Source: Methylotenera versatilis 7 (GTDB taxonomy: Bacteria > Pseudomonadota > Gammaproteobacteria > Burkholderiales > Methylophilaceae). Taken from it: DNA of 64,000 nt. Shown here in pieces: positions 1-64,000 of the stretch; position 1 is the first letter of the stretch, and each line of letters starts with the position of its first letter. Location: the NCBI RefSeq assembly GCF_000799165.1, contig NZ_JUGF01000001.1, positions 372,001 to 436,000 on the forward strand. The letters are read 5' to 3'. The notes beneath the pieces were generated by a model that worked only from the letters and a program-made list of their open reading frames with translations, was not told the DNA's origin and made no database searches. The position numbers were made by a program, and so were the translations under genes.

Positions 1-1
1 A

Positions 2-1159
2 AATATCATTCAGAGTAAACGCGCTGATGAAGATATATTTTTAAATACGGTTTGGACTTTTCAAGTACTGAGGGGCTTATTTATATGGGTAATTTCGGTT
101 TTAGTCTCAATTGGTATTTATTTTGCACAGACTTTTCATTTGGTCGCTGCAAGTACAGTTTATGCAGAACCATTGTTGCCGATCATTATTCCTGTTGCCA
201 CTCTCGCGGTTGTTATCAGTGCTTTTGAGCCAACATGGACATCACTAGCCAGTAGAAATTTAAATCAAGCCAAGCTGGTTAAAATTGAGCTAATTAGCCA
301 AGTGCTGGGCATACTGCTAATGGTTTTAATTGCTTTTTATAATAAATCTATTTGGGCTTTAGTTGCCGGCGCTTTGACAACTAGCTTGGTACATGCCGTT
401 ATCGTTAATTTTCTTGTGGTTGAAAAGCGAAATCATTTTCACATTGATAAAGAAGCGTTAAGTGAAATTTTCCATTTTGGTAAATGGGTGTTTTTGTCGT
501 CTATTGTTGGCTTTTTAATTAACAATGGCGATAGGCTTTTATTAGGTGGTTTAATTTCTACTACCGAATTGGGTGTATTCAGTATTGCTGTGTTTATTGT
601 TGGGGCAATTTCAATGGTTGTATCTAGGTTGCTGAGCAATGTGGCCTACCCAGCATTGAGTGAAACCGCCAGAAACAAACCAGAAGACTTAAATCGTGTT
701 TACTATCGCTTCAGAATTCCTTTTGATGCGGTAGTTTTATTTTTAGCTGGGTTTTTCCTGCTAACTGGTCAAACTATCATCGATTTTTTATACGACTCAC
801 GCTATAGCGAAGCAGGCTGGATGTTGAGCCTGTTAGGGTTAAGTTTAGTGTCATTAAGATACAACTTAACAGATCAGTGTTTTTTAGCGTTAGGTAAACC
901 TAAGTTAATGACTTATTTAATTGTAATTAGAACAACTTTCATGTTTGTTCTATTGCCAATCGCCTTTAGATATTATGGTTTGCATGGTGCTGTGTGGGTG
1001 ATTGTCCTGAGTAATTTCTCCAGCTTTCCTCTGGCTATTTATTATAAAAAAATGCACCACCTTTGGGATGTTAAAAAAGAACTCATTACCTTGCCGATTA
1101 TTTTTGCAGGACTATTGTGCGGGCTGATTTTTAACAAGCTAGTAAGTCTGCTATTTTGA
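2..1159 (+). CDS. Oligosaccharide/polysaccharide flippase (Wzx-like), 5' end outside window
   Basis: The frame is open from base 2, so the gene begins before the window and only its C-terminal part (about 385 residues) is seen. The protein is a run of hydrophobic segments with short loops, typical of the MATE-superfamily polysaccharide flippases that move lipid-linked sugar repeat units across the inner membrane. A family-like stretch (GKWVFLSSIVGFLINNGDR, near 475-535) lies before a central pair of membrane helices. It is the first of a + strand series of glycosyltransferase genes, which fits a Wzx role in exopolysaccharide assembly. A TTG at 140 could be mistaken for a start, but the reading frame upstream of it is coding-like. 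Family is fairly sure; substrate is unknown. Confidence 0.85.
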   Translation, partial: NIIQSKRADEDIFLNTVWTFQVLRGLFIWVISVLVSIGIYFAQTFHLVAASTVYAEPLLPIIIPVATLAVVISAFEPTWTSLASRNLNQAKLVKIELISQVLGILLMVLIAFYNKSIWALVAGALTTSLVHAVIVNFLVVEKRNHFHIDKEALSEIFHFGKWVFLSSIVGFLINNGDRLLLGGLISTTELGVFSIAVFIVGAISMVVSRLLSNVAYPALSETARNKPEDLNRVYYRFRIPFDAVVLFLAGFFLLTGQTIIDFLYDSRYSEAGWMLSLLGLSLVSLRYNLTDQCFLALGKPKLMTYLIVIRTTFMFVLLPIAFRYYGLHGAVWVIVLSNFSSFPLAIYYKKMHHLWDVKKELITLPIIFAGLLCGLIFNKLVSLLF

Positions 1160-1315
1160 GATTAAGCATTGCTTAACATAGCAATTGTCTGAATGGGCTA
1201 TTGTTATTTGGCTTAACCTATTATAAATTTTGGCCTGTATGCTTCAATTGATTTTTCATGCATAAATAGCTTTATTTAAACTCTTAAAATAATTCAATAC
1301 TAAAAATACGCATAC

Positions 1316-2398
1316 ATGAAGATCACATTTTTATCAGTTTCACTCAATATGGGTGGTGGCATAAAAGTTATGGCAATCTACGCCCAATATTTGATTAGCC
1401 AAGGTCATGAGGTCAACATCGTATCTACGCCGATACAAAGTAAACCGACATTGATCACTCGCCTTAAAAATCTATTGCGATTCAAATTCTTTTATCCCAC
1501 CACGCAAAAATCACATTTTGATGGCTTGAATATTCATAACCACATAATTGACGCCTTTAGGCCGATCGTGGATTCTGATGTACCGGACGCTGATATTGTC
1601 ATTGCTACATGGTGGGAAACAGCAGAATGGCTGGAAAAATTGTCCTTATCTAAAGGAAAGAAAGTATATTTTATTCAAGGGCATGAAATTTTTGATTTCA
1701 TCCCAAAACAAAGAGCAATCGCAACCTATCAATCTAATGCACATAAAATTGTCGTATCAAAATGGCTTAAAGATATCCTAGAAAGTGAATATCAAAGTAA
1801 GTATTTAGAGTTGGTGCCTAATGCAATTGACCACAATGTTTTTTATCCTATCCAGCGTAAAAAAAGTTTAATTCCTACCATAGGTTTTCTTGCCAATAGT
1901 GGGCATGTTAAAGGATTGGATGTTGCCTTAAGTGTGGTGAGAGAATTAAAAAAAGACTATCCAGCACTTAAAGTTCTTACTTTTGGGTCGAGTAAATTAA
2001 AAAATATACCATTTGACGCATACGATATCGAGTTCCATTTATTACCAACTCAAGACGAAATCAGGGAAATCTACACGCGTTGTGATGTTTGGCTGGCGCC
2101 AAGCCGTTCAGAAGGTTTTAATCTAACCGCTATGGAAGCCATGGCATGTGGTACGCCGGTAGTTTCAACCAAAACGGGTTGGCCAGTTGAGGCTGTTGTG
2201 CCTTACAAAAACGGCATATTAACTGAAATAGATGATATTAATGCGTTGCTAGCTGGCGTTAAGTGGTTTTTAAGTCAACCCAATACAGCATGGTTAGAGT
2301 GTTCAAATCACGCAGTGGCGGCTACAGAAGGCTATTCGTGGGAGAAGTCAGCTGCGCAGTTTGAATCGGCATTATTAAAGCTTTGTAATTCTGATTAA
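1316..2398 (+). CDS. Glycosyltransferase family 4 (GT-B fold)
   Basis: A 360-residue cytoplasmic retaining glycosyltransferase, probably adding one sugar to the exopolysaccharide repeat unit. The N-terminus has the glycine-rich first GT-B motif (NMGGGIKVMAIYAQYL, residues about 11-26). The C-terminal half carries the nucleotide-sugar-binding E-x7-E region (SEGFNLTAMEAMACGTPVVS, residues about 264-283). It is separated from the flippase by about 155 bases of AT-rich DNA, so it may have its own promoter. ATG start. Donor and acceptor sugars cannot be read from sequence. Confidence 0.88.
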   Translation: MKITFLSVSLNMGGGIKVMAIYAQYLISQGHEVNIVSTPIQSKPTLITRLKNLLRFKFFYPTTQKSHFDGLNIHNHIIDAFRPIVDSDVPDADIVIATWWETAEWLEKLSLSKGKKVYFIQGHEIFDFIPKQRAIATYQSNAHKIVVSKWLKDILESEYQSKYLELVPNAIDHNVFYPIQRKKSLIPTIGFLANSGHVKGLDVALSVVRELKKDYPALKVLTFGSSKLKNIPFDAYDIEFHLLPTQDEIREIYTRCDVWLAPSRSEGFNLTAMEAMACGTPVVSTKTGWPVEAVVPYKNGILTEIDDINALLAGVKWFLSQPNTAWLECSNHAVAATEGYSWEKSAAQFESALLKLCNSD

Positions 2399-2456
2399 TT
2401 TATATCTTTGGGAATACCTCCCAATTTTTACTAAATAAGAGAGTGTTAAGGCAGCT

Positions 2457-3524
2457 ATGATAAATAAACTTTTTCATAAAGTTAGAAGGAATTTAGATAA
2501 ACGTAAATACGAAGTAGATTTTAAGTATTCAAAAAGCAAAAATAAAACTGCTGCGGAAAGAAATATTGTGTTCTGTGTGCCAAGCGTTTCATATCCAGTT
2601 GGAGGTATTATTGTTACGCATAATTATTCTGAATATATCGAGCTTAATAAATTGGGCAATTTTAACTCTTCAATATTGCATCCTTATAATCCAGCATTTA
2701 ACCCCAAAATTTTTAATTCTAAGGTGACCTATAAAAGAAATAACTCATTTGATCCAAAGACTGACTTTGTCGTACTTCCAGAACTTTATGCTGCTAGGCA
2801 TGCGCCAGTATTGGCAAAGATAGGTGTTCCTTATGCGATTAACGTACTTAATGGTTATTTGATGGACTTTGAAAGAGCTCAATTTAAGAGAAGTTACTCT
2901 CAGATAGATTTTGCGTATAAACATGCTTCAATTATTTGTGGCATCTCGGATGACACTATAGAGAATATAAATTTTGTATTTCCAGAGCATGAAAATAAAG
3001 TCATTAAATCTACTTACATAATTGATAAGGCGATTTTTAAAAGCTGGGATCAAAAGCCAAACATTATTTCTTATATGCCAAGAAAATTGGCAAAGCATAC
3101 AGAGCTGATGTTGTTTATGATAAATAAAAAATTACCTAGTGGTTGGATATTAAAACCCATAGACGGTGTAAGTGAGGACGAGGTTTATAAAATATTAACT
3201 GACACCAAAATATTTTTATCTTTCAGTGAGCTTGAAGGACTTGCCATGCCCCCAGTGATGGCAGCTTTATCTGGAGCACACGTAATAGGGTATACAGGAG
3301 AGGGTAACAAAGAGTATTTTAATTTGTCATGCTTTACTGAAGTTAACTGTGGTGATATTAAGAAAATGATATCTGAAACCATGGAAATAGTTAAATTAAT
3401 GGATGATAACGTGTACGAGAATGATTTAAATGCGATTAAGATTTTATCTGATAAATTTTCAAAGCATAATCAATTTAATTTTTTAAATGAATTTGTAGAA
3501 CGAGTGGGCGCAAGTTTTGTTTAG
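2457..3524 (+). CDS. Putative glycosyltransferase (GT4-like), AT-rich
   Basis: A 355-residue protein with weak GT-B character. It has a PVGGIIVTHNYSEYI segment near residues 45-60, resembling the GT-B N-terminal glycine motif, and a SELEGLAMPPVMAALSGA stretch at about 256-273 that corresponds to the donor-binding E-x7-E region of GT4 enzymes. Lys, Asn and Ile are abundant and the gene looks richer in A+T than its neighbours, which suggests acquisition from elsewhere. It lies between two clear glycosyltransferases in the same direction, so a sugar-transfer role in exopolysaccharide synthesis is likely but not proven. Confidence 0.65.
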   Translation: MINKLFHKVRRNLDKRKYEVDFKYSKSKNKTAAERNIVFCVPSVSYPVGGIIVTHNYSEYIELNKLGNFNSSILHPYNPAFNPKIFNSKVTYKRNNSFDPKTDFVVLPELYAARHAPVLAKIGVPYAINVLNGYLMDFERAQFKRSYSQIDFAYKHASIICGISDDTIENINFVFPEHENKVIKSTYIIDKAIFKSWDQKPNIISYMPRKLAKHTELMLFMINKKLPSGWILKPIDGVSEDEVYKILTDTKIFLSFSELEGLAMPPVMAALSGAHVIGYTGEGNKEYFNLSCFTEVNCGDIKKMISETMEIVKLMDDNVYENDLNAIKILSDKFSKHNQFNFLNEFVERVGASFV

Positions 3525-3565
3525 CTTATATTCCATAGTCACTGGATTATATACAAAGGTGGGTT

Positions 3566-4546
3566 GTGAGTAGCATTCCCTCAAGTGTAGGCGTTGTCAT
3601 CATCGGTCGTAATGAAGGACCACGTTTGGCGCGTTGTTTAGAGTCACTAGCCGATTTTATGCCACAGGTGGTTTATGTCGATTCTGCTTCAACGGATAAC
3701 TCCTTAAGCGAAGCGAAAAGCCATGGTGCACATGTCATTTCGCTGGATATGTCGCAAGATTTTACTGCTGCTAGGGCTAGGAACACGGGACTTGACGCAA
3801 TTGTTTCGCTTTTCCCTGAAATAGAATTTGTGCAATTTGTAGATGGTGATTGCATTGTGAATGATCATTGGGTACAAACAGCGGTTGATTTCTTGCGTGG
3901 CAATCCAACTGTTGCGGTAGTTTGTGGTAGAAGGCGAGAGATTTCCCCTCAACTTTCAATTTATAATCGTATGTGTGATCAAGAGTGGAATACACCTGTT
4001 GGGCAAGCAAAAGCCTGTGGTGGAGATGCTTTGATGCGTGTTGACGTGATTAAGTTGGTAGGTGGCTATAAAAATGATTTAATTGCTGGCGAAGAACCTG
4101 AGTTGTGCATACGAATAAGGCAAGCTGGTTATAGCATATGGCGGCTTGAGGCTGAAATGACTTTGCATGATGCGGCAATTACAAAGTTTAGCCAGTGGTG
4201 GAAGCGCACGATGCGTGGCGGATACGCTTATGCCGAAGGTGCATATTTGCATGGTGCTGCACCAGAGTATCACTGGGTTGCCGAATCAAAGCGTGCTTGG
4301 ATTTGGGGAGGTGTTATACCGATCATAGCGTTGATTCTATTTTTTATAAGCTGGAAATTAAGTTTAATCGTGCTATTAACTTATCCTTTGCAAGTCATTA
4401 GATTAACTTTAAAGAATCATCATCGCGGAAATTGGCAAGCAGCCTTTTTTTTAGTTTTAGGTAAGTTTGCAGAGTTGGCAGGGCAATTAAAGTTTTTTAA
4501 AAAACAGTATTTCAATGAGAAAATAAATCTAATTGAATATAAGTAA
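3566..4546 (+). CDS. Glycosyltransferase family 2 with C-terminal membrane segment
   Basis: A 326-residue GT-A inverting glycosyltransferase. The N-terminus shows the GT2 pattern VGVVIIGRNEGPRLARCLES, then VDSASTDNS and a metal-binding VDGDC at about residues 92-96. One or two hydrophobic helices at about 247-275 would anchor it to the inner membrane. The start is GTG, supported by the purine-rich AAAGGTGGG just upstream. Its 3' end overlaps the next gene by 14 bases, so the two are co-translated. Likely adds a sugar in the exopolysaccharide pathway; specificity unknown. Confidence 0.88.
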   Translation: MSSIPSSVGVVIIGRNEGPRLARCLESLADFMPQVVYVDSASTDNSLSEAKSHGAHVISLDMSQDFTAARARNTGLDAIVSLFPEIEFVQFVDGDCIVNDHWVQTAVDFLRGNPTVAVVCGRRREISPQLSIYNRMCDQEWNTPVGQAKACGGDALMRVDVIKLVGGYKNDLIAGEEPELCIRIRQAGYSIWRLEAEMTLHDAAITKFSQWWKRTMRGGYAYAEGAYLHGAAPEYHWVAESKRAWIWGGVIPIIALILFFISWKLSLIVLLTYPLQVIRLTLKNHHRGNWQAAFFLVLGKFAELAGQLKFFKKQYFNEKINLIEYK

Positions 4547-5033
4547 ACACATTTCAGATGTCGATCCAGACTGGAGTAGGGAATATAAATCTCTATTTTC
4601 ATGGAATCCTTCTAGGTCTTTGCTCGCCAGTATTCGTAGCTATCAGAAGTATAAAAACTCACCATTATTTTTTTTCGTTAGGAAATTAGCGGTATTGAGG
4701 CACTGCTTTTGGAGCATAGTAACTGGGGCTGACATACCAATTAATAGCAAAATTGGCGGCGGTTTAATGATGCCGCATCCCAATGGTATTGTTATACATC
4801 CAAATGCAGTTATAGGACCTAATTGCCTTATTTTCCAGCAGGTTACAATCGGAACGATAGATGGTTCTACTGAGCCAGTTATTGAAGGGCATGTCGATAT
4901 TGGCGCTGGTGCTAAAATTTTGGGCAGTGTTAGGGTTGGTGCCCATGCAAGAATTGGTGCGAATGCAGTCGTTTTAATTGATGTACCTGCTGGAAGAACT
5001 GCTGTCGGTATTCCGGCTAGGATTAAGAGTTGA
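4533..5033 (+). CDS. Serine acetyltransferase-like hexapeptide O-acetyltransferase
   Basis: A 166-residue left-handed beta-helix acetyltransferase related to CysE but much shorter (CysE is about 270 residues). It keeps a short N-terminal helical part with a DPDWSREYKSLFSWNPSRS pattern. Hexapeptide repeats run from about residue 76 to the end, including HPNGIVIHPNAVIGPNC, GHVDIGAGAKI and ARIGANAVV. In an exopolysaccharide operon this shape usually means sugar O-acetylation rather than cysteine synthesis. The start is TTG inside the end of the preceding gene. A second gene of the same kind lies at 10556-11065. Confidence 0.82.
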   Translation: MNISKHISDVDPDWSREYKSLFSWNPSRSLLASIRSYQKYKNSPLFFFVRKLAVLRHCFWSIVTGADIPINSKIGGGLMMPHPNGIVIHPNAVIGPNCLIFQQVTIGTIDGSTEPVIEGHVDIGAGAKILGSVRVGAHARIGANAVVLIDVPAGRTAVGIPARIKS

Positions 5034-5043
5034 GTAAAGTAAG

Positions 5044-6174
5044 ATGAAAATCAAGGCATACTATCCAAATTATTTTCTTGACGCAGGTATTGCGGGTGCG
5101 GCCTATCATATTCTTAAGGGCATGCAGTCACCAAACAATCAAATCCAACTAATGGGAATTGCATCCATACCAGCCTTTAATGACGATTTTTATAAAAATG
5201 CGATTCCCCATTGGGCTAAATCGATTGTTTATAAAGCTTTACCTCCTAAAACTATATTAAATTTGGCTGAAACAATATTTCGCAGGACTTTAAAGCAGGG
5301 CGATATTGCATATTTATGGCCTAATATTTCGCTGGATACGTATAGGCGCTTAAAAGATCGAGGCTGTATTATTGTTCATGAATGCGTTAATACACATCAA
5401 ATGAGTAGCAAGGTGATATTAGATAATGCGTACAAACAGCTTAACCTGCCAATCACGCACGATGTGACGCCTGAAGAAGTAGCGATAGAGTCAGCTAAAT
5501 TGGAGTTGGTAGACTATGTTTACAGTTGCAGTCCGTTGGTGACGGAATCTATGTTGAATAATGGCATTCCCGAACAGAAAATATTGCAAACTTCTTATGG
5601 GTTAAGCGATAAAGCGATTGTGGAGGGAGCATATTCTAAGAAGCAAACTCAGTATAATCAGCCAGTTTTTATTTTTGTCGGCAGTATCAGTGTACGCAAA
5701 GGAGTGCATTTATTACTGGATTATTGGGTCAAAGCCAAACTAAATGCTAAGTTGCAATTGGTAGGCACTATTGAACCGGCTATTAAAACATTGGTTGAAA
5801 AATACATCGGTCAAGATAATATTGAACACATTCCTTATACCAATGATTTGGCCAGTGTTTATAAAAATGCAGATGTGTTTGTTTTACCTAGTTTAGAAGA
5901 AGGTAGCCCACTGGTTACTTATATGGCTTTTGGTGCTGGGTTACCGCTGCTAGTCAGCCCAATGGGCGGTGGCGGTGTCGTGACTAATGGCGTTGAGGGT
6001 ATAGTTCTTGATCCATACGATGCAGATGCATGGGTTGAGCATTTACAAAGATTAACTGAAGATGTGCAATTGCGTGAGAAATTAGCAGTAAAATCAAAAT
6101 TAAAAGCCCCTTATTATCTATGGGATGAAGTAGCTAAAAGACGACTTAACCTATTAACAGAAGCAACCAGTTAA
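5044..6174 (+). CDS. Glycosyltransferase family 4
   Basis: A 376-residue GT-B glycosyltransferase. The C-terminal domain begins with PVFIFVGSISVRKGVHLLLD (about residues 205-225), the usual hinge motif of GT4 enzymes, and continues to DVFVLPSLEEGSPLVTYMAF (about 277-297) with the conserved acidic residues of the donor site. It starts 10 bases after the acetyltransferase and is followed 18 bases later by an epimerase, so it sits in the middle of the exopolysaccharide operon. Sugar specificity is unknown. Confidence 0.88.
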   Translation: MKIKAYYPNYFLDAGIAGAAYHILKGMQSPNNQIQLMGIASIPAFNDDFYKNAIPHWAKSIVYKALPPKTILNLAETIFRRTLKQGDIAYLWPNISLDTYRRLKDRGCIIVHECVNTHQMSSKVILDNAYKQLNLPITHDVTPEEVAIESAKLELVDYVYSCSPLVTESMLNNGIPEQKILQTSYGLSDKAIVEGAYSKKQTQYNQPVFIFVGSISVRKGVHLLLDYWVKAKLNAKLQLVGTIEPAIKTLVEKYIGQDNIEHIPYTNDLASVYKNADVFVLPSLEEGSPLVTYMAFGAGLPLLVSPMGGGGVVTNGVEGIVLDPYDADAWVEHLQRLTEDVQLREKLAVKSKLKAPYYLWDEVAKRRLNLLTEATS

Positions 6175-6192
6175 CCGAGACAGTTAATCAAT

Positions 6193-7104
6193 ATGAGAGT
6201 GTTAGTATTAGGTGGAAATGGGTTTTTAGGCTCGCATATTGTGGATGAGCTGCTATTACACAACCATGAAGTCAGTATTTTTGATCGTTTCGTGAACAAA
6301 GATTACAAGCCAGTCGAGAATGTTCATTATTATTGGGGTGATTTCTCGGACTCCATGCTAATGGCAGAGGCGTTAGAGACTGTTGATTTGGTCATACATT
6401 GCATCAGTACAACTGTACCTAGTACTTCGAATCGTAATCCAACTTTAGATATTCAGCAAAATTTAATCACGACAGTGAACTTGCTTGAGTCAATGACCAG
6501 TGCTGGAGTAAAAAGATTAATCTATCTGTCTTCCGGCGGGACTGTTTATGGGTCGCCCAAACAACTGCCTGTTAACGAAGAGCATCCTTTAAATCCAATC
6601 TGCTCGTATGGTGTAGTTAAAGTGGCTATCGAAAATTATATTGGTATGTTCAAGGCCTTGTATGGATTACAGCCGATTATTTTAAGGCCATCTAATCCTT
6701 ATGGTGAGCGCCAGGGACATGCTGGTGTGCAGGGTGCATTAAGTACTTTTGTAAATAACACGTTATCCAATAAACCAATCACGATTTGGGGTGATGGTGA
6801 GATACGGCGCGGCTATATCTATGTTAAAGATATGGCGGTGTTGTGTAGATTAGCAGCGGATTCCACTGCTGAAGGAATTTATAATGTGTGTAGCGGTACA
6901 AGTCACTCCTTAAATGAGTTGTTAGCATTAACACAGTCAATAACAGGCATTAAACCCAATGTCACATATCAGCCTGCTAGAGCATTTGATGTCAAAAATA
7001 TCGTGTTAGATATCAGCAAAGCAAAGCAAACTTTTAATTGGACTCCAAAATTTACGGTTGAAGAGGGCGTTACTGCATTTTATAAAAGTTTGACTAAAAA
7101 TTAA
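6193..7104 (+). CDS. NAD-dependent sugar epimerase/dehydratase (extended SDR)
   Basis: A 303-residue extended short-chain dehydrogenase. It shows the NAD-binding Rossmann motif GGNGFLG at residues 7-13, the active-site serine region SSGGTVYG at about 113-120 and the catalytic YGVVK (Tyr about 139, Lys about 143). This family interconverts UDP-sugars (for example UDP-glucose 4-epimerase). Here it probably makes a nucleotide-sugar donor for the surrounding glycosyltransferases. Which epimer is made cannot be told from the sequence. Confidence 0.88.
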   Translation: MRVLVLGGNGFLGSHIVDELLLHNHEVSIFDRFVNKDYKPVENVHYYWGDFSDSMLMAEALETVDLVIHCISTTVPSTSNRNPTLDIQQNLITTVNLLESMTSAGVKRLIYLSSGGTVYGSPKQLPVNEEHPLNPICSYGVVKVAIENYIGMFKALYGLQPIILRPSNPYGERQGHAGVQGALSTFVNNTLSNKPITIWGDGEIRRGYIYVKDMAVLCRLAADSTAEGIYNVCSGTSHSLNELLALTQSITGIKPNVTYQPARAFDVKNIVLDISKAKQTFNWTPKFTVEEGVTAFYKSLTKN

Positions 7105-7112
7105 TTTCAATC

Positions 7113-8309
7113 ATGCGCGTTACTTATATTATTAATCAGTATCCCAAAGTTAGTCATACCTTTATCCGTCGTGAGATTTTAGCGCTAGAGCGTTTAGGCA
7201 TTGAAGTGCAGCGTATCGCAATGCGCGGTTGGGATGAAAAGCAAATTGATATAGATGACATCAATGAGCAAGTAAAAACCCAATATGTCTTAAAAGATGG
7301 CGCTTTTCTACTGCTATTTTCTGCTTTAAAAGTATGGTTAACCAAACCGTTTGCTTTTATCACAGCTTTAAAATTAGCCGTTAAAATGAGTTTTAAAGCA
7401 GACAGACCATTGATTTACCATCTGATTTATTTGCTTGAAGCTTGCCAAGCGCTTAGCTGGTCTCAACAATTTAAGTCAACGCATATTCATGCACATTTCG
7501 GCACTAATCCCAGCGAAGTTGCTATGTTGATGAGTGTGCTTGGCAATGTGCCTTATAGTTTTACGGTGCATGGGCCAGAAGAGTTTGATAGGCCGCAGTT
7601 TCTGAAAGTCTCTGAAAAAATCCATCGATCAAAATTTGTCGTCGCGATTTCGTCTTTCGGTAAAAGCCAGTTACAGCGCTGGGTAGATTTTTCACAGTGG
7701 CAAAAAATAAAAATTGTGCATTGCGGTCTGGAATCGAGTTTTTATCAAGTGGATAGCACTGCGTTACCTGTAAAACCAAAACTTGTCTGTGTAGGACGTT
7801 TATGTGAGCAAAAAGGACAGCTTTTATTAATAGAAGCTGCCAAGAAATTGGCAGATGCAAATGTAGATTTCGAGTTGGTATTAGCTGGTGATGGTGAAAT
7901 GCGACAGCAAGTTGAAGTATTAATTTCGCAATATGCCTTGCAAGATCGCGTGACAATTACAGGCTGGATTAGCAGTGAGGCCGTTAGGCAGCATATTTTA
8001 AATTCGCAAGTGCTTGTATTGCCTAGTTTCGCTGAGGGTTTGCCAGTAGTTATTATGGAAGCCATGTCACTTAAACGCCCGGTCATTTCGACCTATATTG
8101 CTGGCATTCCTGAGCTCATCAAACATGGTGAAAATGGCTGGTTATGCGTTGCGGGCGATGTTGAGGATTTAAGCCAAACGATTCAGCACGCTTTATCGAC
8201 ACCTCTGGAAAAATTGCAGGAAATGGGCTCTGCGGCCTATGCCAGTGTTATCGCCAGACACAATGTCGATGTTGAAGCGGCAAAACTTGCAAGCCATTTT
8301 AGACAGTAG
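7113..8309 (+). CDS. Glycosyltransferase family 4, exopolysaccharide type
   Basis: A 398-residue GT-B glycosyltransferase. Visible motifs are HIHAHFGTNPSEVAML (about 128-143), FTVHGPEEFD (about 150-159), LVCVGRLCEQKGQLLL at the start of the donor-binding domain (about 224-240) and SFAEGLPVVIMEAMS (about 305-319). The combination resembles colanic-acid-type and EPS-type GT4 enzymes. It follows the epimerase by 8 bases and precedes a family 2 enzyme by 12 bases, consistent with one transcript. Confidence 0.9.
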   Translation: MRVTYIINQYPKVSHTFIRREILALERLGIEVQRIAMRGWDEKQIDIDDINEQVKTQYVLKDGAFLLLFSALKVWLTKPFAFITALKLAVKMSFKADRPLIYHLIYLLEACQALSWSQQFKSTHIHAHFGTNPSEVAMLMSVLGNVPYSFTVHGPEEFDRPQFLKVSEKIHRSKFVVAISSFGKSQLQRWVDFSQWQKIKIVHCGLESSFYQVDSTALPVKPKLVCVGRLCEQKGQLLLIEAAKKLADANVDFELVLAGDGEMRQQVEVLISQYALQDRVTITGWISSEAVRQHILNSQVLVLPSFAEGLPVVIMEAMSLKRPVISTYIAGIPELIKHGENGWLCVAGDVEDLSQTIQHALSTPLEKLQEMGSAAYASVIARHNVDVEAAKLASHFRQ

Positions 8310-8321
8310 TTCAGTATAAAA

Positions 8322-9506
8322 ATGATCATTTTACAATTGATATTGCTGGCGATAATTGCTGTTTTAGCGATACCCGTATTTGTTTTGTTGCTGCAGGTTT
8401 TAGCATCGTTATTTTGGCTGAAACGTAGCGATCTAATTGAATCTACAAATGGCAATTATTCAGTTGCCGTTATTATCCCAGCACACAATGAGTCCGTCGG
8501 AATTTTGGCTACAATACAGTCTGTGTTGCCGCAATTAAAAAATCAGGATCGTTTGATTGTGGTGGCAGATAACTGTACGGACGATACCGCGAAAGTAGCT
8601 GGCGACTTGGGCGCTACAGTTGTTGTGCGTGAAAACAAAACGTTACGCGGCAAAGGTTACGCGCTAGATTCTGGCTTGCAGTCACTTAAAAATAACCCAC
8701 CACAAGTCGTGATTATTATTGATGCAGATTGTACGATTTCTGAGAGTGGTATCTCTGCATTGTCAGAGGCTTGCATGACCCATCAACGACCCGTACAGGC
8801 TCTGGATTTAATGATGTCGCCTGCAAATGCTAGTCTAAAAACCAAGATAGCTGAATTTGCATGGGTGGTTAAAAATCAAGTACGCCCACTTGGGTTTAAA
8901 TCGTTAGGATTACCGTGCCAGTTAATGGGTACAGGCATGGCGTTTATATGGGATGACATTGCGCATGTGCATCTAGCGAGCGGCCATATCGCAGAAGACA
9001 TGAAACTAGGTATTGATTTGTGTCGAGCAAAAAAGCCGCCGTTCTTTTTCCCGTATGCGTGTGTCAAAAGCTTTTTTCCTGTAACACAGGAAGCGGCAAG
9101 AAATCAGCGCGCACGTTGGGAGCATGGGCATTTAAGTGTGATATTAAGTGATGCGCCAGCTTTGTTTCTTGAGGCGATTAAAACCAGAAATCTGCAGATG
9201 TTGGGTATGGCTTTTGATTTAATCGTGCCACCATTGGCAGTGCTTACTTTGATGATTACTTTAATATTTGCGATTAGCATAGGCATCCATCAAATTGCGC
9301 CTATCAACACTGTGTTAATAGGCGCCAGCTTACTTCTACTGGCATTAACAAGTGCTATATTTATTTCTTGGACTTTTTTCGGTCGTCGAATTATTAGTTT
9401 TAAGCAGCTTTGTTACGCGCCAATCTACGCTTTTATTAAAATACCGTTATATATAAAGTTTTTTATCAATCGCCAAGTTGAATGGGTGCGCGCTAAGCGA
9501 GATTAA
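8322..9506 (+). CDS. Membrane glycosyltransferase family 2 (processive-type)
   Basis: A 394-residue GT2 enzyme with an N-terminal membrane helix (about residues 2-27) and a C-terminal group of helices (about 290-350). The catalytic part has VVADNCTDD (about 79-87), IDADCT (about 136-141) and a QRARW signature (about 263-267), like the QxxRW motif of cellulose- and poly-GlcNAc-synthase-like enzymes. That motif is associated with processive or lipid-linked transfer at the inner membrane. It is part of the exopolysaccharide operon. Product and polymer length are unknown. Confidence 0.85.
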   Translation: MIILQLILLAIIAVLAIPVFVLLLQVLASLFWLKRSDLIESTNGNYSVAVIIPAHNESVGILATIQSVLPQLKNQDRLIVVADNCTDDTAKVAGDLGATVVVRENKTLRGKGYALDSGLQSLKNNPPQVVIIIDADCTISESGISALSEACMTHQRPVQALDLMMSPANASLKTKIAEFAWVVKNQVRPLGFKSLGLPCQLMGTGMAFIWDDIAHVHLASGHIAEDMKLGIDLCRAKKPPFFFPYACVKSFFPVTQEAARNQRARWEHGHLSVILSDAPALFLEAIKTRNLQMLGMAFDLIVPPLAVLTLMITLIFAISIGIHQIAPINTVLIGASLLLLALTSAIFISWTFFGRRIISFKQLCYAPIYAFIKIPLYIKFFINRQVEWVRAKRD

Positions 9507-9592
9507 ATTTATTCGCTGGGAATATTAATTGGCATACTAAGTGCTTATTATAATCTTTAGCAAAGTTAAGCATTAACTTAAGGTTCAATCGT

Positions 9593-10537
9593 TTGGTTAT
9601 CTCAGTCATATTAATCAGTTACAACACAGCAAATATGAGCGTCGAAGCGCTCAATGCTTTATTTGCATCTCAGGGTGACTTTAAATTAGAAGTCTTTGTG
9701 GTGGATAACGCATCTAAAGATGACTCAGTTGCTGTGATTAAAAAAGCGTTTCCGCAGATTACTTTGATAGAAAATAAAGTGAATGTCGGTTTTGGGCGCG
9801 CCAATAATCAAGTGTTGGATTTAGCTACGGGTGAGTACATTCTTCTGCTCAATACCGATGCGTTTGTTCAAGCAGACACCTTAGCAAAAACTCTTCGATA
9901 TATAGAGTCACAGCCCACTTGCGGCGTGTTGGGTGTTCGCTTGATAGGACGCGATGGTGAACAACAACCTTCTTGTCGTTATTTTCCGACGCCCTTTAAT
10001 TTGTTTGCACATAAATTAGGATTAACTCGTTGGTTTCCAACACTGCAAATGGTAGACGACGCAGATTGGAATCCTGCAATTACCGAAAACTGTGACTGGG
10101 TTCCGGGTTGTTATTACTTGGTCCGCAAGCAAGTAATAGAGCAGGTTGGACTTTTTGACCCCAGGTATTTTTTATACAGTGAAGAAGTTGATCATTGTTT
10201 TGCGGTTAAGAAGGCTGGTTGGCAAGTGGTATATTTTGCCGATACTTCGGTGGTGCACATTGGTGGAGAAAGTGCCAAGTCTGACGGAAAAGTGACAACA
10301 GCTGGAAAGCAGTTAAGCGTGTTACAGGCGGAAAGCGAGTTACTTTATTTTAGAAAAAACCATGGAATATTGAGCTGTATTTTACATTTAGTGTTGGTTT
10401 TGTTGGCCGACTCCATCCAGTTTGTTAAAGACTTAGTTAAGTTAAAGTTAAGTAAAAATAGCCGTTTTTTCGCTAATAGTAAACTTACCTTTATCAGCGC
10501 ATTTAAAACCCGAATGGGTAGTATCCCTGTTAGATAA
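9593..10537 (+). CDS. Glycosyltransferase family 2 (rhamnosyltransferase-like)
   Basis: A 314-residue GT-A enzyme with the WbbL-like pattern: VISVILISYNTANMSVEAL at the N-terminus, VVDNASKDDSV (about 36-46), NVGFGRANNQ and LLLNTDAF (about 85-92). A hydrophobic C-terminal stretch may touch the membrane. The start appears to be TTG with an AAGG-like sequence upstream; the protein then begins directly with the GT2 core, so no coding sequence seems lost. About 85 bases separate it from the preceding gene, leaving room for an internal promoter. Confidence 0.86.
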   Translation: MVISVILISYNTANMSVEALNALFASQGDFKLEVFVVDNASKDDSVAVIKKAFPQITLIENKVNVGFGRANNQVLDLATGEYILLLNTDAFVQADTLAKTLRYIESQPTCGVLGVRLIGRDGEQQPSCRYFPTPFNLFAHKLGLTRWFPTLQMVDDADWNPAITENCDWVPGCYYLVRKQVIEQVGLFDPRYFLYSEEVDHCFAVKKAGWQVVYFADTSVVHIGGESAKSDGKVTTAGKQLSVLQAESELLYFRKNHGILSCILHLVLVLLADSIQFVKDLVKLKLSKNSRFFANSKLTFISAFKTRMGSIPVR

Positions 10538-10555
10538 AGGCGATACAATTCACAC

Positions 10556-11065
10556 ATGTTTAATCATATCAAACAAGATTTAAAAAACTATCGTGGCGAT
10601 TGGGCAGCGCAAGGTTTTTGGGTAATGCTGGTCTATCGTTTTGGACGATGGCGTTACACTATTAACAATGTATTGGTACGTAAACTATATTCATTGATCT
10701 ACAAATTTTTGTATAAATTAATCCAGATTATCACTGGTATAGAACTGCCTTGCGAGGTGGAAGTTGGTGAAAATTTTCTGATTGATCATTTTGGCGGCAT
10801 AGTCATTAGCGGCTATGCAAAATTTGGCGATAACTGCAGGATCCGAAATGGCGTGGTAGTCGGACTTAAGAATGTGAATGAGCCATGTGCGCCGCAAATT
10901 GGTCACAATGTTGATATTGGTGCTGGAGCTAAATTACTTGGCAACATTAAGATTGGCAACAATGTAAGTATTGGTGCTAATTCAGTTGTATTGATTGATG
11001 TGCCGGATGATGCGATAGCAGTAGGTGTGCCTGCGGTTGTTAAAATGAAGAAGCCACATTTATGA
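10556..11065 (+). CDS. Serine acetyltransferase-like hexapeptide O-acetyltransferase
   Basis: A 169-residue hexapeptide-repeat acetyltransferase, second of its kind in this operon. The N-terminal third has FNHIKQDLKNYRGDWAAQGF, and the beta-helix follows with GIVISGYAKFGDNCRIRN, GHNVDIGAGAKLLGNI and VSIGANSVVLIDVP. It lacks the long N-terminal domain of true CysE, so it most likely O-acetylates a sugar or repeat unit of the exopolysaccharide. Its stop codon overlaps the next start by 4 bases (ATGA), which implies coupled translation with the WecG-type gene. Confidence 0.82.
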   Translation: MFNHIKQDLKNYRGDWAAQGFWVMLVYRFGRWRYTINNVLVRKLYSLIYKFLYKLIQIITGIELPCEVEVGENFLIDHFGGIVISGYAKFGDNCRIRNGVVVGLKNVNEPCAPQIGHNVDIGAGAKLLGNIKIGNNVSIGANSVVLIDVPDDAIAVGVPAVVKMKKPHL

Positions 11066-11868
11066 TGATTCAGTCACTTAAAAAACGTATTCGATTATTT
11101 GGAGCGGACATTGATCCGCTTAATATGCAGGAAACCGTCAATCTGGTTCATGCGTGGATTGCACAGCCGCAAAAACAATGCCGTTTTGTTGTTACACCCA
11201 ATGTCGATCACATCGTCAAATTACAAACAGATAAGGGTTTGCAAAAAGCTTATACAGATGCGGCATTGATTGTGACAGATGGAAAGCCCGTAGTTTGGGC
11301 TGCTAGTTTATTGGGTGTAGATTTGCCAGGTACTGTGCCGGGCAGTGATTTGGTACCAGCACTTTTTGAACATGCCCAGAACAATCAGCAACCTTTAACA
11401 GTATTTTTGTTGGGTGCGATGCCGGGAGTGGCCGATCGTGCCAAAGATATTATTCATACTACTTGGCCAATGGTAAAAGTGGTCGGCACTTTAAGTCCCG
11501 ATTTTGGTTTTGAAAAAAAACCAGATATATCAAAAGCCATCTGTGAAACAGTCAATGCCAGTGGAGCAGATTTGTTGGTGCTGGGTTTAGGTGCACCAAA
11601 GCAAGAGTTATGGATTACCCAATATGCATCTGAAATTTCTGTCAAAGTTGCCTTGTGTGTAGGCGCTACGATTGATTTCATAGCAGGTGAAAAAGCGCGC
11701 GCACCGCTCTGGATGCAGAGAATTGGCTTGGAGTGGTTGCATCGCATGCTTTCAGAACCAAAACGCCTAGCCAAACGATATATTGTGGACGCAATTATTT
11801 TTCCTAAATTGATTTTTAATGAATGGCTTTTGCGTCGGCAGTCATCTAAAAGTAATTTGATTGACTAG
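11062..11868 (+). CDS. WecG/TagA/CpsF family glycosyltransferase (GT26)
   Basis: A 268-residue member of the GT26 family, which transfers N-acetylmannosamine(uronic acid) or related sugars onto lipid-linked intermediates. The family core is visible as VVTPNVDHIVKLQ (about 42-54), ALIVTDGKPVVWAASLLG (about 70-87) and VLGLGAPKQELWI (about 172-184). It shares the ATGA overlap with the preceding acetyltransferase. WecG-type genes sit next to exosortase genes in many PEP-CTERM exopolysaccharide loci, and the same arrangement is seen here. Confidence 0.9.
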   Translation: MMIQSLKKRIRLFGADIDPLNMQETVNLVHAWIAQPQKQCRFVVTPNVDHIVKLQTDKGLQKAYTDAALIVTDGKPVVWAASLLGVDLPGTVPGSDLVPALFEHAQNNQQPLTVFLLGAMPGVADRAKDIIHTTWPMVKVVGTLSPDFGFEKKPDISKAICETVNASGADLLVLGLGAPKQELWITQYASEISVKVALCVGATIDFIAGEKARAPLWMQRIGLEWLHRMLSEPKRLAKRYIVDAIIFPKLIFNEWLLRRQSSKSNLID

Positions 11869-11897
11869 TGATTACACTATTAAAAAAATCTTAGCTT

Positions 11898-12950
11898 ATG
11901 TTTCGATTTTACTTTTTGACTGTTTATTTTCTTTTAAATCCGACCGTAATTTGGGCAGAAGAAGCTCAGTCTCCAATAGCTCATTCAATCACTCCAGAGC
12001 AAGTTGCAGTGATTGTTAATTTGCAGGATGCTAATAGCCTTACTGTTGGTGATTATTATATTAATGCGCGAAATATACCCAAGAGCAATCTGATTAAAGT
12101 GGATATTAGCCCCGATATTTCAGTAATGACAGAACAGCAGTTTCTTACTTTACGCACTAATATTTTTGCTCAATTAAATGAAAATATTAAAGTGATCGTT
12201 TTAGCCTGGACGAAACCATTTGCGGTTAACTGTAATTCAATTACTTCAGCAGTGACATTGGGTTATCAAGCTAAACAGTGCGAAAATGGATGTGGCGTAG
12301 GTATCAAAAACCCTTACTTTAATAGCGCCTCGCACAATCCAGAAAAAGATTTCAATATGCGTTTATCAATATTGTTACCAACAGATTCAATTGAAGTCGC
12401 AAAAAACATCATCGACAAAGGTGTATTAAGTGGATTTAAATTAAATGAAGCGACAGCTTATTTTTTAAAAACGACATATGATGCCGCCAGTAAATCGCGT
12501 GAGCCATTTTTCCCAAAAGATCTGACCAGAATTGAATCAAAGAAGTTGTGGATTCGTACCATTAAGGCAGATGTCCTCAAAGATAAGAAAGATATTATGT
12601 TTTATTTTACTGGCACGGCTGAAGTGCCAGATTTAAAAACACTGAATTTTATGCCTGGTGCTATTGCAGATCATTTAACTTCATTTGGCGGTATTTTATC
12701 TAGTGAGCGGAGTACGACAAGCTTGAAATGGCTGGATGCTGGTGTTACGGGGACTTATGGCTCAGTTTCGGAGCCCTGTAACTACTGGCAGAAATTCCCT
12801 AATCCGTCTGTATTGTTAAATCATTATTTGGCTGGAAATACACTGATTGAAGCATATTGGAAAAGTGTTTACTGGCCGACACAGGGTTTGATTATGGGTG
12901 AGCCATTAGCTGCACCATATATGACGCAGTCTTACACTATCAAACCTTAA
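11898..12950 (+). CDS. TIGR03790 family secreted protein
   Basis: A 350-residue protein with an N-terminal signal peptide (FYFLTVYFLLNPTVIWAEE), so it is exported. The mature part begins ITPEQVAVIVNLQDANSLTVGDYYINARNIP and later has AVNCNSITSAVTLGY and LKWLDAGVTGTYGSVSEPC. This matches the uncharacterised TIGR03790 family, which is known mainly from PEP-CTERM/exosortase exopolysaccharide loci. Its function is not known. It lies 29 bases after the WecG-type gene and just before the exosortase gene. Confidence 0.8.
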   Translation: MFRFYFLTVYFLLNPTVIWAEEAQSPIAHSITPEQVAVIVNLQDANSLTVGDYYINARNIPKSNLIKVDISPDISVMTEQQFLTLRTNIFAQLNENIKVIVLAWTKPFAVNCNSITSAVTLGYQAKQCENGCGVGIKNPYFNSASHNPEKDFNMRLSILLPTDSIEVAKNIIDKGVLSGFKLNEATAYFLKTTYDAASKSREPFFPKDLTRIESKKLWIRTIKADVLKDKKDIMFYFTGTAEVPDLKTLNFMPGAIADHLTSFGGILSSERSTTSLKWLDAGVTGTYGSVSEPCNYWQKFPNPSVLLNHYLAGNTLIEAYWKSVYWPTQGLIMGEPLAAPYMTQSYTIKP

Positions 12951-13060
12951 ACTATTAAAAGGAATTGTTTTTTCTTCAGGTTGCAAAGTGCTGGCACTAA
13001 GAGTCCTGTTAGCCCAAGTGGGTTGCTGTAGTCCTAAGTGTAAATTTTGCTGATAAACTA
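12937..13060 (+). promoter_or_regulatory. Candidate structured leader, weakly c-di-GMP-I (GEMM)-like
   Basis: The 128-base gap before the exosortase gene is less AT-rich than other gaps here and holds pairable segments. AACCT (12943-12947) can pair with AGGTT (12978-12982). Then come GCAAAG (12983-12988), ACTAAG (12996-13001), AGCC (13011-13014) and GGTTGC (13021-13026), in the order found in GEMM-I cyclic-di-GMP riboswitches. The GAAA tetraloop expected in the first hairpin is not there and the last hairpin is too long, so this is only a candidate. Confidence 0.25.
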
Positions 13061-13087
13061 ATCGCCATTAATGATTAATTGAATCTC

Positions 13088-14647
13088 ATGGATAACAAAA
13101 AAACTATGCCAAATTTTTTGTCTTTAACCCAAAACCAGAAATGGTTTTTATTTGCTTTGGTGCTTGCATTTGTCGCTTATTTTGGTGGCTTAAGTGATTT
13201 GGTTTCAAGGTGGAATACACAAGAAGAATATGGTCATGGCTACTTTATTCCGCTAATTAGTATTTGGTTTTTGTGGGCCAGAAAAGAAGCGTTACTTGCG
13301 AGTATAGGTGAGTCTTCTTGGGTTGGTCCTGTATTGATTGCCATAGGCGCAGTAGGACTGTTACTTGGCGAACTGACAGCCATATTCGTTTTAATCCAAT
13401 TGAGCTTTTTATTGACCCTTATTGGTTTGGTCTTAGCTTACGGTGGCAAGTCGTTATTAAGAGTTTCATTGTTGCCTATCGCATTTTTAGCATTTGCAAT
13501 CCCATTGCCTTATTTTCTGGGCGCGCAATTATCCTGGCGTTTACAACTCATTTCATCTGACTTGGGCGTGGCATTTTTACGCATATTGGGTAATTCAGTC
13601 TATTTAGAAGGCAATGTAATCGATCTAGGTATATATAAATTACAAGTAGTCGAGGCTTGCAGTGGACTGCGTTATCTATATCCACTATTGAGTATTGGCT
13701 TTTTGATGGCTTATATGTACAAAGGCAAACTCTGGCAAAAAATATTTATCTTCTTATCGACCATACCAATCACTGTCATTATGAACAGTCTGCGTATTGC
13801 CATGGTTGGTGTGTTGGTGAATCGCTGGGGTAATGATATGGCGGACGGCTTTTTACATTACTTTGAAGGCTGGATTATCTTTATGGTTTGTTTGCTTATA
13901 TTAATTCTAGAGGTAGTGATTTTAGAAAAAATAGGGCAAAAGCGCCATTTTTGGCAAGCAGTGGATGTGCCCGTTATACAACCGGTGCACCCTGACAAGC
14001 CTGAGTCCATTGTTAAAAAACCTTTGTATGTCAGTATCGTACTTATTTTAGTGGCTTTAATTGCCGTTAACTTATTAAGTGACCGTGTGGAAATAAAGCC
14101 AGAAAGAAAGCCCTTGGCAACTTTCCCAACAAAAATCGATAATTGGATTGCTAAGGAGTCTAGCTTACCAAAAGATGTGGAAGAGTTTCTGGGTGTAGAT
14201 GACTACCTGTTGGCAGACTATAAGACTGGCAGAGATTCGGTCAATTTCTATGTGGCCTATTACGCCTCTCAACGTAAAGGAGTGTCGCCTCATTCCCCAC
14301 AAGTTTGTATGCCGGGTGGTGGGTGGATCATTTCCTCACTGGATCGTATTACGATTGACGTGGCAGGTAAAAAAGATTTTCATGTAAACCGTACAGTGAT
14401 TAATAAAGATAATCACAGGCAAGTGGTTTATTATTGGTTTGAGCAACGTGGTAGACACATTGCTAACGAGTATTATATGAAGTGGTACTTATTGCTGGAT
14501 TCTATTCAGAGAAACAGAACGGATGGCGCACTGGTACGGGTGACTGCTTATATCCGACCATCTGAATCAATAGAAGCGGCTGATAAGCGTATCCAAGCGT
14601 TTTTAGAAAAAAGCATACCCTTATTGGATACATATGTACCAAAATAA
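13088..14647 (+). CDS. xrt: Exosortase fused to EpsI domain
   Basis: A 519-residue inner-membrane protein. The N-terminal exosortase half has about eight hydrophobic helices and the catalytic triad: Cys191 in VVEACSGLRYL, Arg236 in NSLRIAM and His257 in GFLHYFEGW. The C-terminal half is a periplasmic EpsI domain with HSPQVCMPGGGW at about 402-413. Exosortases cleave the C-terminal PEP-CTERM signal of exported proteins and are tied to exopolysaccharide production. A fused exosortase-EpsI architecture fits some named subtypes (for example XrtD), but I cannot assign the subtype. I chose ATG 13088; an in-frame TTG lies 9 bases upstream and ATG 13106 is also possible. Confidence 0.9.
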   Translation: MDNKKTMPNFLSLTQNQKWFLFALVLAFVAYFGGLSDLVSRWNTQEEYGHGYFIPLISIWFLWARKEALLASIGESSWVGPVLIAIGAVGLLLGELTAIFVLIQLSFLLTLIGLVLAYGGKSLLRVSLLPIAFLAFAIPLPYFLGAQLSWRLQLISSDLGVAFLRILGNSVYLEGNVIDLGIYKLQVVEACSGLRYLYPLLSIGFLMAYMYKGKLWQKIFIFLSTIPITVIMNSLRIAMVGVLVNRWGNDMADGFLHYFEGWIIFMVCLLILILEVVILEKIGQKRHFWQAVDVPVIQPVHPDKPESIVKKPLYVSIVLILVALIAVNLLSDRVEIKPERKPLATFPTKIDNWIAKESSLPKDVEEFLGVDDYLLADYKTGRDSVNFYVAYYASQRKGVSPHSPQVCMPGGGWIISSLDRITIDVAGKKDFHVNRTVINKDNHRQVVYYWFEQRGRHIANEYYMKWYLLLDSIQRNRTDGALVRVTAYIRPSESIEAADKRIQAFLEKSIPLLDTYVPK

Positions 14648-14688
14648 TTAGATTACTTGATAATTTATATTAATTAAGAAGACCGAAC

Positions 14689-17070
14689 ATGAAAAAACCT
14701 ATTTCCAATTTACTGATTGCACTTTGTTTAACCGTAATCGTCAGCGGTTGCTCTACTCCCGAAGAAAAGGCGGAGAAGTATTATCAGAAAGGTATGGAGT
14801 TACTGGAAACAGATCCTGATAAAGCGAAACTAGAGTTTCAAAATGCGCTGCAATTGAAAAAGAGCATGCCTAAGGCAATGTACGCACTAGGCTTGATTGC
14901 AGAGCGTAAAGGTGATTTTAAAGCGACTTATGGTTTAATGAATGAGGTCATTGAAAAAGACCCTAAGCATATTGATGCCTTGGTTAAAACGGGGCAAATA
15001 TTATTGGCGGCCGGTAAGGTGGATCTTGCGCTTGAAAGAAGTAATAAAGCGTTTGAAGTCGATAAAAACAATGTTGCTGCGCTCAATTTACGTGCTGCCA
15101 TACAGTTAAAATTGAACGATACAAAAGGCGCGCTTGAGTACGCAAATTTAGCGTTACGCAAAGATCCTGATAATCAGGATGCATATATCTTATTAGCAAC
15201 TGAGCGATTATCCGCAAAAGATAATATCAAAGCACTTGAGTATCTAGACAAGGCTGTGAGTAAAGATGAGAAAAATCTAGCAGTACAGTTGATTCGAATC
15301 AAAGTGCTGGAAGATTTATCCAAGGTTGCAGAAGCAGATCAGTCTTTTCAAAAACTAATTAAATTGTTTCCAGATAAGACAGTAGCAAGAAAAAGCTATG
15401 CGCAGTTTCTGCTTAAATATAATCGTCAGCCAGAGGCTGAACAACAACTACGCGCGATTGCAGAAATTTCACCCGACTTACAATCAAAACTAGATATCGT
15501 TCGATTTGTTATTGCCGCTAAAGGCAAAGATGCAGGTCGTCTGGAATTAGAAAATTTCGTTAAAAAGGAGCCTGAGAATTATGAGTTAGCTTTTGCTCTG
15601 GTTAACTTATACCAAGTGCAAAAAATGCCTCAGCAGGAAGATCAGTTGCTAGATCAAATCAAGCAAAAAGCCGGCAAGACTGCTGATGGATATAAAGCGC
15701 AGAGTATGATTGCTTATAAACTGATTCAGGCAGGTAAAAAAGAAGAGGCAAGCAAAATACTAAACGCAATTATTGAGGCTGACAAAAGTAATGGGCAGGC
15801 ATTAACGTTAAGAGCAGGCTTAGCCTTGGAAGCTAAAAATTATGATGCTGCTATTATTGATTTAAGAACTGTAACACGCGATTCCCCTACAGCATACAAT
15901 GCGCTTGTCATGCTGGCTTCTGCGCATGAGAACTCCGGTTCGCCAGAACTTGCAGAAGAGCATTACCTTAAAGCGTTTGAAACAAGTAAATTTTCACCGA
16001 CCTACGGCATTCCATATGCACAGTTTTTAATGCGCCGTAAACAGCCGGAGCGCGCCGAAAAAGTGTTTGAAGACATGTTGGCTGCTCATCCAGACAACGC
16101 GGCTGTGATGAGCTCACTTGCGCAGGCTAAAATTGCGCGCGGCGATTATGCTGGCGCGCAAGCACTGGCAGATAAAGCAAAAAATCTGAAAGATAACAAG
16201 CTATTGGCCGACCAAATACAAGGTGCTATTTCAACAGGCCAAAATGATTTCGAAAGCGCTTTAAGTGCCTTTAAGCGTGCGCATGAAGCTGCCCCAAATG
16301 AAGCGCAACCCATTGTTGCAATTGTTAGAACCTATATGCGCTCCGGTAAAACTAAAGAAGCTCTTGCCTTTATAGATACCGTTTTAAAAGACAACCCTAA
16401 TAATACTGAAGCGCAATTAATCAAAGGACAGATTCTTCTTGGTTCTGGCAATACACAAGGTGCGCAGCAAGTGTTCTCTAATGTGATACTTACAAACCCA
16501 AAAAATCCCGCAGGTTATCAACAGCTTGCACTTGCACAACAGCGGGGAAATCAGCCTGATGAGGCCGAAAAAACGATTCAAAATGGTTTAACCGCGATAC
16601 CAAAAGACTTTGGTTTAATGCTCACCCAAGCAGGATTATATGAGGCTGCTAATCGTATAGAGGATGCTATAAAAGTATATGAGGATTTGTTGAAAGAGCG
16701 TCCGGGTGTTGAAATTGTGAATAACAATTTAGCAAGTCTTTTGTTAGATTATCGTAGTGATCAAGCCAGTTTTACGCGTGCTCATACCTTGGCTAAAGAT
16801 TTAAAAAATAGTACAACGCCGCAATTTTTAGATACTTTTGGCTGGGCTAGCTATAAAATTGGTGAGTTTAGTGCTGCTGAAAAGGCATTAAAATCAGCAG
16901 TTGAAAAATCGCCTGAGATTGCTGTGTTTCAGTATCATTTGGCCAAAATTTATATTGCTAGAAATGATACTGCTTCGGCAAAACAGGCATTACAAAAATC
17001 TATTAAATTGGCTGAAAATCAGCAGTTCCCTCAAAAAGATGATGCAATTGCATTACTTAAAACTTTATAG
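14689..17070 (+). CDS. prsT: PEP-CTERM system TPR-repeat lipoprotein (PrsT-like)
   Basis: A 793-residue lipoprotein. The signal peptide ends in a lipobox (IVSGC, lipidated Cys21), and the mature protein begins with STPEEKAEKYYQKGMELL. The rest is an array of tetratricopeptide repeats (for example AKLEFQNALQLKKSMPKAMY, GALEYANLALRKDPDNQDAY) running to the C-terminus, a scaffold for protein contacts in the periplasm. Size and position after an exosortase match the PrsT family (TIGR02917, about 900 residues), although this copy is somewhat short. It probably helps the polysaccharide export or assembly complex. Confidence 0.88.
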   Translation: MKKPISNLLIALCLTVIVSGCSTPEEKAEKYYQKGMELLETDPDKAKLEFQNALQLKKSMPKAMYALGLIAERKGDFKATYGLMNEVIEKDPKHIDALVKTGQILLAAGKVDLALERSNKAFEVDKNNVAALNLRAAIQLKLNDTKGALEYANLALRKDPDNQDAYILLATERLSAKDNIKALEYLDKAVSKDEKNLAVQLIRIKVLEDLSKVAEADQSFQKLIKLFPDKTVARKSYAQFLLKYNRQPEAEQQLRAIAEISPDLQSKLDIVRFVIAAKGKDAGRLELENFVKKEPENYELAFALVNLYQVQKMPQQEDQLLDQIKQKAGKTADGYKAQSMIAYKLIQAGKKEEASKILNAIIEADKSNGQALTLRAGLALEAKNYDAAIIDLRTVTRDSPTAYNALVMLASAHENSGSPELAEEHYLKAFETSKFSPTYGIPYAQFLMRRKQPERAEKVFEDMLAAHPDNAAVMSSLAQAKIARGDYAGAQALADKAKNLKDNKLLADQIQGAISTGQNDFESALSAFKRAHEAAPNEAQPIVAIVRTYMRSGKTKEALAFIDTVLKDNPNNTEAQLIKGQILLGSGNTQGAQQVFSNVILTNPKNPAGYQQLALAQQRGNQPDEAEKTIQNGLTAIPKDFGLMLTQAGLYEAANRIEDAIKVYEDLLKERPGVEIVNNNLASLLLDYRSDQASFTRAHTLAKDLKNSTTPQFLDTFGWASYKIGEFSAAEKALKSAVEKSPEIAVFQYHLAKIYIARNDTASAKQALQKSIKLAENQQFPQKDDAIALLKTL

Positions 17071-17090
17071 CGGTAGTCTGGACAACAAAC

Positions 17091-17909
17091 ATGTATGAAA
17101 GCTTTTATGGTTTAAAAGAAAAACCTTTTTCAATTCAACCAGATCCGGAATTTTTATTTTTTAGCCTTCGCCATAGCATGGCATATGCCATGCTGGAGTA
17201 TGGTGTACAAAATCGCGCCGGATTTTCTGTGATTTGCGGTGAGATAGGATGCGGAAAAACCACATTAGTACGCCATTTACTGAATAATTTAGGCGATGAG
17301 TTAACGGTAGGTATTGTTTACAACACGCACGAGCATATTGACGATTTGTTAGGCTGGATAATGCTTTCGTTTAATCAACCGTATGAGGGCAAATCCAATT
17401 TAGCCTTGTACGATGCATTTCAGCAGTTTCTAATTAAATGCTATAGCGAAAATAAGCGTGTTGTGCTGATTGTCGATGAAGCGCAGAATCTAAGCCCGGC
17501 AGCGCTGGAATCGTTGCGCATGTTATCGAACATTAACGCGGATAAAGATCAGCTCTTACAAATTATATTGGTTGGGCAGCCACAATTAAGAGATTTACTC
17601 CGCAGGCCAGATTTACAGCAGTTTTTTCAACGTGTTTCGGTGGACTTTTTTATTCCGCCATTACAGTCTTTTGAAGCGGATAAATACATTCATCACCGCC
17701 TGCATGTTGCCGGGCGCGATACGCTTTTGTTTACACCTGCGGCAACGCGTTTAATTGGCGAAGCAGCTAGAGGTATTCCACGTAGTATTAATATCCTTTG
17801 TGATACTGCACTTGTGTATGGTTATTCGACCAATGCGGAGAAAATTGATGTCGGGTTAGTGCGTGAAGTGATTAAAGATAGGGCAGAATTTGGTGTCTTA
17901 GGTATTTAG
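17091..17909 (+). CDS. XrtA/PEP-CTERM-associated AAA ATPase (ExeA/GspA-like)
   Basis: A 272-residue AAA ATPase with the N-terminal MYESFYGLKEKPFSIQPDPE typical of the TIGR03015 secretion ATPase of PEP-CTERM loci. It has Walker A GEIGCGKT (50-57), Walker B VVLIVDEAQ (about 124-132) and a sensor region with GQPQLRDLLRRPDL (about 163-176). It follows the TPR lipoprotein by 20 bases and closes the + strand exopolysaccharide block. It probably powers or regulates export of the polysaccharide together with outer-membrane parts encoded upstream of the window. Confidence 0.9.
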   Translation: MYESFYGLKEKPFSIQPDPEFLFFSLRHSMAYAMLEYGVQNRAGFSVICGEIGCGKTTLVRHLLNNLGDELTVGIVYNTHEHIDDLLGWIMLSFNQPYEGKSNLALYDAFQQFLIKCYSENKRVVLIVDEAQNLSPAALESLRMLSNINADKDQLLQIILVGQPQLRDLLRRPDLQQFFQRVSVDFFIPPLQSFEADKYIHHRLHVAGRDTLLFTPAATRLIGEAARGIPRSINILCDTALVYGYSTNAEKIDVGLVREVIKDRAEFGVLGI

Positions 17910-17965
17910 TGGTTAAGCTTCTAAGTGTTATTTGTGATTGAAGCTTTATAAAGCAAGGTGAAAGT

Positions 17966-18466
17966 TTAGGATTGTATGTTTGTAAATTGACCTTGATCTG
18001 CATAAGCAAGCAGTTTAAGTAAATCAGCTCCTTTGAGTGATAGCGCGAACCCCAAAACACCACTACCAATCACCACGGTTTCATAGTCTTTTATACTATT
18101 ATCCACCAGAACTTTAATGTCTTCTGGCAATGCGATTGGTGGGACAGCTCCCACAACATATCCGGTTGCTGCAGGTACTTCATCAAATTCCGCCATGCGA
18201 CACTTACGTTCATTTAAATGGTTACGCAGCAAGCTCCAGTCAGCACGGCCACCACCTGCAACAGCTAATAAAACAAACTTATCTGAAGCTGTTTTGAACA
18301 ACACGCTTCTAACCACGGATTGTGGATCTAATCCTTGCTTTAAAAGCAAGTCCTCTAAATTTCTAACAGGTTTTTTATCTTCAGTTAATGGAATTTCTAT
18401 TGCTTCATAAGCAATGTTTTCATGTTGTAACAGTTTAGTCACAGGGGAGGTAATGTGTTCACTCAT
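17966..18466 (-). CDS. YbaK/EbsC-family aminoacyl-tRNA deacylase-like protein
   Basis: A 166-residue cytoplasmic protein of the YbaK/ProX superfamily, which hydrolyses mischarged tRNAs such as Cys-tRNAPro or Ala-tRNAPro. The N-terminus SPVTKLLQHENIAYEAIEIP and the central VRSVLFKTASDKFVLLAVAGGGRADWSLL fit the family, as does EVPAATGYVVGAVPPIALP with the glycine-rich loop. It converges on the exopolysaccharide operon and is transcribed away from the rubredoxin. Family assignment is good; the exact tRNA substrate is not known. Confidence 0.82.
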   Translation of the reverse strand: MSEHITSPVTKLLQHENIAYEAIEIPLTEDKKPVRNLEDLLLKQGLDPQSVVRSVLFKTASDKFVLLAVAGGGRADWSLLRNHLNERKCRMAEFDEVPAATGYVVGAVPPIALPEDIKVLVDNSIKDYETVVIGSGVLGFALSLKGADLLKLLAYADQGQFTNIQS

Positions 18467-18788
18467 AATCAGTTGTTCTCAGCTAAGGTAATAACGATAT
18501 TATTGACTACGATTGTCTCACAACCATTTAAGGATTACTTACATCTGCGTTAATCAATAAGGTAGCAAATTTACAACTACAAACAAGGGTATGGGAGTAT
18601 GTTGAAACAAGTGTAGGCAAGCCCTCACCACTTGATATCAAAATTGTTGGCTATTTAATTTTCGAAATTTGTTAGTGCTTAAAATTTTATAACATCAATA
18701 ATTTGAATATTAAAGGACGTTATATTTCATTTTTATTGAATATTGATTGGGCGGATAATGCGACTGTAATCATATATACAGAGGCAAT
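18467..18788. other. Gene-free gap between ybaK-like gene and rubredoxin
   Basis: About 320 bases of AT-rich DNA between the divergent ybaK-like and rubredoxin genes. The first 230 bases show no open frame with coding character and no clear RNA. The last 85 hold the conserved operator-like motif described separately and an ATAATGC element at 18755-18761 that could serve as part of a -10 region. Confidence 0.6.
18705..18747 (+). promoter_or_regulatory. Conserved operator-like motif upstream of rubredoxin, shared with cysJ
   Basis: This 43-base block matches 19899-19940 upstream of cysJ at 36 of 42 aligned positions with one single-base gap. Common cores are AATATTAAA, TTATATTTCATT and TTATT plus AATATT. 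AATATT recurs at both ends, giving a partial dyad. ATAATGC follows in both copies at a similar distance. Two promoters sharing such a block on either side of a LysR gene suggests one regulator for both. Confidence 0.6.
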
Positions 18789-18992
18789 ATGGAAGTTTGG
18801 CAGTGTGTAATTTGTACTTTAATTTACGATGAGGCTATAGGCTATCCAAAATTGGGGATCAGTCCTGGCACGCCCTGGCATGAACTTCCTGACTACTGGA
18901 AATGTCCTGATTGCGGTGCGAATAAGGCGAATTTTGAATCTATTCCTATTGAGGAATATTTGAATCAAATGTTTATATTAGGTGAGGACTAA
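18789..18992 (+). CDS. Rubredoxin
   Basis: A 67-residue rubredoxin, a small cytoplasmic electron carrier with one iron held by four cysteines. The ligands are Cys6 and Cys9 (QCVICTLIYDE) and Cys39 and Cys42 (KCPDCGANK), with the expected GYPKLGISPGTPW loop between them. The C-terminus is about 12 residues longer than minimal rubredoxins. It shares a promoter motif with cysJ 1.2 kb away, so it may supply electrons to, or be co-induced with, the sulfite reductase. Partner is inferred only. Confidence 0.92.
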   Translation: MEVWQCVICTLIYDEAIGYPKLGISPGTPWHELPDYWKCPDCGANKANFESIPIEEYLNQMFILGED

Positions 18993-19030
18993 AGTGGATT
19001 TGAATGGCCAGGCTTCTCTCATGCTTTGAG

Positions 19031-19879
19031 CTAGCGCTGTGACCAATTAGCTTCCTCGATCGCTACAGTCTTTAAAACGGTTAATACTTCTGTCATTAAC
19101 GTGCTGAGTTTGTTTCTTGGGTAGACCAAATAGATGGGGTAAGAAAATTCTGGCGCTTGAGGCACCAGTTCAAGAATACCTTCGTTGATATATTGTTGCA
19201 CTACTCGAGTACGAAAATAGCCGCTACCGCCATTTTCAAGTAGGTAGTGGAGTGCTAGGGGGCCTAAATTCAACGATAGCTGATTGTGAGAATATTCTGC
19301 AAGGGCAGTATTGTGTTGCTGGTTAAAGTCGTCACCCCAGTCCACGTAGATGTATGGGCCAGATTTCCTAACCGATCTCACAAGAACTAATTTTTCTTCT
19401 AACAATTGTTCAACTTGCATTCCTGGCCAATAATCAGGCTGATGTACCAAGGCTGCATCCATTGCACCAATTTCTAATTTTTGATGGAGTGTTCTCGTTT
19501 CACCTACTTCCGCACGTATGGCGAGAGAAGGCAAATGACTGCGAATAGCGCCAAGCCAGTTCAAAAGTAATGGGTTCCATAAACTAATTTCACCTCCAAT
19601 TGTGATTAGATCAATCGACCCGATTGGCAAAGGTAAGTCTTTACGTGCCATTTCCCATATTTGAACAAGCTGGCTGGCATGAGTGACAAACCTTTTTCCG
19701 TTTTCAGTCAGCTTAGCTCCACTTCTGTTGCGTATAAATAATCTGCAGTTTAATAGCTCCTCTAAATGTTGTATGCGAGCGGTTACTGTGGTTTGAGTGA
19801 TATGTAACCGCTCGGCAGCCTGAATAAAGCTACCTGTTCGAATGATTTCAAGAAAAGTAAGAGCAAGGTTGATGTCCAT
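19031..19879 (-). CDS. LysR-family transcriptional regulator
   Basis: A 282-residue LysR-type regulator. The N-terminal winged helix-turn-helix is clear (LALTFLEIIRTGSFIQAAERLHITQTTVTARIQHLEELLN, residues about 4-44, seen in two parts), followed by a substrate-binding domain ending near residue 280. It is transcribed divergently from cysJ and lies between cysJ and the rubredoxin gene. A LysR protein in this position commonly controls the divergent operon; the shared motif at 18705 and 19899 is its likely target. The inducer is unknown; a sulfur compound such as sulfite is a plausible guess. Confidence 0.88.
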   Translation of the reverse strand: MDINLALTFLEIIRTGSFIQAAERLHITQTTVTARIQHLEELLNCRLFIRNRSGAKLTENGKRFVTHASQLVQIWEMARKDLPLPIGSIDLITIGGEISLWNPLLLNWLGAIRSHLPSLAIRAEVGETRTLHQKLEIGAMDAALVHQPDYWPGMQVEQLLEEKLVLVRSVRKSGPYIYVDWGDDFNQQHNTALAEYSHNQLSLNLGPLALHYLLENGGSGYFRTRVVQQYINEGILELVPQAPEFSYPIYLVYPRNKLSTLMTEVLTVLKTVAIEEANWSQR

Positions 19880-19898
19880 CGGTATATATCGAAATATT

Positions 19899-19940
19899 TA
19901 ATATTAAAAGCCATTATATTTCATTATTATTAATATTAAT
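19899..19940 (+). promoter_or_regulatory. Conserved operator-like motif upstream of cysJ, shared with rubredoxin
   Basis: The partner of the motif at 18705-18747. It lies in the 105-base gap between the LysR start and cysJ, about 20 bases from the LysR start codon, so it could serve both autoregulation and cysJ activation. AATATT is repeated at both ends (19900-19905 and about 19932-19937), and ATAATGC follows at 19949-19955. Confidence 0.6.
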
Positions 19941-19984
19941 AACATTTCATAATGCTGGTTTATGAATAAAAGTACAGAAATGAT

Positions 19985-21724
19985 ATGACCGTCAGTTTAG
20001 CGGTAGATGTATTCAATGATAAAAAGTGGCAAGAGATACAACTCTTGTTGCAAACGTTGGATGCTCGCCAAATGACATGGCTAAGTGGATATTTGGCAGG
20101 TCAAAGTAATAAGACTGTTGAAACAGAGCCGCCAATTGTTAATGAGCCTGAAGTGTTGGTGGCTTATGGATCTGAAACCGGAAATTGTGAAAAACTAGCG
20201 CGCCAACTGGAGGCACTGGCGCGGGCGGAAAATATAAAAGTCGTCGTTAGAGATCTTGCGTATATATACCCGCGCCAATTAAGCAAACAATCTCATGTGC
20301 TATTCATTTGCAGCACGCATGGTGATGGTGACCCGCCAGAATCAATAAAGAATTTCTATGCATCTTTAATGGATGCTAAAGCTGCGAGATTGCCAAATTT
20401 ACGCTATGCAGTTCTATCATTGGGAGATAGCACCTACGAACATTTTTGTGCAACCGGAAAACAACTGGATGAGCGATTTGCTTCTTTAGGTGGTACGCGT
20501 CTTACTTTTAGGCAGGATTGTGATGTTGATTACCATGGTGCTGCAAAGTTGTGGATGGAAGAAGTCTTAAAACTCATCCCGCGTAGTGAATCGGTAGAAA
20601 GCACGACTAGGCAACATATCGAGCAATCTGAAAAGATTACAAAAAGTAATCCGTTATTAACAACAGTTCTGAGTAATACCCGATTGAGTAGCATCAGTCG
20701 CACTAATCCCGTTCATCATATTGAGCTGTCGATTGATAGCAAAAGAGTTTCATTAGCGCCAGGCGATGCGATTGGTGTTCTGGTACGAAACCCAGATTCT
20801 TTGGTAGATGAAGTCTTAGAAGCCGCTAGTATGAAACGCGATGAAGTTGTGACAATCAATCACAGAACAACCCGCTTGGATATGGTGCTTGCGGAAGACT
20901 GTGATTTAACCATCCCAAGTAACAAGTTTATTGAGATGTGGAGTCAGGTGGCTTTGAGTGCAGATTTAACTGCAATAGCTAATCTAGAACATAGCGAAAA
21001 AAAGAATTTTTTAAAAACGTATCAAGTGCTGGACATCATCAAGAAGTTTCCAGCAAAAGTAGATGCACAACGTTTTGTGGATCATTTACGACCGCTGCAG
21101 CCACGTTTATATGATGTTGCTAACAGTATCAATCTTGTCGAAGATGAAGTTCACCTCACGGTCAAAAAATACACTTATGAGTTTCAGGATAGAGTTGAAG
21201 AGGGCGTGGCTTCAGCACATTTGGTTGATATTAAAGAGAACGATCAACTAAGGATATATCCATATCGAAACTCTCGTTTTCATTTACCCGAAGCATTAGA
21301 TGTGCCGTTGATATTAATTGCTGATAGTACAGGAATAGCACCGTATCGATCTTTTATTCAAGAGCTGCAGCTAGGTATAAGAACACATCCATGCTGGTTG
21401 ATTTTTTCTGAAGAGCAATACGAAGAAGATTTTCTGTATCAAGTAGAGCTACAAAAAGCGATGGAGCTAGGTATTTTGAAGCGTATTGATACCTTTTTTT
21501 ATCACGAGCAATTAGATAGTTCACTGGGTAAGACGGTAGTTGAACAATTTGACTTACTTATAGACTGGTTAAAGCAAGGAGCACATATTTATCTATGTGG
21601 GGACAAGCAGCTTTTGACCGAATGTGAAATTGAAATGACTTCCTGGCTAATGAATAGCGGTAAACATGAAGTGAGTTGGCAGTCTTTGGATAGCAGCCAT
21701 CGCATACACAGGAATTTGTATTAG
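19985..21724 (+). CDS. cysJ: Sulfite reductase flavoprotein subunit (CysJ-like)
   Basis: A 579-residue diflavin reductase that passes electrons from NADPH through FAD and FMN to the sulfite reductase hemoprotein. It has an N-terminal helix, a flavodoxin domain (VAYGSETGNCEKLARQLEALA, about 58-78; CSTHGDGDPPESIKNFY), then an FAD-binding part (RPLQPRLYDVANS, about 366-378) and an NADP-binding part (STGIAPYRSFIQE; YLCGDKQLL), ending in the aromatic Tyr expected at the flavin. The flavin motif reads RLYDVANS where CysJ usually has RLYSIASS, and STGIAPY replaces GTGIAPF. Its stop overlaps the cysI start by one base. Confidence 0.9.
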   Translation: MTVSLAVDVFNDKKWQEIQLLLQTLDARQMTWLSGYLAGQSNKTVETEPPIVNEPEVLVAYGSETGNCEKLARQLEALARAENIKVVVRDLAYIYPRQLSKQSHVLFICSTHGDGDPPESIKNFYASLMDAKAARLPNLRYAVLSLGDSTYEHFCATGKQLDERFASLGGTRLTFRQDCDVDYHGAAKLWMEEVLKLIPRSESVESTTRQHIEQSEKITKSNPLLTTVLSNTRLSSISRTNPVHHIELSIDSKRVSLAPGDAIGVLVRNPDSLVDEVLEAASMKRDEVVTINHRTTRLDMVLAEDCDLTIPSNKFIEMWSQVALSADLTAIANLEHSEKKNFLKTYQVLDIIKKFPAKVDAQRFVDHLRPLQPRLYDVANSINLVEDEVHLTVKKYTYEFQDRVEEGVASAHLVDIKENDQLRIYPYRNSRFHLPEALDVPLILIADSTGIAPYRSFIQELQLGIRTHPCWLIFSEEQYEEDFLYQVELQKAMELGILKRIDTFFYHEQLDSSLGKTVVEQFDLLIDWLKQGAHIYLCGDKQLLTECEIEMTSWLMNSGKHEVSWQSLDSSHRIHRNLY

Positions 21725-23436
21725 TGAGTATAAGAATGGATAAAAACTTAACGCTTGAGAATGAAATTTCACAGGTTGTCGATCAGTTGCCGCCCTATGA
21801 GCAGTTCAAATTCAATAGTAACTTTCTTAGAGGCACCATTCTTGATGGGTTGAAACGTGCCGATACCGGAGCTGTTCCGGGGCAAGATCCTCTGCTCATG
21901 AAGTTTCATGGCATCTACCAGCAAGATAATCGGGATATTAGATCGAATCGAGCCGAAAGAAAGCTTGAGCCAGCATATCAGTTTATGGTGAGGTTAAGGA
22001 TTCCTGGCGGATTCTTAACCGCCAAACAGTGGTTAGGACTAGATAAAATATCCAGAAAATTTTCGGAACGAGGCCTGAGGATTACTACTCGCCAGACAAT
22101 TCAATTTCATGGGATACGTAAAAAAAATCTGCAGCCATTTATGAGGGCAATTCGGGATATTGGGCTTGATACCATTGCTGCGTGCGGTGATGATAGCCGT
22201 GGCGTTGTTTGTGGGTCAAATCCGGAGTTATCTCACGTACACCATCAAGTATTTAATCTGGCAAAAGAAACCAGTAAAAGATTGATTCCAAAAACTGGAG
22301 CTTACTCTGAAGTTTGGTACGGTGAGAAAAGTATAAGTAATTTGGCTAATTCAAACGAAGATCCTGTTTATACCAAATTATATTTACCGCGAAAATTTAA
22401 AGTAGGTTTTGTTATCCCGCCAAGCAATGACATTGATGTTTATGGCCAGGATGTCGGTTTTATTGCGATTGTAAAAAATAAGAAGCTATTAGGTTTTAAT
22501 TTGTGTGTTGGCGGAGGTATGGGAAAAATCTACAGCAGGTCAGATAGTTATCCGCGATTAGCCGAACAGATTGGTTTTATAAAAGCAGCAGAAGCATCAG
22601 CGGTTGCTGAAATCATCATGACGATACAGCGTGATTACGGAAGTAGAGAAGATCGTCATCAGGCCAGATTTAAATACACATTAGACAGGCTAGGTAATAA
22701 GTGGTTTTTAGAGATATTAGCGAAACGGAGAGGAAAAGCATTAGAGCCAGCGAAACCATTTGAATTTACCCATAACAGTGATCCAACAGGCTGGCAGCAA
22801 GGTGATGATGGGCGATGGCATGGAACATTACAAATTGAAAGTGGCAGAATCGATGGTGCACTTCAAGATAAATTAGCCGGATTTTTCCAACAGTTTGATG
22901 GAGATATTAGACTTACTCCGAATCAAAATCTTCAGCTTGTTAATGTGAATGCCTATTCACTCGCTCAGACTAAGTGGCGCCTAGATGATATTGGACTTAG
23001 CGAGCATCTGGCACATCAAAGCCAAGCGGCACACACCATGAGTTGCGTGGCACTACCTACATGTGGATTGGCGATGGCTGAGGCCGAGCGCTATCTACCT
23101 AACTTTAAAGTATTGTTTGATTCTTTAAAGTCGGCTCATGGACTTTACGATGAGCCAATCACACTTCGTATCACTGGTTGTCCTAATGGCTGTGCAAGAC
23201 CTTATTTAGCAGAAATAGCACTTACCGGACGTGCCTTAGGGCTTTATAACCTTTATTTAGGTGGCAGTTATATCGGCAACAGGCTGGCAAAACTATATGC
23301 CAGCAATGTCAATGAACATCGAATTGTTGAGATATTAAATCGTCTGTTCGGAAAGTACGCTAATGAGCGCAGATTGGATGAAAAATTTGGTGATTTTTTA
23401 GTGCGCAATGAATTATTGGACCAGCAAAAACCTTAA
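21724..23436 (+). CDS. cysI: Sulfite reductase hemoprotein subunit (CysI)
   Basis: A 570-residue siroheme and 4Fe-4S enzyme that reduces sulfite to sulfide by six electrons in assimilatory sulfur metabolism. The cluster-binding cysteines are visible as SCVALPTC (about 440-447) and GCPNGC (about 484-489). The siroheme-binding arginine-rich part (RLRIPGGFLTAKQW; TTRQTIQFHGI) is also present. Length matches the E. coli protein (570). It starts at GTG overlapping the end of cysJ; an in-frame ATG 12 bases on is an alternative. No cysH, cysD or cysN lies nearby, so the pathway is split in this genome. Confidence 0.94.
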   Translation: MSIRMDKNLTLENEISQVVDQLPPYEQFKFNSNFLRGTILDGLKRADTGAVPGQDPLLMKFHGIYQQDNRDIRSNRAERKLEPAYQFMVRLRIPGGFLTAKQWLGLDKISRKFSERGLRITTRQTIQFHGIRKKNLQPFMRAIRDIGLDTIAACGDDSRGVVCGSNPELSHVHHQVFNLAKETSKRLIPKTGAYSEVWYGEKSISNLANSNEDPVYTKLYLPRKFKVGFVIPPSNDIDVYGQDVGFIAIVKNKKLLGFNLCVGGGMGKIYSRSDSYPRLAEQIGFIKAAEASAVAEIIMTIQRDYGSREDRHQARFKYTLDRLGNKWFLEILAKRRGKALEPAKPFEFTHNSDPTGWQQGDDGRWHGTLQIESGRIDGALQDKLAGFFQQFDGDIRLTPNQNLQLVNVNAYSLAQTKWRLDDIGLSEHLAHQSQAAHTMSCVALPTCGLAMAEAERYLPNFKVLFDSLKSAHGLYDEPITLRITGCPNGCARPYLAEIALTGRALGLYNLYLGGSYIGNRLAKLYASNVNEHRIVEILNRLFGKYANERRLDEKFGDFLVRNELLDQQKP

Positions 23437-23469
23437 GTCCATCAGGAAATTAATTTAACAGGAGTATTT

Positions 23470-23796
23470 ATGTCGCGATATTTTTTTATACAAAGCCAGG
23501 ATATTTTCACGGAGGTGCGAACTAACGCCCAGTTTAACTTAGCCAAGAGCTTAGCTAAAAAGGGCAATTCCGTATCAATTCTTCTTGTGCAGAACGGAGT
23601 GGTTGCGGCTAGAAAAGGTGCGCGTAGCGCGCAAATGGACGCTTTATTAAATGATTCAGTCACTGTGCTGGCTGATAATTTTTCATTGGAACAAAGAGAG
23701 ATAAATGTCAATAATTTGAAGCCGAATATTAAGGTTTCTACAATTAATGTAGTGATTGATGCCTTGTTAAATGGCGATAAAGTGATTTGGAATTAG
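23470..23796 (+). CDS. DsrE-like small protein 1
   Basis: A 108-residue protein with a DsrE-like alpha/beta shape: RYFFIQSQDIFTEVRTNAQFNLAKSLAKKGNSVSILLVQNGV at the start and a C-terminal VVIDALLNGDKVIW. No cysteine is present, so it cannot itself carry sulfur as the catalytic DsrE/TusD subunits do. It sits 33 bases after cysI and 9 bases before a cysteine-rich DsrE-family gene, so it probably forms a complex with the next two products. An AGGAG ribosome site precedes its ATG. Confidence 0.6.
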   Translation: MSRYFFIQSQDIFTEVRTNAQFNLAKSLAKKGNSVSILLVQNGVVAARKGARSAQMDALLNDSVTVLADNFSLEQREINVNNLKPNIKVSTINVVIDALLNGDKVIWN

Positions 23797-23805
23797 GGAA
23801 TATAT

Positions 23806-24219
23806 ATGAGTAACAGAAAAACGATCACCTTTGCATTTATGGATCCGCCTTTTGAAAATGAGCGGACTGTCACATTCTTCCGTTTATTAGATGCTGCTTT
23901 AGAGACGGGAGCTAATGTCAAAGTATTTGCTTATGAAGGGGCCGCAGCCTTGTCTTTTGCATTACAGAAAGCGCATGGTAACGCTGTGCATGGCAGAAAT
24001 GAGACGGATGAAGATCATCCATTGACCAAAAATTGGATAGCAGCTTTACAAACTAAGGCGGCTTCGAAAGATTTGCAGTTTGACTGGGTAAATTGTGGCC
24101 TGTGTGTTGATGAACGAGGAGTCAATGAATGTATTAGTGGATGCGGTAGAGGCTCACCGGCAGATCTGCTGCGTTACGCGACAGCATCAGATAACACATT
24201 AATTATTGGTACCAGATAA
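23806..24219 (+). CDS. DsrE-family protein with four-cysteine motif
   Basis: A 137-residue DsrE-family protein. The N-terminus (ITFAFMDPPFENERTVTFFRLLDAAL) and the central KVFAYEGAAALSFAL segment match the alpha/beta fold of sulfur-relay proteins. Near residues 104-121 it has C-x2-C-x8-C-x3-C (CGLC then CISGC), which could bind a metal or form redox disulfides. The family moves sulfur as persulfide in DsrEFH and TusBCD complexes. Here, directly downstream of cysJI, it may handle the sulfide made by the reductase. This link is inference. Confidence 0.7.
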   Translation: MSNRKTITFAFMDPPFENERTVTFFRLLDAALETGANVKVFAYEGAAALSFALQKAHGNAVHGRNETDEDHPLTKNWIAALQTKAASKDLQFDWVNCGLCVDERGVNECISGCGRGSPADLLRYATASDNTLIIGTR

Positions 24220-24221
24220 TC

Positions 24222-24602
24222 ATGAAAATTTTACAAGTAGTTGAACAGGCTTTTCGAACCATTGTTGAGGAGCAAGACGACACCATTTTGTGGCTTACTC
24301 AGTCAATGATCAGTGCTGGCGGAGATTTGGAAGTATTGCTGACTGGAAATTGTGCATATTACGTAATTTTAAAACAACGACAACCAAGCTTGACGCTAGG
24401 CAGTTGGAAGCAAACGGAACCCGCAGAACTAAACCGAGATATAACAAATCTTTTAGAGAAAAAGATACCAGTTTATGTTTTACATGAAGAGTTACTTGAA
24501 CGCGGTCTTTTAGATACCCCAGTACACGAGGATATACAAGTAATTAATCATGACCAGTTGCTGGATATTTATGATCGTGTTGATCAGGTGTGGCAATGGT
24601 AG
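24222..24602 (+). CDS. DsrE-like small protein 3
   Basis: A 126-residue protein beginning MKILQVVEQAFRTIVEEQDD, with LWLTQSMISAGGDLEVLLTGNCAYYVIL resembling the DsrE/DsrH/TusB core, and a single cysteine in GNCAYY (about residue 46). The C-terminal half (IPVYVLHEELLERGLLDTPV) has the hydrophilic pattern seen in DsrE-like proteins. It begins 2 bases after the previous gene and ends the cysJI-dsrE-like operon. I cannot assign it to DsrE, DsrF or DsrH. Confidence 0.65.
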   Translation: MKILQVVEQAFRTIVEEQDDTILWLTQSMISAGGDLEVLLTGNCAYYVILKQRQPSLTLGSWKQTEPAELNRDITNLLEKKIPVYVLHEELLERGLLDTPVHEDIQVINHDQLLDIYDRVDQVWQW

Positions 24603-24749
24603 TCGCTTACGAGCTTGAATGAAAATCTTTAAAAATAGCCAGATTCATACAATAGTTTCTGTAAAGTAAACGTTGTAGGTGCTAGAGAGGGCAGCATTAT
24701 GTTAGGGCGCTAAGAGGTGGCTTGATGTGATATGTGGCACTGATACAAG

Positions 24750-24772
24750 CACCCACCTACTAGAGGTGGGTG
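24750..24772. terminator. Stem-loop between the sulfur operon and the FTR1 gene
   Basis: A perfect 9-base-pair inverted repeat (CACCCACCT and AGGTGGGTG) with a 5-base loop, in the gap between two convergent transcripts. No T-run follows on either strand, so it is at best a weak intrinsic terminator or an RNA 3'-end stabiliser. Confidence 0.5.
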
Positions 24773-24807
24773 TGAAAAGAAGTTCGCCTTCCTTCAATAA
24801 CTCTTGA

Positions 24808-26748
24808 TTAGATTTTATGGCGCTTTAATGACGTAAAGTAATTAAAGCTAAAACCGAAAAGTGCGACTATTAACACTAGCATCTGTGCGAACATGGTTTC
24901 TGCTGTTGGGTGCATACCTAATAGTGGTATGCGCGGCCAGGTGAAGGGAGTAACGCCAATCCATCCTGCCTCTTGTAGAGCAATGCTCCCTTTGCCTATC
25001 AGAATCACAGCCAACACCATCACTAAAACCGATGTAATTGAGAAAAATTTACCAATCGGCATAATTGCGCTGGTACGTAGCATTGCCCAAGCGATGATGA
25101 CCAATAACAAAATAGCTGTTAGAAATCCAGCTAATAATGCGCCACTATTCCCGTCAGTTGCAAGTGCGGAGTAGAAAAGAACTGTTTCAAAAACTTCGCG
25201 ATACACTGCAATAAATGACAAAGCGAATAAAGCCCATGCAGTCCGCCGAAACATCGCAGCAGATAACTTTTCGTGAAGGTAAGCTTGCCATCTTCCTGCG
25301 CTACTTTTTTGATGCATCCACAACCCAACTGTTAATAAAACGATTGCAGCAAATATAGACCCAGCCCCTTCAGTCACCTCTCTACTTGCGCCACTGATCG
25401 TGACCAAATAAGTCGCTATCACCCAAGTTAAAGCACCAGCGAACAATGCACTAACCCATCCGGAATGAACATATCGCAGCACATCAGGACGCTCTGCTTT
25501 TTTCAAAAACGCAATGATACCGATAACTATCAGAAGCGCTTCAACACCTTCTCGGAGCAGAATGGTCAGAGCCCCTATAAAGGTTGTCATTGGGTCGACT
25601 TCTTTTTTACCCATTTCTTCGTCTACGTCAGCAAAGAGCCTATTCAGATTTTCTGCGGCCGCCTCTGCTTCCGAAACGGTGCCCTTGGCTATAGCAGAAC
25701 GGTATGCCAACATTGCTCCTTCGACAGCAATCAGTAGCGACTTGTTACGCGCACCAATTGTTGGTTCAAGCGGTTCGAAACCATCTAAATATGCTGATAA
25801 ACCGAGTTTCATCGCAGCTGCTCGGTCACCAGAATGTAGCGCTGTTAAACTTTCTGAGAGTCGCAATCGTGATAAAGCAACACCAGCGGGTTTGAGCTCT
25901 TCTACTACGCCTGGGCTATTGCGAAGATAAGCTGTAATGTCGCGTGCGTTTGTTGACAGCATTTTTTGGGCGAGACTGTCTTGCGTTAATGTGGTAACGG
26001 CAGCTAAATCTGGAAAAAGGGTTTTAATATCGGGGGATTCTTTCCACAGCTTTTCACCTTGCGCACGCATTGCATCGTTATATGAGATGCTGCCGATGAA
26101 AAAAGCTAATGCCCAGCGGTCATCATCCGTTAGGCTTGCAAAGCTTGGCATTGAGGTGCCCTCAACACCTTGTGATATCACTTGATAAAGCGCCATCAGA
26201 CTTCTTGATTGCGCTCTTTCTTGATCAGTAAATGCAATCGGTTTAGGATCCAGAGCGGCGGCCAAAGGCCCGTTTCCGTCACCTTTTGACCCATGGCATG
26301 AAGCACATTGTGCGTTATATAGCATGCTTCCTTTGGAAAGATTGGGAGCTTTTTTAGGCGCTACAGGTATTGGATAAGCTGCAATGAGTTTTGTATTGGC
26401 TAGATGAGCCAGGCGCTTAACATCAGAAGCATCAGTCTTACTTACAACAGCAGAGCGTAAATCAGCTATTGCGGTAGCAATAGCATCTTTCGAAGCATTA
26501 GCAGGTAAAGACTGTATCTGTAGTGTCGCATTATTGGTGAAGTCGAGCATTTCTGCATATTCTGCTTCACTTACCACTGTTCCTTTATTAACAGCGCCGC
26601 CATAATCCACTGCAACATAATCAATTAACTGCCACAGTTGCTTTGCGCCATTATCTGATGCTGTTGTTTCTGCTAAGGACGTCCCAGGTGACAATATGAA
26701 ACATGCCAAGATCATCAATATTCTTGTCATGTTGACTTTAAAATCCAT
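24808..26748 (-). CDS. Cytochrome c/FTR1 iron permease
   Basis: A protein of about 646 residues joining a periplasmic part and an iron permease. After a signal peptide (ILMILACFILSPGTSLAE) comes a cytochrome c domain with CASCHG at about residue 148, then a helical linker, then an FTR1-type permease with about seven membrane helices. The permease bears the two iron-binding REGVE and REVFE motifs. FTR1 proteins take up iron after oxidation of Fe(II); the fused heme domain may supply the oxidising step. An in-frame TTG 12 bases earlier is a weaker start; ATG 26748 has GAGA just upstream. It follows mntP by about 80 to 95 bases. Confidence 0.88.
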   Translation of the reverse strand: MDFKVNMTRILMILACFILSPGTSLAETTASDNGAKQLWQLIDYVAVDYGGAVNKGTVVSEAEYAEMLDFTNNATLQIQSLPANASKDAIATAIADLRSAVVSKTDASDVKRLAHLANTKLIAAYPIPVAPKKAPNLSKGSMLYNAQCASCHGSKGDGNGPLAAALDPKPIAFTDQERAQSRSLMALYQVISQGVEGTSMPSFASLTDDDRWALAFFIGSISYNDAMRAQGEKLWKESPDIKTLFPDLAAVTTLTQDSLAQKMLSTNARDITAYLRNSPGVVEELKPAGVALSRLRLSESLTALHSGDRAAAMKLGLSAYLDGFEPLEPTIGARNKSLLIAVEGAMLAYRSAIAKGTVSEAEAAAENLNRLFADVDEEMGKKEVDPMTTFIGALTILLREGVEALLIVIGIIAFLKKAERPDVLRYVHSGWVSALFAGALTWVIATYLVTISGASREVTEGAGSIFAAIVLLTVGLWMHQKSSAGRWQAYLHEKLSAAMFRRTAWALFALSFIAVYREVFETVLFYSALATDGNSGALLAGFLTAILLLVIIAWAMLRTSAIMPIGKFFSITSVLVMVLAVILIGKGSIALQEAGWIGVTPFTWPRIPLLGMHPTAETMFAQMLVLIVALFGFSFNYFTSLKRHKI

Positions 26749-26806
26749 AATTTTTCTCAATCATTTAATTTAAACTATTAGTAACGCTAGATTCAAGTGT
26801 ACACAT

Positions 26807-26826
26807 GAAGGTTCATAATCACCTTC
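26807..26826. repeat. Inverted repeat between FTR1 and mntP genes
   Basis: GAAGGT (26807-26812) and ACCTTC (26821-26826) flank an 8-base loop in the gap after mntP. It could be a weak attenuator or an RNA-processing stem between the two co-directional genes. No poly-T tract is seen. Confidence 0.3.
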
Positions 26827-26841
26827 AAACCGAAGTAGTTG

Positions 26842-27411
26842 TTAAACCAGTACATAAAGATGCTCGTAAAGTATATAGCTACCGATTCCTATCAGTATTA
26901 CACCACCGAATATTTCCGCACGCTTGCCCACCATAATACCTAGCACTTTACCTAACATAAAGCCGATTGTTACCATTGTAAAAGTCGCTAATCCGATCGC
27001 TGCTGCTGTAACAGTGATATTCACATCAATAAAAGCCAAACCCACACCAACAGCCATTGCATCAATACTTGTTGCAAAAGCGGTAATCGCTAAGACGATG
27101 AATGTGTGATGATTAGGTTTTTCCTCAACAGATTCAGTGTCTTTTAAGCCTGTATATATCATATGGATACCGAGTATCACCAGTAATGTAAAGGCTATCC
27201 AATGATCCCAAGCAGCGATATATTGGGCTGCGCCGCGACCAATTGCCCAACCAATCAATGGTGTGGTTGCCTCAATGACTCCGAAGATAAGCCCTGTGCG
27301 AAGTGCTTCTGAAAGTTTAGGGCTTTTTAATGTCGCGCCTTTACCGATAGCAGCAGCAAATGCATCGGTAGACATGGCAAGCGCGAGAAGCGTGGTAGAA
27401 ATGATATTCAT
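26842..27411 (-). CDS. mntP: Manganese efflux pump MntP
   Basis: A 189-residue inner-membrane protein of the MntP family, which exports Mn(II). The N-terminal [20 protein letters not shown] closely follows E. coli MntP (188 residues), and [20 protein letters not shown] and [10 protein letters not shown] also match. Six hydrophobic helices are visible, and the acidic residues in MSTDAF and ATSIDAM are the likely metal ligands. I chose ATG 27411 to match the family length; a longer in-frame start at 27453 would add 14 residues unlike the family and overlap the leader. A yybP-ykoY riboswitch precedes it. Confidence 0.93.
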
Positions 27412-27423
27412 GAATGGTTTTCT

Positions 27424-27461
27424 AGTCGGGTCAAGAATAGTGAATGTCATCACGCCCGACT
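27424..27461 (-). promoter_or_regulatory. mntP: Stem in the expression platform of mntP
   Basis: AGTCGGG (27424-27430) pairs with CCCGACT (27455-27461), a 7-base-pair stem around a 24-base loop, between the riboswitch aptamer and the mntP start. It lies where an expression platform would be and may switch access to the ribosome site. Confidence 0.35.
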
Positions 27462-27483
27462 TAATATCGCGTTGACATCCATT

Positions 27484-27580
27484 AGTCTCGCCAACCGAAA
27501 ACGGCTACCTGTACCACGACGTTAGTCGATTATGTTGACACAGGTACTTCATATAAGAAGTAGGCTACTCCCCAAGGGTT
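27484..27580 (-). ncRNA. yybP-ykoY manganese riboswitch
   Basis: On the - strand this region begins with GGGGAGTAGCC (27566-27576), continues with a GTCAACATAA segment, and ends with GGTAGCCGTTTTCGGTTGGC and GAGACT. These are the conserved elements of the yybP-ykoY aptamer, which senses Mn(II) and controls mntP and alx in E. coli. It lies about 70 bases upstream of the mntP start, so manganese should raise expression of the exporter. Confidence 0.9.
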
Positions 27581-27782
27581 AACGCAATTCTAACTGAAAA
27601 TAGAAATTTTTAAAATTGAATTTAAAGCTGACCATCCGCTTTGGGTCGCTTAGTTACTTTTATTGAATTGGAGTGGTTAGGTCAAACGCAGGCAGTTATT
27701 AGGTACTTTTAATCTTCACTTTTAAAGCTCTCCTTTGAATTATCTAACTTTACGGCATTTACTGATAATGCTAGACTTTGAT

Positions 27783-27801
27783 GATAATGGTTCTCATTAT
27801 T
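27783..27801 (+). promoter_or_regulatory. Fur-box-like site upstream of response regulator
   Basis: GATAATGGTTCTCATTATT matches the 19-base Fur consensus (GATAATGATAATCATTATC) at about 14 positions and is a near-perfect dyad. It is 80 bases upstream of the response regulator start, in a promoter position, so iron probably represses this operon through Fur. Confidence 0.7.
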
Positions 27802-27881
27802 GATATTTTTTTCATAAAAAGACAAAGATATTATTAAGTAAACTTGCATCAATACCTCAATCATAAAATTGCCGACTGCAT

Positions 27882-28556
27882 ATGCGCATACTAGTTGTAG
27901 AAGATAATAAAGATATTCTTTCGCTGATAGTTGATTTCCTTACCTCACAACATCATCAAGTGGACTGTGCTCAGGATGGACTAACGGGATTGCATTTAGC
28001 CGTAACTCAACAGTTCGACATAATTGTTCTTGATATTATGTTGCCAGGCTTGGACGGATATCAATTTTGTCAAAAATTACGCGAAGATGCAAAAATCGAA
28101 ACTCCCATCATCATGCTTACTGCAAGAGATGCTTTAGATGATAAATTAAAAGGCCTTAAGCTAGGGGCTGATGATTATTTGCTCAAGCCATTTGAACTTT
28201 CAGAATTAGTTGCCCGGATGGAATCTATCGTTAAGAGGTCAAATAGAATTCAAAAGCTCCTGTTAGTTAATGGACTTAAATACAATCTAGATACTATGGA
28301 GGTTTTCCGAGATGCTTCACAGCTTAAAATCAATCCAATCGGTATGAAGTTGCTTGCACTTTTAATGCAACGCAGCCCTTACGTTGTTAAACGTGAGTTT
28401 TTGGAGAACGCCTTATGGGGTGAAGATGTTCCAGATAGTGATAGCCTTAAAGCACATATTTACCAATTAAGAGCAATTGTAGATAAGCCATTTAGTTATC
28501 CATTAATCCACACTGTACATGGTGTTGGATATCGTATTGCGCAGTTAAATGCATAA
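27882..28556 (+). CDS. OmpR/PhoB-family response regulator
   Basis: A 224-residue two-component response regulator. The receiver domain has the acidic pocket VVEDNKD, phosphoacceptor Asp51 (IIVLDIMLPGLDGY) and Lys102 in LLKPFE. The C-terminal winged helix begins near residue 130 with INPIGMKLLALLMQRSP and ends in DSDSLKAHIYQLRAIVD. It overlaps the start of the histidine kinase by 8 bases. With a Fur-box-like site upstream and a siderophore receptor downstream, it probably responds to iron or another metal; the signal is inferred. Confidence 0.92.
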   Translation: MRILVVEDNKDILSLIVDFLTSQHHQVDCAQDGLTGLHLAVTQQFDIIVLDIMLPGLDGYQFCQKLREDAKIETPIIMLTARDALDDKLKGLKLGADDYLLKPFELSELVARMESIVKRSNRIQKLLLVNGLKYNLDTMEVFRDASQLKINPIGMKLLALLMQRSPYVVKREFLENALWGEDVPDSDSLKAHIYQLRAIVDKPFSYPLIHTVHGVGYRIAQLNA

Positions 28557-29823
28557 TCACCCTCTGCGAAATAGAATCGTTATCGCATTTGTATTGATGA
28601 CCTTTGTTGTAAGCAGCGTATTTTCGTTTGCACTAATCAAAGTTTTTCATTACGTCGAAGAACAGATTATCAGTAGGGAGTTACAGGACAAACTTTCCTA
28701 CTTTTTATATGAGGATAATGGCAATCAAGATACTAAAATGCAAATGCTGGGCGTCAATATTTATTCATCGAACAGTGAAACCTATCCGATTCCTAAAGAA
28801 TTTTCACATTTAAAATTCGGCTTTACCGAGATAGTTAAAGATAGTCATGCTTTACATGCTTACAGGCGTTTGTTAAGCGGTAATGACTATTTGGTCATAC
28901 AAGATCAAACTAATTTAGAGGAGAATGAGCGCGCTTTATTTTATGGTGTAAAAGTTGGCTACGTACTCAGTATTATTACGGCAGCTTTAGTTGGCTGGCT
29001 ACTTGCGAAAAGACTCACGAATCCACTGGTAAGGCTGACCTCGCAAGTAGGGCAGTTCAACCCAGAAAATCCATCACAAGTTTCATTGGCTCATGAATAT
29101 GGCAATGATGAAATTGGACACCTTGCTCGGGCATTCGACAAAGCTTTTGGTCAGTTGAACATTGCCCTTAAAAGAGAGCGTCTTTTCACAAGTGATGTAA
29201 GTCACGAGCTTCGTACTTCACTCATGGTTGTAGGTGCTGCGAGTACGATATTGCTTCAATCTAATAAGGAAAATAATAAAAATTATCACTATATTGAACG
29301 CATAAAAAAAGCAAATAATGATATGACCAAGTTGGTACAAACATTTTTGATTCTTGCGCGATCCAACAAAGAAGAGTCCGAAGTCTCTGAAAAAGTCACT
29401 TTATTAACCGCTGCTGAAAAACAAATTCAAATATGGCAAGAAGAATTTAAATCAAAAGGCCTTCAACTGATATTAGAAAAAAAAGTACCAACACCACTTT
29501 TATTTAATGCCACATTTCTTGATACTGTTATGACAAATCTTTTGCGCAATGCGTTGCATTACACGAATAGTGGAGTCGTCAAAATTATATTAGAGAAAAA
29601 TCAGTTTAGCATTCAAGATACAGGGACTGGTATTTCTATTCAAGAACAAGCTTTAATATTTGAACCATTCTACAGAGGTGTTAATACAGAAACGGAAGGG
29701 TTGGGACTAGGGCTTTCACTAGTACAGCGAATCTGTAATCACCAAGGTTGGACTGTTGATGTTAAGTCTGTTTCACCACAAGGTAGTATTTTTACAGTCG
29801 TTTTAAATCCAATTTCACTTTAA
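28549..29823 (+). CDS. Sensor histidine kinase
   Basis: A 424-residue inner-membrane kinase partner of the preceding regulator. Membrane helix 1 lies at about 10-32, a periplasmic sensor of about 100 residues follows, then helix 2 (about 134-154), HAMP-like linker and HisKA with His219 in SDVSHELRTSL, where the usual proline after the arginine-threonine is serine. The ATPase domain has NLLRNALHYT, DTGTGIS and GLGLGLS. The sensor contains no obvious metal-binding cluster such as ExxE. Its gene ends 160 bases before a TonB-dependent receptor. Confidence 0.92.
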   Translation: MHNHPLRNRIVIAFVLMTFVVSSVFSFALIKVFHYVEEQIISRELQDKLSYFLYEDNGNQDTKMQMLGVNIYSSNSETYPIPKEFSHLKFGFTEIVKDSHALHAYRRLLSGNDYLVIQDQTNLEENERALFYGVKVGYVLSIITAALVGWLLAKRLTNPLVRLTSQVGQFNPENPSQVSLAHEYGNDEIGHLARAFDKAFGQLNIALKRERLFTSDVSHELRTSLMVVGAASTILLQSNKENNKNYHYIERIKKANNDMTKLVQTFLILARSNKEESEVSEKVTLLTAAEKQIQIWQEEFKSKGLQLILEKKVPTPLLFNATFLDTVMTNLLRNALHYTNSGVVKIILEKNQFSIQDTGTGISIQEQALIFEPFYRGVNTETEGLGLGLSLVQRICNHQGWTVDVKSVSPQGSIFTVVLNPISL

Positions 29824-29873
29824 TTTTACCTTTTCGATACCTTTTTTTTACTTTGGGTATTGCATTATTACAT

Positions 29874-29907
29874 CTGATAATAATTCTCATTTACTAATTA
29901 TTATCAG
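29874..29907 (+). promoter_or_regulatory. Long inverted repeat with Fur-box-like half sites upstream of TonB receptor
   Basis: CTGATAATAATT (29874-29885) and AATTATTATCAG (29896-29907) form a perfect 12-base inverted repeat around a 10-base centre. The left part (29876-29894) reads as a Fur box with several mismatches. This lies about 75 bases upstream of the receptor start, at the expected promoter, and could bind two Fur dimers. Confidence 0.7.
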
Positions 29908-29983
29908 ACATATATAAAGTCCAATATTCGCCTGAAACTAGAAGCTTTTATTGGATTTAGGTTAATTTATTTAAGGATTTGAA

Positions 29984-32167
29984 ATGGCCAGTGCTGTAAA
30001 TCTATTTAAAATTAAACCGCTTGCTTTAGCGGTTTCACTCACCCTTAGTTGGGCTGGTGTTGCTACTGCGGAAACAGTAGAAAGTCCAGATACATTGCCT
30101 GAAGTTGTGACTAAAGGTAAAGCCACTCCAGTAACTGAAGGCTATAAAACTAACAAAAGCACAACTGCTACACGTACAGACACATTGTTAAAAGATGTGC
30201 CGCAATCGATTACGGTCACAACCAAAGAATTGATGCAAGATCAGGCAGTGCAAAATCTGGGTGATGTTGTACGATACACCCCGGGTGTTGGCGCAGCTCA
30301 AGGAGAGGGTAACCGTGAAACATTTATTTTTCGTGGCAATAGTACTACTGGCGATTTCTTTGTAGATGGGATGCGTGACGACACTCAGTATTATCGCGAT
30401 TTATATAATACTGAGCGTGTAGAGATTCTTAAGGGCCCAAATGGCATGATTTTTGGTCGTGGTGGCGCTGGTGGTGTGATTAATCGAGTAAGTAAGGAAG
30501 CATCTTGGGATACAGTACGCCAACTTGGTCTGCAATACGGCTCATACGATCAAAAGCGTGTAACCTTAGACGCAGGAACTGCTATCAATGATGTTGCAGC
30601 GATTCGTCTTAATGCTATGTATGAAGATGGTAACAGTTATCGCGACGGTGTTAGCCTGGAACGTAAAGGCATCAATCCAACAATCACAATCAAACCTTCT
30701 GAAGATACCAAGGTAGTGTTAGGGGCAGAGTATTTTAAAGATGACCGGATTGCAGATCGCGGCGTATCTTCGTTTCAGGGTCGCCCACTCGATACTAAAC
30801 GTTCACAATTCTTTGGTGACGCGTCTAATAGCCCGACCAATACAGAAGTAAAAGCATTTAATGCATCGATTGAGCATGCATTTAATGACACTATTAGCAT
30901 TCGAAATAAAACACGCTACGCTGACTACGACAAGTTCTATCAAAACGTATTTCCAGGCGCAGTAAATGCGGTTGGTACAACCGTTTCTATTTCTGCCTAC
31001 AACAATGCCACTGAAAGAACTAACTTATTCAATCAAACGGATGCCATTTTTAAAGTCGATACAGGCAATATTAAACATGAGCTGTTGGCGGGGATGGAGT
31101 TGGGTCGTCAAAAAACGGATAATTTCCGTAACACAGGTTTTGTTGGTGCAACAACCACTACATCTATCAGTGTGCCGTTAAGTAACCCTACAACAAACTT
31201 TCCATTTTCATTTAGGCAAAGTGGTACAGATGCAGACAATCATACTGTAACGGATATCACAGCGTTTTATTTGCAAGATCAAATTAAGTTCACGCCACAG
31301 TGGGAAGCTGTAATTGGCGCGCGTCACGACCGCTTCGAAACAGATTTTACGAATTATCGACAACCAATCGGTAATGCGAGTCGTAATATTGAAGTGACGG
31401 ATAATTTATTCTCACCGCGCGCAGGCTTAATCTATAAGCCGATTGAACCTGTATCCGTTTATACAAGTTACAGTGTATCTTATGTTCCGCGTGCCGGTGA
31501 TCAACTCGCCAGCTTAACCCCTACCAATAAAGCATTCGATCCAGAAAAATTCAAAAATCTGGAACTAGGTGTGAAATGGGATTACAGCCCGGATTTAGCT
31601 TTAACGGCTGCTATCTATAAATTAGAGCGTGAGAACCTTGCGATTACTGACCCAAACAATCCAGCAGGTCCGCAAATTTTGACTGATGGTCAAGAGTCTA
31701 AAGGATTTGAGTTTGGTGTGAACGGCAAAATAACTTCAAAGTGGAGTGTAGCGGGCGGTTATGCATATCAAGATGCTGAATTTACTAAACGCCAGGGTAA
31801 TGCTAATCCAGCAAATGTTATTGAAAAAGGTACGAATGTAGCACAAGTGCCTAAACATACTTTCTCATTGTGGAATCGCTATGACTTTAACGAAACTTGG
31901 GGGGCTGCAATTGGTGTCATTACACGTTCAGATATGTATGCTGCAACGCCAGTTGTTGGTAGTGCTACTGTAGCAAGCAGTGTAAAACTACCAGGTTACA
32001 CACGTATTGATGCTGCTGTGTTTGCAAAAATCAATAATAATTTAAGAGCTCAGTTGAATATTGAAAATCTGTTTGATAAAGACTATTACTTATATGCCAA
32101 TAGTAATAACAACATCACTCCAGGATCTCCAGTTGCCGGTAGACTTTCTTTGATTGCAGACTTTTAA
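29984..32167 (+). CDS. TonB-dependent siderophore receptor
   Basis: A 727-residue outer-membrane receptor. It has a signal peptide (KPLALAVSLTLSWAGVATAE), a plug domain starting near TRTDTLLKDVPQSITVTTKE (about 66-85) with RVEILKGPNGMIFGRGGAGG (about 146-165), and a 22-strand beta-barrel ending in GRLSLIADF with the aromatic C-terminus needed for assembly. The overall pattern is of the ferric-catecholate/hydroxamate (Fiu, FpvA, FhuE-like) group. It binds a ferric siderophore and passes it to the periplasm using TonB. Fur-type sites upstream fit an iron-starvation role. No transport ATPase lies nearby. Confidence 0.93.
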   Translation: MASAVNLFKIKPLALAVSLTLSWAGVATAETVESPDTLPEVVTKGKATPVTEGYKTNKSTTATRTDTLLKDVPQSITVTTKELMQDQAVQNLGDVVRYTPGVGAAQGEGNRETFIFRGNSTTGDFFVDGMRDDTQYYRDLYNTERVEILKGPNGMIFGRGGAGGVINRVSKEASWDTVRQLGLQYGSYDQKRVTLDAGTAINDVAAIRLNAMYEDGNSYRDGVSLERKGINPTITIKPSEDTKVVLGAEYFKDDRIADRGVSSFQGRPLDTKRSQFFGDASNSPTNTEVKAFNASIEHAFNDTISIRNKTRYADYDKFYQNVFPGAVNAVGTTVSISAYNNATERTNLFNQTDAIFKVDTGNIKHELLAGMELGRQKTDNFRNTGFVGATTTTSISVPLSNPTTNFPFSFRQSGTDADNHTVTDITAFYLQDQIKFTPQWEAVIGARHDRFETDFTNYRQPIGNASRNIEVTDNLFSPRAGLIYKPIEPVSVYTSYSVSYVPRAGDQLASLTPTNKAFDPEKFKNLELGVKWDYSPDLALTAAIYKLERENLAITDPNNPAGPQILTDGQESKGFEFGVNGKITSKWSVAGGYAYQDAEFTKRQGNANPANVIEKGTNVAQVPKHTFSLWNRYDFNETWGAAIGVITRSDMYAATPVVGSATVASSVKLPGYTRIDAAVFAKINNNLRAQLNIENLFDKDYYLYANSNNNITPGSPVAGRLSLIADF

Positions 32168-32254
32168 ACCAATAGCGACTGCTTATATATTCAAAGTCAA
32201 TGGTCAAGCCAGCAAAGTAGCAATACTGTAATAGCAAGCCAGGCCACCCATATA

Positions 32255-32286
32255 CCTACAAGCACAAAGTGTTTGTAGGTTTTTTT
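32255..32286 (+). terminator. Intrinsic terminator after the TonB receptor
   Basis: An 11-base-pair stem (CCTACAAGCAC with GTGTTTGTAGG, one G-T pair) with a 3-base loop, followed by a run of seven T. It lies 88 bases after the receptor stop and ends the iron-uptake transcript. Confidence 0.9.
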
Positions 32287-32386
32287 AGTACTTTATTCCA
32301 ACTTCATTAATTGGCTAAACCCTATTAATGTAAATCAACTAATCCCAGTAGTTATCTTTGAAATTGAGAAATCAGTTTCTAGCACG

Positions 32387-32470
32387 GTAGGGCGTACCCG
32401 TTTACGGTCCGCCGCATATTGCGATACATCATTCGGCGGACTGCTTTGCGAGTCCACTCTATACGGGAAG
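32387..32470. repeat. Palindromic, GC-richer element of unknown origin
   Basis: In the 410-base gap after the receptor terminator lies a stretch richer in G+C than its surroundings. GTCCGCCG (32407-32414) and CGGCGGAC (32434-32441) form a perfect 8-base-pair stem around 19 bases, and CCCGT (32397-32401) can pair with ACGGG (32463-32467) outside it. This looks like a dispersed palindromic repeat or a small MITE-type element. No target-site duplication is obvious. The rest of the gap (32287-32386 and 32471-32697) shows nothing I can support. Confidence 0.4.
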
Positions 32471-32697
32471 CAAAGTTTATAGGCATATTTCTTTGCTATC
32501 AATGGACATCGTGTAGATAGGCTAGTTTTCTTTTCTCAGCCTTTTATTTTGAGTCTAAAATAGTAAATGCCGTAACGGCTTTTCCATAGATACGAGGGTA
32601 GTTTCAATGTACAATGAATCACCCAAATGGATCACTAGTAAAAAATAGATTTATATTGCGTGTAACCGATTGAACTATATAAATAACTTTATATTTT

Positions 32698-32782
32698 TGG
32701 TGCCCAGAAGAGGACTCGAACCTCCACATCTTTCGATACAGGTATCTGAAACCTGCGCGTCTACCAATTCCGCCATCTGGGC
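32698..32782 (-). tRNA. tRNA-Leu (anticodon CAG)
   Basis: On the - strand this 85-base stretch folds as a class II tRNA. The acceptor arm GCCCAGA pairs with TCTGGGC, the D-arm region is GGCGGAATTGGTAGACGC, the anticodon stem CAGGT/ACCTG holds loop TTCAGAT with anticodon CAG, a variable arm follows, and the T-arm has GGTTCGAGTCC. The 3' CCA is encoded. It reads CUG leucine codons and sits divergently from rnr. Confidence 0.96.
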
Positions 32783-32833
32783 ATATTCAACTAATCATGA
32801 ATAATGCGCCGAATTTTATAGGAAGCAACTAAC

Positions 32834-35350
32834 TTGTCAATTAAAAAAAACGATACTGCCAACAAAAATAAGACCAGCAATCGTGGTAACGACCCATATG
32901 CGAGCCGTGAGGCAGCGCAGTATGAAACGCCATTACCAAGCCGCGAATTAATACTGCAAGTATTATCCGACCAAGGCGTGCCACTCAGCAATGAGCAAAT
33001 TTATATCTTGCTGGATATTGATGATAGCGAGCGTGATAATTTTAATAGGCGCTTGAATGCGATGGAGCGTGAAGGTCAAATTATGCGCAATCGCAAAGGT
33101 ACGCTGTGCTTAGCTGAAAAAATCCATCTGATTGCGGGTACTGTACTTGGACATCCTGATGGCTTTGGGTTCTTAGTACCAGATGATAAAGCCAAGCATC
33201 CGGAGGATCTGTTTTTAGGTCCGCGTGAGATGGCGCAGGTGATGCATGGTGATCGCGCGATGGTGCGCATGGCTGGTTTAGATAGGAAAGGTCGGCCAGA
33301 AGGTAAGATTGTTGAAGTGCTGGAGCGTAGTACTAAAACCTTGGTAGGCCGCATCGTACGTGGCACAGGCGTGACGATTGTAGCAGCTGAAGATAAGCGC
33401 ATTAATCAGGATATCCTGATTCCTTATCATTTAGACATGGGCGCAAAACCTGGTCAGGTGGTGATGGTAGAGTTGACGGAACAGCCAAGTTCACACGCGC
33501 ATCCGATGGGTAAAGTAGTGCAGATTTTGGGTAACTATGCAGACAGTGGTATGGAAATCGAAATTGCGTTAAGAAAACACAATCTTCCGCATGAGTTTTC
33601 TCCGGCCGCACTTAGTCAAGCAGAAGGCATTCCTAAAGTAGTGCAAGCCGCTGATTACAAAGACCGTATTGATTTACGCGAGTTAGCTTTAATCACAATT
33701 GATGGCGAAACGGCACGTGATTTTGATGATGCAGTATTTGCTGAGCCATTGAATACCGATAAACCAAACTTAGGTTGGCGTTTAGTCGTCGCAATTGCCG
33801 ATGTGAGTTTTTACGTTAAGCCTGATGACGCGCTGGACAAAGATGCATTTGAGCGCGGCAATTCGGTGTATTTCCCGCGTCGAGTGATTCCCATGTTGCC
33901 GGAAGCACTGTCAAACGGATTATGTTCGCTTAACCCAGACGTTGAGCGATTATGCATGATTTGCGACATGCAGGTTGATGCGAATGGCATCGTACAGAAA
34001 TATCAGTTTTATCCTTCAGTCATGTGCTCAAAAGCGCGTATGACTTACACAAAAGTCGCAGACATGCTGCAAAACCCAGACGGAGATACGGCTAAAGAAT
34101 ACAGCCATATCATGCCGCACGTGCAGAATCTATATAGCTTATTTAAGTTAATGCTGAATCAACGTGAGAAACGCGGTGCGATTGAGTTTGAATCCACTGA
34201 AACCATGATGATTTTTGATGACAATGGAAAAATTGAACGTATTGTGCCTACTGGCCGCAATGATGCGCATAAATTGATTGAAGAATGTATGCTGGCCGCA
34301 AATGTATGTGCAGCTGATTTTTTACACAAAAATGAACAGGCTGCACTTTATCGTATTCATGAAGGACCAACGCCAGAAAAATTAGAGGCCTTGCGCATAT
34401 TTATGGGCGAAGTGGGTTTTGGTGTAGGTGGCGGTGATAAACCGCATGCCAAAGATTATGGCAAGCTGATGAATCAGATTAAAGAGCGACCTGACGCACA
34501 ATTACTGCAAACGGTATTGTTAAGATCCATGCAGCAAGCGGTTTACAGCCCCGATAATGTCGGTCATTTTGGCCTGGCGTATGAAGCTTATGCGCATTTC
34601 ACTTCACCAATACGCCGTTATCCTGACTTGCTGATTCATCGTGCGATTAAAGCGGTAGTTAAAGGTGAAAAATACAAAGCGAAAGATTGGAGTCAGCTGG
34701 GTATTCACTGCTCAATGACTGAACGCCGCGCAGATGATGCCACGCGCGACGTGACCAACTGGCTAAAATGCTATTACATGCAAGATAAGATCGGTGAGAT
34801 ATACGAAGGCACTGTGGCGGGTGTAACCAGTTTTGGCCTGTTTGTGGCGTTGGACGGTGTATATGTAGAAGGTTTAGTGCATGTGACTGAACTGGGTAAT
34901 GATTATTTTAATTACGATAAAGCGCGCCATGAAATGCTAGGTGAACGTACGGGTGCACGATACAGGTTGGGTGACAGGTTAACTGTGAAGGTTGCGCGCG
35001 TGGATTTAGAAACCACTAAAATTGATTTTACCTTGGTGACAGGTAATGGGAACAGTGGCGCGGGTAAAACCGCTAATCCAATAACAACGGATAACAAAAG
35101 TTATCAAAACACAGGTGTTAACAAACCTTTGAGTGTAAAAAAATCTAAAGCGGCAGATGACTTTAAAAGCGATTTTAAACCGATGAGCACGCGCGCACTT
35201 GAAAAAGCGAAAAAAGACCGTTCCGGTGCGAAAAAATCAGTTAAAGCACCGGTTAAGTCTGGGTCTAAGTCTGCATCGAAGTCAGCGTCAAAATCAACTT
35301 CAAAAACAGTTTCCAAGAATAGAAATACAAAAAATAAAGGTAAAAGATAG
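32834..35350 (+). CDS. rnr: Ribonuclease R
   Basis: An 838-residue 3'-5' exoribonuclease that degrades structured RNA and helps process rRNA and tmRNA-tagged messages. Domains in order are an N-terminal winged helix ([19 protein letters not shown]), cold-shock-type RNA-binding parts ([14 protein letters not shown]), the RNB catalytic core with the metal-binding [11 protein letters not shown] (about 293-304), an S1 domain ([20 protein letters not shown], about 655-674) and a basic tail. The tail is low complexity with repeated Ser-Lys-Ser-Ala units. The start is TTG preceded by AGGAAG. It is followed 2 bases later by rlmB. Confidence 0.95.
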
Positions 35351-35352
35351 TA

Positions 35353-36120
35353 ATGTCAGATTCACGTATTTTATTTGGCTTTCACGCCGTTTTAAGCCGT
35401 ATGCGCCAGCATGCGACCAGTATCGAAGAGATTTTAATTGATCGCGACCGTATCGATGCGCGCATGAAAGATCTGCTGAAAATGGCAGAAGCGTCCAATG
35501 TGCGCACCATGCAGGTTGATCGCAATCGCCTCGATGGCTTGGCTGGTATGAATGGTCGTCACCAAGGAGTGATTGCACGCGTAGTAGATACGCCTATTCC
35601 TTACAAGGATATTCACGATATTTTAGAATCAGATTTAACCGAGCCGCCATTTTTCCTGGTGCTGGATGGTGTAGAAGACCCGCACAATTTGGGTGCATGT
35701 TTGCGCGTGGCTGACGCAATGGGCGTACACGCCGTTATCGCACCTAAAGACCGTGCCGTTGGTTTAAATGCTACAGTGCGTAAAGTAGCCTGTGGCGCGG
35801 CAGAAACAGTGCCTTTTATTGCTGTGACTAATCTTGCACGTACTTTGCGAGAGTTGAAAGATGCTGGGGTGTTTATCGTAGGTACTGCAATGGAGGCACC
35901 GAAGGGCATGGACGCACCAAGTAGTTTGCTTGACGTTAAATTAGATGGCCCAATTGCTTTGGTTTTAGGTGCAGAAGGTGATGGTATTCGCCGCTTGACG
36001 GCTGAGACTTGTGATGCATTAGTGACTATTCCGATGTTTGGTAGCGTGGAAAGTCTTAATGTCAGTGTGGCAAGTGGAATCTGTTTATATGAGGTGCGGC
36101 GTCAACGTAGTCTGAAGTAA
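35353..36120 (+). CDS. rlmB: 23S rRNA (guanosine-2'-O-)-methyltransferase RlmB
   Basis: A 255-residue SpoU-family methyltransferase that methylates the ribose of G2251 in 23S rRNA. The N-terminal substrate-binding part begins with [15 protein letters not shown]. The knotted catalytic domain shows [20 protein letters not shown] (about 99-118), [15 protein letters not shown] (about 197-211) and [20 protein letters not shown] (about 225-244), the three SpoU motifs. It lies directly after rnr, the same pairing as in E. coli, and is co-transcribed with it. Confidence 0.96.
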
Positions 36121-36145
36121 CGATTCACATGAATACAGCTTAAGC

Positions 36146-37624
36146 TTAATTGAGTTTAAGCGTATTCAATGTACGTTTGCGCACTGTTTTCAATAAGTCT
36201 GCATTTTCAATTAAAGACTCTCCATAACTGGGCACCAGTTGTTTTATCTTTTGTTGCCAGTTGGCCGTTTTTAATTGAGTAGAAAAACAACGCTCAAGTA
36301 TGTCAATCATAGCTTGCACGCTTATAGAGGCGCCAGGTGATGCGCCTAATAAGGCCGCAAGCGAGCCATCTTGGGTAGCAACAATTTCAGTGCCAAACTC
36401 CAATTTACCCATTTTTTCATTACATTTTTTGATAATTTGCACACGTTGACCAGCATTGGCGAGTTGCCAGTCTTCTGATTTTGCTTGGGGCAGAAATTCA
36501 CGTAAGGCCTGCATGCGTTGTGCGTGCGTTTGAAACACTTCGCCCACCAAGTATTTCGTCAGGTCAATATTGTGTTTGCCTGCACCCAGCATGGCTTTTA
36601 GATTATTCGGTTTAACCGATTTAGCTAAATCCAGTACAGAACCTTGTTTGAGGAATTTGGTGGTAAAGCCCGCAAATGGGCCGAATAGTAGTGCTGATTT
36701 ACCGTTAATCGTGCGTGTATCTAAATGTGGCACAGACATTGGCGGTGCACCTACTGGCGCTTTGCCGTAGACTTTTACTTGGTGCTGCTTAATTACTTCT
36801 GGGTTATTACATATCAGCCATTGCCCGCTAACAGGGAATCCGCCATAGCCTGCGCTTTCAGGAATATTTGCTTTTTGTAATAAAGGTAACGCGCCGCCGC
36901 CAGCGCCTAAAAATACAAATTTTGCATGAATGGTTTGCGAATGTTTAGACGATTTGTTTTGTATGGCTACATGCCAATTACTATTAATTTTTTTCAGTTT
37001 TTTAACGCGACTATTATTCAGAAAATTAAAGTTAGTCGCAGTCTTTAGTTTTGTGACCATATGACGCGTCAGCGCACCAAAATCCACATCAGAACCGTGA
37101 GCAACATAAGTTGCAGCTAGTTTCTCATTAGTCTTTCGGTTCGCCATCATCAGTGGCATCCAGGTATTTAATTGGTGTTTATCCTCGCTGTATTGCATGT
37201 CAGCAAATAAATGATGCTGACTTAATAAGGTAAAGCGATTTTTTAAAAAATTGACGTTTTCATCACCTGCAACAAAACTCAAATGTGGTGTTTTATTGAT
37301 GAATTGTGTGGGCGAGGGTAGTGCGTTATTCTCAACTAAGTATGACCAAAACTGTAGCGAAATCTCAAACGCTGCATTGATTTCCAGCGCGCGTTTAATG
37401 GCAATGGATCTATCGGCAGCTTGAGGAGTGTAATTCAGCTCGCAATATCCAGCATGGCCCGTTCCGGCGTTATTGAGCGCGCCAGAGCTTTCCAGCGCTA
37501 CATCGTCAAGCTGCTCTACCATCGTCATACTGAGAGATGGATCAAGTTGTTGCAATAAAGTAGCCAAGGTCGCGCTCATAATGCCGCCACCCACTAGCAA
37601 AATATCTGTTTCTACTGACTTCAT
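36146..37624 (-). CDS. mqo: Malate:quinone oxidoreductase
   Basis: A 492-residue membrane-associated FAD enzyme that oxidises malate to oxaloacetate and reduces quinone, feeding the citric acid cycle and respiratory chain. The N-terminal FAD-binding motif is ILLVGGGIMSATLATLL (residues about 9-25). Further family matches are LNNAGTGHAGYCELNYTP (about 50-67), FVFLGAGGGALPLLQ (about 236-250) and GASPGASISVQAMI (about 430-443). Length is normal for the family. It is convergent with rnr-rlmB and has its own promoter region beyond 37625. Confidence 0.95.
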   Translation of the reverse strand: MKSVETDILLVGGGIMSATLATLLQQLDPSLSMTMVEQLDDVALESSGALNNAGTGHAGYCELNYTPQAADRSIAIKRALEINAAFEISLQFWSYLVENNALPSPTQFINKTPHLSFVAGDENVNFLKNRFTLLSQHHLFADMQYSEDKHQLNTWMPLMMANRKTNEKLAATYVAHGSDVDFGALTRHMVTKLKTATNFNFLNNSRVKKLKKINSNWHVAIQNKSSKHSQTIHAKFVFLGAGGGALPLLQKANIPESAGYGGFPVSGQWLICNNPEVIKQHQVKVYGKAPVGAPPMSVPHLDTRTINGKSALLFGPFAGFTTKFLKQGSVLDLAKSVKPNNLKAMLGAGKHNIDLTKYLVGEVFQTHAQRMQALREFLPQAKSEDWQLANAGQRVQIIKKCNEKMGKLEFGTEIVATQDGSLAALLGASPGASISVQAMIDILERCFSTQLKTANWQQKIKQLVPSYGESLIENADLLKTVRKRTLNTLKLN

Positions 37625-37693
37625 AAATAACTATTGATAGTTTTAGGCAAAATTACGGTTAGAAATATGGTTAAAACCAGCTATTAACGGCAA

Positions 37694-37716
37694 AAAAGCC
37701 AGAAAAACTGGCTTTT
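37694..37716. terminator. Bidirectional intrinsic terminator after the infA paralogue
   Basis: AAAAGCCAG (37694-37702) and CTGGCTTTT (37708-37716) form a 9-base-pair stem with a 5-base loop. An A-run precedes it on the + strand, so transcripts on the - strand end in six T; this stops the infA paralogue before mqo. Confidence 0.85.
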
Positions 37717-37733
37717 GAATTAAATAGTTTAAA

Positions 37734-37994
37734 CTAATAAGTACGTCTTTTAGGTGGGCTGTAAGCCTGTTTTGATTCAATATGCCTAAATGTAATGCGA
37801 CCATTATTAATATCGTAAGGTGACAGTTCCAGCACCACTTTATCGCCAGCCAAAATGCGAATATGGTTTTTACGCATTTTACCGCCCGTGTAAGCGATTA
37901 GTTTGTGACCATTTTCCAAAGTCACGCGATAACGCGAATCAGGTAGAATTTCATCTACCACGCCGTTCATTTCAATTAATTCTTCTTTAGCCAA
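37734..37994 (-). CDS. infA: Translation initiation factor IF-1 (paralogue)
   Basis: An 86-residue S1-like OB-fold protein that binds the A site of the 30S subunit during initiation. The core [23 protein letters not shown] and [20 protein letters not shown] is clear. It is longer than the usual 72 residues because of a C-terminal [15 protein letters not shown] tail, as in the second infA of many betaproteobacteria. I place the start at TTG 37994, giving (M)AKEELIEM with GGAG seven bases upstream; an in-frame start at 38012 would add six residues unlike the family. Confidence 0.88.
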
Positions 37995-38012
37995 ATATAC
38001 GCTCCAATACAA

Positions 38013-38386
38013 TTTGCAATCAACATTTAAGACCCATATGAAGCATTAGATGTACTTGCAAATTTTGGGAATAGTGGTGAAATAACAACAAAACACATGC
38101 GCCATCACCACTGTAACGCACGCGCAGTATAGTCTTGCCTGACTAAATTAGCAATAAAAATGGCCAAATAATCAACCAAATAAACTAAATGGCACATTAA
38201 TATCAGTGTAATGTTTTTATACGTACCGAAAAATAGTTTGAAATAATGCTTGACAGAATCTCAACATGTACGTAAAAAGCACTCTAGGCGTTTGAATTTT
38301 TAAATTGTTGAGTTTTCGAAACTAGTAATATTTTAAAAACCCAAACTTTTAGGGTGCCTCCCTTTTTAAAGTATGAAAGTAAGATT
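38013..38386. other. Gene-free divergent region between infA paralogue and cold-shock gene
   Basis: About 370 bases with no coding character. It must hold the promoter of the infA paralogue on the - strand and that of the cold-shock gene on the + strand, and probably a 5' untranslated leader of about 100 bases for the cold-shock mRNA. I see no other feature. Confidence 0.6.
38250..38278 (+). promoter_or_regulatory. Candidate sigma-70 promoter of cold-shock gene
   Basis: A perfect -35 TTGACA (38250-38255) is followed at 17 bases by TAAAAA (38273-38278), which matches four of six -10 positions. The start of transcription would be near 38285, leaving an untranslated leader of about 100 bases, usual for cspA-type genes. 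Confidence 0.5.
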
Positions 38387-38590
38387 ATGGCAACAGGTAT
38401 TGTAAAATGGTTTAATGACTCTAAAGGCTTCGGCTTTATTACTCCAGATGCAGGCGGTGATGATTTATTCGCTCACTTCTCAGCAATCGTAGATAGTGGC
38501 TACAAAAGCTTGAAAGAAAATGATCGCGTTAGCTTTGACGTGACTGATGGACCAAAAGGCAAACAAGCCTCAAACATCCAAAAAGCTTAA
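38387..38590 (+). CDS. Cold-shock protein (CspA family)
   Basis: A 67-residue single-stranded nucleic-acid-binding protein. It is a near-perfect CspA-type cold-shock domain with the RNP1 motif KGFGFI (about 15-20) and RNP2 DLFAHF (about 28-33), starting [18 protein letters not shown] chose the inner ATG at 38387, which gives the family length; an in-frame start 33 bases earlier would add eleven unrelated residues. It acts as an RNA chaperone. A promoter and a terminator bracket it, so it is a single-gene transcript. Confidence 0.95.
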
Positions 38591-38607
38591 GTAAACTAGT
38601 TTACTTA
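38588..38607. repeat. Palindrome after the cold-shock gene
   Basis: A perfect 20-base palindrome (TAAGTAAACT and its complement) that begins at the stop codon of the cold-shock gene, 11 bases before its terminator. It may strengthen RNA 3'-end structure. Confidence 0.35.
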
Positions 38608-38615
38608 TAGCCTTT

Positions 38616-38640
38616 AAAAGACCCGTAAGGGTCTTTTTTT
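38616..38640 (+). terminator. Intrinsic terminator of cold-shock gene
   Basis: AGACCC (38619-38624) and GGGTCT (38629-38634) form a stem with a GTAA loop, extended by A-T pairs, followed by a T-run to 38640. It lies about 30 bases after the cold-shock gene stop. Confidence 0.92.
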
Positions 38641-38763
38641 ATATCGGCAATCATTGCAGCAGCCATTGGGAAATGATTGATAGGTTATTTGATGTAATAT
38701 TTAAAGATATTTAATCATGCCTGAAAATAAGCTAACGAAGCTTAAGTTTTAAAATGATCAGTT

Positions 38764-40548
38764 TTAAATGGTTTTTTGTACTTTTTCATTGATTTCCACT
38801 TGTTCTAGCGCCAATAGCACCTTCAGGTCTTGCCGTCCTTTTTCCGCTAAACTCACTATCGCGCTCATGTCGTTTCTGATTTTACGAGTGGCTTCAAGTT
38901 GTTCTAAGTCATGTTTTTCAAAGTGGTTGATAATTTTTGTTGCAGCACTTGCGGGCTCGCCTATGGCTATTAGCGCCTGTTTGGCGGCGATTAGCGAAGA
39001 ATAAAAAGTTTCACGTATTGGATCAAATCCTACATCACGCAAATCAAATGCATCGGTTCTACTGCGTGCTCTAATCACCACTGCTACATTGGGCCAACGT
39101 TCTTTTACCAATTTTGCAATTTCGAGCGTTGCAATTGGGTCATCAATAGAGACCACAAGTAGTTTTGCGGAGGCTATGCCGGCTTCTTCTAATAAGTCTA
39201 ATCTGGATGCGTCACCATAATAGCAACGCCAGCCAAACTCGCGCATTAAGTCGATTTGATTGGGATCGTTGTCTATTATCGTTGCGGTAACGCCTTTGGC
39301 AAGTAGCACTCGGCCAACGATCTGTCCGAAACGGCCAAACCCTGCAATGATGACGCCATTATTTTCATCAATGCTGTCTTTTGGCCTCTCGCTGCATTGC
39401 AAGCTTAGAAAACGGTCGTAAAGCAATAGCAGCAGGGGTGTAAGCAACATAGATACCGCAACGATCGCATTAAGAATGTTGTAGGTTTCTCGCGGGATGG
39501 TATTTTGCGTCAGTGCAACACCAAAAATCACAAAGGCAAATTCACCTATTTGAGAAAGTGCGATGGCAAATAATAGCGAATCCTTAAAATTGAGCTTAAA
39601 TAATCGACCTAGCCCAATCAGAATAGCCATTTTAGTTATTACTATTAATAATGCAAATCCGAAAATAATTAGGGGAGAATTGGCGAGTAATGACATGTCA
39701 ACGGACATGCCGACAGCAATAAAAAATAGACCGAGCAATAGACCTTTTACGGGCTCAATATCCAATCTTAGTTCATAGCGGTATTCTGAATCTGCTAGCA
39801 AAACGCCAGCGAGAAACGTGCCAAGCGCCATTGAAAGTCCAACGGATTGCATGGCAAGCGCAACGCCAATAACGAGTAATAATGAGAATGCGACAAAAAT
39901 TTCACGAACGCCTGTTTGAGCCACGATGCGCATAATGGGTCTTAATAGCGTTTGGCTAGCAAAAATGATGGCTGCAATCATCGCAATGGCTTTTGCGATT
40001 GCCCATATATCGAAATCGGATTGCGCAGCACTCGGCGCAATGAATGCCAGAATCATGAATAATGGAATGACAGATAAATCTTGAAATAGAAGCGTTGCGA
40101 ATGATGCTTGTCCGCCAGGAGTAGCCAGTTGCTTTTTTTCTGTGAGCGAAGTTAAACCAATGGCGGTTGAGGACATCGCGACACCCATACCAATCACGAT
40201 CGCAACAGGCCAGCTTAAATTCATCATATGAGTGACAATGGTCACTAACGCCACTGTGCTAACAACTTGCAAGCCACCTAATCCGAATAAAATCTTGCGC
40301 AACTCCCATACCTTTTTGGACTCTAATTCTAAACCGATCAGAAATAACATCAGCACCACACCAAACTCAGCAAAGTGAAGCACATGTTCGGGATCAGAGA
40401 TGAGCTTAAGTGCGTAAGGGCCGATTAATATGCCGGCTAGTAAATATCCTAGAACGGAGCCTAGGCCGAGACGCTTGAATATAGGTACGATTAGAATAGC
40501 GGATGAAAGGTATATGACCGCTTGAACCAGAAAATTTGACGAATCCAT
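38764..40548 (-). CDS. CPA2-family cation:proton antiporter (KefB/KefC-like)
   Basis: A 594-residue inner-membrane antiporter, exchanging K+ or Na+ for H+. About twelve hydrophobic helices occupy residues 1-380 (for example LGYLLAGILIGPYAL near residue 32 and LFFIAVGMSVDMSLL near 275). A C-terminal Rossmann RCK domain follows from about residue 396 with VIIAGFGRFGQIVGRVLL, the NAD-binding motif of TrkA-N. This matches the KefB/KefC group, which protects cells from toxic electrophiles. It is monocistronic on the - strand and divergent from the pirin gene. Confidence 0.9.
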   Translation of the reverse strand: MDSSNFLVQAVIYLSSAILIVPIFKRLGLGSVLGYLLAGILIGPYALKLISDPEHVLHFAEFGVVLMLFLIGLELESKKVWELRKILFGLGGLQVVSTVALVTIVTHMMNLSWPVAIVIGMGVAMSSTAIGLTSLTEKKQLATPGGQASFATLLFQDLSVIPLFMILAFIAPSAAQSDFDIWAIAKAIAMIAAIIFASQTLLRPIMRIVAQTGVREIFVAFSLLLVIGVALAMQSVGLSMALGTFLAGVLLADSEYRYELRLDIEPVKGLLLGLFFIAVGMSVDMSLLANSPLIIFGFALLIVITKMAILIGLGRLFKLNFKDSLLFAIALSQIGEFAFVIFGVALTQNTIPRETYNILNAIVAVSMLLTPLLLLLYDRFLSLQCSERPKDSIDENNGVIIAGFGRFGQIVGRVLLAKGVTATIIDNDPNQIDLMREFGWRCYYGDASRLDLLEEAGIASAKLLVVSIDDPIATLEIAKLVKERWPNVAVVIRARSRTDAFDLRDVGFDPIRETFYSSLIAAKQALIAIGEPASAATKIINHFEKHDLEQLEATRKIRNDMSAIVSLAEKGRQDLKVLLALEQVEINEKVQKTI

Positions 40549-40698
40549 GTGTGCCTAAAAAGTAATAATGTTTTAATATGAATGAGCGATTATATCGATA
40601 TAGCCTACGCTATAAATAGTAGCAGCCTGATTGTAAGTGGGTTGAAATAAATGATTTTGAGGGTTAAGTTTTTATTTTCTGTGGTAATAATGAGGTAA

Positions 40699-41562
40699 AT
40701 GATGAAAAAAATTAAAAGTATTCACACTCATAATGGTGAGCATTGGGTTGGCGATGGTTTTCCGGTTAAGAATATTTTTTCTTATAGCAATCAGGCGTTA
40801 ATGCAAGATTTGAGTCCATTTCTATTGCTTGATCATGCTGGCCCGGCAACTTTTACGCCAACAGAAAAAAGGCGCGGTGTGGGACAACATCCGCATCGCG
40901 GTTTTGAGACGGTGACCATTGTGTATGAGGGTGAGCTTGAACATCAGGACTCTGCTGGTAATGGCGGCAAAATTGGTGCTGGTGATGTACAGTGGATGAC
41001 GGCGGCGGCGGGTATCCTGCATGAAGAATATCACTCACAAAGGTTTGCGAAAGAGGGTGGGATTTTGCATATGGCACAACTGTGGGTGAATTTGCCAGCT
41101 AAAGATAAATTAGCAGAACCGAGATATCAAACAGTTTTAAATGCATCCATTCCTAGTATTAAGTTAGCCAATGACAGTGGAGCTTTGCGTATCATTGCCG
41201 GTGAATATCAGGGTGAAAAAGGACCATCAAAAACCTTTACGCCAATGAATGTGTGGGATATTCAATTAAATGCAGGGAAAACATTAGATTTGGAGCTTCC
41301 CGAAGGGCAGACTGCGGCTTTGGTCGTTTTACAAGGGACCGTTAAGATAAATGACACGGATAGTGTCAGCGAAAATAAATTTGTGATTTTTGAGCGTGAG
41401 GCTGGCACGATTAAATTGGCGGCAGACGCAGATTCTATTATCTTATTTTTAGGTGGTGCACCATTAAACGAACCTGTAGTGGCCTATGGGCCATTTGTCA
41501 TGAATACGCAGGGTGAAATAAAACAGGCCGTTAGTGATTATCAGCAAGGTTTATTTGGTTAA
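40699..41562 (+). CDS. Pirin family protein
   Basis: A 287-residue bicupin of the pirin family. The metal site is visible in HPHRGFETVTIVYEGELEHQD (residues about 57-77, quoted in part: HPHRGFETVTI with the following His and Glu) and the C-terminal cupin ends at about residue 275. Pirins hold Fe(II) and act as quercetin dioxygenases or as regulators; the role in bacteria is often unclear. The ATG at 40702 has better spacing from GAGG than the one at 40699. It is divergent from the antiporter. Confidence 0.9.
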   Translation: MMKKIKSIHTHNGEHWVGDGFPVKNIFSYSNQALMQDLSPFLLLDHAGPATFTPTEKRRGVGQHPHRGFETVTIVYEGELEHQDSAGNGGKIGAGDVQWMTAAAGILHEEYHSQRFAKEGGILHMAQLWVNLPAKDKLAEPRYQTVLNASIPSIKLANDSGALRIIAGEYQGEKGPSKTFTPMNVWDIQLNAGKTLDLELPEGQTAALVVLQGTVKINDTDSVSENKFVIFEREAGTIKLAADADSIILFLGGAPLNEPVVAYGPFVMNTQGEIKQAVSDYQQGLFG

Positions 41563-41701
41563 TATTTTCATGCCGAATTTTAACTTTCGGCTAAAATAGC
41601 CATATGTTACGTATTCTTGCGTAATGTTTCTGAAAAGCATTCATGTATGAATATAGTTACTCCATACTATCCGCTATCGTTTTCAAAATGATCATTAACC
41701 A

Positions 41702-42751
41702 ATGAGTTTACCTATTATGGGCATAAAAACTGCGCACATGCCTTTTTCACATATTGAGCAACAAGCACAATCTTGGAAAGATAATGTGTTGGGGGCTATC
41801 TGTTTTTGCGAGCCTTTATCAGACAATAACATTGCGGAAGTGGCGGAATTCCCAACTATTCAGTTACATGCGCCTATTCTGGATGGCGCTGATTTTTCCA
41901 GCGAAATATGGTTAAGTAAGCCAGTTTTGCCGCAGTGTAAATCCTTAAGAAGTGGCTTGCACAGTGCAATTCAATATAGATTTAATGACGAATTGTTGTT
42001 TGGCGTCATTTGCGTGCCAGAACTGAATTCTTTGCAAAGTGCCACAGAGTCTGCGTATAACCAGATATTCGCGTTGATGGAGGAACAGGATTATCCATAT
42101 ATTTACCGCTTTTGGAATTACATGGCAGATATTAATGGCGTCGACAATGGCTTAGAGCGTTATCGTCAATTTAATGTGGGGCGCAAAGATGCATTTTCAG
42201 CCTGCGATGCTAAAATTGCCAATCAGTTACCAGCCGCTTGTGCTTTAGGTTTGGCTGATGGGCCGCTGACCATTGCTTTTCTGTTGGGACGTCAAAGGCC
42301 AGTTGCCATAGAAAACCCACGGCAAATCAATGCTTATGAATACCCGGAGGAGTATGGCCCACGCACACCGAGTTTTTCGCGTGCAACTTTGTTGCATAGT
42401 GACCAAGACGCCTTATTATTCATATCAGGTACGGCTAGTATCGTTGGACATGTAACGCAACATCCGCTGGATGTATTAGCTCAAACGAGAGAAACACTTG
42501 TGAATCTGGAGGCTGTCATTGCCGAAGCTAATCGCATGATAGGGAAAAGTAAGTTTAATCTGCACGATATTTATTTCAGGGTATATATTCGTCACGTGGC
42601 CGATTTATCTTTGGTGCGAGATGAGATGCAACGCTACATTGGGGGCACAATAAGGGCTGTTTTTGTACAGGCAGATATATGTCGCCAGGATTTATTGTTG
42701 GAAATTGAAGCAACTGCAGGGCATACGCTGGCACTTTCAAGCACATCATGA
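41702..42751 (+). CDS. Chorismatase-like enzyme (XanB2/FkbO family)
   Basis: A 349-residue protein similar to the chorismatase family, which turns chorismate into 3- or 4-hydroxybenzoate plus pyruvate. Family-like segments are YPYIYRFWNYMADINGVDNGLERYRQFN (in two parts, about 133-160), RRQINAYEYP-type PRQINAYEYPEEYGPRTPSF (about 206-225) and LLFISGTASIVGHVTQHP (about 239-256), plus a YjgF-like tail. In Xanthomonas, XanB2 makes the aryl head group of the yellow xanthomonadin pigment. Here it opens a + strand set that converges on the aryl-polyene genes, so it likely supplies the aryl starter. The exact isomer is not predictable here. Confidence 0.82.
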   Translation: MSLPIMGIKTAHMPFSHIEQQAQSWKDNVLGAICFCEPLSDNNIAEVAEFPTIQLHAPILDGADFSSEIWLSKPVLPQCKSLRSGLHSAIQYRFNDELLFGVICVPELNSLQSATESAYNQIFALMEEQDYPYIYRFWNYMADINGVDNGLERYRQFNVGRKDAFSACDAKIANQLPAACALGLADGPLTIAFLLGRQRPVAIENPRQINAYEYPEEYGPRTPSFSRATLLHSDQDALLFISGTASIVGHVTQHPLDVLAQTRETLVNLEAVIAEANRMIGKSKFNLHDIYFRVYIRHVADLSLVRDEMQRYIGGTIRAVFVQADICRQDLLLEIEATAGHTLALSSTS

Positions 42752-43527
42752 ACATAAAATCCGTACAAGATACATTGCTGAACATTTATGACTATCTGGT
42801 GTTGTATCTTGGTTTGCTTTGGCTAGGCTTTTTAAGTCTGTGCTGGACGCTGGTAGCAACCGTACTGTATCCATTTTTATCGGAGCGCAATGCAATCCAT
42901 TCAGGCCGCTATGCTATCATGCTTTCATTCCGCGCCTATCTTGCTAGTTTAAGCCTTTCGCAACGCTGTCATTTTGATTTAACCGAGCTGGATGTACTGC
43001 AAAATGAATCACCATTGATTATTGCGCCAAATCACCCCAGCTTGCTCGATGCCGTGATGATTATTTCGCGTTTACCTAATGTGGCCTGCGTGATGAAAGC
43101 GGAACTGATGAACAATGTTTTTTTGGGGGCAGGAGCACGCTTAGCGCGTTATATTCGCAATGAACCCATACGCCAAATGGTTATACAAGCCAGTGAAGAT
43201 TTTAACACGGGGAGTCATTTGCTATTGTTTCCAGAGGGTACGCGGACGGTAAGTCAGCCGATTAACGCACTGAAAGGCAGTATTGCGCTCATTGCCATGC
43301 AAGCAAAAGTGCCAGTACAAACGGTATTAATTGAAACAAACTCACCATATCTAAGCAAAGGCTGGCCTTTATTTCGCAAGCCCGACATGCCTGTCATTTA
43401 CAAAATAAGGCTGGGTAAGCGCTTTAATCCGCCAGAAGATACGCATCACTTTATTGCAGAGCTTGAAGCGTATTTTTCGCAGGCATTAAAGTCTTCGACA
43501 CTATCGACTGGAGTCGCTTCGTCATGA
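42748..43527 (+). CDS. PlsC-like 1-acyl-glycerophosphate acyltransferase
   Basis: A 259-residue membrane acyltransferase with an N-terminal membrane helix (about 13-40) and the PlsC motifs NHPSLLDAVMI (H-x4-D, about 90-100) and FPEGTRT (about 156-162). It overlaps the chorismatase gene by 4 bases (ATGA) and the next glycosyltransferase by 4 bases, so the three are co-translated. In aryl-polyene clusters an acyltransferase of this type probably places the polyene or a fatty acid on a glycerol or sugar carrier. Confidence 0.88.
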   Translation: MNIKSVQDTLLNIYDYLVLYLGLLWLGFLSLCWTLVATVLYPFLSERNAIHSGRYAIMLSFRAYLASLSLSQRCHFDLTELDVLQNESPLIIAPNHPSLLDAVMIISRLPNVACVMKAELMNNVFLGAGARLARYIRNEPIRQMVIQASEDFNTGSHLLLFPEGTRTVSQPINALKGSIALIAMQAKVPVQTVLIETNSPYLSKGWPLFRKPDMPVIYKIRLGKRFNPPEDTHHFIAELEAYFSQALKSSTLSTGVASS

Positions 43528-44282
43528 TTGCTTCTTCCAGCCATATCGTCCTAATTCCTAGTTACAATCCAGGCGACAAAGTCTATGGAACTGTGCGTTC
43601 AGCCCGCCAATATTGGAACCCCGTATGGGTGGTGGTTGATGGTAGCAATGACGGTTCTGAAGTTATCTTGCAGAAAATGGCAGCAGAAGATGCAAGTTTA
43701 CGTGTAATTTATTTGCCGCAAAATAAAGGCAAAGGCGCGGCCGTATTGCATGGGTTGCATTTAGCCGCTAAGGAAGGTTATACATATGTGCTAACCATGG
43801 ATTCTGACGGTCAGCATCCGCCAGACTTGATTCCTGCCTTTATGAATGAATCGATCAAACGCCCGGATGCGATGATTTTGGGCAAGCCAATCTTTGATGC
43901 TAAAGCGCCTAACATAAGGGTTCAGGGGCGAAAAGTATCTAACTGGTGGGCTAATGTGGTGACTTTATGGGCAGGTATCGATGATTCGCTGTTTGGTTTT
44001 CGTGTTTATCCTATCGAGCCATTAATAAAGGTAATGCGTTTTCAGCCTTGGATGCGTCATTTTGATTTTGATCCTGAAGCCGCGATAAGATTAAGTTGGC
44101 GCGGTGTGAAAGTGATCAATCTGCCTGCACCTGTGCTTTATTTCAGCACGGATGAAGGCGGTGTTTCACATTTCCGTTATCTACGCGATAACATATTGCT
44201 GACATGGATGTACACGCGGCTGTTTATTGGGTTTGTGCTGCGATTGCCGATGTTATTGATGCGACGTTTGCTTGGCTGTTAA
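43524..44282 (+). CDS. Glycosyltransferase family 2 (DPM1/dolichol-phosphate mannosyltransferase-like)
   Basis: A 252-residue GT-A enzyme with VLIPSYNPGDKVYGTV (about 9-24), VVVDGSNDGSEV (about 37-48) and the metal-binding LTMDSDGQHPPDL (about 92-104). It has a single hydrophobic segment at the end (about 228-250). It resembles enzymes that move a sugar to a lipid carrier. As last gene of the + strand pigment set it may glycosylate the aryl polyene or its lipid anchor. It ends only 6 bases from the end of the - strand operon. Confidence 0.85.
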   Translation: MIASSSHIVLIPSYNPGDKVYGTVRSARQYWNPVWVVVDGSNDGSEVILQKMAAEDASLRVIYLPQNKGKGAAVLHGLHLAAKEGYTYVLTMDSDGQHPPDLIPAFMNESIKRPDAMILGKPIFDAKAPNIRVQGRKVSNWWANVVTLWAGIDDSLFGFRVYPIEPLIKVMRFQPWMRHFDFDPEAAIRLSWRGVKVINLPAPVLYFSTDEGGVSHFRYLRDNILLTWMYTRLFIGFVLRLPMLLMRRLLGC

Positions 44283-44288
44283 TAATGC

Positions 44289-45008
44289 TTAAATCATGCC
44301 GCCATTAATCGAGATAATCTGCCCGGTAATATAAGTCGCTTGATCTGAAACAAGAAAACTGACCAAATCAGCCACTTCCGTTGGAGTGCCGGCGCGTTTC
44401 ATTGGCACAATATTTGCAATCGCTTTGGCATCAAATGCGCTTTCACTCATTGCCGTGTCAATAATTCCCGGCGCTACGGCATTCACAGTAATGCCTCTGC
44501 TGGCAATTTCCAGCGATAAGGATTTAGTTGCCGCATTAAGCGCACCTTTAGCAGCCGAGTAATTGGTTTGCCCACGGTTGCCAGTGATTGCTGCTATTGA
44601 CGATACGTTAACAATGCGTCCCCAGCGACTGCGTATCATCGGCATCATTAACGGTTGCGTGACATTAAAAAAACCATGCACTGATACGTCAATTACCCGA
44701 TGCCATTGATCTGGACGCATGCCTGGAAACACTGCGTCATCATGGATGCCAGCGTTATTCACCAGAATCTGGATAGGCTCGTTCTCTACTAATGGGGCGA
44801 GTTCAGCAGTTACTGCAACGCTGTCAGTCACGTCAAACTGTAAAGCCTCGGCACTGCCACCAGCGACACAGATTTCCGTAGCTAGCTGTTGCGCGCTAGC
44901 AATACCTTGGTTTGCGTGGATATAGACATGATAGCCATCGGCTGCAAGACGGCGACTGATGGCAGCGCCTATGCCGCCACTACCACCTGTGACTAGAGCT
45001 CTTTTCAT
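44289..45008 (-). CDS. 3-oxoacyl-ACP reductase (FabG-type), aryl-polyene ketoreductase
   Basis: A 239-residue short-chain dehydrogenase with GGSGGIGAA (residues 8-16), NNAG (about 84-87) and a catalytic set Ser137, Tyr150 and Lys154 (TNYSAAKGA). It reduces the 3-keto group after each chain extension with NADPH, as ApeQ does in E. coli CFT073. It is the last gene of the - strand operon and lies 25 bases after the dehydratase. It could also be a general FabG copy, but the surroundings argue for the pigment pathway. Confidence 0.9.
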   Translation of the reverse strand: MKRALVTGGSGGIGAAISRRLAADGYHVYIHANQGIASAQQLATEICVAGGSAEALQFDVTDSVAVTAELAPLVENEPIQILVNNAGIHDDAVFPGMRPDQWHRVIDVSVHGFFNVTQPLMMPMIRSRWGRIVNVSSIAAITGNRGQTNYSAAKGALNAATKSLSLEIASRGITVNAVAPGIIDTAMSESAFDAKAIANIVPMKRAGTPTEVADLVSFLVSDQATYITGQIISINGGMI

Positions 45009-45033
45009 ATTATTTTCCAGACAAGTTCATCAG

Positions 45034-45513
45034 TTAATGGTTAGCGTTAATAATCAGTATATCCGCATTTGATACGACTGCGGCACGTCCTTCTATTAAC
45101 AATTGGTCGTTGGCACTCACCGCAAATTGATAAAGCATATTACTTTCACTCGCCATGATACAAGTAGCTACTATCAATAAATCTGCATGAATGTCATCTA
45201 ATCGAGTCACAGCCATGCTGACGCCACGCACGCTGACCAGATAGCCTACTTTAGGCCTTGTGCTGTCTTTTGGTGCTAATAAAGCACCATGCACTGCCAT
45301 TGCTTGAGCTGCATACTCAATGCCACAAGCGACACCTAACTGGCCATGAGCTCGCAAAGGACTATCAAGTGCGCGATGGCTGTTGGCACGACATTCAATT
45401 TTCCCTTGATCCCAAGCTAATACACTTTCCAACAAGCACATGCTACCCTGATGCGGGATATGACTTGCAATCCAGGCATGATCCAGTTTTTGACTTAAAG
45501 CCTGATCTAACAT
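45034..45513 (-). CDS. Aryl-polyene hotdog-fold dehydratase (ApeP-like)
   Basis: A 159-residue hotdog protein. HIPHQGSMCLLESVLAWDQGK (about 19-39, quoted as HIPHQGSMCLL) has the pattern of the FabA/FabZ catalytic His loop and GIEYAAQAMAVHGALL (about 64-79) the central helix. It resembles ApeP, the second dehydratase of aryl-polyene clusters, which removes water to make the conjugated double bonds together with ApeI. Its start overlaps the end of the chain-length factor by 7 bases. Confidence 0.8.
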   Translation of the reverse strand: MLDQALSQKLDHAWIASHIPHQGSMCLLESVLAWDQGKIECRANSHRALDSPLRAHGQLGVACGIEYAAQAMAVHGALLAPKDSTRPKVGYLVSVRGVSMAVTRLDDIHADLLIVATCIMASESNMLYQFAVSANDQLLIEGRAAVVSNADILIINANH

Positions 45514-46307
45514 GGACTAACTTCTATAGCTAAACGCGTATTATCTAGATAATCCAGCACGACGCGGCGATTGTTCTGTTGGGCGATTGCCTGCAATAAT
45601 GGCAAGCCACGCGCTGCGGGAAACGCTATGCGTAGTGCTTCTAATCCCGTATCGTCAAATTGATCAGCTTCGTCATTCGTGATGCTTACTTTTATCCGTG
45701 CGATCGCTTTTGAGTCAGCTTGTGGCGTAAACATCAAGGCGATACCGCAATTATCTGATATCGGACGCTTGCTAAAAATCGGCTCAGGGTAGGGTGTATC
45801 ACTTGCCATTAAGATACACCGCGTTTTATCAACGACTACTTGTGTCAATGCGTCTAATAATCCAGCGCCAAAACTTGCATCAAATGCACAGAGTACCGAT
45901 GAGGTTGCCATATTTTTGGTGGCGATACTCCAGTAACCCGCTGCAGCATTATGGACGGAGTTATGAAAGCGCGTGGGCGAGATTTGTCTGTCATCCGATG
46001 CCAGCATTTCGCAGATAGAGTGGCAGTTAATACCATCGCCGTTTGAAAACGAAAAAACGCTAGGTAAGTTTTCTTGTTGTAAACCGGCGGCAGCGATAGC
46101 TTCTAATGATGTTGCCAAAGTCAGTTTGACGATATCACTGGCACGCCTGCGCTCTGCAGCTGGTAATAGTTCAGGCGCTGGAATGACTGTTTTAGATGGT
46201 TGGTACGGTTGTAACCCACACAGGATGGCGCGACTGCTAGGCCAATCAGTGAAACCTGGACCTAATAGGCCGATACCTTCAATATAAGCATTCAGTTCGA
46301 TTGCCAT
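45507..46307 (-). CDS. Ketosynthase-like chain-length factor (ApeC-like)
   Basis: A 266-residue protein of the ketoacyl-synthase-like (Ketoacyl-synt_2) family. It has the thiolase-like pattern SVFSFSNGDGINCHSICEML and VLCAFDASFGAGLLDALTQ but is only about two thirds the size of a true ketosynthase, and I see no Cys-His-His set in the usual order. Such proteins partner a full ketosynthase and set the chain length of the polyene. It overlaps the ketosynthase by 16 bases. Confidence 0.85.
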   Translation of the reverse strand: MAIELNAYIEGIGLLGPGFTDWPSSRAILCGLQPYQPSKTVIPAPELLPAAERRRASDIVKLTLATSLEAIAAAGLQQENLPSVFSFSNGDGINCHSICEMLASDDRQISPTRFHNSVHNAAAGYWSIATKNMATSSVLCAFDASFGAGLLDALTQVVVDKTRCILMASDTPYPEPIFSKRPISDNCGIALMFTPQADSKAIARIKVSITNDEADQFDDTGLEALRIAFPAARGLPLLQAIAQQNNRRVVLDYLDNTRLAIEVSPC

Positions 46308-47530
46308 GAGCCATGCCTTTCATTTTGAGCAAGCCCAAAGATGAGGCTGCAATTAGTGCCGCCAAATCCAAACGAGTTGCTCATGACGCGGTTTAAAGAC
46401 TGATTACTATTTTTCAGTTGGTAATTCAAATTTAAAAGCGGGTCAATTTCACTGGTATTCAATCCCGCCGGGATAAATCCATGCTGTAAAGCAAGCGCGC
46501 AAATCACGGCTTCTACTGCCCCGGCAGCACCCAAAGTATGGCCTGTAGCACCTTTGCTGGAACTGCAAGGCGGCGTGTTTGAACCAAACACCGCGGTGAC
46601 GGCCTTGGCTTCTGCTGCATCATTACTTGGTGTAGCAGTGCCATGCAGGTTAATGTAATCAATATCGGATGGTGTTAAGCCAGCGCTTTGTAGCGCTTGC
46701 TGCATGGCGATGCGTGCACCTAAACCTTCTGGATGAGGGGATGACATGTGATAAGCATCGCTGGATTCACCTATACCCAGTAATAGCACGCCATTTGCAG
46801 GTAAGCTTGCAGGAACTTTTTCCAATAAGGCGAAAGCAGCAGCTTCGCCAATTGAAATACCGTCACGTGCTGTGTCATACGGACGGCAAGCTTGTGTAGA
46901 GAGCAGATCCAGAGAATTGAAACCGTATAAAGTCGTCAGGCACAGTGTATCGATACCACCAACTACAGCAGCATCAATTAAACCGGTTTCCAGCATGCGG
47001 CGTGCCACACTAAATACTTTAGCGCTGGATGAACATGCGGAGGAAACTACAACAGCAGGGCCTGTCAGTTTGAAGTATTGGCGTGTGAAGTCAGCTACCG
47101 AGTAAGTGTTTTGCGTTTTACTATAAATAAAATCAGCCGACAGGGCACCAGTTACAGGCTCGCGGTGGCGAAATGCTAATTCTGTTTCAAAAATACCTGA
47201 AGTACTGGTGCCGATGAATACGCCGACACGGTCACGACCATATTTTTCCGCTGCCATATTTACCGCATCGTTAAAGCCGTCTTGTTCCAAACCTAGCTTT
47301 GCCAATCGGTTATTACGGCAGTTGTAATCGGCCATATCTGCCGGCATTTTCACAGCATCTACACCTGCGACTTCGCCAATAAGTGTGTTTAAGTCTACCG
47401 TTTCAAAATCACAGGGTTTTAGTGCCTGTTTCCCTTGGCGTAATGCATCCAGCGTTTGTTGCAAGCCTTGCCCAATGCAACTTGTCGCTGTGAAATGCGA
47501 TATAAATAAAGGGTTAAATGTAGGTTTCAA
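46292..47530 (-). CDS. Beta-ketoacyl-ACP synthase (aryl-polyene ketosynthase)
   Basis: A 412-residue ketosynthase of the FabF type. The catalytic triad is complete: Cys166 in SSACSSSAK, His296 in NLHGTAT and His331 in GATGHTLGAAGAV. It condenses malonyl-ACP with the growing polyene and would pair with the adjacent chain-length factor (ApeO/ApeC arrangement). E. coli clusters also carry a second ketosynthase (ApeR), which I do not see here. It is followed upstream on this strand by the polysaccharide deacetylase gene with a 104-base gap. Confidence 0.92.
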   Translation of the reverse strand: MKPTFNPLFISHFTATSCIGQGLQQTLDALRQGKQALKPCDFETVDLNTLIGEVAGVDAVKMPADMADYNCRNNRLAKLGLEQDGFNDAVNMAAEKYGRDRVGVFIGTSTSGIFETELAFRHREPVTGALSADFIYSKTQNTYSVADFTRQYFKLTGPAVVVSSACSSSAKVFSVARRMLETGLIDAAVVGGIDTLCLTTLYGFNSLDLLSTQACRPYDTARDGISIGEAAAFALLEKVPASLPANGVLLLGIGESSDAYHMSSPHPEGLGARIAMQQALQSAGLTPSDIDYINLHGTATPSNDAAEAKAVTAVFGSNTPPCSSSKGATGHTLGAAGAVEAVICALALQHGFIPAGLNTSEIDPLLNLNYQLKNSNQSLNRVMSNSFGFGGTNCSLIFGLAQNERHGSWQSN

Positions 47531-47634
47531 TGAAAATTCCTAGTCGCTTTATGTCTGGTGATTAATTGATGCATTGTTTTAGGTCACTAATTTTAAATCG
47601 TTAATTGAAATTGATAGTTGCTGTGCGTATGGTT

Positions 47635-48447
47635 TTATTCTCGGTTGGCGTCTTGTAACGTCACAAAGTGCAAATTCTGCTTTTTGGCGGCCTCTAATAG
47701 TGTGGGTAACACTGCCAGAATAATCGGTATATTTGTTTTGGATAGTGCCGCATTGCCATCATGTAGCAATAAAATCGCCCCTGGGTGTAATCCCGCCAGC
47801 AATTTCTTACTGACTTTTTCTACATTTGTTACCTGGGTATCAAAGCCGCGCACTGACCAACTAACCAATCTTAATCCTAAACGGCTGAGTGCAGGCTGTA
47901 AAAAAGGGTTGCGCAAACCTGCCGGTGCACGAAAAAACTGTGGGCGCTTGCCGGTAATGTTAAATAGTGTTTCCTGCGCTGTCTCAATTTCACGGATAAA
48001 ACCGTTAAGACCCAGCAGTGAGAAATAATGCCGATGCTGCTGACTATGATTTTCTATCAAATGTCCACGTCGCACAATTTCACGACAGAGCTCTGGGTGC
48101 TGTAGCGCCTTGTTACCAATGCAGAAAAAGGTAGCGTTGATATGATAATTATCTAATATATCCAACACCTGCGGTGTTACCAGCGGATCAGGCCCATCAT
48201 CAATAGTTAAGGCGATTTCATGACGATTAACTGCGGCAATCGGTAATTTCGTCCAGTTTGGCCCAAGCCAGTTGCTGCGTGGCCACAAACCCACGGCTGC
48301 AATCACCACATGATTCATGATAAAAATCGTTAATATCCATTGCCATAATTCTGGTGTAATGAATAAACTAATTAACAATAGCAAATGTAGAACAATGGAT
48401 ATCTTAATTAGCAATGTAGGTTGCGCTGGATGGGTGAGATAACGCAT
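47635..48447 (-). CDS. Polysaccharide deacetylase family protein
   Basis: A 270-residue protein with one or two N-terminal membrane helices (about 10-50) and a NodB domain: EIALTIDDGPDPLVTP (about 77-92, motif 1 with its Asp pair), HLIENHSQQH (about 132-141, metal-binding HxxxH) and FFRAPAGLRNP (about 170-180). This family removes N- or O-acetyl groups from sugars. It is not a standard member of the E. coli aryl-polyene set, but its start shares a base with the stop of the exporter gene, so it belongs to the operon. Confidence 0.86.
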   Translation of the reverse strand: MRYLTHPAQPTLLIKISIVLHLLLLISLFITPELWQWILTIFIMNHVVIAAVGLWPRSNWLGPNWTKLPIAAVNRHEIALTIDDGPDPLVTPQVLDILDNYHINATFFCIGNKALQHPELCREIVRRGHLIENHSQQHRHYFSLLGLNGFIREIETAQETLFNITGKRPQFFRAPAGLRNPFLQPALSRLGLRLVSWSVRGFDTQVTNVEKVSKKLLAGLHPGAILLLHDGNAALSKTNIPIILAVLPTLLEAAKKQNLHFVTLQDANRE

Positions 48448-50858
48448 CAGCTTTTGACTTCGTTCAGATATCCGCTACGTGCAAATATTGCTGAGAATAC
48501 AAGTGCAAGTATAACGCCGGGCGCAACGGTCATGCCCATCGCTTGCAATACGGGTACGCTGGAAAATGCTAACAAACCAAAACCTAATACTGTCGCAACA
48601 TTTGCAAACAGTAGCGACGAGTAAGTTCGTGGCGGGATTGCCTGAGTATCTTGATTCTGCGGTGGATTGAAGAATAGGGCGTAATTAGAACCGATAGCTA
48701 CAATCAGCAATAAACCAATCAAGTGCAATATAATTAATTGCTGTCCAAATAAAGCTAATCCTGCTGTCACGGTCACTACCGCTGCCGCCAGCGGGGCGAT
48801 AATCGCCATGACGCGTGTAAATGAACGCAGGGTAAATAATAGCAATATAACAATAGCTAACAAACCTGCCAGCGACAACATAATGGCTTCATGCATGTAC
48901 GACGAATACAAGTGGTTGGACTCAGTTTTCATGTCAATAAATAATGCATTTGAAATTTGGGCTTGAGTTAAAGCTTCACGCACCTGCTCCGCATCAATAT
49001 CAGCACTTTCTGGCGCTGTCAGCGGCACCAACGCACTCCAGCGTTGCTCTTGCTGTAGCAACATGGCATCCACTGCCATTGCCATCGAAGTGCCGTCTAA
49101 ATCGCTACGTTGTAATAAAGGTTTATTGCGAGCGGATTCTACATCTTGCAGAAATGGCGTAAGTATTTGTGCGCGTACAGGCAAGTCTTTAATGGCATGC
49201 GCTAATGTTGATTTTAATTCAGCAGAGCTAGGCAGGCTGGCTAACCGCGCCTGCTGAGTAGTTTGGCTGGGTAGGTAGTGGCTCGCGCTGTCAAATGCCG
49301 AGAGTGCGCCAGTTTCTACCAATGGTTGCAATGCTGTAGATACTTTTTCTGTAGCGACTAATACCGCTTCCTGACTATTACCAGAAACAACCACCATGTA
49401 ACGTACATCCGGCGCACCCATTCCGGCGCGCAGCCTTGCATCCAGTGCCTGATCAGCTGCCGATACAGGGCTTAAAGCAGTCAGTTCTGTGTTCCATAAA
49501 TGATCATGATGTTGATAAACAATGACCGTGCATGCAACGATAAGACCAATAGCAGGCCAGCGTAAGCGCGTTGCCAGCTTTGCATAAGCTGATAATGTTA
49601 ATCCAGCATTGCTTAAGTTCTGGATTTTAAATCCTGCAGGCAACAAATGGGGCAATACATAGCGTGTCATGGCAGCAGCAGCAATCAATCCAGCAGTCGA
49701 ATACAAACCAAGCTGCGCTAATCCAGGAAAGCCTGATAACAACAGTGCTGCAAAGCCAAAAACTGAGGTCAGAACACCTAGTCTAACGGTTGGCCATACT
49801 TGCACTATCCATTTTTGCCGATTTTGTTCATTTTTGCCGTCAGATGCATAATCAGACTGCATGAATAAATAGATGGAATAATCGACCGCCTCGCCGATTA
49901 AAGCTGTACCAAAGCCAAGCGTAATGCCATGTACGACACCGAAACCCAAACTGACGGACGCAATGCCAGCCAATATACCAGTGGCTACCGGCAGAAATCC
50001 TAACAGCAGGGCGGATAGCGAGCGATAAACTGCCAGTAATAGAATAGCGATAAGCAAGGTACTCACGATAAAGATCAAACGCACTTGGCTTTTAATCGTG
50101 TCGCGTGATGTGACCGAAAATACCCCTGGCCCAGTCATTAACAGTTTTGCCTGGGTTGCTTCAGCATATCTTGTGTTAGCTGAAGCCTTAGCAAATGCGC
50201 TTTCTATTGTCTGCATAGCCAGCTTTTGTGCATCGGTATCAGAACCCAAAGCGCGGGTCTGTAACAGCAATAAAGCGGTGTTCCCGTCGCGTGACGACCA
50301 AGCACCTTCTATGAGTTGCGGGCGGCTGGCTGCATTCATCTGATCCAATAATTGCAGCATTTCGCCCGTAGGGTCGTGCGCTAATAAAGACTTGAAAAGT
50401 AAGCCAGCGGGTGAAGCGATTTGATCAATACTGTCGCTTATGGCCATATGCAATCCATCTACACTAAAATGTGCTGGCGTGACGGCGGGACTTAATAAGT
50501 AGCGATTGTTGAACAGGTATTGACGGTCGCGCTCGGTATTAATGGGCTCACCGTTATTGACAGTGACAAATGCAGCATTGTTACGTAGATTTTGTGCAAC
50601 TTCTTTGGACAGTTTTGCGCGGGTGCTTGCATCAGCGCCTTCTATGCCGACTAATATCAGTCTGGACGCTACACCATCTTTGAGTTGGTCCATCAATAGT
50701 TGCTGTTCAGCAGTAGGACTGCTGGGCAAGAAAGCGGATAGATCGGCAGTAAAGTGACTGCGGCTTATGATAAGCAAGCTAACAACCAGCATTAACAACC
50801 AGATTGCGGTTGCACCATTACACCGTTTTAATGCATGTTTTACTGCGGATAAATTCAT
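48447..50858 (-). CDS. MMPL/RND-family exporter of the aryl-polyene cluster
   Basis: An 803-residue membrane protein with the duplicated 6-helix RND/MMPL arrangement. Examples are IWLLMLVVSLLIISR near the N-terminus, LIFIVSTLLIAILLLAVY (about 255-272), and a second block ending VAPGVILALVFSAIFARSGY. Two large periplasmic loops lie between helices. MMPL proteins of this group (ApeM-like) are thought to move the finished lipid-bound polyene across the inner membrane toward the LolA-type carrier. It overlaps the deacetylase gene by one base. Confidence 0.88.
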   Translation of the reverse strand: MNLSAVKHALKRCNGATAIWLLMLVVSLLIISRSHFTADLSAFLPSSPTAEQQLLMDQLKDGVASRLILVGIEGADASTRAKLSKEVAQNLRNNAAFVTVNNGEPINTERDRQYLFNNRYLLSPAVTPAHFSVDGLHMAISDSIDQIASPAGLLFKSLLAHDPTGEMLQLLDQMNAASRPQLIEGAWSSRDGNTALLLLQTRALGSDTDAQKLAMQTIESAFAKASANTRYAEATQAKLLMTGPGVFSVTSRDTIKSQVRLIFIVSTLLIAILLLAVYRSLSALLLGFLPVATGILAGIASVSLGFGVVHGITLGFGTALIGEAVDYSIYLFMQSDYASDGKNEQNRQKWIVQVWPTVRLGVLTSVFGFAALLLSGFPGLAQLGLYSTAGLIAAAAMTRYVLPHLLPAGFKIQNLSNAGLTLSAYAKLATRLRWPAIGLIVACTVIVYQHHDHLWNTELTALSPVSAADQALDARLRAGMGAPDVRYMVVVSGNSQEAVLVATEKVSTALQPLVETGALSAFDSASHYLPSQTTQQARLASLPSSAELKSTLAHAIKDLPVRAQILTPFLQDVESARNKPLLQRSDLDGTSMAMAVDAMLLQQEQRWSALVPLTAPESADIDAEQVREALTQAQISNALFIDMKTESNHLYSSYMHEAIMLSLAGLLAIVILLLFTLRSFTRVMAIIAPLAAAVVTVTAGLALFGQQLIILHLIGLLLIVAIGSNYALFFNPPQNQDTQAIPPRTYSSLLFANVATVLGFGLLAFSSVPVLQAMGMTVAPGVILALVFSAIFARSGYLNEVKS

Positions 50859-50893
50859 CGATTTAGTTTAAAAATAACAAAAGAAAACCCAAG

Positions 50894-51511
50894 CTAAAGC
50901 GCTGGCAATGGGGTGATGGTCATGCGTGAACTGTCGCCATCGGCTTGTAGAATGTCTATGGTTTGCAATGCATTACCAGAACCTGCAATACTTATTTTTG
51001 CGACTATTTTTTTCATTTTATCTTCTATCGGCAGCAAAATAAGATTCCAGTTTTGCGCATCGCCTTCTAAGCTTAATTGATAAGTGCGCTCTAATGACTT
51101 ACGGTCGCCAGCCAAAGTGCCGCGGATGCTATCAATAAAAGCGGCTACTTCAGGATAGTTTTGCAGGGCTAATACACGCTTTTTGCCACGCTGCTCTACG
51201 ATTAATTTATCTTTATCCAGCAACATATTTTCAGCTTTGGGCTTTAATGTGCGTTTTTCTAAACGATCTGGTGCGCTGTAAAATAATTCACCAGAGGATT
51301 CCACAGGTTTTTCAAGTATGGCGATGGATTTTTTCTCAACAAAGCTTGCATGCCCGGAAGGTACGCTGGCCAATGCTTGCATAAGCTGATCGATATCCAA
51401 ATTACTTTCTGCTCGGCTTATGGATGATGCCAGTAAAATACTTAACACTAAAAATAGGCTAAATATTAGCCGTTGAAAAAAATGACCAGTGATGAATCTT
51501 AAGTTGCTCAT
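50894..51511 (-). CDS. LolA-like periplasmic carrier of the aryl-polyene cluster
   Basis: A 205-residue exported protein with a signal peptide (FSLFLVLSILLASSISRAES) and an outer-membrane-lipoprotein carrier-like fold: LMQALASVPSGHASFVEKKS and LFYSAPDRLEKRTLKP. ApeL, the matching member of the E. coli cluster, is LolA-like and is thought to carry the pigment through the periplasm. It lies between the exporter and the LpxL-like gene with short gaps. True LolA would be elsewhere on the chromosome. Confidence 0.82.
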   Translation of the reverse strand: MSNLRFITGHFFQRLIFSLFLVLSILLASSISRAESNLDIDQLMQALASVPSGHASFVEKKSIAILEKPVESSGELFYSAPDRLEKRTLKPKAENMLLDKDKLIVEQRGKKRVLALQNYPEVAAFIDSIRGTLAGDRKSLERTYQLSLEGDAQNWNLILLPIEDKMKKIVAKISIAGSGNALQTIDILQADGDSSRMTITPLPAL

Positions 51512-51517
51512 AGGATA

Positions 51518-52483
51518 TTACTTACTTCCTTCATCTGATTTTTCATGCTGATTTTCATCCAGACTGGCAGGAACCGATTGCCAGTAATCGAAAAAATTAA
51601 ACCAATTGTAAGGCGCTAACTGCGTGTAATGGTTCAGTAAATCAGCATAACGTTGAATAGCCTGATTCACCACTTGACTGCGTTGACCTGTGGGAATGTT
51701 TGAAAAGTCAGCCAATGTTTCAAAATGCACCTGATAACGATTGCCGCCCATATACAGCCCGACCATGAACACCACTGGGCGGCGCAATAGCGCGGCCATT
51801 CGAAATGGTCCAGTTGGTAGCGCTGCACTTGCCCCCAGCAAGTTTATTTCGGTCATCGGCTCATCGCCTAGTGTGCGGTCTGACAACATTCCCACCAGCA
51901 TGCCATCATCCAGTCGCTCCTGCACTTGTAGCATAGAGTCGATGCGACCCAGCGGAATAACGTCCATGGAAGATTCTGGGTTGATTGCGGCGAGCATATC
52001 GTTGATTTTTTGTGCATTATCCTGATGCATCACCATTGCAACACGCAAGCCTGGAACCTGCCGCCCAATCGCTCTCATCACCTCGAAACTGCCCAGATGC
52101 GCACCCATCAGAAATACGCCTTTGCCTTCATCAATCAGCGGACGGATATTTTCTTTGCCTTGTATGTCGATATCGAATAAATCATAGCTGCGGTTAATTA
52201 AATAAATACGGTCGTGAATAGTGGTAGCGAAACAGAAGAAATGCCGATATAAATCTAGCCAGGTAGCAGGTCGCCCCAGTGCGCGGGGTAAGTAACTAAG
52301 AGAGGCGCTGCGACTGTCGGGAGAAAACAGCACAAAATAGAGAGCAACCAGATGCAGTACAGAGCGCGCAATTCTGCGACCTAACCGCAGCGATATCCAA
52401 GTCATGATACGCAGCATCAGCATATTGCTGCGTTCCTGCCGTTTAAGCCAAATTGCAGATTTTTCTTTAATAGGTACTGCCAT
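51518..52483 (-). CDS. LpxL/HtrB-like acyltransferase
   Basis: A 321-residue membrane-bound acyltransferase of the lipid A biosynthesis type. The H-x4-E motif is seen in GAHLGSFEVMRAIG (about 147-160), and the N-terminal SLRLGRRIARSVLHLVALYF and the SDRTLGDE region (about 211) also fit. In the aryl-polyene operon it may transfer an acyl or polyene chain to a lipid or sugar head group. It lies 2 bases after the small dehydratase gene. Confidence 0.85.
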   Translation of the reverse strand: MAVPIKEKSAIWLKRQERSNMLMLRIMTWISLRLGRRIARSVLHLVALYFVLFSPDSRSASLSYLPRALGRPATWLDLYRHFFCFATTIHDRIYLINRSYDLFDIDIQGKENIRPLIDEGKGVFLMGAHLGSFEVMRAIGRQVPGLRVAMVMHQDNAQKINDMLAAINPESSMDVIPLGRIDSMLQVQERLDDGMLVGMLSDRTLGDEPMTEINLLGASAALPTGPFRMAALLRRPVVFMVGLYMGGNRYQVHFETLADFSNIPTGQRSQVVNQAIQRYADLLNHYTQLAPYNWFNFFDYWQSVPASLDENQHEKSDEGSK

Positions 52484-52485
52484 AT

Positions 52486-52800
52486 TTAAGTATCTGTAGC
52501 TGCTTGTTTAATAACAAGATTACCAATCACAATTTGACGGTTTCCTTCCAGTACTTCAAATTTTAGTGTGCCATTTGCAAGTTGCTCAAGTTCAATAATC
52601 ACCGCTTCATCAGGCTTTAATGGGCTCAAAAATTTGACAGAACTGATCTGCCAGGACGTTTCCGCCAAGCCAGTATCGGCGACAATTGCATGCATAACTT
52701 CATCCAATAGCACTACGCCAGGCACAATGGGAGTGCCTGGGAAATGCCCCACAAAGACTGGGTGACTTGCAGGTATTTTTAATGGGGTTTGTTTTTTCAT
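52486..52800 (-). CDS. FabZ-like 3-hydroxyacyl-ACP dehydratase (ApeI-like)
   Basis: A 104-residue hotdog dehydratase. The FabZ-type active-site segment HPVFVGHFPGTPIVPGVVLL (about 13-32) contains the catalytic His in HFPG, and the C-terminal VIIELEQLANGTLKF follows the fold. ApeI is this small dehydratase in the E. coli cluster and works with ApeP to make the polyene double bonds. It starts 33 bases after the AMP-ligase gene. Confidence 0.87.
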   Translation of the reverse strand: MKKQTPLKIPASHPVFVGHFPGTPIVPGVVLLDEVMHAIVADTGLAETSWQISSVKFLSPLKPDEAVIIELEQLANGTLKFEVLEGNRQIVIGNLVIKQAATDT

Positions 52801-52833
52801 GCTAATTTTCTAACCATGCGAACAGCTTAAACC

Positions 52834-54165
52834 CTAATCTACTGAAACGGAGAAAAGGTTTTTCAATGCCTGTCGCGATAATTTACCGGTAGCGTTGCGT
52901 GGCAAAGATTCGACAAACAATAAAGGTCTAGGTAAAAAAACCGGATCAATTTTTAAACGCAAGGCTGCCAGCAAAGCAGCAGCAGTTAAGTTTGGTGCGA
53001 CAACACAAGCGCTTAAGCGGGTGACGTGGTCATGCGAAAGCTCATCTGGCATGAAAAAAGCGCCGTCAATTACGCCATCAATTGCATTCAAATGATGATT
53101 AAGGTTAGCCAGCGAGCTGCGTTTACCAGCGATATTAATCAAATCCTGCGTGCGTCCATGCAGTAAGAAATGGCTAATATCAGTGAGTTCTATGATGTCG
53201 TTAAGCGGCACTGCGATATCCACGTGCCCGCCACTTGCCCAAACTTGCTCCCCGCTCTGCGTGAGTTGCACCTTTGGTAATAATTGCCATGTCGCTGTAT
53301 CCGTAGTGTGTCGTGTCGCTATCTGCCCAGTTTCGGTACTGCCATATATTTCAATTAATGGAGTTTTTAAGGTTTTTTCAATTTTATGCGCCAATGTCAG
53401 CGATAAAGGCGCGGTTGCTGATAATGTTAATGCCAGTTCTGGCAGTTTGAGATCAGCCTCCAATAACAATCGTAAGTGTAAAGGAGTAGAAGCCAATATG
53501 CGCGGGGCGGGTATTGTTTCCAAAGTGCCACTAATGTCTGCCGGGTAAAATGGCTGTGCGCTACTGAAGGCATTGCTACTTTGCAAAGGCAGTAATACTG
53601 TAGATTCAAGGCCGTACATATGTTGTGGTGGTATTGTACCGACAATGCAATAATCAGCATTCTTTAATAATCCAAGTCGTTTTGCCTGCGCCTGAACATT
53701 GTGCACCAAAGAACCCCAGTTTTTTGCATGCGGGATTGGGGCACCAGTAGAACCAGAGGTAAAAACAATCGCTATTAGCTGCTGAACATCAATTTGCGGT
53801 ATCGATACTTTTTCAGCACGATACTCAGGCATCGTCGGGTAACTGAGTCGTGGCAAGGCAATATCGCAATTTCCATTGTCATGCAGGCAAAATACATCGG
53901 GCGCAAATGTTTGCAGTTGCTGCAACATTTCTGGCGTATGCGTAGGTGGCAACACGCTTACTTTGTTGGAGACAATGGCCGCCGCCAAGCCAACTGTGAA
54001 ATGGTAGCGATCACGGCATATATTCAATATGTGCTTACCAGCAGGTAGTAAAGCCGCTAGATAATCAACATCTGCCAGAAATTTTGCAACAGAAATGGCC
54101 GTGCCTTTGCGCCAAGCGATGGTTTTATATAAAGAATTATGGGTGATTAATGATAGGGTTTGCAT
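52834..54165 (-). CDS. AMP-dependent acyl-ACP ligase (ApeH-like)
   Basis: A 443-residue adenylating enzyme. The P-loop VFTSGSTGAPIPHAK (about 134-148) and the second motif IEIYGSTETGQIA (about 271-283) identify the AMP-binding family, and FVESLPRNATGKLSRQALK near the C-terminus is the catalytic Lys region. In aryl-polyene synthesis this type loads the aromatic acid (4-hydroxybenzoate-like) onto the acyl carrier protein, starting the chain. This fits the chorismatase-like gene at 41702, which could make that acid. Confidence 0.88.
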   Translation of the reverse strand: MQTLSLITHNSLYKTIAWRKGTAISVAKFLADVDYLAALLPAGKHILNICRDRYHFTVGLAAAIVSNKVSVLPPTHTPEMLQQLQTFAPDVFCLHDNGNCDIALPRLSYPTMPEYRAEKVSIPQIDVQQLIAIVFTSGSTGAPIPHAKNWGSLVHNVQAQAKRLGLLKNADYCIVGTIPPQHMYGLESTVLLPLQSSNAFSSAQPFYPADISGTLETIPAPRILASTPLHLRLLLEADLKLPELALTLSATAPLSLTLAHKIEKTLKTPLIEIYGSTETGQIATRHTTDTATWQLLPKVQLTQSGEQVWASGGHVDIAVPLNDIIELTDISHFLLHGRTQDLINIAGKRSSLANLNHHLNAIDGVIDGAFFMPDELSHDHVTRLSACVVAPNLTAAALLAALRLKIDPVFLPRPLLFVESLPRNATGKLSRQALKNLFSVSVD

Positions 54166-54183
54166 GAAAAATAGAGCTTAAAC

Positions 54184-54858
54184 TTAAGGCACATGTGCAG
54201 ATTTATTTAAATAGGCATGCACTGCATCCAAGACATGACCGCTGGGCAAATCTGTCAGTAAGCGTCGACGTAATAAGAATTCACCTATAAACATCAGCGC
54301 GACTAAGGGCAATGTTAGAAAATTGACAAAAAATGACCAGATGACTAATGGCGCTAGAAAAAATAGCAAAGTGGAAGCAAGGATGATCATAGCAAAAAAC
54401 ACCACCCAGGCGACAGTCACTTTACGCGCATAGCTTTCGTGTTCTTGCGGTAGAGGTCCGCCATTGATTATTTCGGCAAAGTGTACACATAAAGGTTTAC
54501 GGCCTGATAATAAAGTCTGGCCAAAAGTCATTAATAAAGCCAGCATCAATCCAACATCCAGCATCCAGAACACAAGCCCGATATGGTGTTTTACAAAAGA
54601 CCATAAAAACCAAGAGGCGATACAGAAAATCAATAGAGAACTGATGCTGGCTAGGCACGACTTGGCTTTCCAGGCATAAGTAATCACAAGTAAGAATATC
54701 GGTGTTAACGCTAACAGGGCGCCAAGTGCACTGGACTGAATAATGCCAAATTGAATGGTACTGGGGTCTGATGCGTTAACGCGATGTACAAGCAGCGCAT
54801 AAATTACAATGATTGCGCCGATGCCTAACCCGCGTGCGATTCTGATGACATTAGGCAT
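54184..54858 (-). CDS. COG4648-type membrane protein (ApeG-like)
   Basis: A 224-residue inner-membrane protein with about six hydrophobic segments (for example LGIGAIIVIYALLVHRV near residue 10 and LLIFCIASWFLWSFV near 75). It matches the uncharacterised COG4648 family that is a usual member of aryl-polyene clusters, where its function is not known. It lies 16 bases after the acyl carrier protein gene and ahead of the AMP-ligase. Confidence 0.78.
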   Translation of the reverse strand: MPNVIRIARGLGIGAIIVIYALLVHRVNASDPSTIQFGIIQSSALGALLALTPIFLLVITYAWKAKSCLASISSLLIFCIASWFLWSFVKHHIGLVFWMLDVGLMLALLMTFGQTLLSGRKPLCVHFAEIINGGPLPQEHESYARKVTVAWVVFFAMIILASTLLFFLAPLVIWSFFVNFLTLPLVALMFIGEFLLRRRLLTDLPSGHVLDAVHAYLNKSAHVP

Positions 54859-54874
54859 TTCTCTTATCTAAATT

Positions 54875-55144
54875 TTAATTTGTTTTATGCGCAGCAACAT
54901 ACTCTGTAAGATTGCGCAACGAGCTGAAAATCTGATGATTGTTTTCGCTGTCCGCTTTCAGTTGCAAGCCATAACGTTTCGAAACAACCAACGCAACTTC
55001 CAGAATATCAATAGAATCCAAACCAAGTCCGTCGCCATAAAGTGGCGCTTCCGGGTCAATTTCAGTTGCGGTGGTGTCTAAATTTAATGCCTGCACCATC
55101 AATTCAGCGATTTCAAGTTGCAAGCTTGTGTTGTTTTCTATCAT
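54875..55144 (-). CDS. Acyl carrier protein of the aryl-polyene cluster
   Basis: An 89-residue acyl carrier protein. The phosphopantetheine attachment serine is Ser44 in GLDSIDILE, within a four-helix-bundle pattern (LQLEIAELMVQALNLDT at the N-terminus and SLRNLTEYVAAH at the end). It is the first gene of the - strand pigment operon. The E. coli clusters have two carrier proteins (ApeE and ApeF), but I find only one here, which may serve both initiation and extension. Confidence 0.9.
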   Translation of the reverse strand: MIENNTSLQLEIAELMVQALNLDTTATEIDPEAPLYGDGLGLDSIDILEVALVVSKRYGLQLKADSENNHQIFSSLRNLTEYVAAHKTN

Positions 55145-55225
55145 GATTGTCTTTTAAAAAGGAACTCAGTTCATTCGAGCTGGGTAATTAACGGATGGCT
55201 TAATAGTATAGCGAACACCTAAACA

Positions 55226-55271
55226 AACCAAGTTTTTTGCATGTTTTGTAAGGGCTTGGTTGTGCAAAAAA
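55226..55271. promoter_or_regulatory. Interleaved inverted repeats in the pigment operon/LysR promoter region
   Basis: In the 241-base gap between the divergent ACP and LysR genes two perfect inverted repeats interlock. AACCAAG (55226-55232) pairs with CTTGGTT (55255-55261), and TTTTTTGCA (55233-55241) pairs with TGCAAAAAA (55263-55271). The arms lie about 80 to 125 bases from the ACP start, fitting an operator for the LysR protein. The rest of the gap shows no other clear feature. Confidence 0.45.
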
Positions 55272-55385
55272 TAAACAGATAACTACACTAGATTGTTTAT
55301 TATAGCGATTTGTTCATAAGTGCTGCGATTTTAGTTGGTCGCCATTATCAACTACAATTGAGGCAAGGCCTATGGTATTAATAAA

Positions 55386-56294
55386 ATGCAAAATAAACTA
55401 GAAATGCTGCGTATATTCAAAGTGGTCGCAGAGTCATCAAACTTTAAAGAAGCGTCCGTAAGACTGGGAGTATCGCCTCAGTCAGTGACGCGCGCGATTA
55501 AAGAGTTAGAAGAGTTGCTAGGTGAGCCATTGTTTTATCGAAGTACGCGCAATACGACTATTACCGAGTTTGGCAAACAGATGGCGCTGAAAAGCGAAGC
55601 AGTGATTGACCAAGTCGATACATTATTAAGACCCCACAAAAACACGGATTCACAACAGGCTGAAGGTTTAGTCAGGGTTACGATGTCTAGTATATTAGGC
55701 CGACGTTACTTATTGCCGGCATTAACTGATTTTTTGAAGGGTTACCCAGGCATTCAGCTGGATTTAAGATTTTCCGATTTAATTGATAATGTTGTGGCTG
55801 ATCAAATGGATATTGGTGTACGCGTGGGTTTCTTTAACGATAATAGAAATGTTGCCAGACGCGTGAATGAAGTTAAGTTTCATATCGTTGCAACGCCAGA
55901 ACTTATTGCACAAACCGGAATGCCACTGACAGTAGATGAGCTCAGTAAAATGCCTTATACCGGATTGGTCGACCACAACACGGGCAGAGTGTGGCCATGG
56001 ACTTTTGCAAATGCGTCCGATTATTTACTTGCCTCACCTACATTTACTACCGACGATCCGGAAGCTGAACTCGCTGCTGTCTTGGCGGGTATAGGTTATG
56101 GGCAGTTAGGTGACTTTATGTGTGAGGAGTATATCCAAAGCGGCAAGTTAGTCGCTGTCCTGCAAGACCAATCACCTAAACCTTGGGGTATTTATATATA
56201 CCGCCCACAGCGCGGCCCTGTAGCGGAGCGGGTTAGATTGGTTTTCGACTGTTTAGTTAATATATTGAGTGATGCTGCTTATTACAGGAAATAA
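55386..56294 (+). CDS. LysR-family transcriptional regulator (probable pigment regulator)
   Basis: A 302-residue LysR-type regulator with an N-terminal winged helix (MLRIFKVVAESSNFKEASVRLG then SPQSVTRAIKELEELLGEP) and a C-terminal inducer-binding domain with MSSILGRRYLLPALTDFLKG (about 101-120). It is divergent from the acyl carrier protein gene that heads the pigment operon, so it probably controls that operon. An inducing molecule cannot be named. It is the last gene related to the pigment cluster. Confidence 0.87.
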   Translation: MQNKLEMLRIFKVVAESSNFKEASVRLGVSPQSVTRAIKELEELLGEPLFYRSTRNTTITEFGKQMALKSEAVIDQVDTLLRPHKNTDSQQAEGLVRVTMSSILGRRYLLPALTDFLKGYPGIQLDLRFSDLIDNVVADQMDIGVRVGFFNDNRNVARRVNEVKFHIVATPELIAQTGMPLTVDELSKMPYTGLVDHNTGRVWPWTFANASDYLLASPTFTTDDPEAELAAVLAGIGYGQLGDFMCEEYIQSGKLVAVLQDQSPKPWGIYIYRPQRGPVAERVRLVFDCLVNILSDAAYYRK

Positions 56295-56392
56295 GTATTT
56301 TAAATCACCTAAAAACAGGGCGTACAGTGATATCGCTTAAAGTAAAAATCCGCGCATTACTGTGAGACTTCTGCTAATGAGTATCGTCGTTG

Positions 56393-57772
56393 CTATTTAT
56401 TAACATAGATATGTTTTCGAGTTAAAGGTAAGTGTGGTTGACCAATTTCACGTTTGTTAGCCAAGATTTGATATATGCCAATTTCACCGGCTTCAAACTC
56501 CAAAGCACATGCGGCCATATATAGTCGCCATACTCTAAAAGTGGATTCAGACACATACTGCAGCGCATCTTCATGATGATTTTCTAACCGAGAAACCCAG
56601 TGCCTTAATGTTAAAGCGTAATGCGGGCGCAAAGACTCGACATCTGATATTTCAAACTTTGCCTGCTCCATGGCGCGTTGAATGTTGCTCACGGTATCTA
56701 ATTGACCATCGGGGAAAATATAGCGATTAATAAACTCTGTAGATAAAGTCTTTTCCCAGCCTTCTACATCATGTGTGATACCGTGATTCAGAAACAGTCC
56801 GGAAGGTTTTAACAACCTATGTACGGTTGAAAAATATAAAGGCAAGTTTTTCAAGCCGACGTGTTCAAACATGCCTACGCTGACGATTTTGTCATAGATA
56901 CTAGCGCCTTTAATATCACGGTAGTCACGTAAACTAACCGTGACCTGATTTTCTAAGCCCGCTTTTTTGATGCGTGTGGTCGCCAGTTCAAATTGTTTCT
57001 GACTAAGCGTAATGCCATGCGCCTTAACGCCATAATGTTGAGCAGCATAAATAATTAATGCGCCCCATCCACAACCAATATCAAGCAATAACTCATCGGG
57101 CTTTAGTATTAGTTTGCGGCAAATATGTTCTAGCTTGGCCTGTTGAGCTTGCTCTAAAGTGCTGTCATGACTCTCAAAATATGCGCATGAATAAACCATG
57201 GCATCGTCCAGCCATAGCGCATAAAAATCATTCGAAACATCATAATGAAACTGCACTGCGTCACGATTTTCTACTTTGGTGTGCACTTTTACTGCATGAT
57301 CATAGATGAGCGGGTCAGCATCAATATGCGCGGGCAACCTTAAAGCGCTGATTATTGCCGCGAATTTTTCCCATAGAGATAACTTGATAATATGCAGATT
57401 ATCTTTTAATTGAACGGCAGCGAAGAAATCGCCTTCAATATCAATATCCCCATGAAAATAAGCATCTGCCAGGCGAAGTGGATCCCGGCCAAGCACCATG
57501 CTGCGTACAATATTGGGGTTGCGGCATATCAATGTGAATGAAGAGTTGTAATCTTCCGCGGAGGCTTTGCCCAATTTGAGATTAACGCCATTCCATAGCT
57601 GCATAGTAAGACTGCCATCAAAATTGCTAAACAAGCGTTTCAATAACTTTACCGCTTCTTCAATTCCTTTGTTCGACAAGCGTGAACCATCTTGAAAAGC
57701 GACATCGTCGGTCGCTGTTTGGGCTTTTGAAGCATGCGTTACAGTTTGATTATTTTCAAAATTGCTTACCAT
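56393..57772 (-). CDS. cfa: Cyclopropane-fatty-acyl-phospholipid synthase
   Basis: A 459-residue SAM-dependent enzyme that turns cis-unsaturated acyl chains of phospholipids into cyclopropane rings. The methyltransferase motif is LLDIGCGWGALIIYAAQH (about 218-235), with YSCAYFESHDSTLEQAQ ahead of it and VSVGMFEHVGLKNLPLYF (about 296-313) after it. An N-terminal domain of about 200 residues is present as in E. coli Cfa. Such enzymes rise in stationary phase. It lies convergent with the LysR gene and has its promoter in the gap up to 58073. Confidence 0.95.
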   Translation of the reverse strand: MVSNFENNQTVTHASKAQTATDDVAFQDGSRLSNKGIEEAVKLLKRLFSNFDGSLTMQLWNGVNLKLGKASAEDYNSSFTLICRNPNIVRSMVLGRDPLRLADAYFHGDIDIEGDFFAAVQLKDNLHIIKLSLWEKFAAIISALRLPAHIDADPLIYDHAVKVHTKVENRDAVQFHYDVSNDFYALWLDDAMVYSCAYFESHDSTLEQAQQAKLEHICRKLILKPDELLLDIGCGWGALIIYAAQHYGVKAHGITLSQKQFELATTRIKKAGLENQVTVSLRDYRDIKGASIYDKIVSVGMFEHVGLKNLPLYFSTVHRLLKPSGLFLNHGITHDVEGWEKTLSTEFINRYIFPDGQLDTVSNIQRAMEQAKFEISDVESLRPHYALTLRHWVSRLENHHEDALQYVSESTFRVWRLYMAACALEFEAGEIGIYQILANKREIGQPHLPLTRKHIYVNK

Positions 57773-58073
57773 TAGGAACTCCTAGTGCTATGCGTAAATG
57801 TACATCTCTAGCCAGTAATATCTGCAAAATTACTTTTGCAAATCCATTCAGTGCAGTATTTGATATTCATTAATTGAAATAATAGTATATATGGAGATTT
57901 TTAGGAATTTCTGTACGTTTCGACATAAGGGAATTGTATATTTTGCCTATCGGCAAGGAGATTGATGTACCTGCAAAGAGACTGATATAGGATGCTAATG
58001 GAATTGCATTGCGCAATTAATCATCCTGAAAGCGGGCAGCATAAAAGTCTGAAAAACTGAATGTTTATGTGAT
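57773..58073. other. cfa: Gene-free gap upstream of cfa
   Basis: About 300 AT-rich bases between the start of cfa and the end of the Lrp-type gene, both on the - strand. No open frame with coding character and no RNA gene is seen. It should hold the cfa promoter and the end of the Lrp transcript; I cannot mark either precisely. Confidence 0.5.
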
Positions 58074-58541
58074 TTATATTGGTAATGGCAATGCAGTTTT
58101 ATTGATTATCCTGCGTAGTACAAAACTGGATCGCACACCCGTCACGCCCGTGATTCTTGTTATTCGATTAAGTAGCAAGTCCTGATATGCATCCATATCC
58201 TTTACTACTACCTTAAGTTGATAGTCAGCATCTTGCCCCGTTATTAATAGACATTCCAATACCTCTGCCATTTGGCTTATGTTTTCTTCGAAGTTTTTAA
58301 AGCGTTCAGGCGTGTGTTGATCCATGGAAATATGAATAAGCGCCATCAACGATAAACCTAGTTTTTTTGCATCGATAAATGCATGGTAACCAGTAATTAG
58401 TCCTGATTCTTCTAGAATTTTGACTCGGCGGAGGCAGGGCGAAGCAGAAAGCTTGATGCGGTCAGCTAAGTCTTGGTTGCTGATACGACCATCCTCCTGT
58501 AACACTTGCAGTATGTGCAAATCATAACGATCTAGTTGCAT
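58074..58541 (-). CDS. Lrp/AsnC-family transcriptional regulator
   Basis: A 155-residue regulator. The N-terminal helix-turn-helix is LDRYDLHILQVLQEDGRISN and LADRIKLSASPCLRRVKILE (about residues 3-45), and the C-terminal RAM domain contains GYHAFIDAKKLGLSLMALIHI and CLLITGQDADYQLKVVVKDM. Proteins of this group sense amino acids such as leucine and form octamers. It is divergent from leuA across a 156-base gap that holds two 13-base direct repeats, which makes control of leuA and of itself likely. Confidence 0.92.
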   Translation of the reverse strand: MQLDRYDLHILQVLQEDGRISNQDLADRIKLSASPCLRRVKILEESGLITGYHAFIDAKKLGLSLMALIHISMDQHTPERFKNFEENISQMAEVLECLLITGQDADYQLKVVVKDMDAYQDLLLNRITRITGVTGVRSSFVLRRIINKTALPLPI

Positions 58542-58586
58542 AGCATTCCTTTAGCTAATTATTTCAATAATGTATTTTATTGTGAA

Positions 58587-58619
58587 ATATTATTGCCATT
58601 ATATAGATATTATTGCCAT
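58587..58619. promoter_or_regulatory. 13-base direct repeats in the lrp-leuA promoter gap
   Basis: ATATTATTGCCAT occurs at 58587-58599 and again at 58607-58619, a 20-base period close to two helical turns. Lrp-type proteins bind arrays of sites spaced by helical turns, so this is a likely operator for the divergent regulator and for leuA. Confidence 0.5.
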
Positions 58620-58697
58620 ATAACGCAAGCACATGCTAACGCAATTAGCTTAAGATTTCACTCCTGGAGTTTATAGAGTTCATCAGGAGTCATTTCA

Positions 58698-60407
58698 ATG
58701 TTGCAGCATCCTATTAATAAATACAGGCCATTTCCGCCAGTAAACTTGCCCGATCGTCAGTGGCCCAACCGAACCATTACCCAATCGCCAATCTGGTTAA
58801 GTACAGATTTGCGTGATGGTAATCAGTCACTTTTTGAGCCAATGAATGCAGAACGAAAAATGCGCATGTTTCGTATGCTTTGTGATATTGGCTTCAAAGA
58901 AATTGAAGTGGCATTCCCTTCAGCCTCAAAGACGGATTTTGGCTTTGTGCGAACGCTTATTGAAGGTAATCATATTCCTGATGATGTCACTATTGAGGTC
59001 TTGACTCCAGCACGCGAGCATTTGATTGTTAGTACGATGGAATCTCTCAGAGGTGCGCGCCGTGCGATTGTGCATTTATATAACGCTACCTCAAAGCCTT
59101 TCCGTGAAATCGTCTTTGGTATGACTAAGGATGAGGTTGTGAGTATGGTGGTAACTTCCGTGCAATTAATTAAACAATTAGCATCTGAACAACCAGAAAC
59201 GGAATGGGTGCTTGAATACAGTCCTGAAACATTCACTGCGACTGAACTTGATTTCGCATTAGAGGTTTGTAATGCTGTGACGGAGGTATGGGGTGCGACA
59301 CCAGAGAACAAAGTAATCATCAATTTACCGACGACTGTTGAGGTGTCTACGCCCAATATTTACGCAGACCAGATTGAATGGATGCATCGCCATCTTGCAA
59401 GGCGCGATAGCATTATTTTAAGCCTTCACCCACACAATGATCGAGGCACGGCAGTTGCAGCAGCAGAACTTGCGTTAATGGCGGGCGCTGATCGTGTAGA
59501 AGGCTGTCTTTTTGGTAATGGTGAACGAACTGGGAACGTTGATATAGTGACAATGGCTTTGAATATGTATACACAAGGCGTCTCACCTGATCTTGATTTC
59601 TCCGACATTAATGCAGTTGCTCGTACCGTTGAAGATTGTAACCAGTTACCGATACATCCACGCCACCCTTATGTGGGTGATTTAGTTTTTACCGCATTTT
59701 CCGGGTCACATCAGGATGCGATTAAAAAAGGTTTGGCTGTACAAAAACCAGACGAATTTTGGAATGTGCCTTATCTTCCGATTGATCCGAAAGATGTCGG
59801 GCGTAACTACGATTCGGTAATACGCGTAAATAGTCAATCTGGCAAAGGTGGCATCGCATATTTATTGGAAAATGAATACGGTATTGTGATGCCGCGTAGA
59901 TTACAAGTTGAATTCGCTGGAGTAGTGCAGAAGTATACAGATGGCTATGGAGGGGAAATGGTTGCTGCCGATATCTGGAAACTTTTCTCGGCTACCTATC
60001 TTGAAGCCCATGCAACGGTTAAGTATGTTGAACATCATCTTTTTGAAAATGATAATACTCAAGGAATTCGCTTGCATATCGAAATTGATGGTAACCCACA
60101 TTTCCTCACAGGTGAGGGTAATGGGCCTATCGATGCTGCTGTTAATGCATTTAAAAGTGCAGGACTAAATGTAAATGTTCGCAGTTACGAGCAACGTTCA
60201 ATGAATCCAAGTATTGACGGAGCTGATGCGAACTCTTGTGCTTATATAGAGGTTTCACCACTAAATCGTGATGGCCTTAAGGATTGTTATGGTGTGGGAA
60301 TCGATTTTAACATTGTGACAGCCTCGATTAAAGCTTTAGTAAGCGGCATTCATAGAATAGAATCAGTGAATATGGAAAAACAATCTGACGGTTTTTCATA
60401 TAGGTGA
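58698..60407 (+). CDS. leuA: 2-isopropylmalate synthase, long (yeast/actinobacterial) type
   Basis: A 569-residue enzyme that condenses acetyl-CoA with 2-oxoisovalerate, the first committed step of leucine synthesis. The TIM-barrel HMGL core has [15 protein letters not shown] (about 35-49) and the metal-binding SLHPHNDRG (about 241-249). The C-terminal third is the leucine-sensing LeuA dimer domain. Most betaproteobacterial LeuA proteins are near 510 residues, so this longer type is notable and may be a second copy. An AGGAG site precedes ATG 58698. Leucine feedback is expected. Confidence 0.93.
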
Positions 60408-60417
60408 TATAGGGCGG

Positions 60418-60461
60418 ATGCCTACTTTAAGGTGGTGAGTTCAACCGCCAAAAGGAGGCAT
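60418..60461. other. Nested hairpin after leuA
   Basis: ATGCCT (60418-60423) pairs with AGGCAT (60456-60461), enclosing GGTGGT (60431-60436) that pairs with ACCGCC (60444-60449) using one G-T pair. It lies about 10 bases after the leuA stop. There is no T-run, so it is more likely a 3'-end stabilising structure than a classical terminator. Confidence 0.35.
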
Positions 60462-60578
60462 TATTATCCTCATTCATCTATCTGGATTAAATAGAAACTT
60501 TCGTTAGGTGTTAAAGCAAGAGCTAGATTTAGGTTTGCAACGGTATAATAAGTACAACATTTTGAATCGAACGATGCC

Positions 60579-62024
60579 ATGGTTGATACATCATCAAAGA
60601 AGTTGATCTCGCTCAGCAAATCAGATTCCCAACCAATCCATCTCCAAATATATAAGCGTTTTAAACAGGCTATAGAAAGTCATTTATTAAAAGACGGTGA
60701 CAGAGTACCTTCCACCAGGACGCTCTCCATTGAGCTGAATGTCGCTAGAGGCACTGTTGAAAACGCATATTCCATGCTGTTGGGAGAAGGGGTGTTTACC
60801 TCAAAAGGGCAAGCTGGAACATTCGTATCTACGCCATATGCTTTTGATAAAGAAAGTAAGCGCTCCACTCCCAAAAACTCTAGTCAAGGACTCTCTAGTG
60901 TCTCACCAACTCAAGGCCCAGATTTAAATACTTATTCGCACATCTTTTTACCAGGCAGTCCAGCATACGATGCTTTCCCGCGCAAGATCTGGTCTAGGCT
61001 GGGTTCAAATAGAATGCGCAGCATGTCTTCAATTGAGATGTCACACAAAGACCCTTTGGGTTATTTGCCATTAAGGCAATCAATCGCGACCTATTTGCGA
61101 TTATCTAGAGGTGTTGTTTGCGATCCGCGCCAAGTTTTTATGACTACGGGCTATCAGGGCGGATTGGATTTTCTAAGTAAGGTTTTAAGGCTAAGTGGTC
61201 AGGAAGTCTGGATGGAGGACCCAGGTTACCTATTCGCTTCAACCTTGCTAGAAGATATCGGAGCAAAAGTAATTAGGGTGGCAGTGGACAATGAAGGCTT
61301 AATTGTTTCAGAGGGTATCAAAAAATCGCCCCAAGCAAAGCTTGCGATTGTCACGCCGTCTCATCATAGTCCATTAGGCATGGCCATGTCGTGGTCTAGA
61401 AGAACTCAGCTACTGGACTGGGCTGGCAGCAATGATTCTTGGATTATTGAAGATGATTATGACGGTGAGTATCGATACTCTGGGTATCCCTTGCCGTCAT
61501 TAAAAAGCTTGGATCAGTATGATCGAGTCATTTATGCAGGCACGTTTAGTAAGACCTTATTTCCATCATTAAAATTAGGTTACATCGTTCTACCGCAGAA
61601 TTTGGTGGATATCTGTACAGAGAAAGCTAATATTTACCAGATAGGTAGCTCGATTACCTCTCAATTAATCGTTAATGATTTTATCGCTGAAGGCCATTTT
61701 TCTAAGCATTTGAACAAAATGCGCGCCCTTTATTCACATCGCAGGGAAATAACCAGCCATAGCTTAAGTGAAATATTAGGGCAAGAAATTGCAGTGAACT
61801 CACATAAAAATGGAATGCAATTAGTTGTAAAAATTGTTTCGGGTCATTCTGATAATGATGTTACAACCGCGTTCAATAAGCTTGGCTATAACATTCATGC
61901 ATTATCGAACTGGACCACTGACCCTAATCAGAATGGTTTAATCATTGGTTTTACTAATGTTGCAAACAAAAAAGCCGCTGATGAAGCGGCTAGGAAACTG
62001 AAAAGTTGTTTTGCTGAGATTTAA
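60579..62024 (+). CDS. MocR/PdxR-type regulator (GntR wHTH fused to aminotransferase fold)
   Basis: A 481-residue regulator. The N-terminal GntR-type winged helix (about 14-80) has HLQIYKRFKQAIESHLLKDG and RVPSTRTLSIELNVARGTVENA (partly quoted), and the rest is a type I aminotransferase fold binding pyridoxal phosphate, with YAGTFSKTLFPSLKLGY (about 324-340) carrying the lysine. MocR proteins regulate PLP or amino-acid pathways. It is co-directional with leuA across a 171-base gap. Its 3' end codes over a terminator-like stem that serves the opposite strand. Target genes are not known. Confidence 0.9.
   Translation: MVDTSSKKLISLSKSDSQPIHLQIYKRFKQAIESHLLKDGDRVPSTRTLSIELNVARGTVENAYSMLLGEGVFTSKGQAGTFVSTPYAFDKESKRSTPKNSSQGLSSVSPTQGPDLNTYSHIFLPGSPAYDAFPRKIWSRLGSNRMRSMSSIEMSHKDPLGYLPLRQSIATYLRLSRGVVCDPRQVFMTTGYQGGLDFLSKVLRLSGQEVWMEDPGYLFASTLLEDIGAKVIRVAVDNEGLIVSEGIKKSPQAKLAIVTPSHHSPLGMAMSWSRRTQLLDWAGSNDSWIIEDDYDGEYRYSGYPLPSLKSLDQYDRVIYAGTFSKTLFPSLKLGYIVLPQNLVDICTEKANIYQIGSSITSQLIVNDFIAEGHFSKHLNKMRALYSHRREITSHSLSEILGQEIAVNSHKNGMQLVVKIVSGHSDNDVTTAFNKLGYNIHALSNWTTDPNQNGLIIGFTNVANKKAADEAARKLKSCFAEI
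61964..61991 (-). terminator. Intrinsic terminator for the opposite strand inside the end of the MocR gene
   Basis: AGCCGCT (61973-61979) and AGCGGCT (61985-61991) form a 7-base-pair stem with a 5-base loop, and the + strand carries an A-run ahead of it. On the - strand this reads as stem then a T-run, so it would end the DedA transcript that runs toward it. It lies within the last 20 codons of the convergent MocR gene. Confidence 0.75.
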
Positions 62025-62117
62025 ATGCGTGATTTAACTACACGCTCTGAAAGAAATTTAAATCAGTTAGAAATTGCCACAAGTGAGCACAATAATAAAA
62101 TCCATTTAATTGTTATA

Positions 62118-63050
62118 TTACTTTAGATTCTCTACGTTATACCCTGCAGCACGCCAAGCATCAATTCCACCGGCAAGCGGCCTTACATTATAATAACCTT
62201 TTTTCATCAATGCCTTAGCGATCTTTGCTGCTGTTACCTCATTTGGGCAAGAACAGTAGAGTATGACGGCTTCATTATCATTGGTTTTAAACGTTAACTC
62301 GTCTAAGGTTTCCATCGTGATGAATTGAGCGCCCGGAATCCAGCCATCCTCAATAAGATGAGGTGCTCTTGTATCTAAAATAATTGGCGTTTCACCTTTA
62401 GCTAAAAGTATATTTAACTCATCCACACTAATGCGAGCCATGCGCAGATCTTTCAGAAATCTTTGCCTTTCCCACCATTTTGACGCGATGAAAACAAGCA
62501 GGGCTAATAAGACCAGCAGCATTCCCCATTTGCCCATTTCAACTAAAATGCTCATCAACTCATCAATTGCATTGCTGAACAACGAGCCTAACCATAATGC
62601 TGAACCAGCCCATAACGCTGCACCGAGTCCATCCATAATCAGGAAAACGATTAGCTTGGTGCCGGTAGAACCAGCCAGGGCGCTAGAGATCGAGGCGAAT
62701 CCAGGAACAAATTTACATATCAGTAAAGCTGGTGGTCCAAATTTCAAGAACAGTGATTGGGATTGAGCAACGCAGGTGTCGGGAGAAAGTGATATTTTAC
62801 AAAGCTTGCTCATCACCTTGTTTCCATATTTGCGCCCAGTAAAATACCAAAAGGTATCAGCTATCACGGCAGCTACAACAGCTGTAAGCAATACCACTGG
62901 GAAAGAAAACTGCTCAGGGCTAATTAATAAAGCGCCAGCAATTACTAGTGTTGGGTAAGCAGGGATTGGTAACCCCAGTTGCTCTAAAAAAACATTAACA
63001 AATACGATAATTAATCCAAACTGCTGGATTAATTCTGTGATGTAGCTCAT
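62118..63050 (-). CDS. DedA-family membrane protein fused to rhodanese domain
   Basis: A 310-residue fusion. The N-terminal two thirds are DedA-like (SNARE-associated) with FLEQLGLPIPAYPTLVIAGA (about 22-41) and a long conserved pattern RKYGNKVMSKLCKIS and CKFVPGFASISSALAGSTG, about five membrane helices in all. The C-terminal 100 residues are a rhodanese domain with ILDTRAPHLIEDGWIPGAQ and the active-site region ILYCSCPNEVTA (Cys about 271-273). DedA proteins act in lipid or membrane homeostasis; the rhodanese part suggests a sulfur-transfer or stress role. It follows the azoreductase by about 50 bases. Confidence 0.88.
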   Translation of the reverse strand: MSYITELIQQFGLIIVFVNVFLEQLGLPIPAYPTLVIAGALLISPEQFSFPVVLLTAVVAAVIADTFWYFTGRKYGNKVMSKLCKISLSPDTCVAQSQSLFLKFGPPALLICKFVPGFASISSALAGSTGTKLIVFLIMDGLGAALWAGSALWLGSLFSNAIDELMSILVEMGKWGMLLVLLALLVFIASKWWERQRFLKDLRMARISVDELNILLAKGETPIILDTRAPHLIEDGWIPGAQFITMETLDELTFKTNDNEAVILYCSCPNEVTAAKIAKALMKKGYYNVRPLAGGIDAWRAAGYNVENLK

Positions 63051-63099
63051 AGATAACCATTATTCATTTATAAGATTTGAATCATACTCGATATCATGA

Positions 63100-63732
63100 T
63101 TAGCTCATCCATTCTTTAGCTATGGACTCAAGTTCACTATATGCCCGCTTGAGCGCTTCTTCACGTGCAGTCTGATCAGAAAATTGAAGTGGCTGTGCGT
63201 CTACAAAGTGAGGGTTCTCTACGCCTAAAAAAGCAAAAGGTGAGCGTAGCGCAGGAGTAAGCGCATCCATGCCTGCCCAAGGGCTTAATCCGGGTCTTAA
63301 ATCTGCGCCTCTAGCCGTGATAAAGATTACTTTTTGGCGAGTAAGATTTCCAGATGTTGTGCCATCAGCAAGGAAATTATAAGTAAGGTTAGTCCGCACT
63401 AAGTTATCAATAAATGCTTTAAAACTAGAAGGCATCGAAAAGTTATACATCGGCATAGCAAAAACAAGCATATCTGACATCAATACTCGTGCGCACAAAT
63501 TATCGGAGTATTCCAGAACCTTTTTCATCTCATCGGTTCTTTCTGATGCCGGCGTATAAGTCGCTTTAGCAAAATCACCACTCACATGCGGCGGCGTATC
63601 AATAGACAGGTCAAGATAATCTATTTCCAAATCTGGAATTTGCTTTTTGAGCAAATCAACATAATAAGCGGATAACATTTTCGAGTTTGAAAGCGAGCTT
63701 TTAGGGCTAGCGTCTACATGCATTAATCTCAT
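63100..63732 (-). CDS. azoR: FMN-dependent NADH-azoreductase
   Basis: A 210-residue flavodoxin-like reductase that uses FMN and NADH to reduce azo compounds and quinones. The start MRLMHVDASPKSSLSNSKML matches the AzoR N-terminus and flavin phosphate-binding region, and MLVFAMPMYNFSMPSSFKAF (about 91-110) is the FMN-isoalloxazine loop. I placed the start at ATG 63732, which lies 9 bases after AAGGA; an ATG directly adjoining AAGGA at 63741 gives a worse fit. It probably shares a transcript with the DedA gene. Confidence 0.92.
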   Translation of the reverse strand: MRLMHVDASPKSSLSNSKMLSAYYVDLLKKQIPDLEIDYLDLSIDTPPHVSGDFAKATYTPASERTDEMKKVLEYSDNLCARVLMSDMLVFAMPMYNFSMPSSFKAFIDNLVRTNLTYNFLADGTTSGNLTRQKVIFITARGADLRPGLSPWAGMDALTPALRSPFAFLGVENPHFVDAQPLQFSDQTAREEALKRAYSELESIAKEWMS

Positions 63733-63785
63733 GTTAATCATTCCTTTTAAAACATTTAGCTAAAATATCAAAGAGCATCCTTGAT

Positions 63786-64000
63786 TTATTTTACTGGTAA
63801 TACTGCATCTACACCCTTATTCTTCAAGAGTAAGACTAAAAATTTAGCAGGATTTGTTTTACTGGCATTTCGTCCAATGGTATGGATGTCGTTAGGACCT
63901 TCGTAGAAAGTTTGGCCAGCTTTTAGTGTCACCTCTTTACCCCCTTTTACCCCCATGATTACCGAACCTTCTAACACATATAAGAAACAATGTGCATCAT
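63786..64000 (-). CDS. Cupin-domain protein, 5' end outside window
   Basis: The - strand frame is open to the end of the window, so only the last 71 residues or so are seen. The visible part reads HCFLYVLEGSVIMGVKGGKE and then TLKAGQTFYEGPNDIHTIGR, a single cupin fold with the usual metal-binding glycine-rich pattern (VLEGSV) and the second His in DIHTIG. Cupins of this size bind a metal and often act in small-molecule sensing or detoxification. A GTG at 63977 could look like a start but cuts into the cupin core. It is co-directional with azoR across a gap of about 50 bases. Confidence 0.75.
   Translation of the reverse strand, partial: DAHCFLYVLEGSVIMGVKGGKEVTLKAGQTFYEGPNDIHTIGRNASKTNPAKFLVLLLKNKGVDAVLPVK

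Follow-up and report, generated by a model that had tools for sequence, protein, structure and literature searches.

The promoters of a rubredoxin gene and of a cysJI-dsrE operon in Methylotenera versatilis 7, which lie on either side of a lysR gene, carry the same element, and this element recurs in relatives from two proteobacterial classes. From the comparison of these promoters it is highly probable that the LysR protein co-controls rubredoxin and cysJI. The best explanation overall, to which we give a probability of roughly 60%, is a LysR regulon in which a supernumerary CysJI-DsrE system and a rubredoxin would act against respiratory-poison stress.

Likeness of the rubredoxin and cysJ promoters

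The analysed DNA, called the window here, was a 64-kb stretch of contig NZ_JUGF01000001.1 (372,001-436,000, forward strand). The genes of interest were ordered as ybaK-like (-), rubredoxin (+), lysR (-), cysJ (+), cysI (+) and three DsrE-type genes (Table 1). The preliminary description had reported that positions 18705-18747 match positions 19899-19940 at 36 of 42 positions with one gap, with lysR located between rubredoxin and cysJ and divergent from cysJ. Local alignment reproduced this match exactly, and the geometry was correct. The likeness was also beyond chance, as had been claimed: the whole intergenic regions aligned with a score of 30, whereas 2000 dinucleotide shuffles gave a mean of 12.4 (sd 1.9) and never exceeded 23. 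The reported block needed one correction. The element common to relatives was an ungapped box of about 31 bases together with a -10 hexamer at equal spacing in both promoters, and the gapped tail (AATATT after the gap) was not conserved in relatives.

Table 1 Predicted sites and genes of the rubredoxin-lysR-cysJI-dsrE locus, in window positions
Feature	Position	Strand	Basis
LysR box, rubredoxin promoter (predicted)	18704..18734	+	sequence comparison, pattern and matrix scans
-10 hexamer GATAAT, rubredoxin promoter	18754..18759	+	distance to box same as in cysJ
Rubredoxin, 67 aa, C-terminal extension	18789..18992	+	PF00301 69 bits, cut-off 23
LysR-family regulator, HdfR-like	19031..19879	-	HTH_1 68.2 bits (cut-off 26.6), LysR_substrate 59.6 (cut-off 28); NF002946 117 bits, cut-off 240
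LysR box, lysR-cysJ intergenic region (predicted)	19898..19928	+	conservation in relatives
-10 hexamer CATAAT, cysJ promoter	19948..19953	+	same spacing from box
CysJ-like diflavin reductase	19985..21724	+	three domains; TIGR01931 469 bits, under cut-off 668
CysI-like siroheme reductase hemoprotein	21724..23436	+	NF010029 686 bits (cut-off 457); TIGR02041 672 (cut-off 757)
DsrE-family protein 1	23470..23796	+	PF02635 35.5 bits, cut-off 22.7; found at 21/21 cluster loci
DsrE-family protein 2	23806..24219	+	PF02635 30.8 bits, cut-off 22.7; 69-78% identity across 21/21 cluster loci
DsrE trio protein 3	24222..24602	+	no Pfam match; TIGR03011 21.7 bits, under cut-off 49; 21/21 cluster loci

A degenerate 32-mer with up to 3 mismatches occurred twice in the window, where 100 shuffles gave an expectation of 0. 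Across the 2.5-Mb genome it was exact at these two promoters, with one further site of 3 mismatches. This third match (G000:C2:849203; E=0.036, covering only columns 1-36 of the sequence model R1 described below) was taken as chance; it lies in a gap flanked by genes that we take to be cydA-like and ammonium-transporter-like. When the two promoters were compared in blocks of 20 bases, 16/20 and 15/20 positions were identical across the box, compared with 3-10/20 outside it, over 120 bases upstream and 100 downstream. Because the identity is confined to the box, it is unlikely that the promoter was recently duplicated as a whole. It is true that both regions are AT-rich and that the -10 columns by themselves are not distinctive, but the shuffle tests, the conservation in two classes and the restriction of identity to the box make it very improbable that the likeness is a chance product of AT-rich DNA, or a trace of recent duplication, with no regulatory meaning.

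Conservation of the box and the predicted wider regulon

A scan of genome contigs with an alignment of DsrE2 yielded 21 loci, and the contig scan with LysR alone gave no match. The order lysR-cysJ-cysI-dsrE1-2-3 was observed at 19 of these loci, and the other two ended inside cysJ at a contig end. Four genomes (G041, G059, G071 and G129) correspond to loci L112, L108, L100 and L106, respectively, and each was counted once. The window and 19 loci together provided 20 lysR-cysJ promoters, with near-copies among them (effective number 13), from Methylophilaceae (5), Methylophaga, Alcanivorax, Alloalcanivorax, Zhongshania, Halioglobus, Sediminihaliea and two gammaproteobacterial MAGs. All 20, from beta- and gammaproteobacteria, contained the same ungapped box, with a consensus of roughly ATATTAAA-N5-TTATATTTCATTATT, and, at constant spacing from it, either CATAAT or CATACT (20/20). 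Activating, self-regulating LysR sites typically lie immediately before the -10 element and beside a divergent lysR gene, and the box found here appears to resemble such a site.

A rubredoxin gene was located beside lysR at 3 of 20 loci, namely in the window, in Methylobacillus rhizosphaerae (L100) and in M. caricis (L108), all of them Methylophilaceae (3 of 5 loci in that family). No separate rubredoxin gene was found beside lysR at the remaining 17, at one of which (L101) the sequence on that side spans just 1.2 kb. The rubredoxin is followed by a 5-formyltetrahydrofolate cyclo-ligase gene in L108 and, by homology, likewise in L100. All three rubredoxin promoters aligned to the box, with the -10-like hexamers GATAAT, CATAAT and TATGAT at the same distance; in M. 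caricis about 250 bases separate the box from the start of rubredoxin. Thus the box and its -10 spacing occur before both genes, and beside lysR, in three species. The preliminary description had proposed that the motif be sought in related genomes, where its absence from relatives with both genes would count against the link. The motif withstood this comparison, with the box in 20/20 lysR-cysJ promoters and in 3/3 promoters of adjacent rubredoxins.

Matrix scans of both strands of the window and the 21 loci (885,140 positions) gave a similar picture. With a matrix built from 20 weighted cysJ sites, the training sites ranked 1-20 and the rubredoxin sites 21-23 of 885,140, although the latter, at 39.3, 19.4 and 4.6, scored below the cysJ sites (51 to 65), the two Methylobacillus sites (19.4 and 4.6) being weak. 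A matrix built from the 13 gammaproteobacterial cysJ sites placed the rubredoxin sites at ranks 1, 2 and 3 among non-cysJ positions when the box columns were used, and at ranks 1, 2 and 4 when all columns were used; with the -10 columns only, two of them ranked 1200 and 2122 and that of L108 fell outside the first 5000. A 60-column sequence model (R1), built from 18 of the 20 cysJ promoters after exclusion of the near-copies L101 and L113, matched cysJ (E=1.1e-9) and rubredoxin (E=7.5e-7) in the window's genome, the next match having E=0.036. The Methylobacillus rubredoxin sites were absent among the best candidates (at most 150 per genome) that R1 gave in 19 cluster genomes at E up to 10, and likewise in family genomes at E 0.001. 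One conserved box before both gene sets means that rubredoxin and cysJI are very probably switched on together, and the promoters, with the box in 20/20 for cysJ and 3/3 for adjacent rubredoxins (two of them weaker), strongly support the co-control by LysR that had been predicted.

Several candidates were set aside. Weak R1 matches before a dehydrogenase-like gene (G514, L150; E 0.002) and inside a gene (G510, L151; E 0.006) were not used, nor were weaker ones. A rubredoxin match beside lysR in Methylophaga sp. OBS4 (L095) proved to be the C-terminal domain of a flavorubredoxin, with no upstream matrix match above 6.

The box was also found in front of other genes. Together with the -10 element, it is located upstream of ccoN in G020 by about 200 bases (a matrix match that is not among the model matches at E 0.001) and upstream of a ccoNOP-type operon in Methylobacillus sp. 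MM3 by about 350 bases, where a short ORF intervenes. Two Methylobacillus genomes have it immediately ahead of a gene for a small membrane protein. In G048 and G080, the box adjoins lysR relatives (66% and 60% identity) and stands in front of an MFS gene and of that membrane-protein gene. Among 187 family genomes there were 10 matches with E <=1.3e-4, in 7 genomes, and each of these also has a lysR relative at least about 60% identical. Matches with E from 2.0e-4 to 7.7e-4 (G895, G002, G016), whose flanks contain no lysR relative, were taken as chance.

The small membrane protein is about 135 aa long (L201:6056-6475, L200:5802-6209, L221:1046-1456 and L191:3689-4036, all on the minus strand), and one copy, when tested, had no Pfam or NCBIfam match. 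The genomes with the box just before its gene were G071/G513, G059/G519 and G080, and a homologue is located near HPP and hemerythrin genes in G147.

Proteins of the cluster and neighbouring genes

The window rubredoxin belongs clearly to the rubredoxin family but, at 67 aa and with a C-terminal extension, is not of the 54-aa housekeeping type. A total of 56 rubredoxin matches were found in 120 family genomes, 53 of them outside this regulon; all 28 of the latter that were examined were 54 aa long and had no C-terminal extension. The three regulon rubredoxins (67, 68 and 74 aa) have [DE]E[YH]L in common in the extension, which is predicted to be helical over residues 54-63 (from a three-row alignment; pLDDT averaging 88 in the best model and 55 in the worst). 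In the tree they grouped with moderate support (88/61), although long branches meet there. Neither a flavodiiron protein over cut-off nor a rubredoxin-binding reductase domain was found in the window's genome. A further rubredoxin match in the same genome (G000:C1:775626-778231) is separated by about 2 kb from a different match to the LysR family, and a similar closeness recurs in several genomes of the genus.

The regulator has both domains of the LysR family and falls below the cut-off for HdfR (Table 1). CysJ contains the flavodoxin, FAD and NAD domains and is best described as CysJ-like and divergent. CysI passes one of two family cut-offs and aligns over its full length with E. coli CysI, including the active-site region, in which we take the aligned cysteines and basic residues to be catalytic. 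Since this region aligns, sulfite may be the true substrate of CysI. A Pfam search of the window's genome exposed two further SiR-type genes, each followed by what is presumably a DUF934-type gene, and one nirB-sized gene; a protein search with CysI had listed only the cluster gene in each of 14 genomes. The cluster CysJI is therefore supernumerary. The complete genome G007, of the same genus and without this cysJ, has one SiR-type gene and one nirB-sized gene.

The DsrE trio scored below the cut-off for TusBCD/DsrEFH (TIGR03011, 22.8 and 21.7 bits against 49.2). Two of the three proteins passed the general Pfam DsrE cut-off, and protein 3 had only a weak TusB/DsrH match. Among 369 searched genomes of the class, three more dsrE trios appeared (L213, L214 and L215; DsrE2 57% identical), all without cysJI, a lysR relative or the box. 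In both neighbourhoods that were examined (L214 and L215), the trio adjoins a metallo-hydrolase that is presumably a persulfide dioxygenase.

Comparison of gene neighbourhoods showed that ccoN follows dsrE3 at all six Methylophaga loci, and that a nitronate monooxygenase Pfam-family gene follows the cluster at 17/17 gammaproteobacterial loci and 0/4 Methylophilaceae loci. Flavorubredoxin NorV and NorW genes (NCBIfam names) are located beside lysR in Methylophaga sp. OBS4, and Hmp-type genes flank three further loci, so that the raw count for Hmp or NorVW is 4 of 21 cluster loci. A TM_HPP gene adjoins a more distant LysR relative in 8 of 11 non-family genomes; one of these 8 also has Hmp and Rrf2-type genes, and another a hemerythrin gene and the small membrane-protein gene. 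HPP proteins are known as nitrite transporters. The lysR relative of G020 is surrounded by Hmp, an Rrf2-family gene and a globin gene. No HPP, Hmp, hemerythrin, Rrf2-type, ccoN or NorV gene was found in the 64-kb window at E 1e-6.

The LysR genes of L191-L198 have 40-42% identity, and 8 of 9 genomes have a TM_HPP gene adjoining. The LysR and TM_HPP genes of L192 flank a partial box (matrix 16.7), which suggests a possible related regulator family with a drifted box.

Proposed role, alternatives and known systems

We infer that the LysR protein binds the dyad-like box that immediately precedes the -10 element and, in response to an inducer, activates two transcripts, one for cysJI-dsrE1-2-3 and one for the specialised rubredoxin. 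The operon would yield a supernumerary NADPH-type siroheme reductase together with sulfur-carrier-like DsrE proteins. In relatives, ccoN accompanies the non-assimilatory siroheme reductase, and HPP, Hmp, NorVW and hemerythrin genes occur as neighbours; this pattern suggests stress from NO/nitrite or cyanide. The system may thus answer poisons of heme and iron enzymes and of respiration, most likely NO or nitrite and possibly cyanide; CysJI would act either on nitrite or NO-type compounds, by reducing them, or in repair, as a source of reduced sulfur. Rubredoxin would contribute a further one-electron carrier to this poison response. Whether the role of the regulon is such a response (to NO/nitrite, perhaps cyanide) rather than sulfate assimilation is, in our estimate, evenly balanced. 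The framing by sulfur sources in the preliminary description is doubtful and probably incomplete, because CysJI is an extra siroheme reductase and because the wider regulon and the neighbours in relatives fit respiratory-poison stress.

LysR regulators of the CysB type are known to control cysJI. A less likely explanation is a sulfur regulon, in which a CysL/CysB-like LysR protein would sense a sulfur metabolite and control a second NADPH-dependent sulfite reductase with DsrE carriers, and rubredoxin would be a helper. The alignment with E. coli CysI through the active-site region, the DsrE trio at 21/21 cluster loci and the metallo-hydrolase, presumably persulfide dioxygenase-like, in the two examined neighbourhoods of the three gammaproteobacterial dsrE trios that lack cysJI are consistent with it. 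Excerpts of PMC5322559 also describe CysL of B. subtilis as a LysR-family protein that activates cysJI and name CysB alongside it, which leaves some room for a sulfur role. This explanation is weakened by the two other SiR-type genes beside DUF934-type genes in the genome, and by the ccoN, HPP, Hmp, NorVW and nitronate-monooxygenase-type neighbours in relatives, which are unlike those of sulfate assimilation.

It is rather improbable that rubredoxin and CysJI form one enzyme system, with rubredoxin carrying electrons from CysJ or to CysI. The conserved co-control and the C-terminal extension common to the three regulon rubredoxins would fit such contact, and in a genome without a rubredoxin-binding reductase CysJ is one possible electron donor and thus one candidate partner of rubredoxin. 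However, co-control is not contact, and an adjacent rubredoxin is absent from 17 of 20 cluster loci, which indicates that CysJI, as a rule, does without rubredoxin. The electron-transfer partnership with sulfite reductase that had been suggested was therefore not borne out. Also improbable is the fuller form of the idea, in which the rubredoxin, through a dedicated C-terminal docking helix, would work directly with a stress-specific CysJI and DsrE sulfur relay, as a new NADPH-flavoprotein-rubredoxin-siroheme route that clears NO/nitrite (or cyanide) or repairs damage, under a previously undescribed poison-sensing LysR protein.

The system can be compared with several known ones. It resembles CysL and CysB in the LysR-family control of a cysJI operon, but the window regulator is HdfR-like and divergent from cysJ, the box additionally precedes rubredoxin and, among relatives, ccoN, an MFS gene and the small membrane-protein gene, and in the window a DsrE trio follows and other SiR-type genes exist. 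Text from PMC12688703 describes PA4129-34 of Pseudomonas aeruginosa as cyanide-inducible and regulated by MpaR, with NirA as a cyanide-tolerant nitrite reductase and CcoN4 as a cyanide-resistant oxidase subunit. The likeness to that system is one of gene grouping, a non-assimilatory siroheme reductase with a CcoN subunit, here in the clusters of relatives (6/6 Methylophaga loci, absent from the window). The differences are that MpaR belongs to another regulator family and that the window cluster has a CysJ partner, a DsrE trio and a rubredoxin.

NorVW, as named by NCBIfam for the Methylophaga sp. OBS4 proteins beside lysR, uses rubredoxin in NO defence, but the window rubredoxin is a free protein of 67 aa in a genome without a flavodiiron protein over cut-off or a rubredoxin-binding reductase. 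As in TusBCD/DsrEFH, three DsrE-family-like genes stand in a row, but the matches of the window trio are weak or under curated cut-offs, and the trio is joined to CysJI. The usual partners of DsrEFH/TusBCD are DsrAB or TusE. Among the titles and abstract openings listed in literature searches, none described a rubredoxin-cysJ-LysR link or a DsrE cluster of this type.

In two proteobacterial classes, a small regulon with precise predicted sites would thus tie an extra CysJI to a specialised rubredoxin and, among relatives, to oxidase subunits. It cautions against reading every cysJI annotation as sulfate assimilation, and it may offer a tractable system for the physiological role of a bacterial rubredoxin.

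Elsewhere in the window, a gene on the opposite strand that adjoins the dsrE genes (24808-26760, -) reads as a cytochrome c/FTR1-type iron permease fusion-like protein, and positions 11898-17909 read as an exosortase/PEP-CTERM-like locus with an exosortase-like protein, a large TPR lipoprotein and an ExeA-like ATPase.
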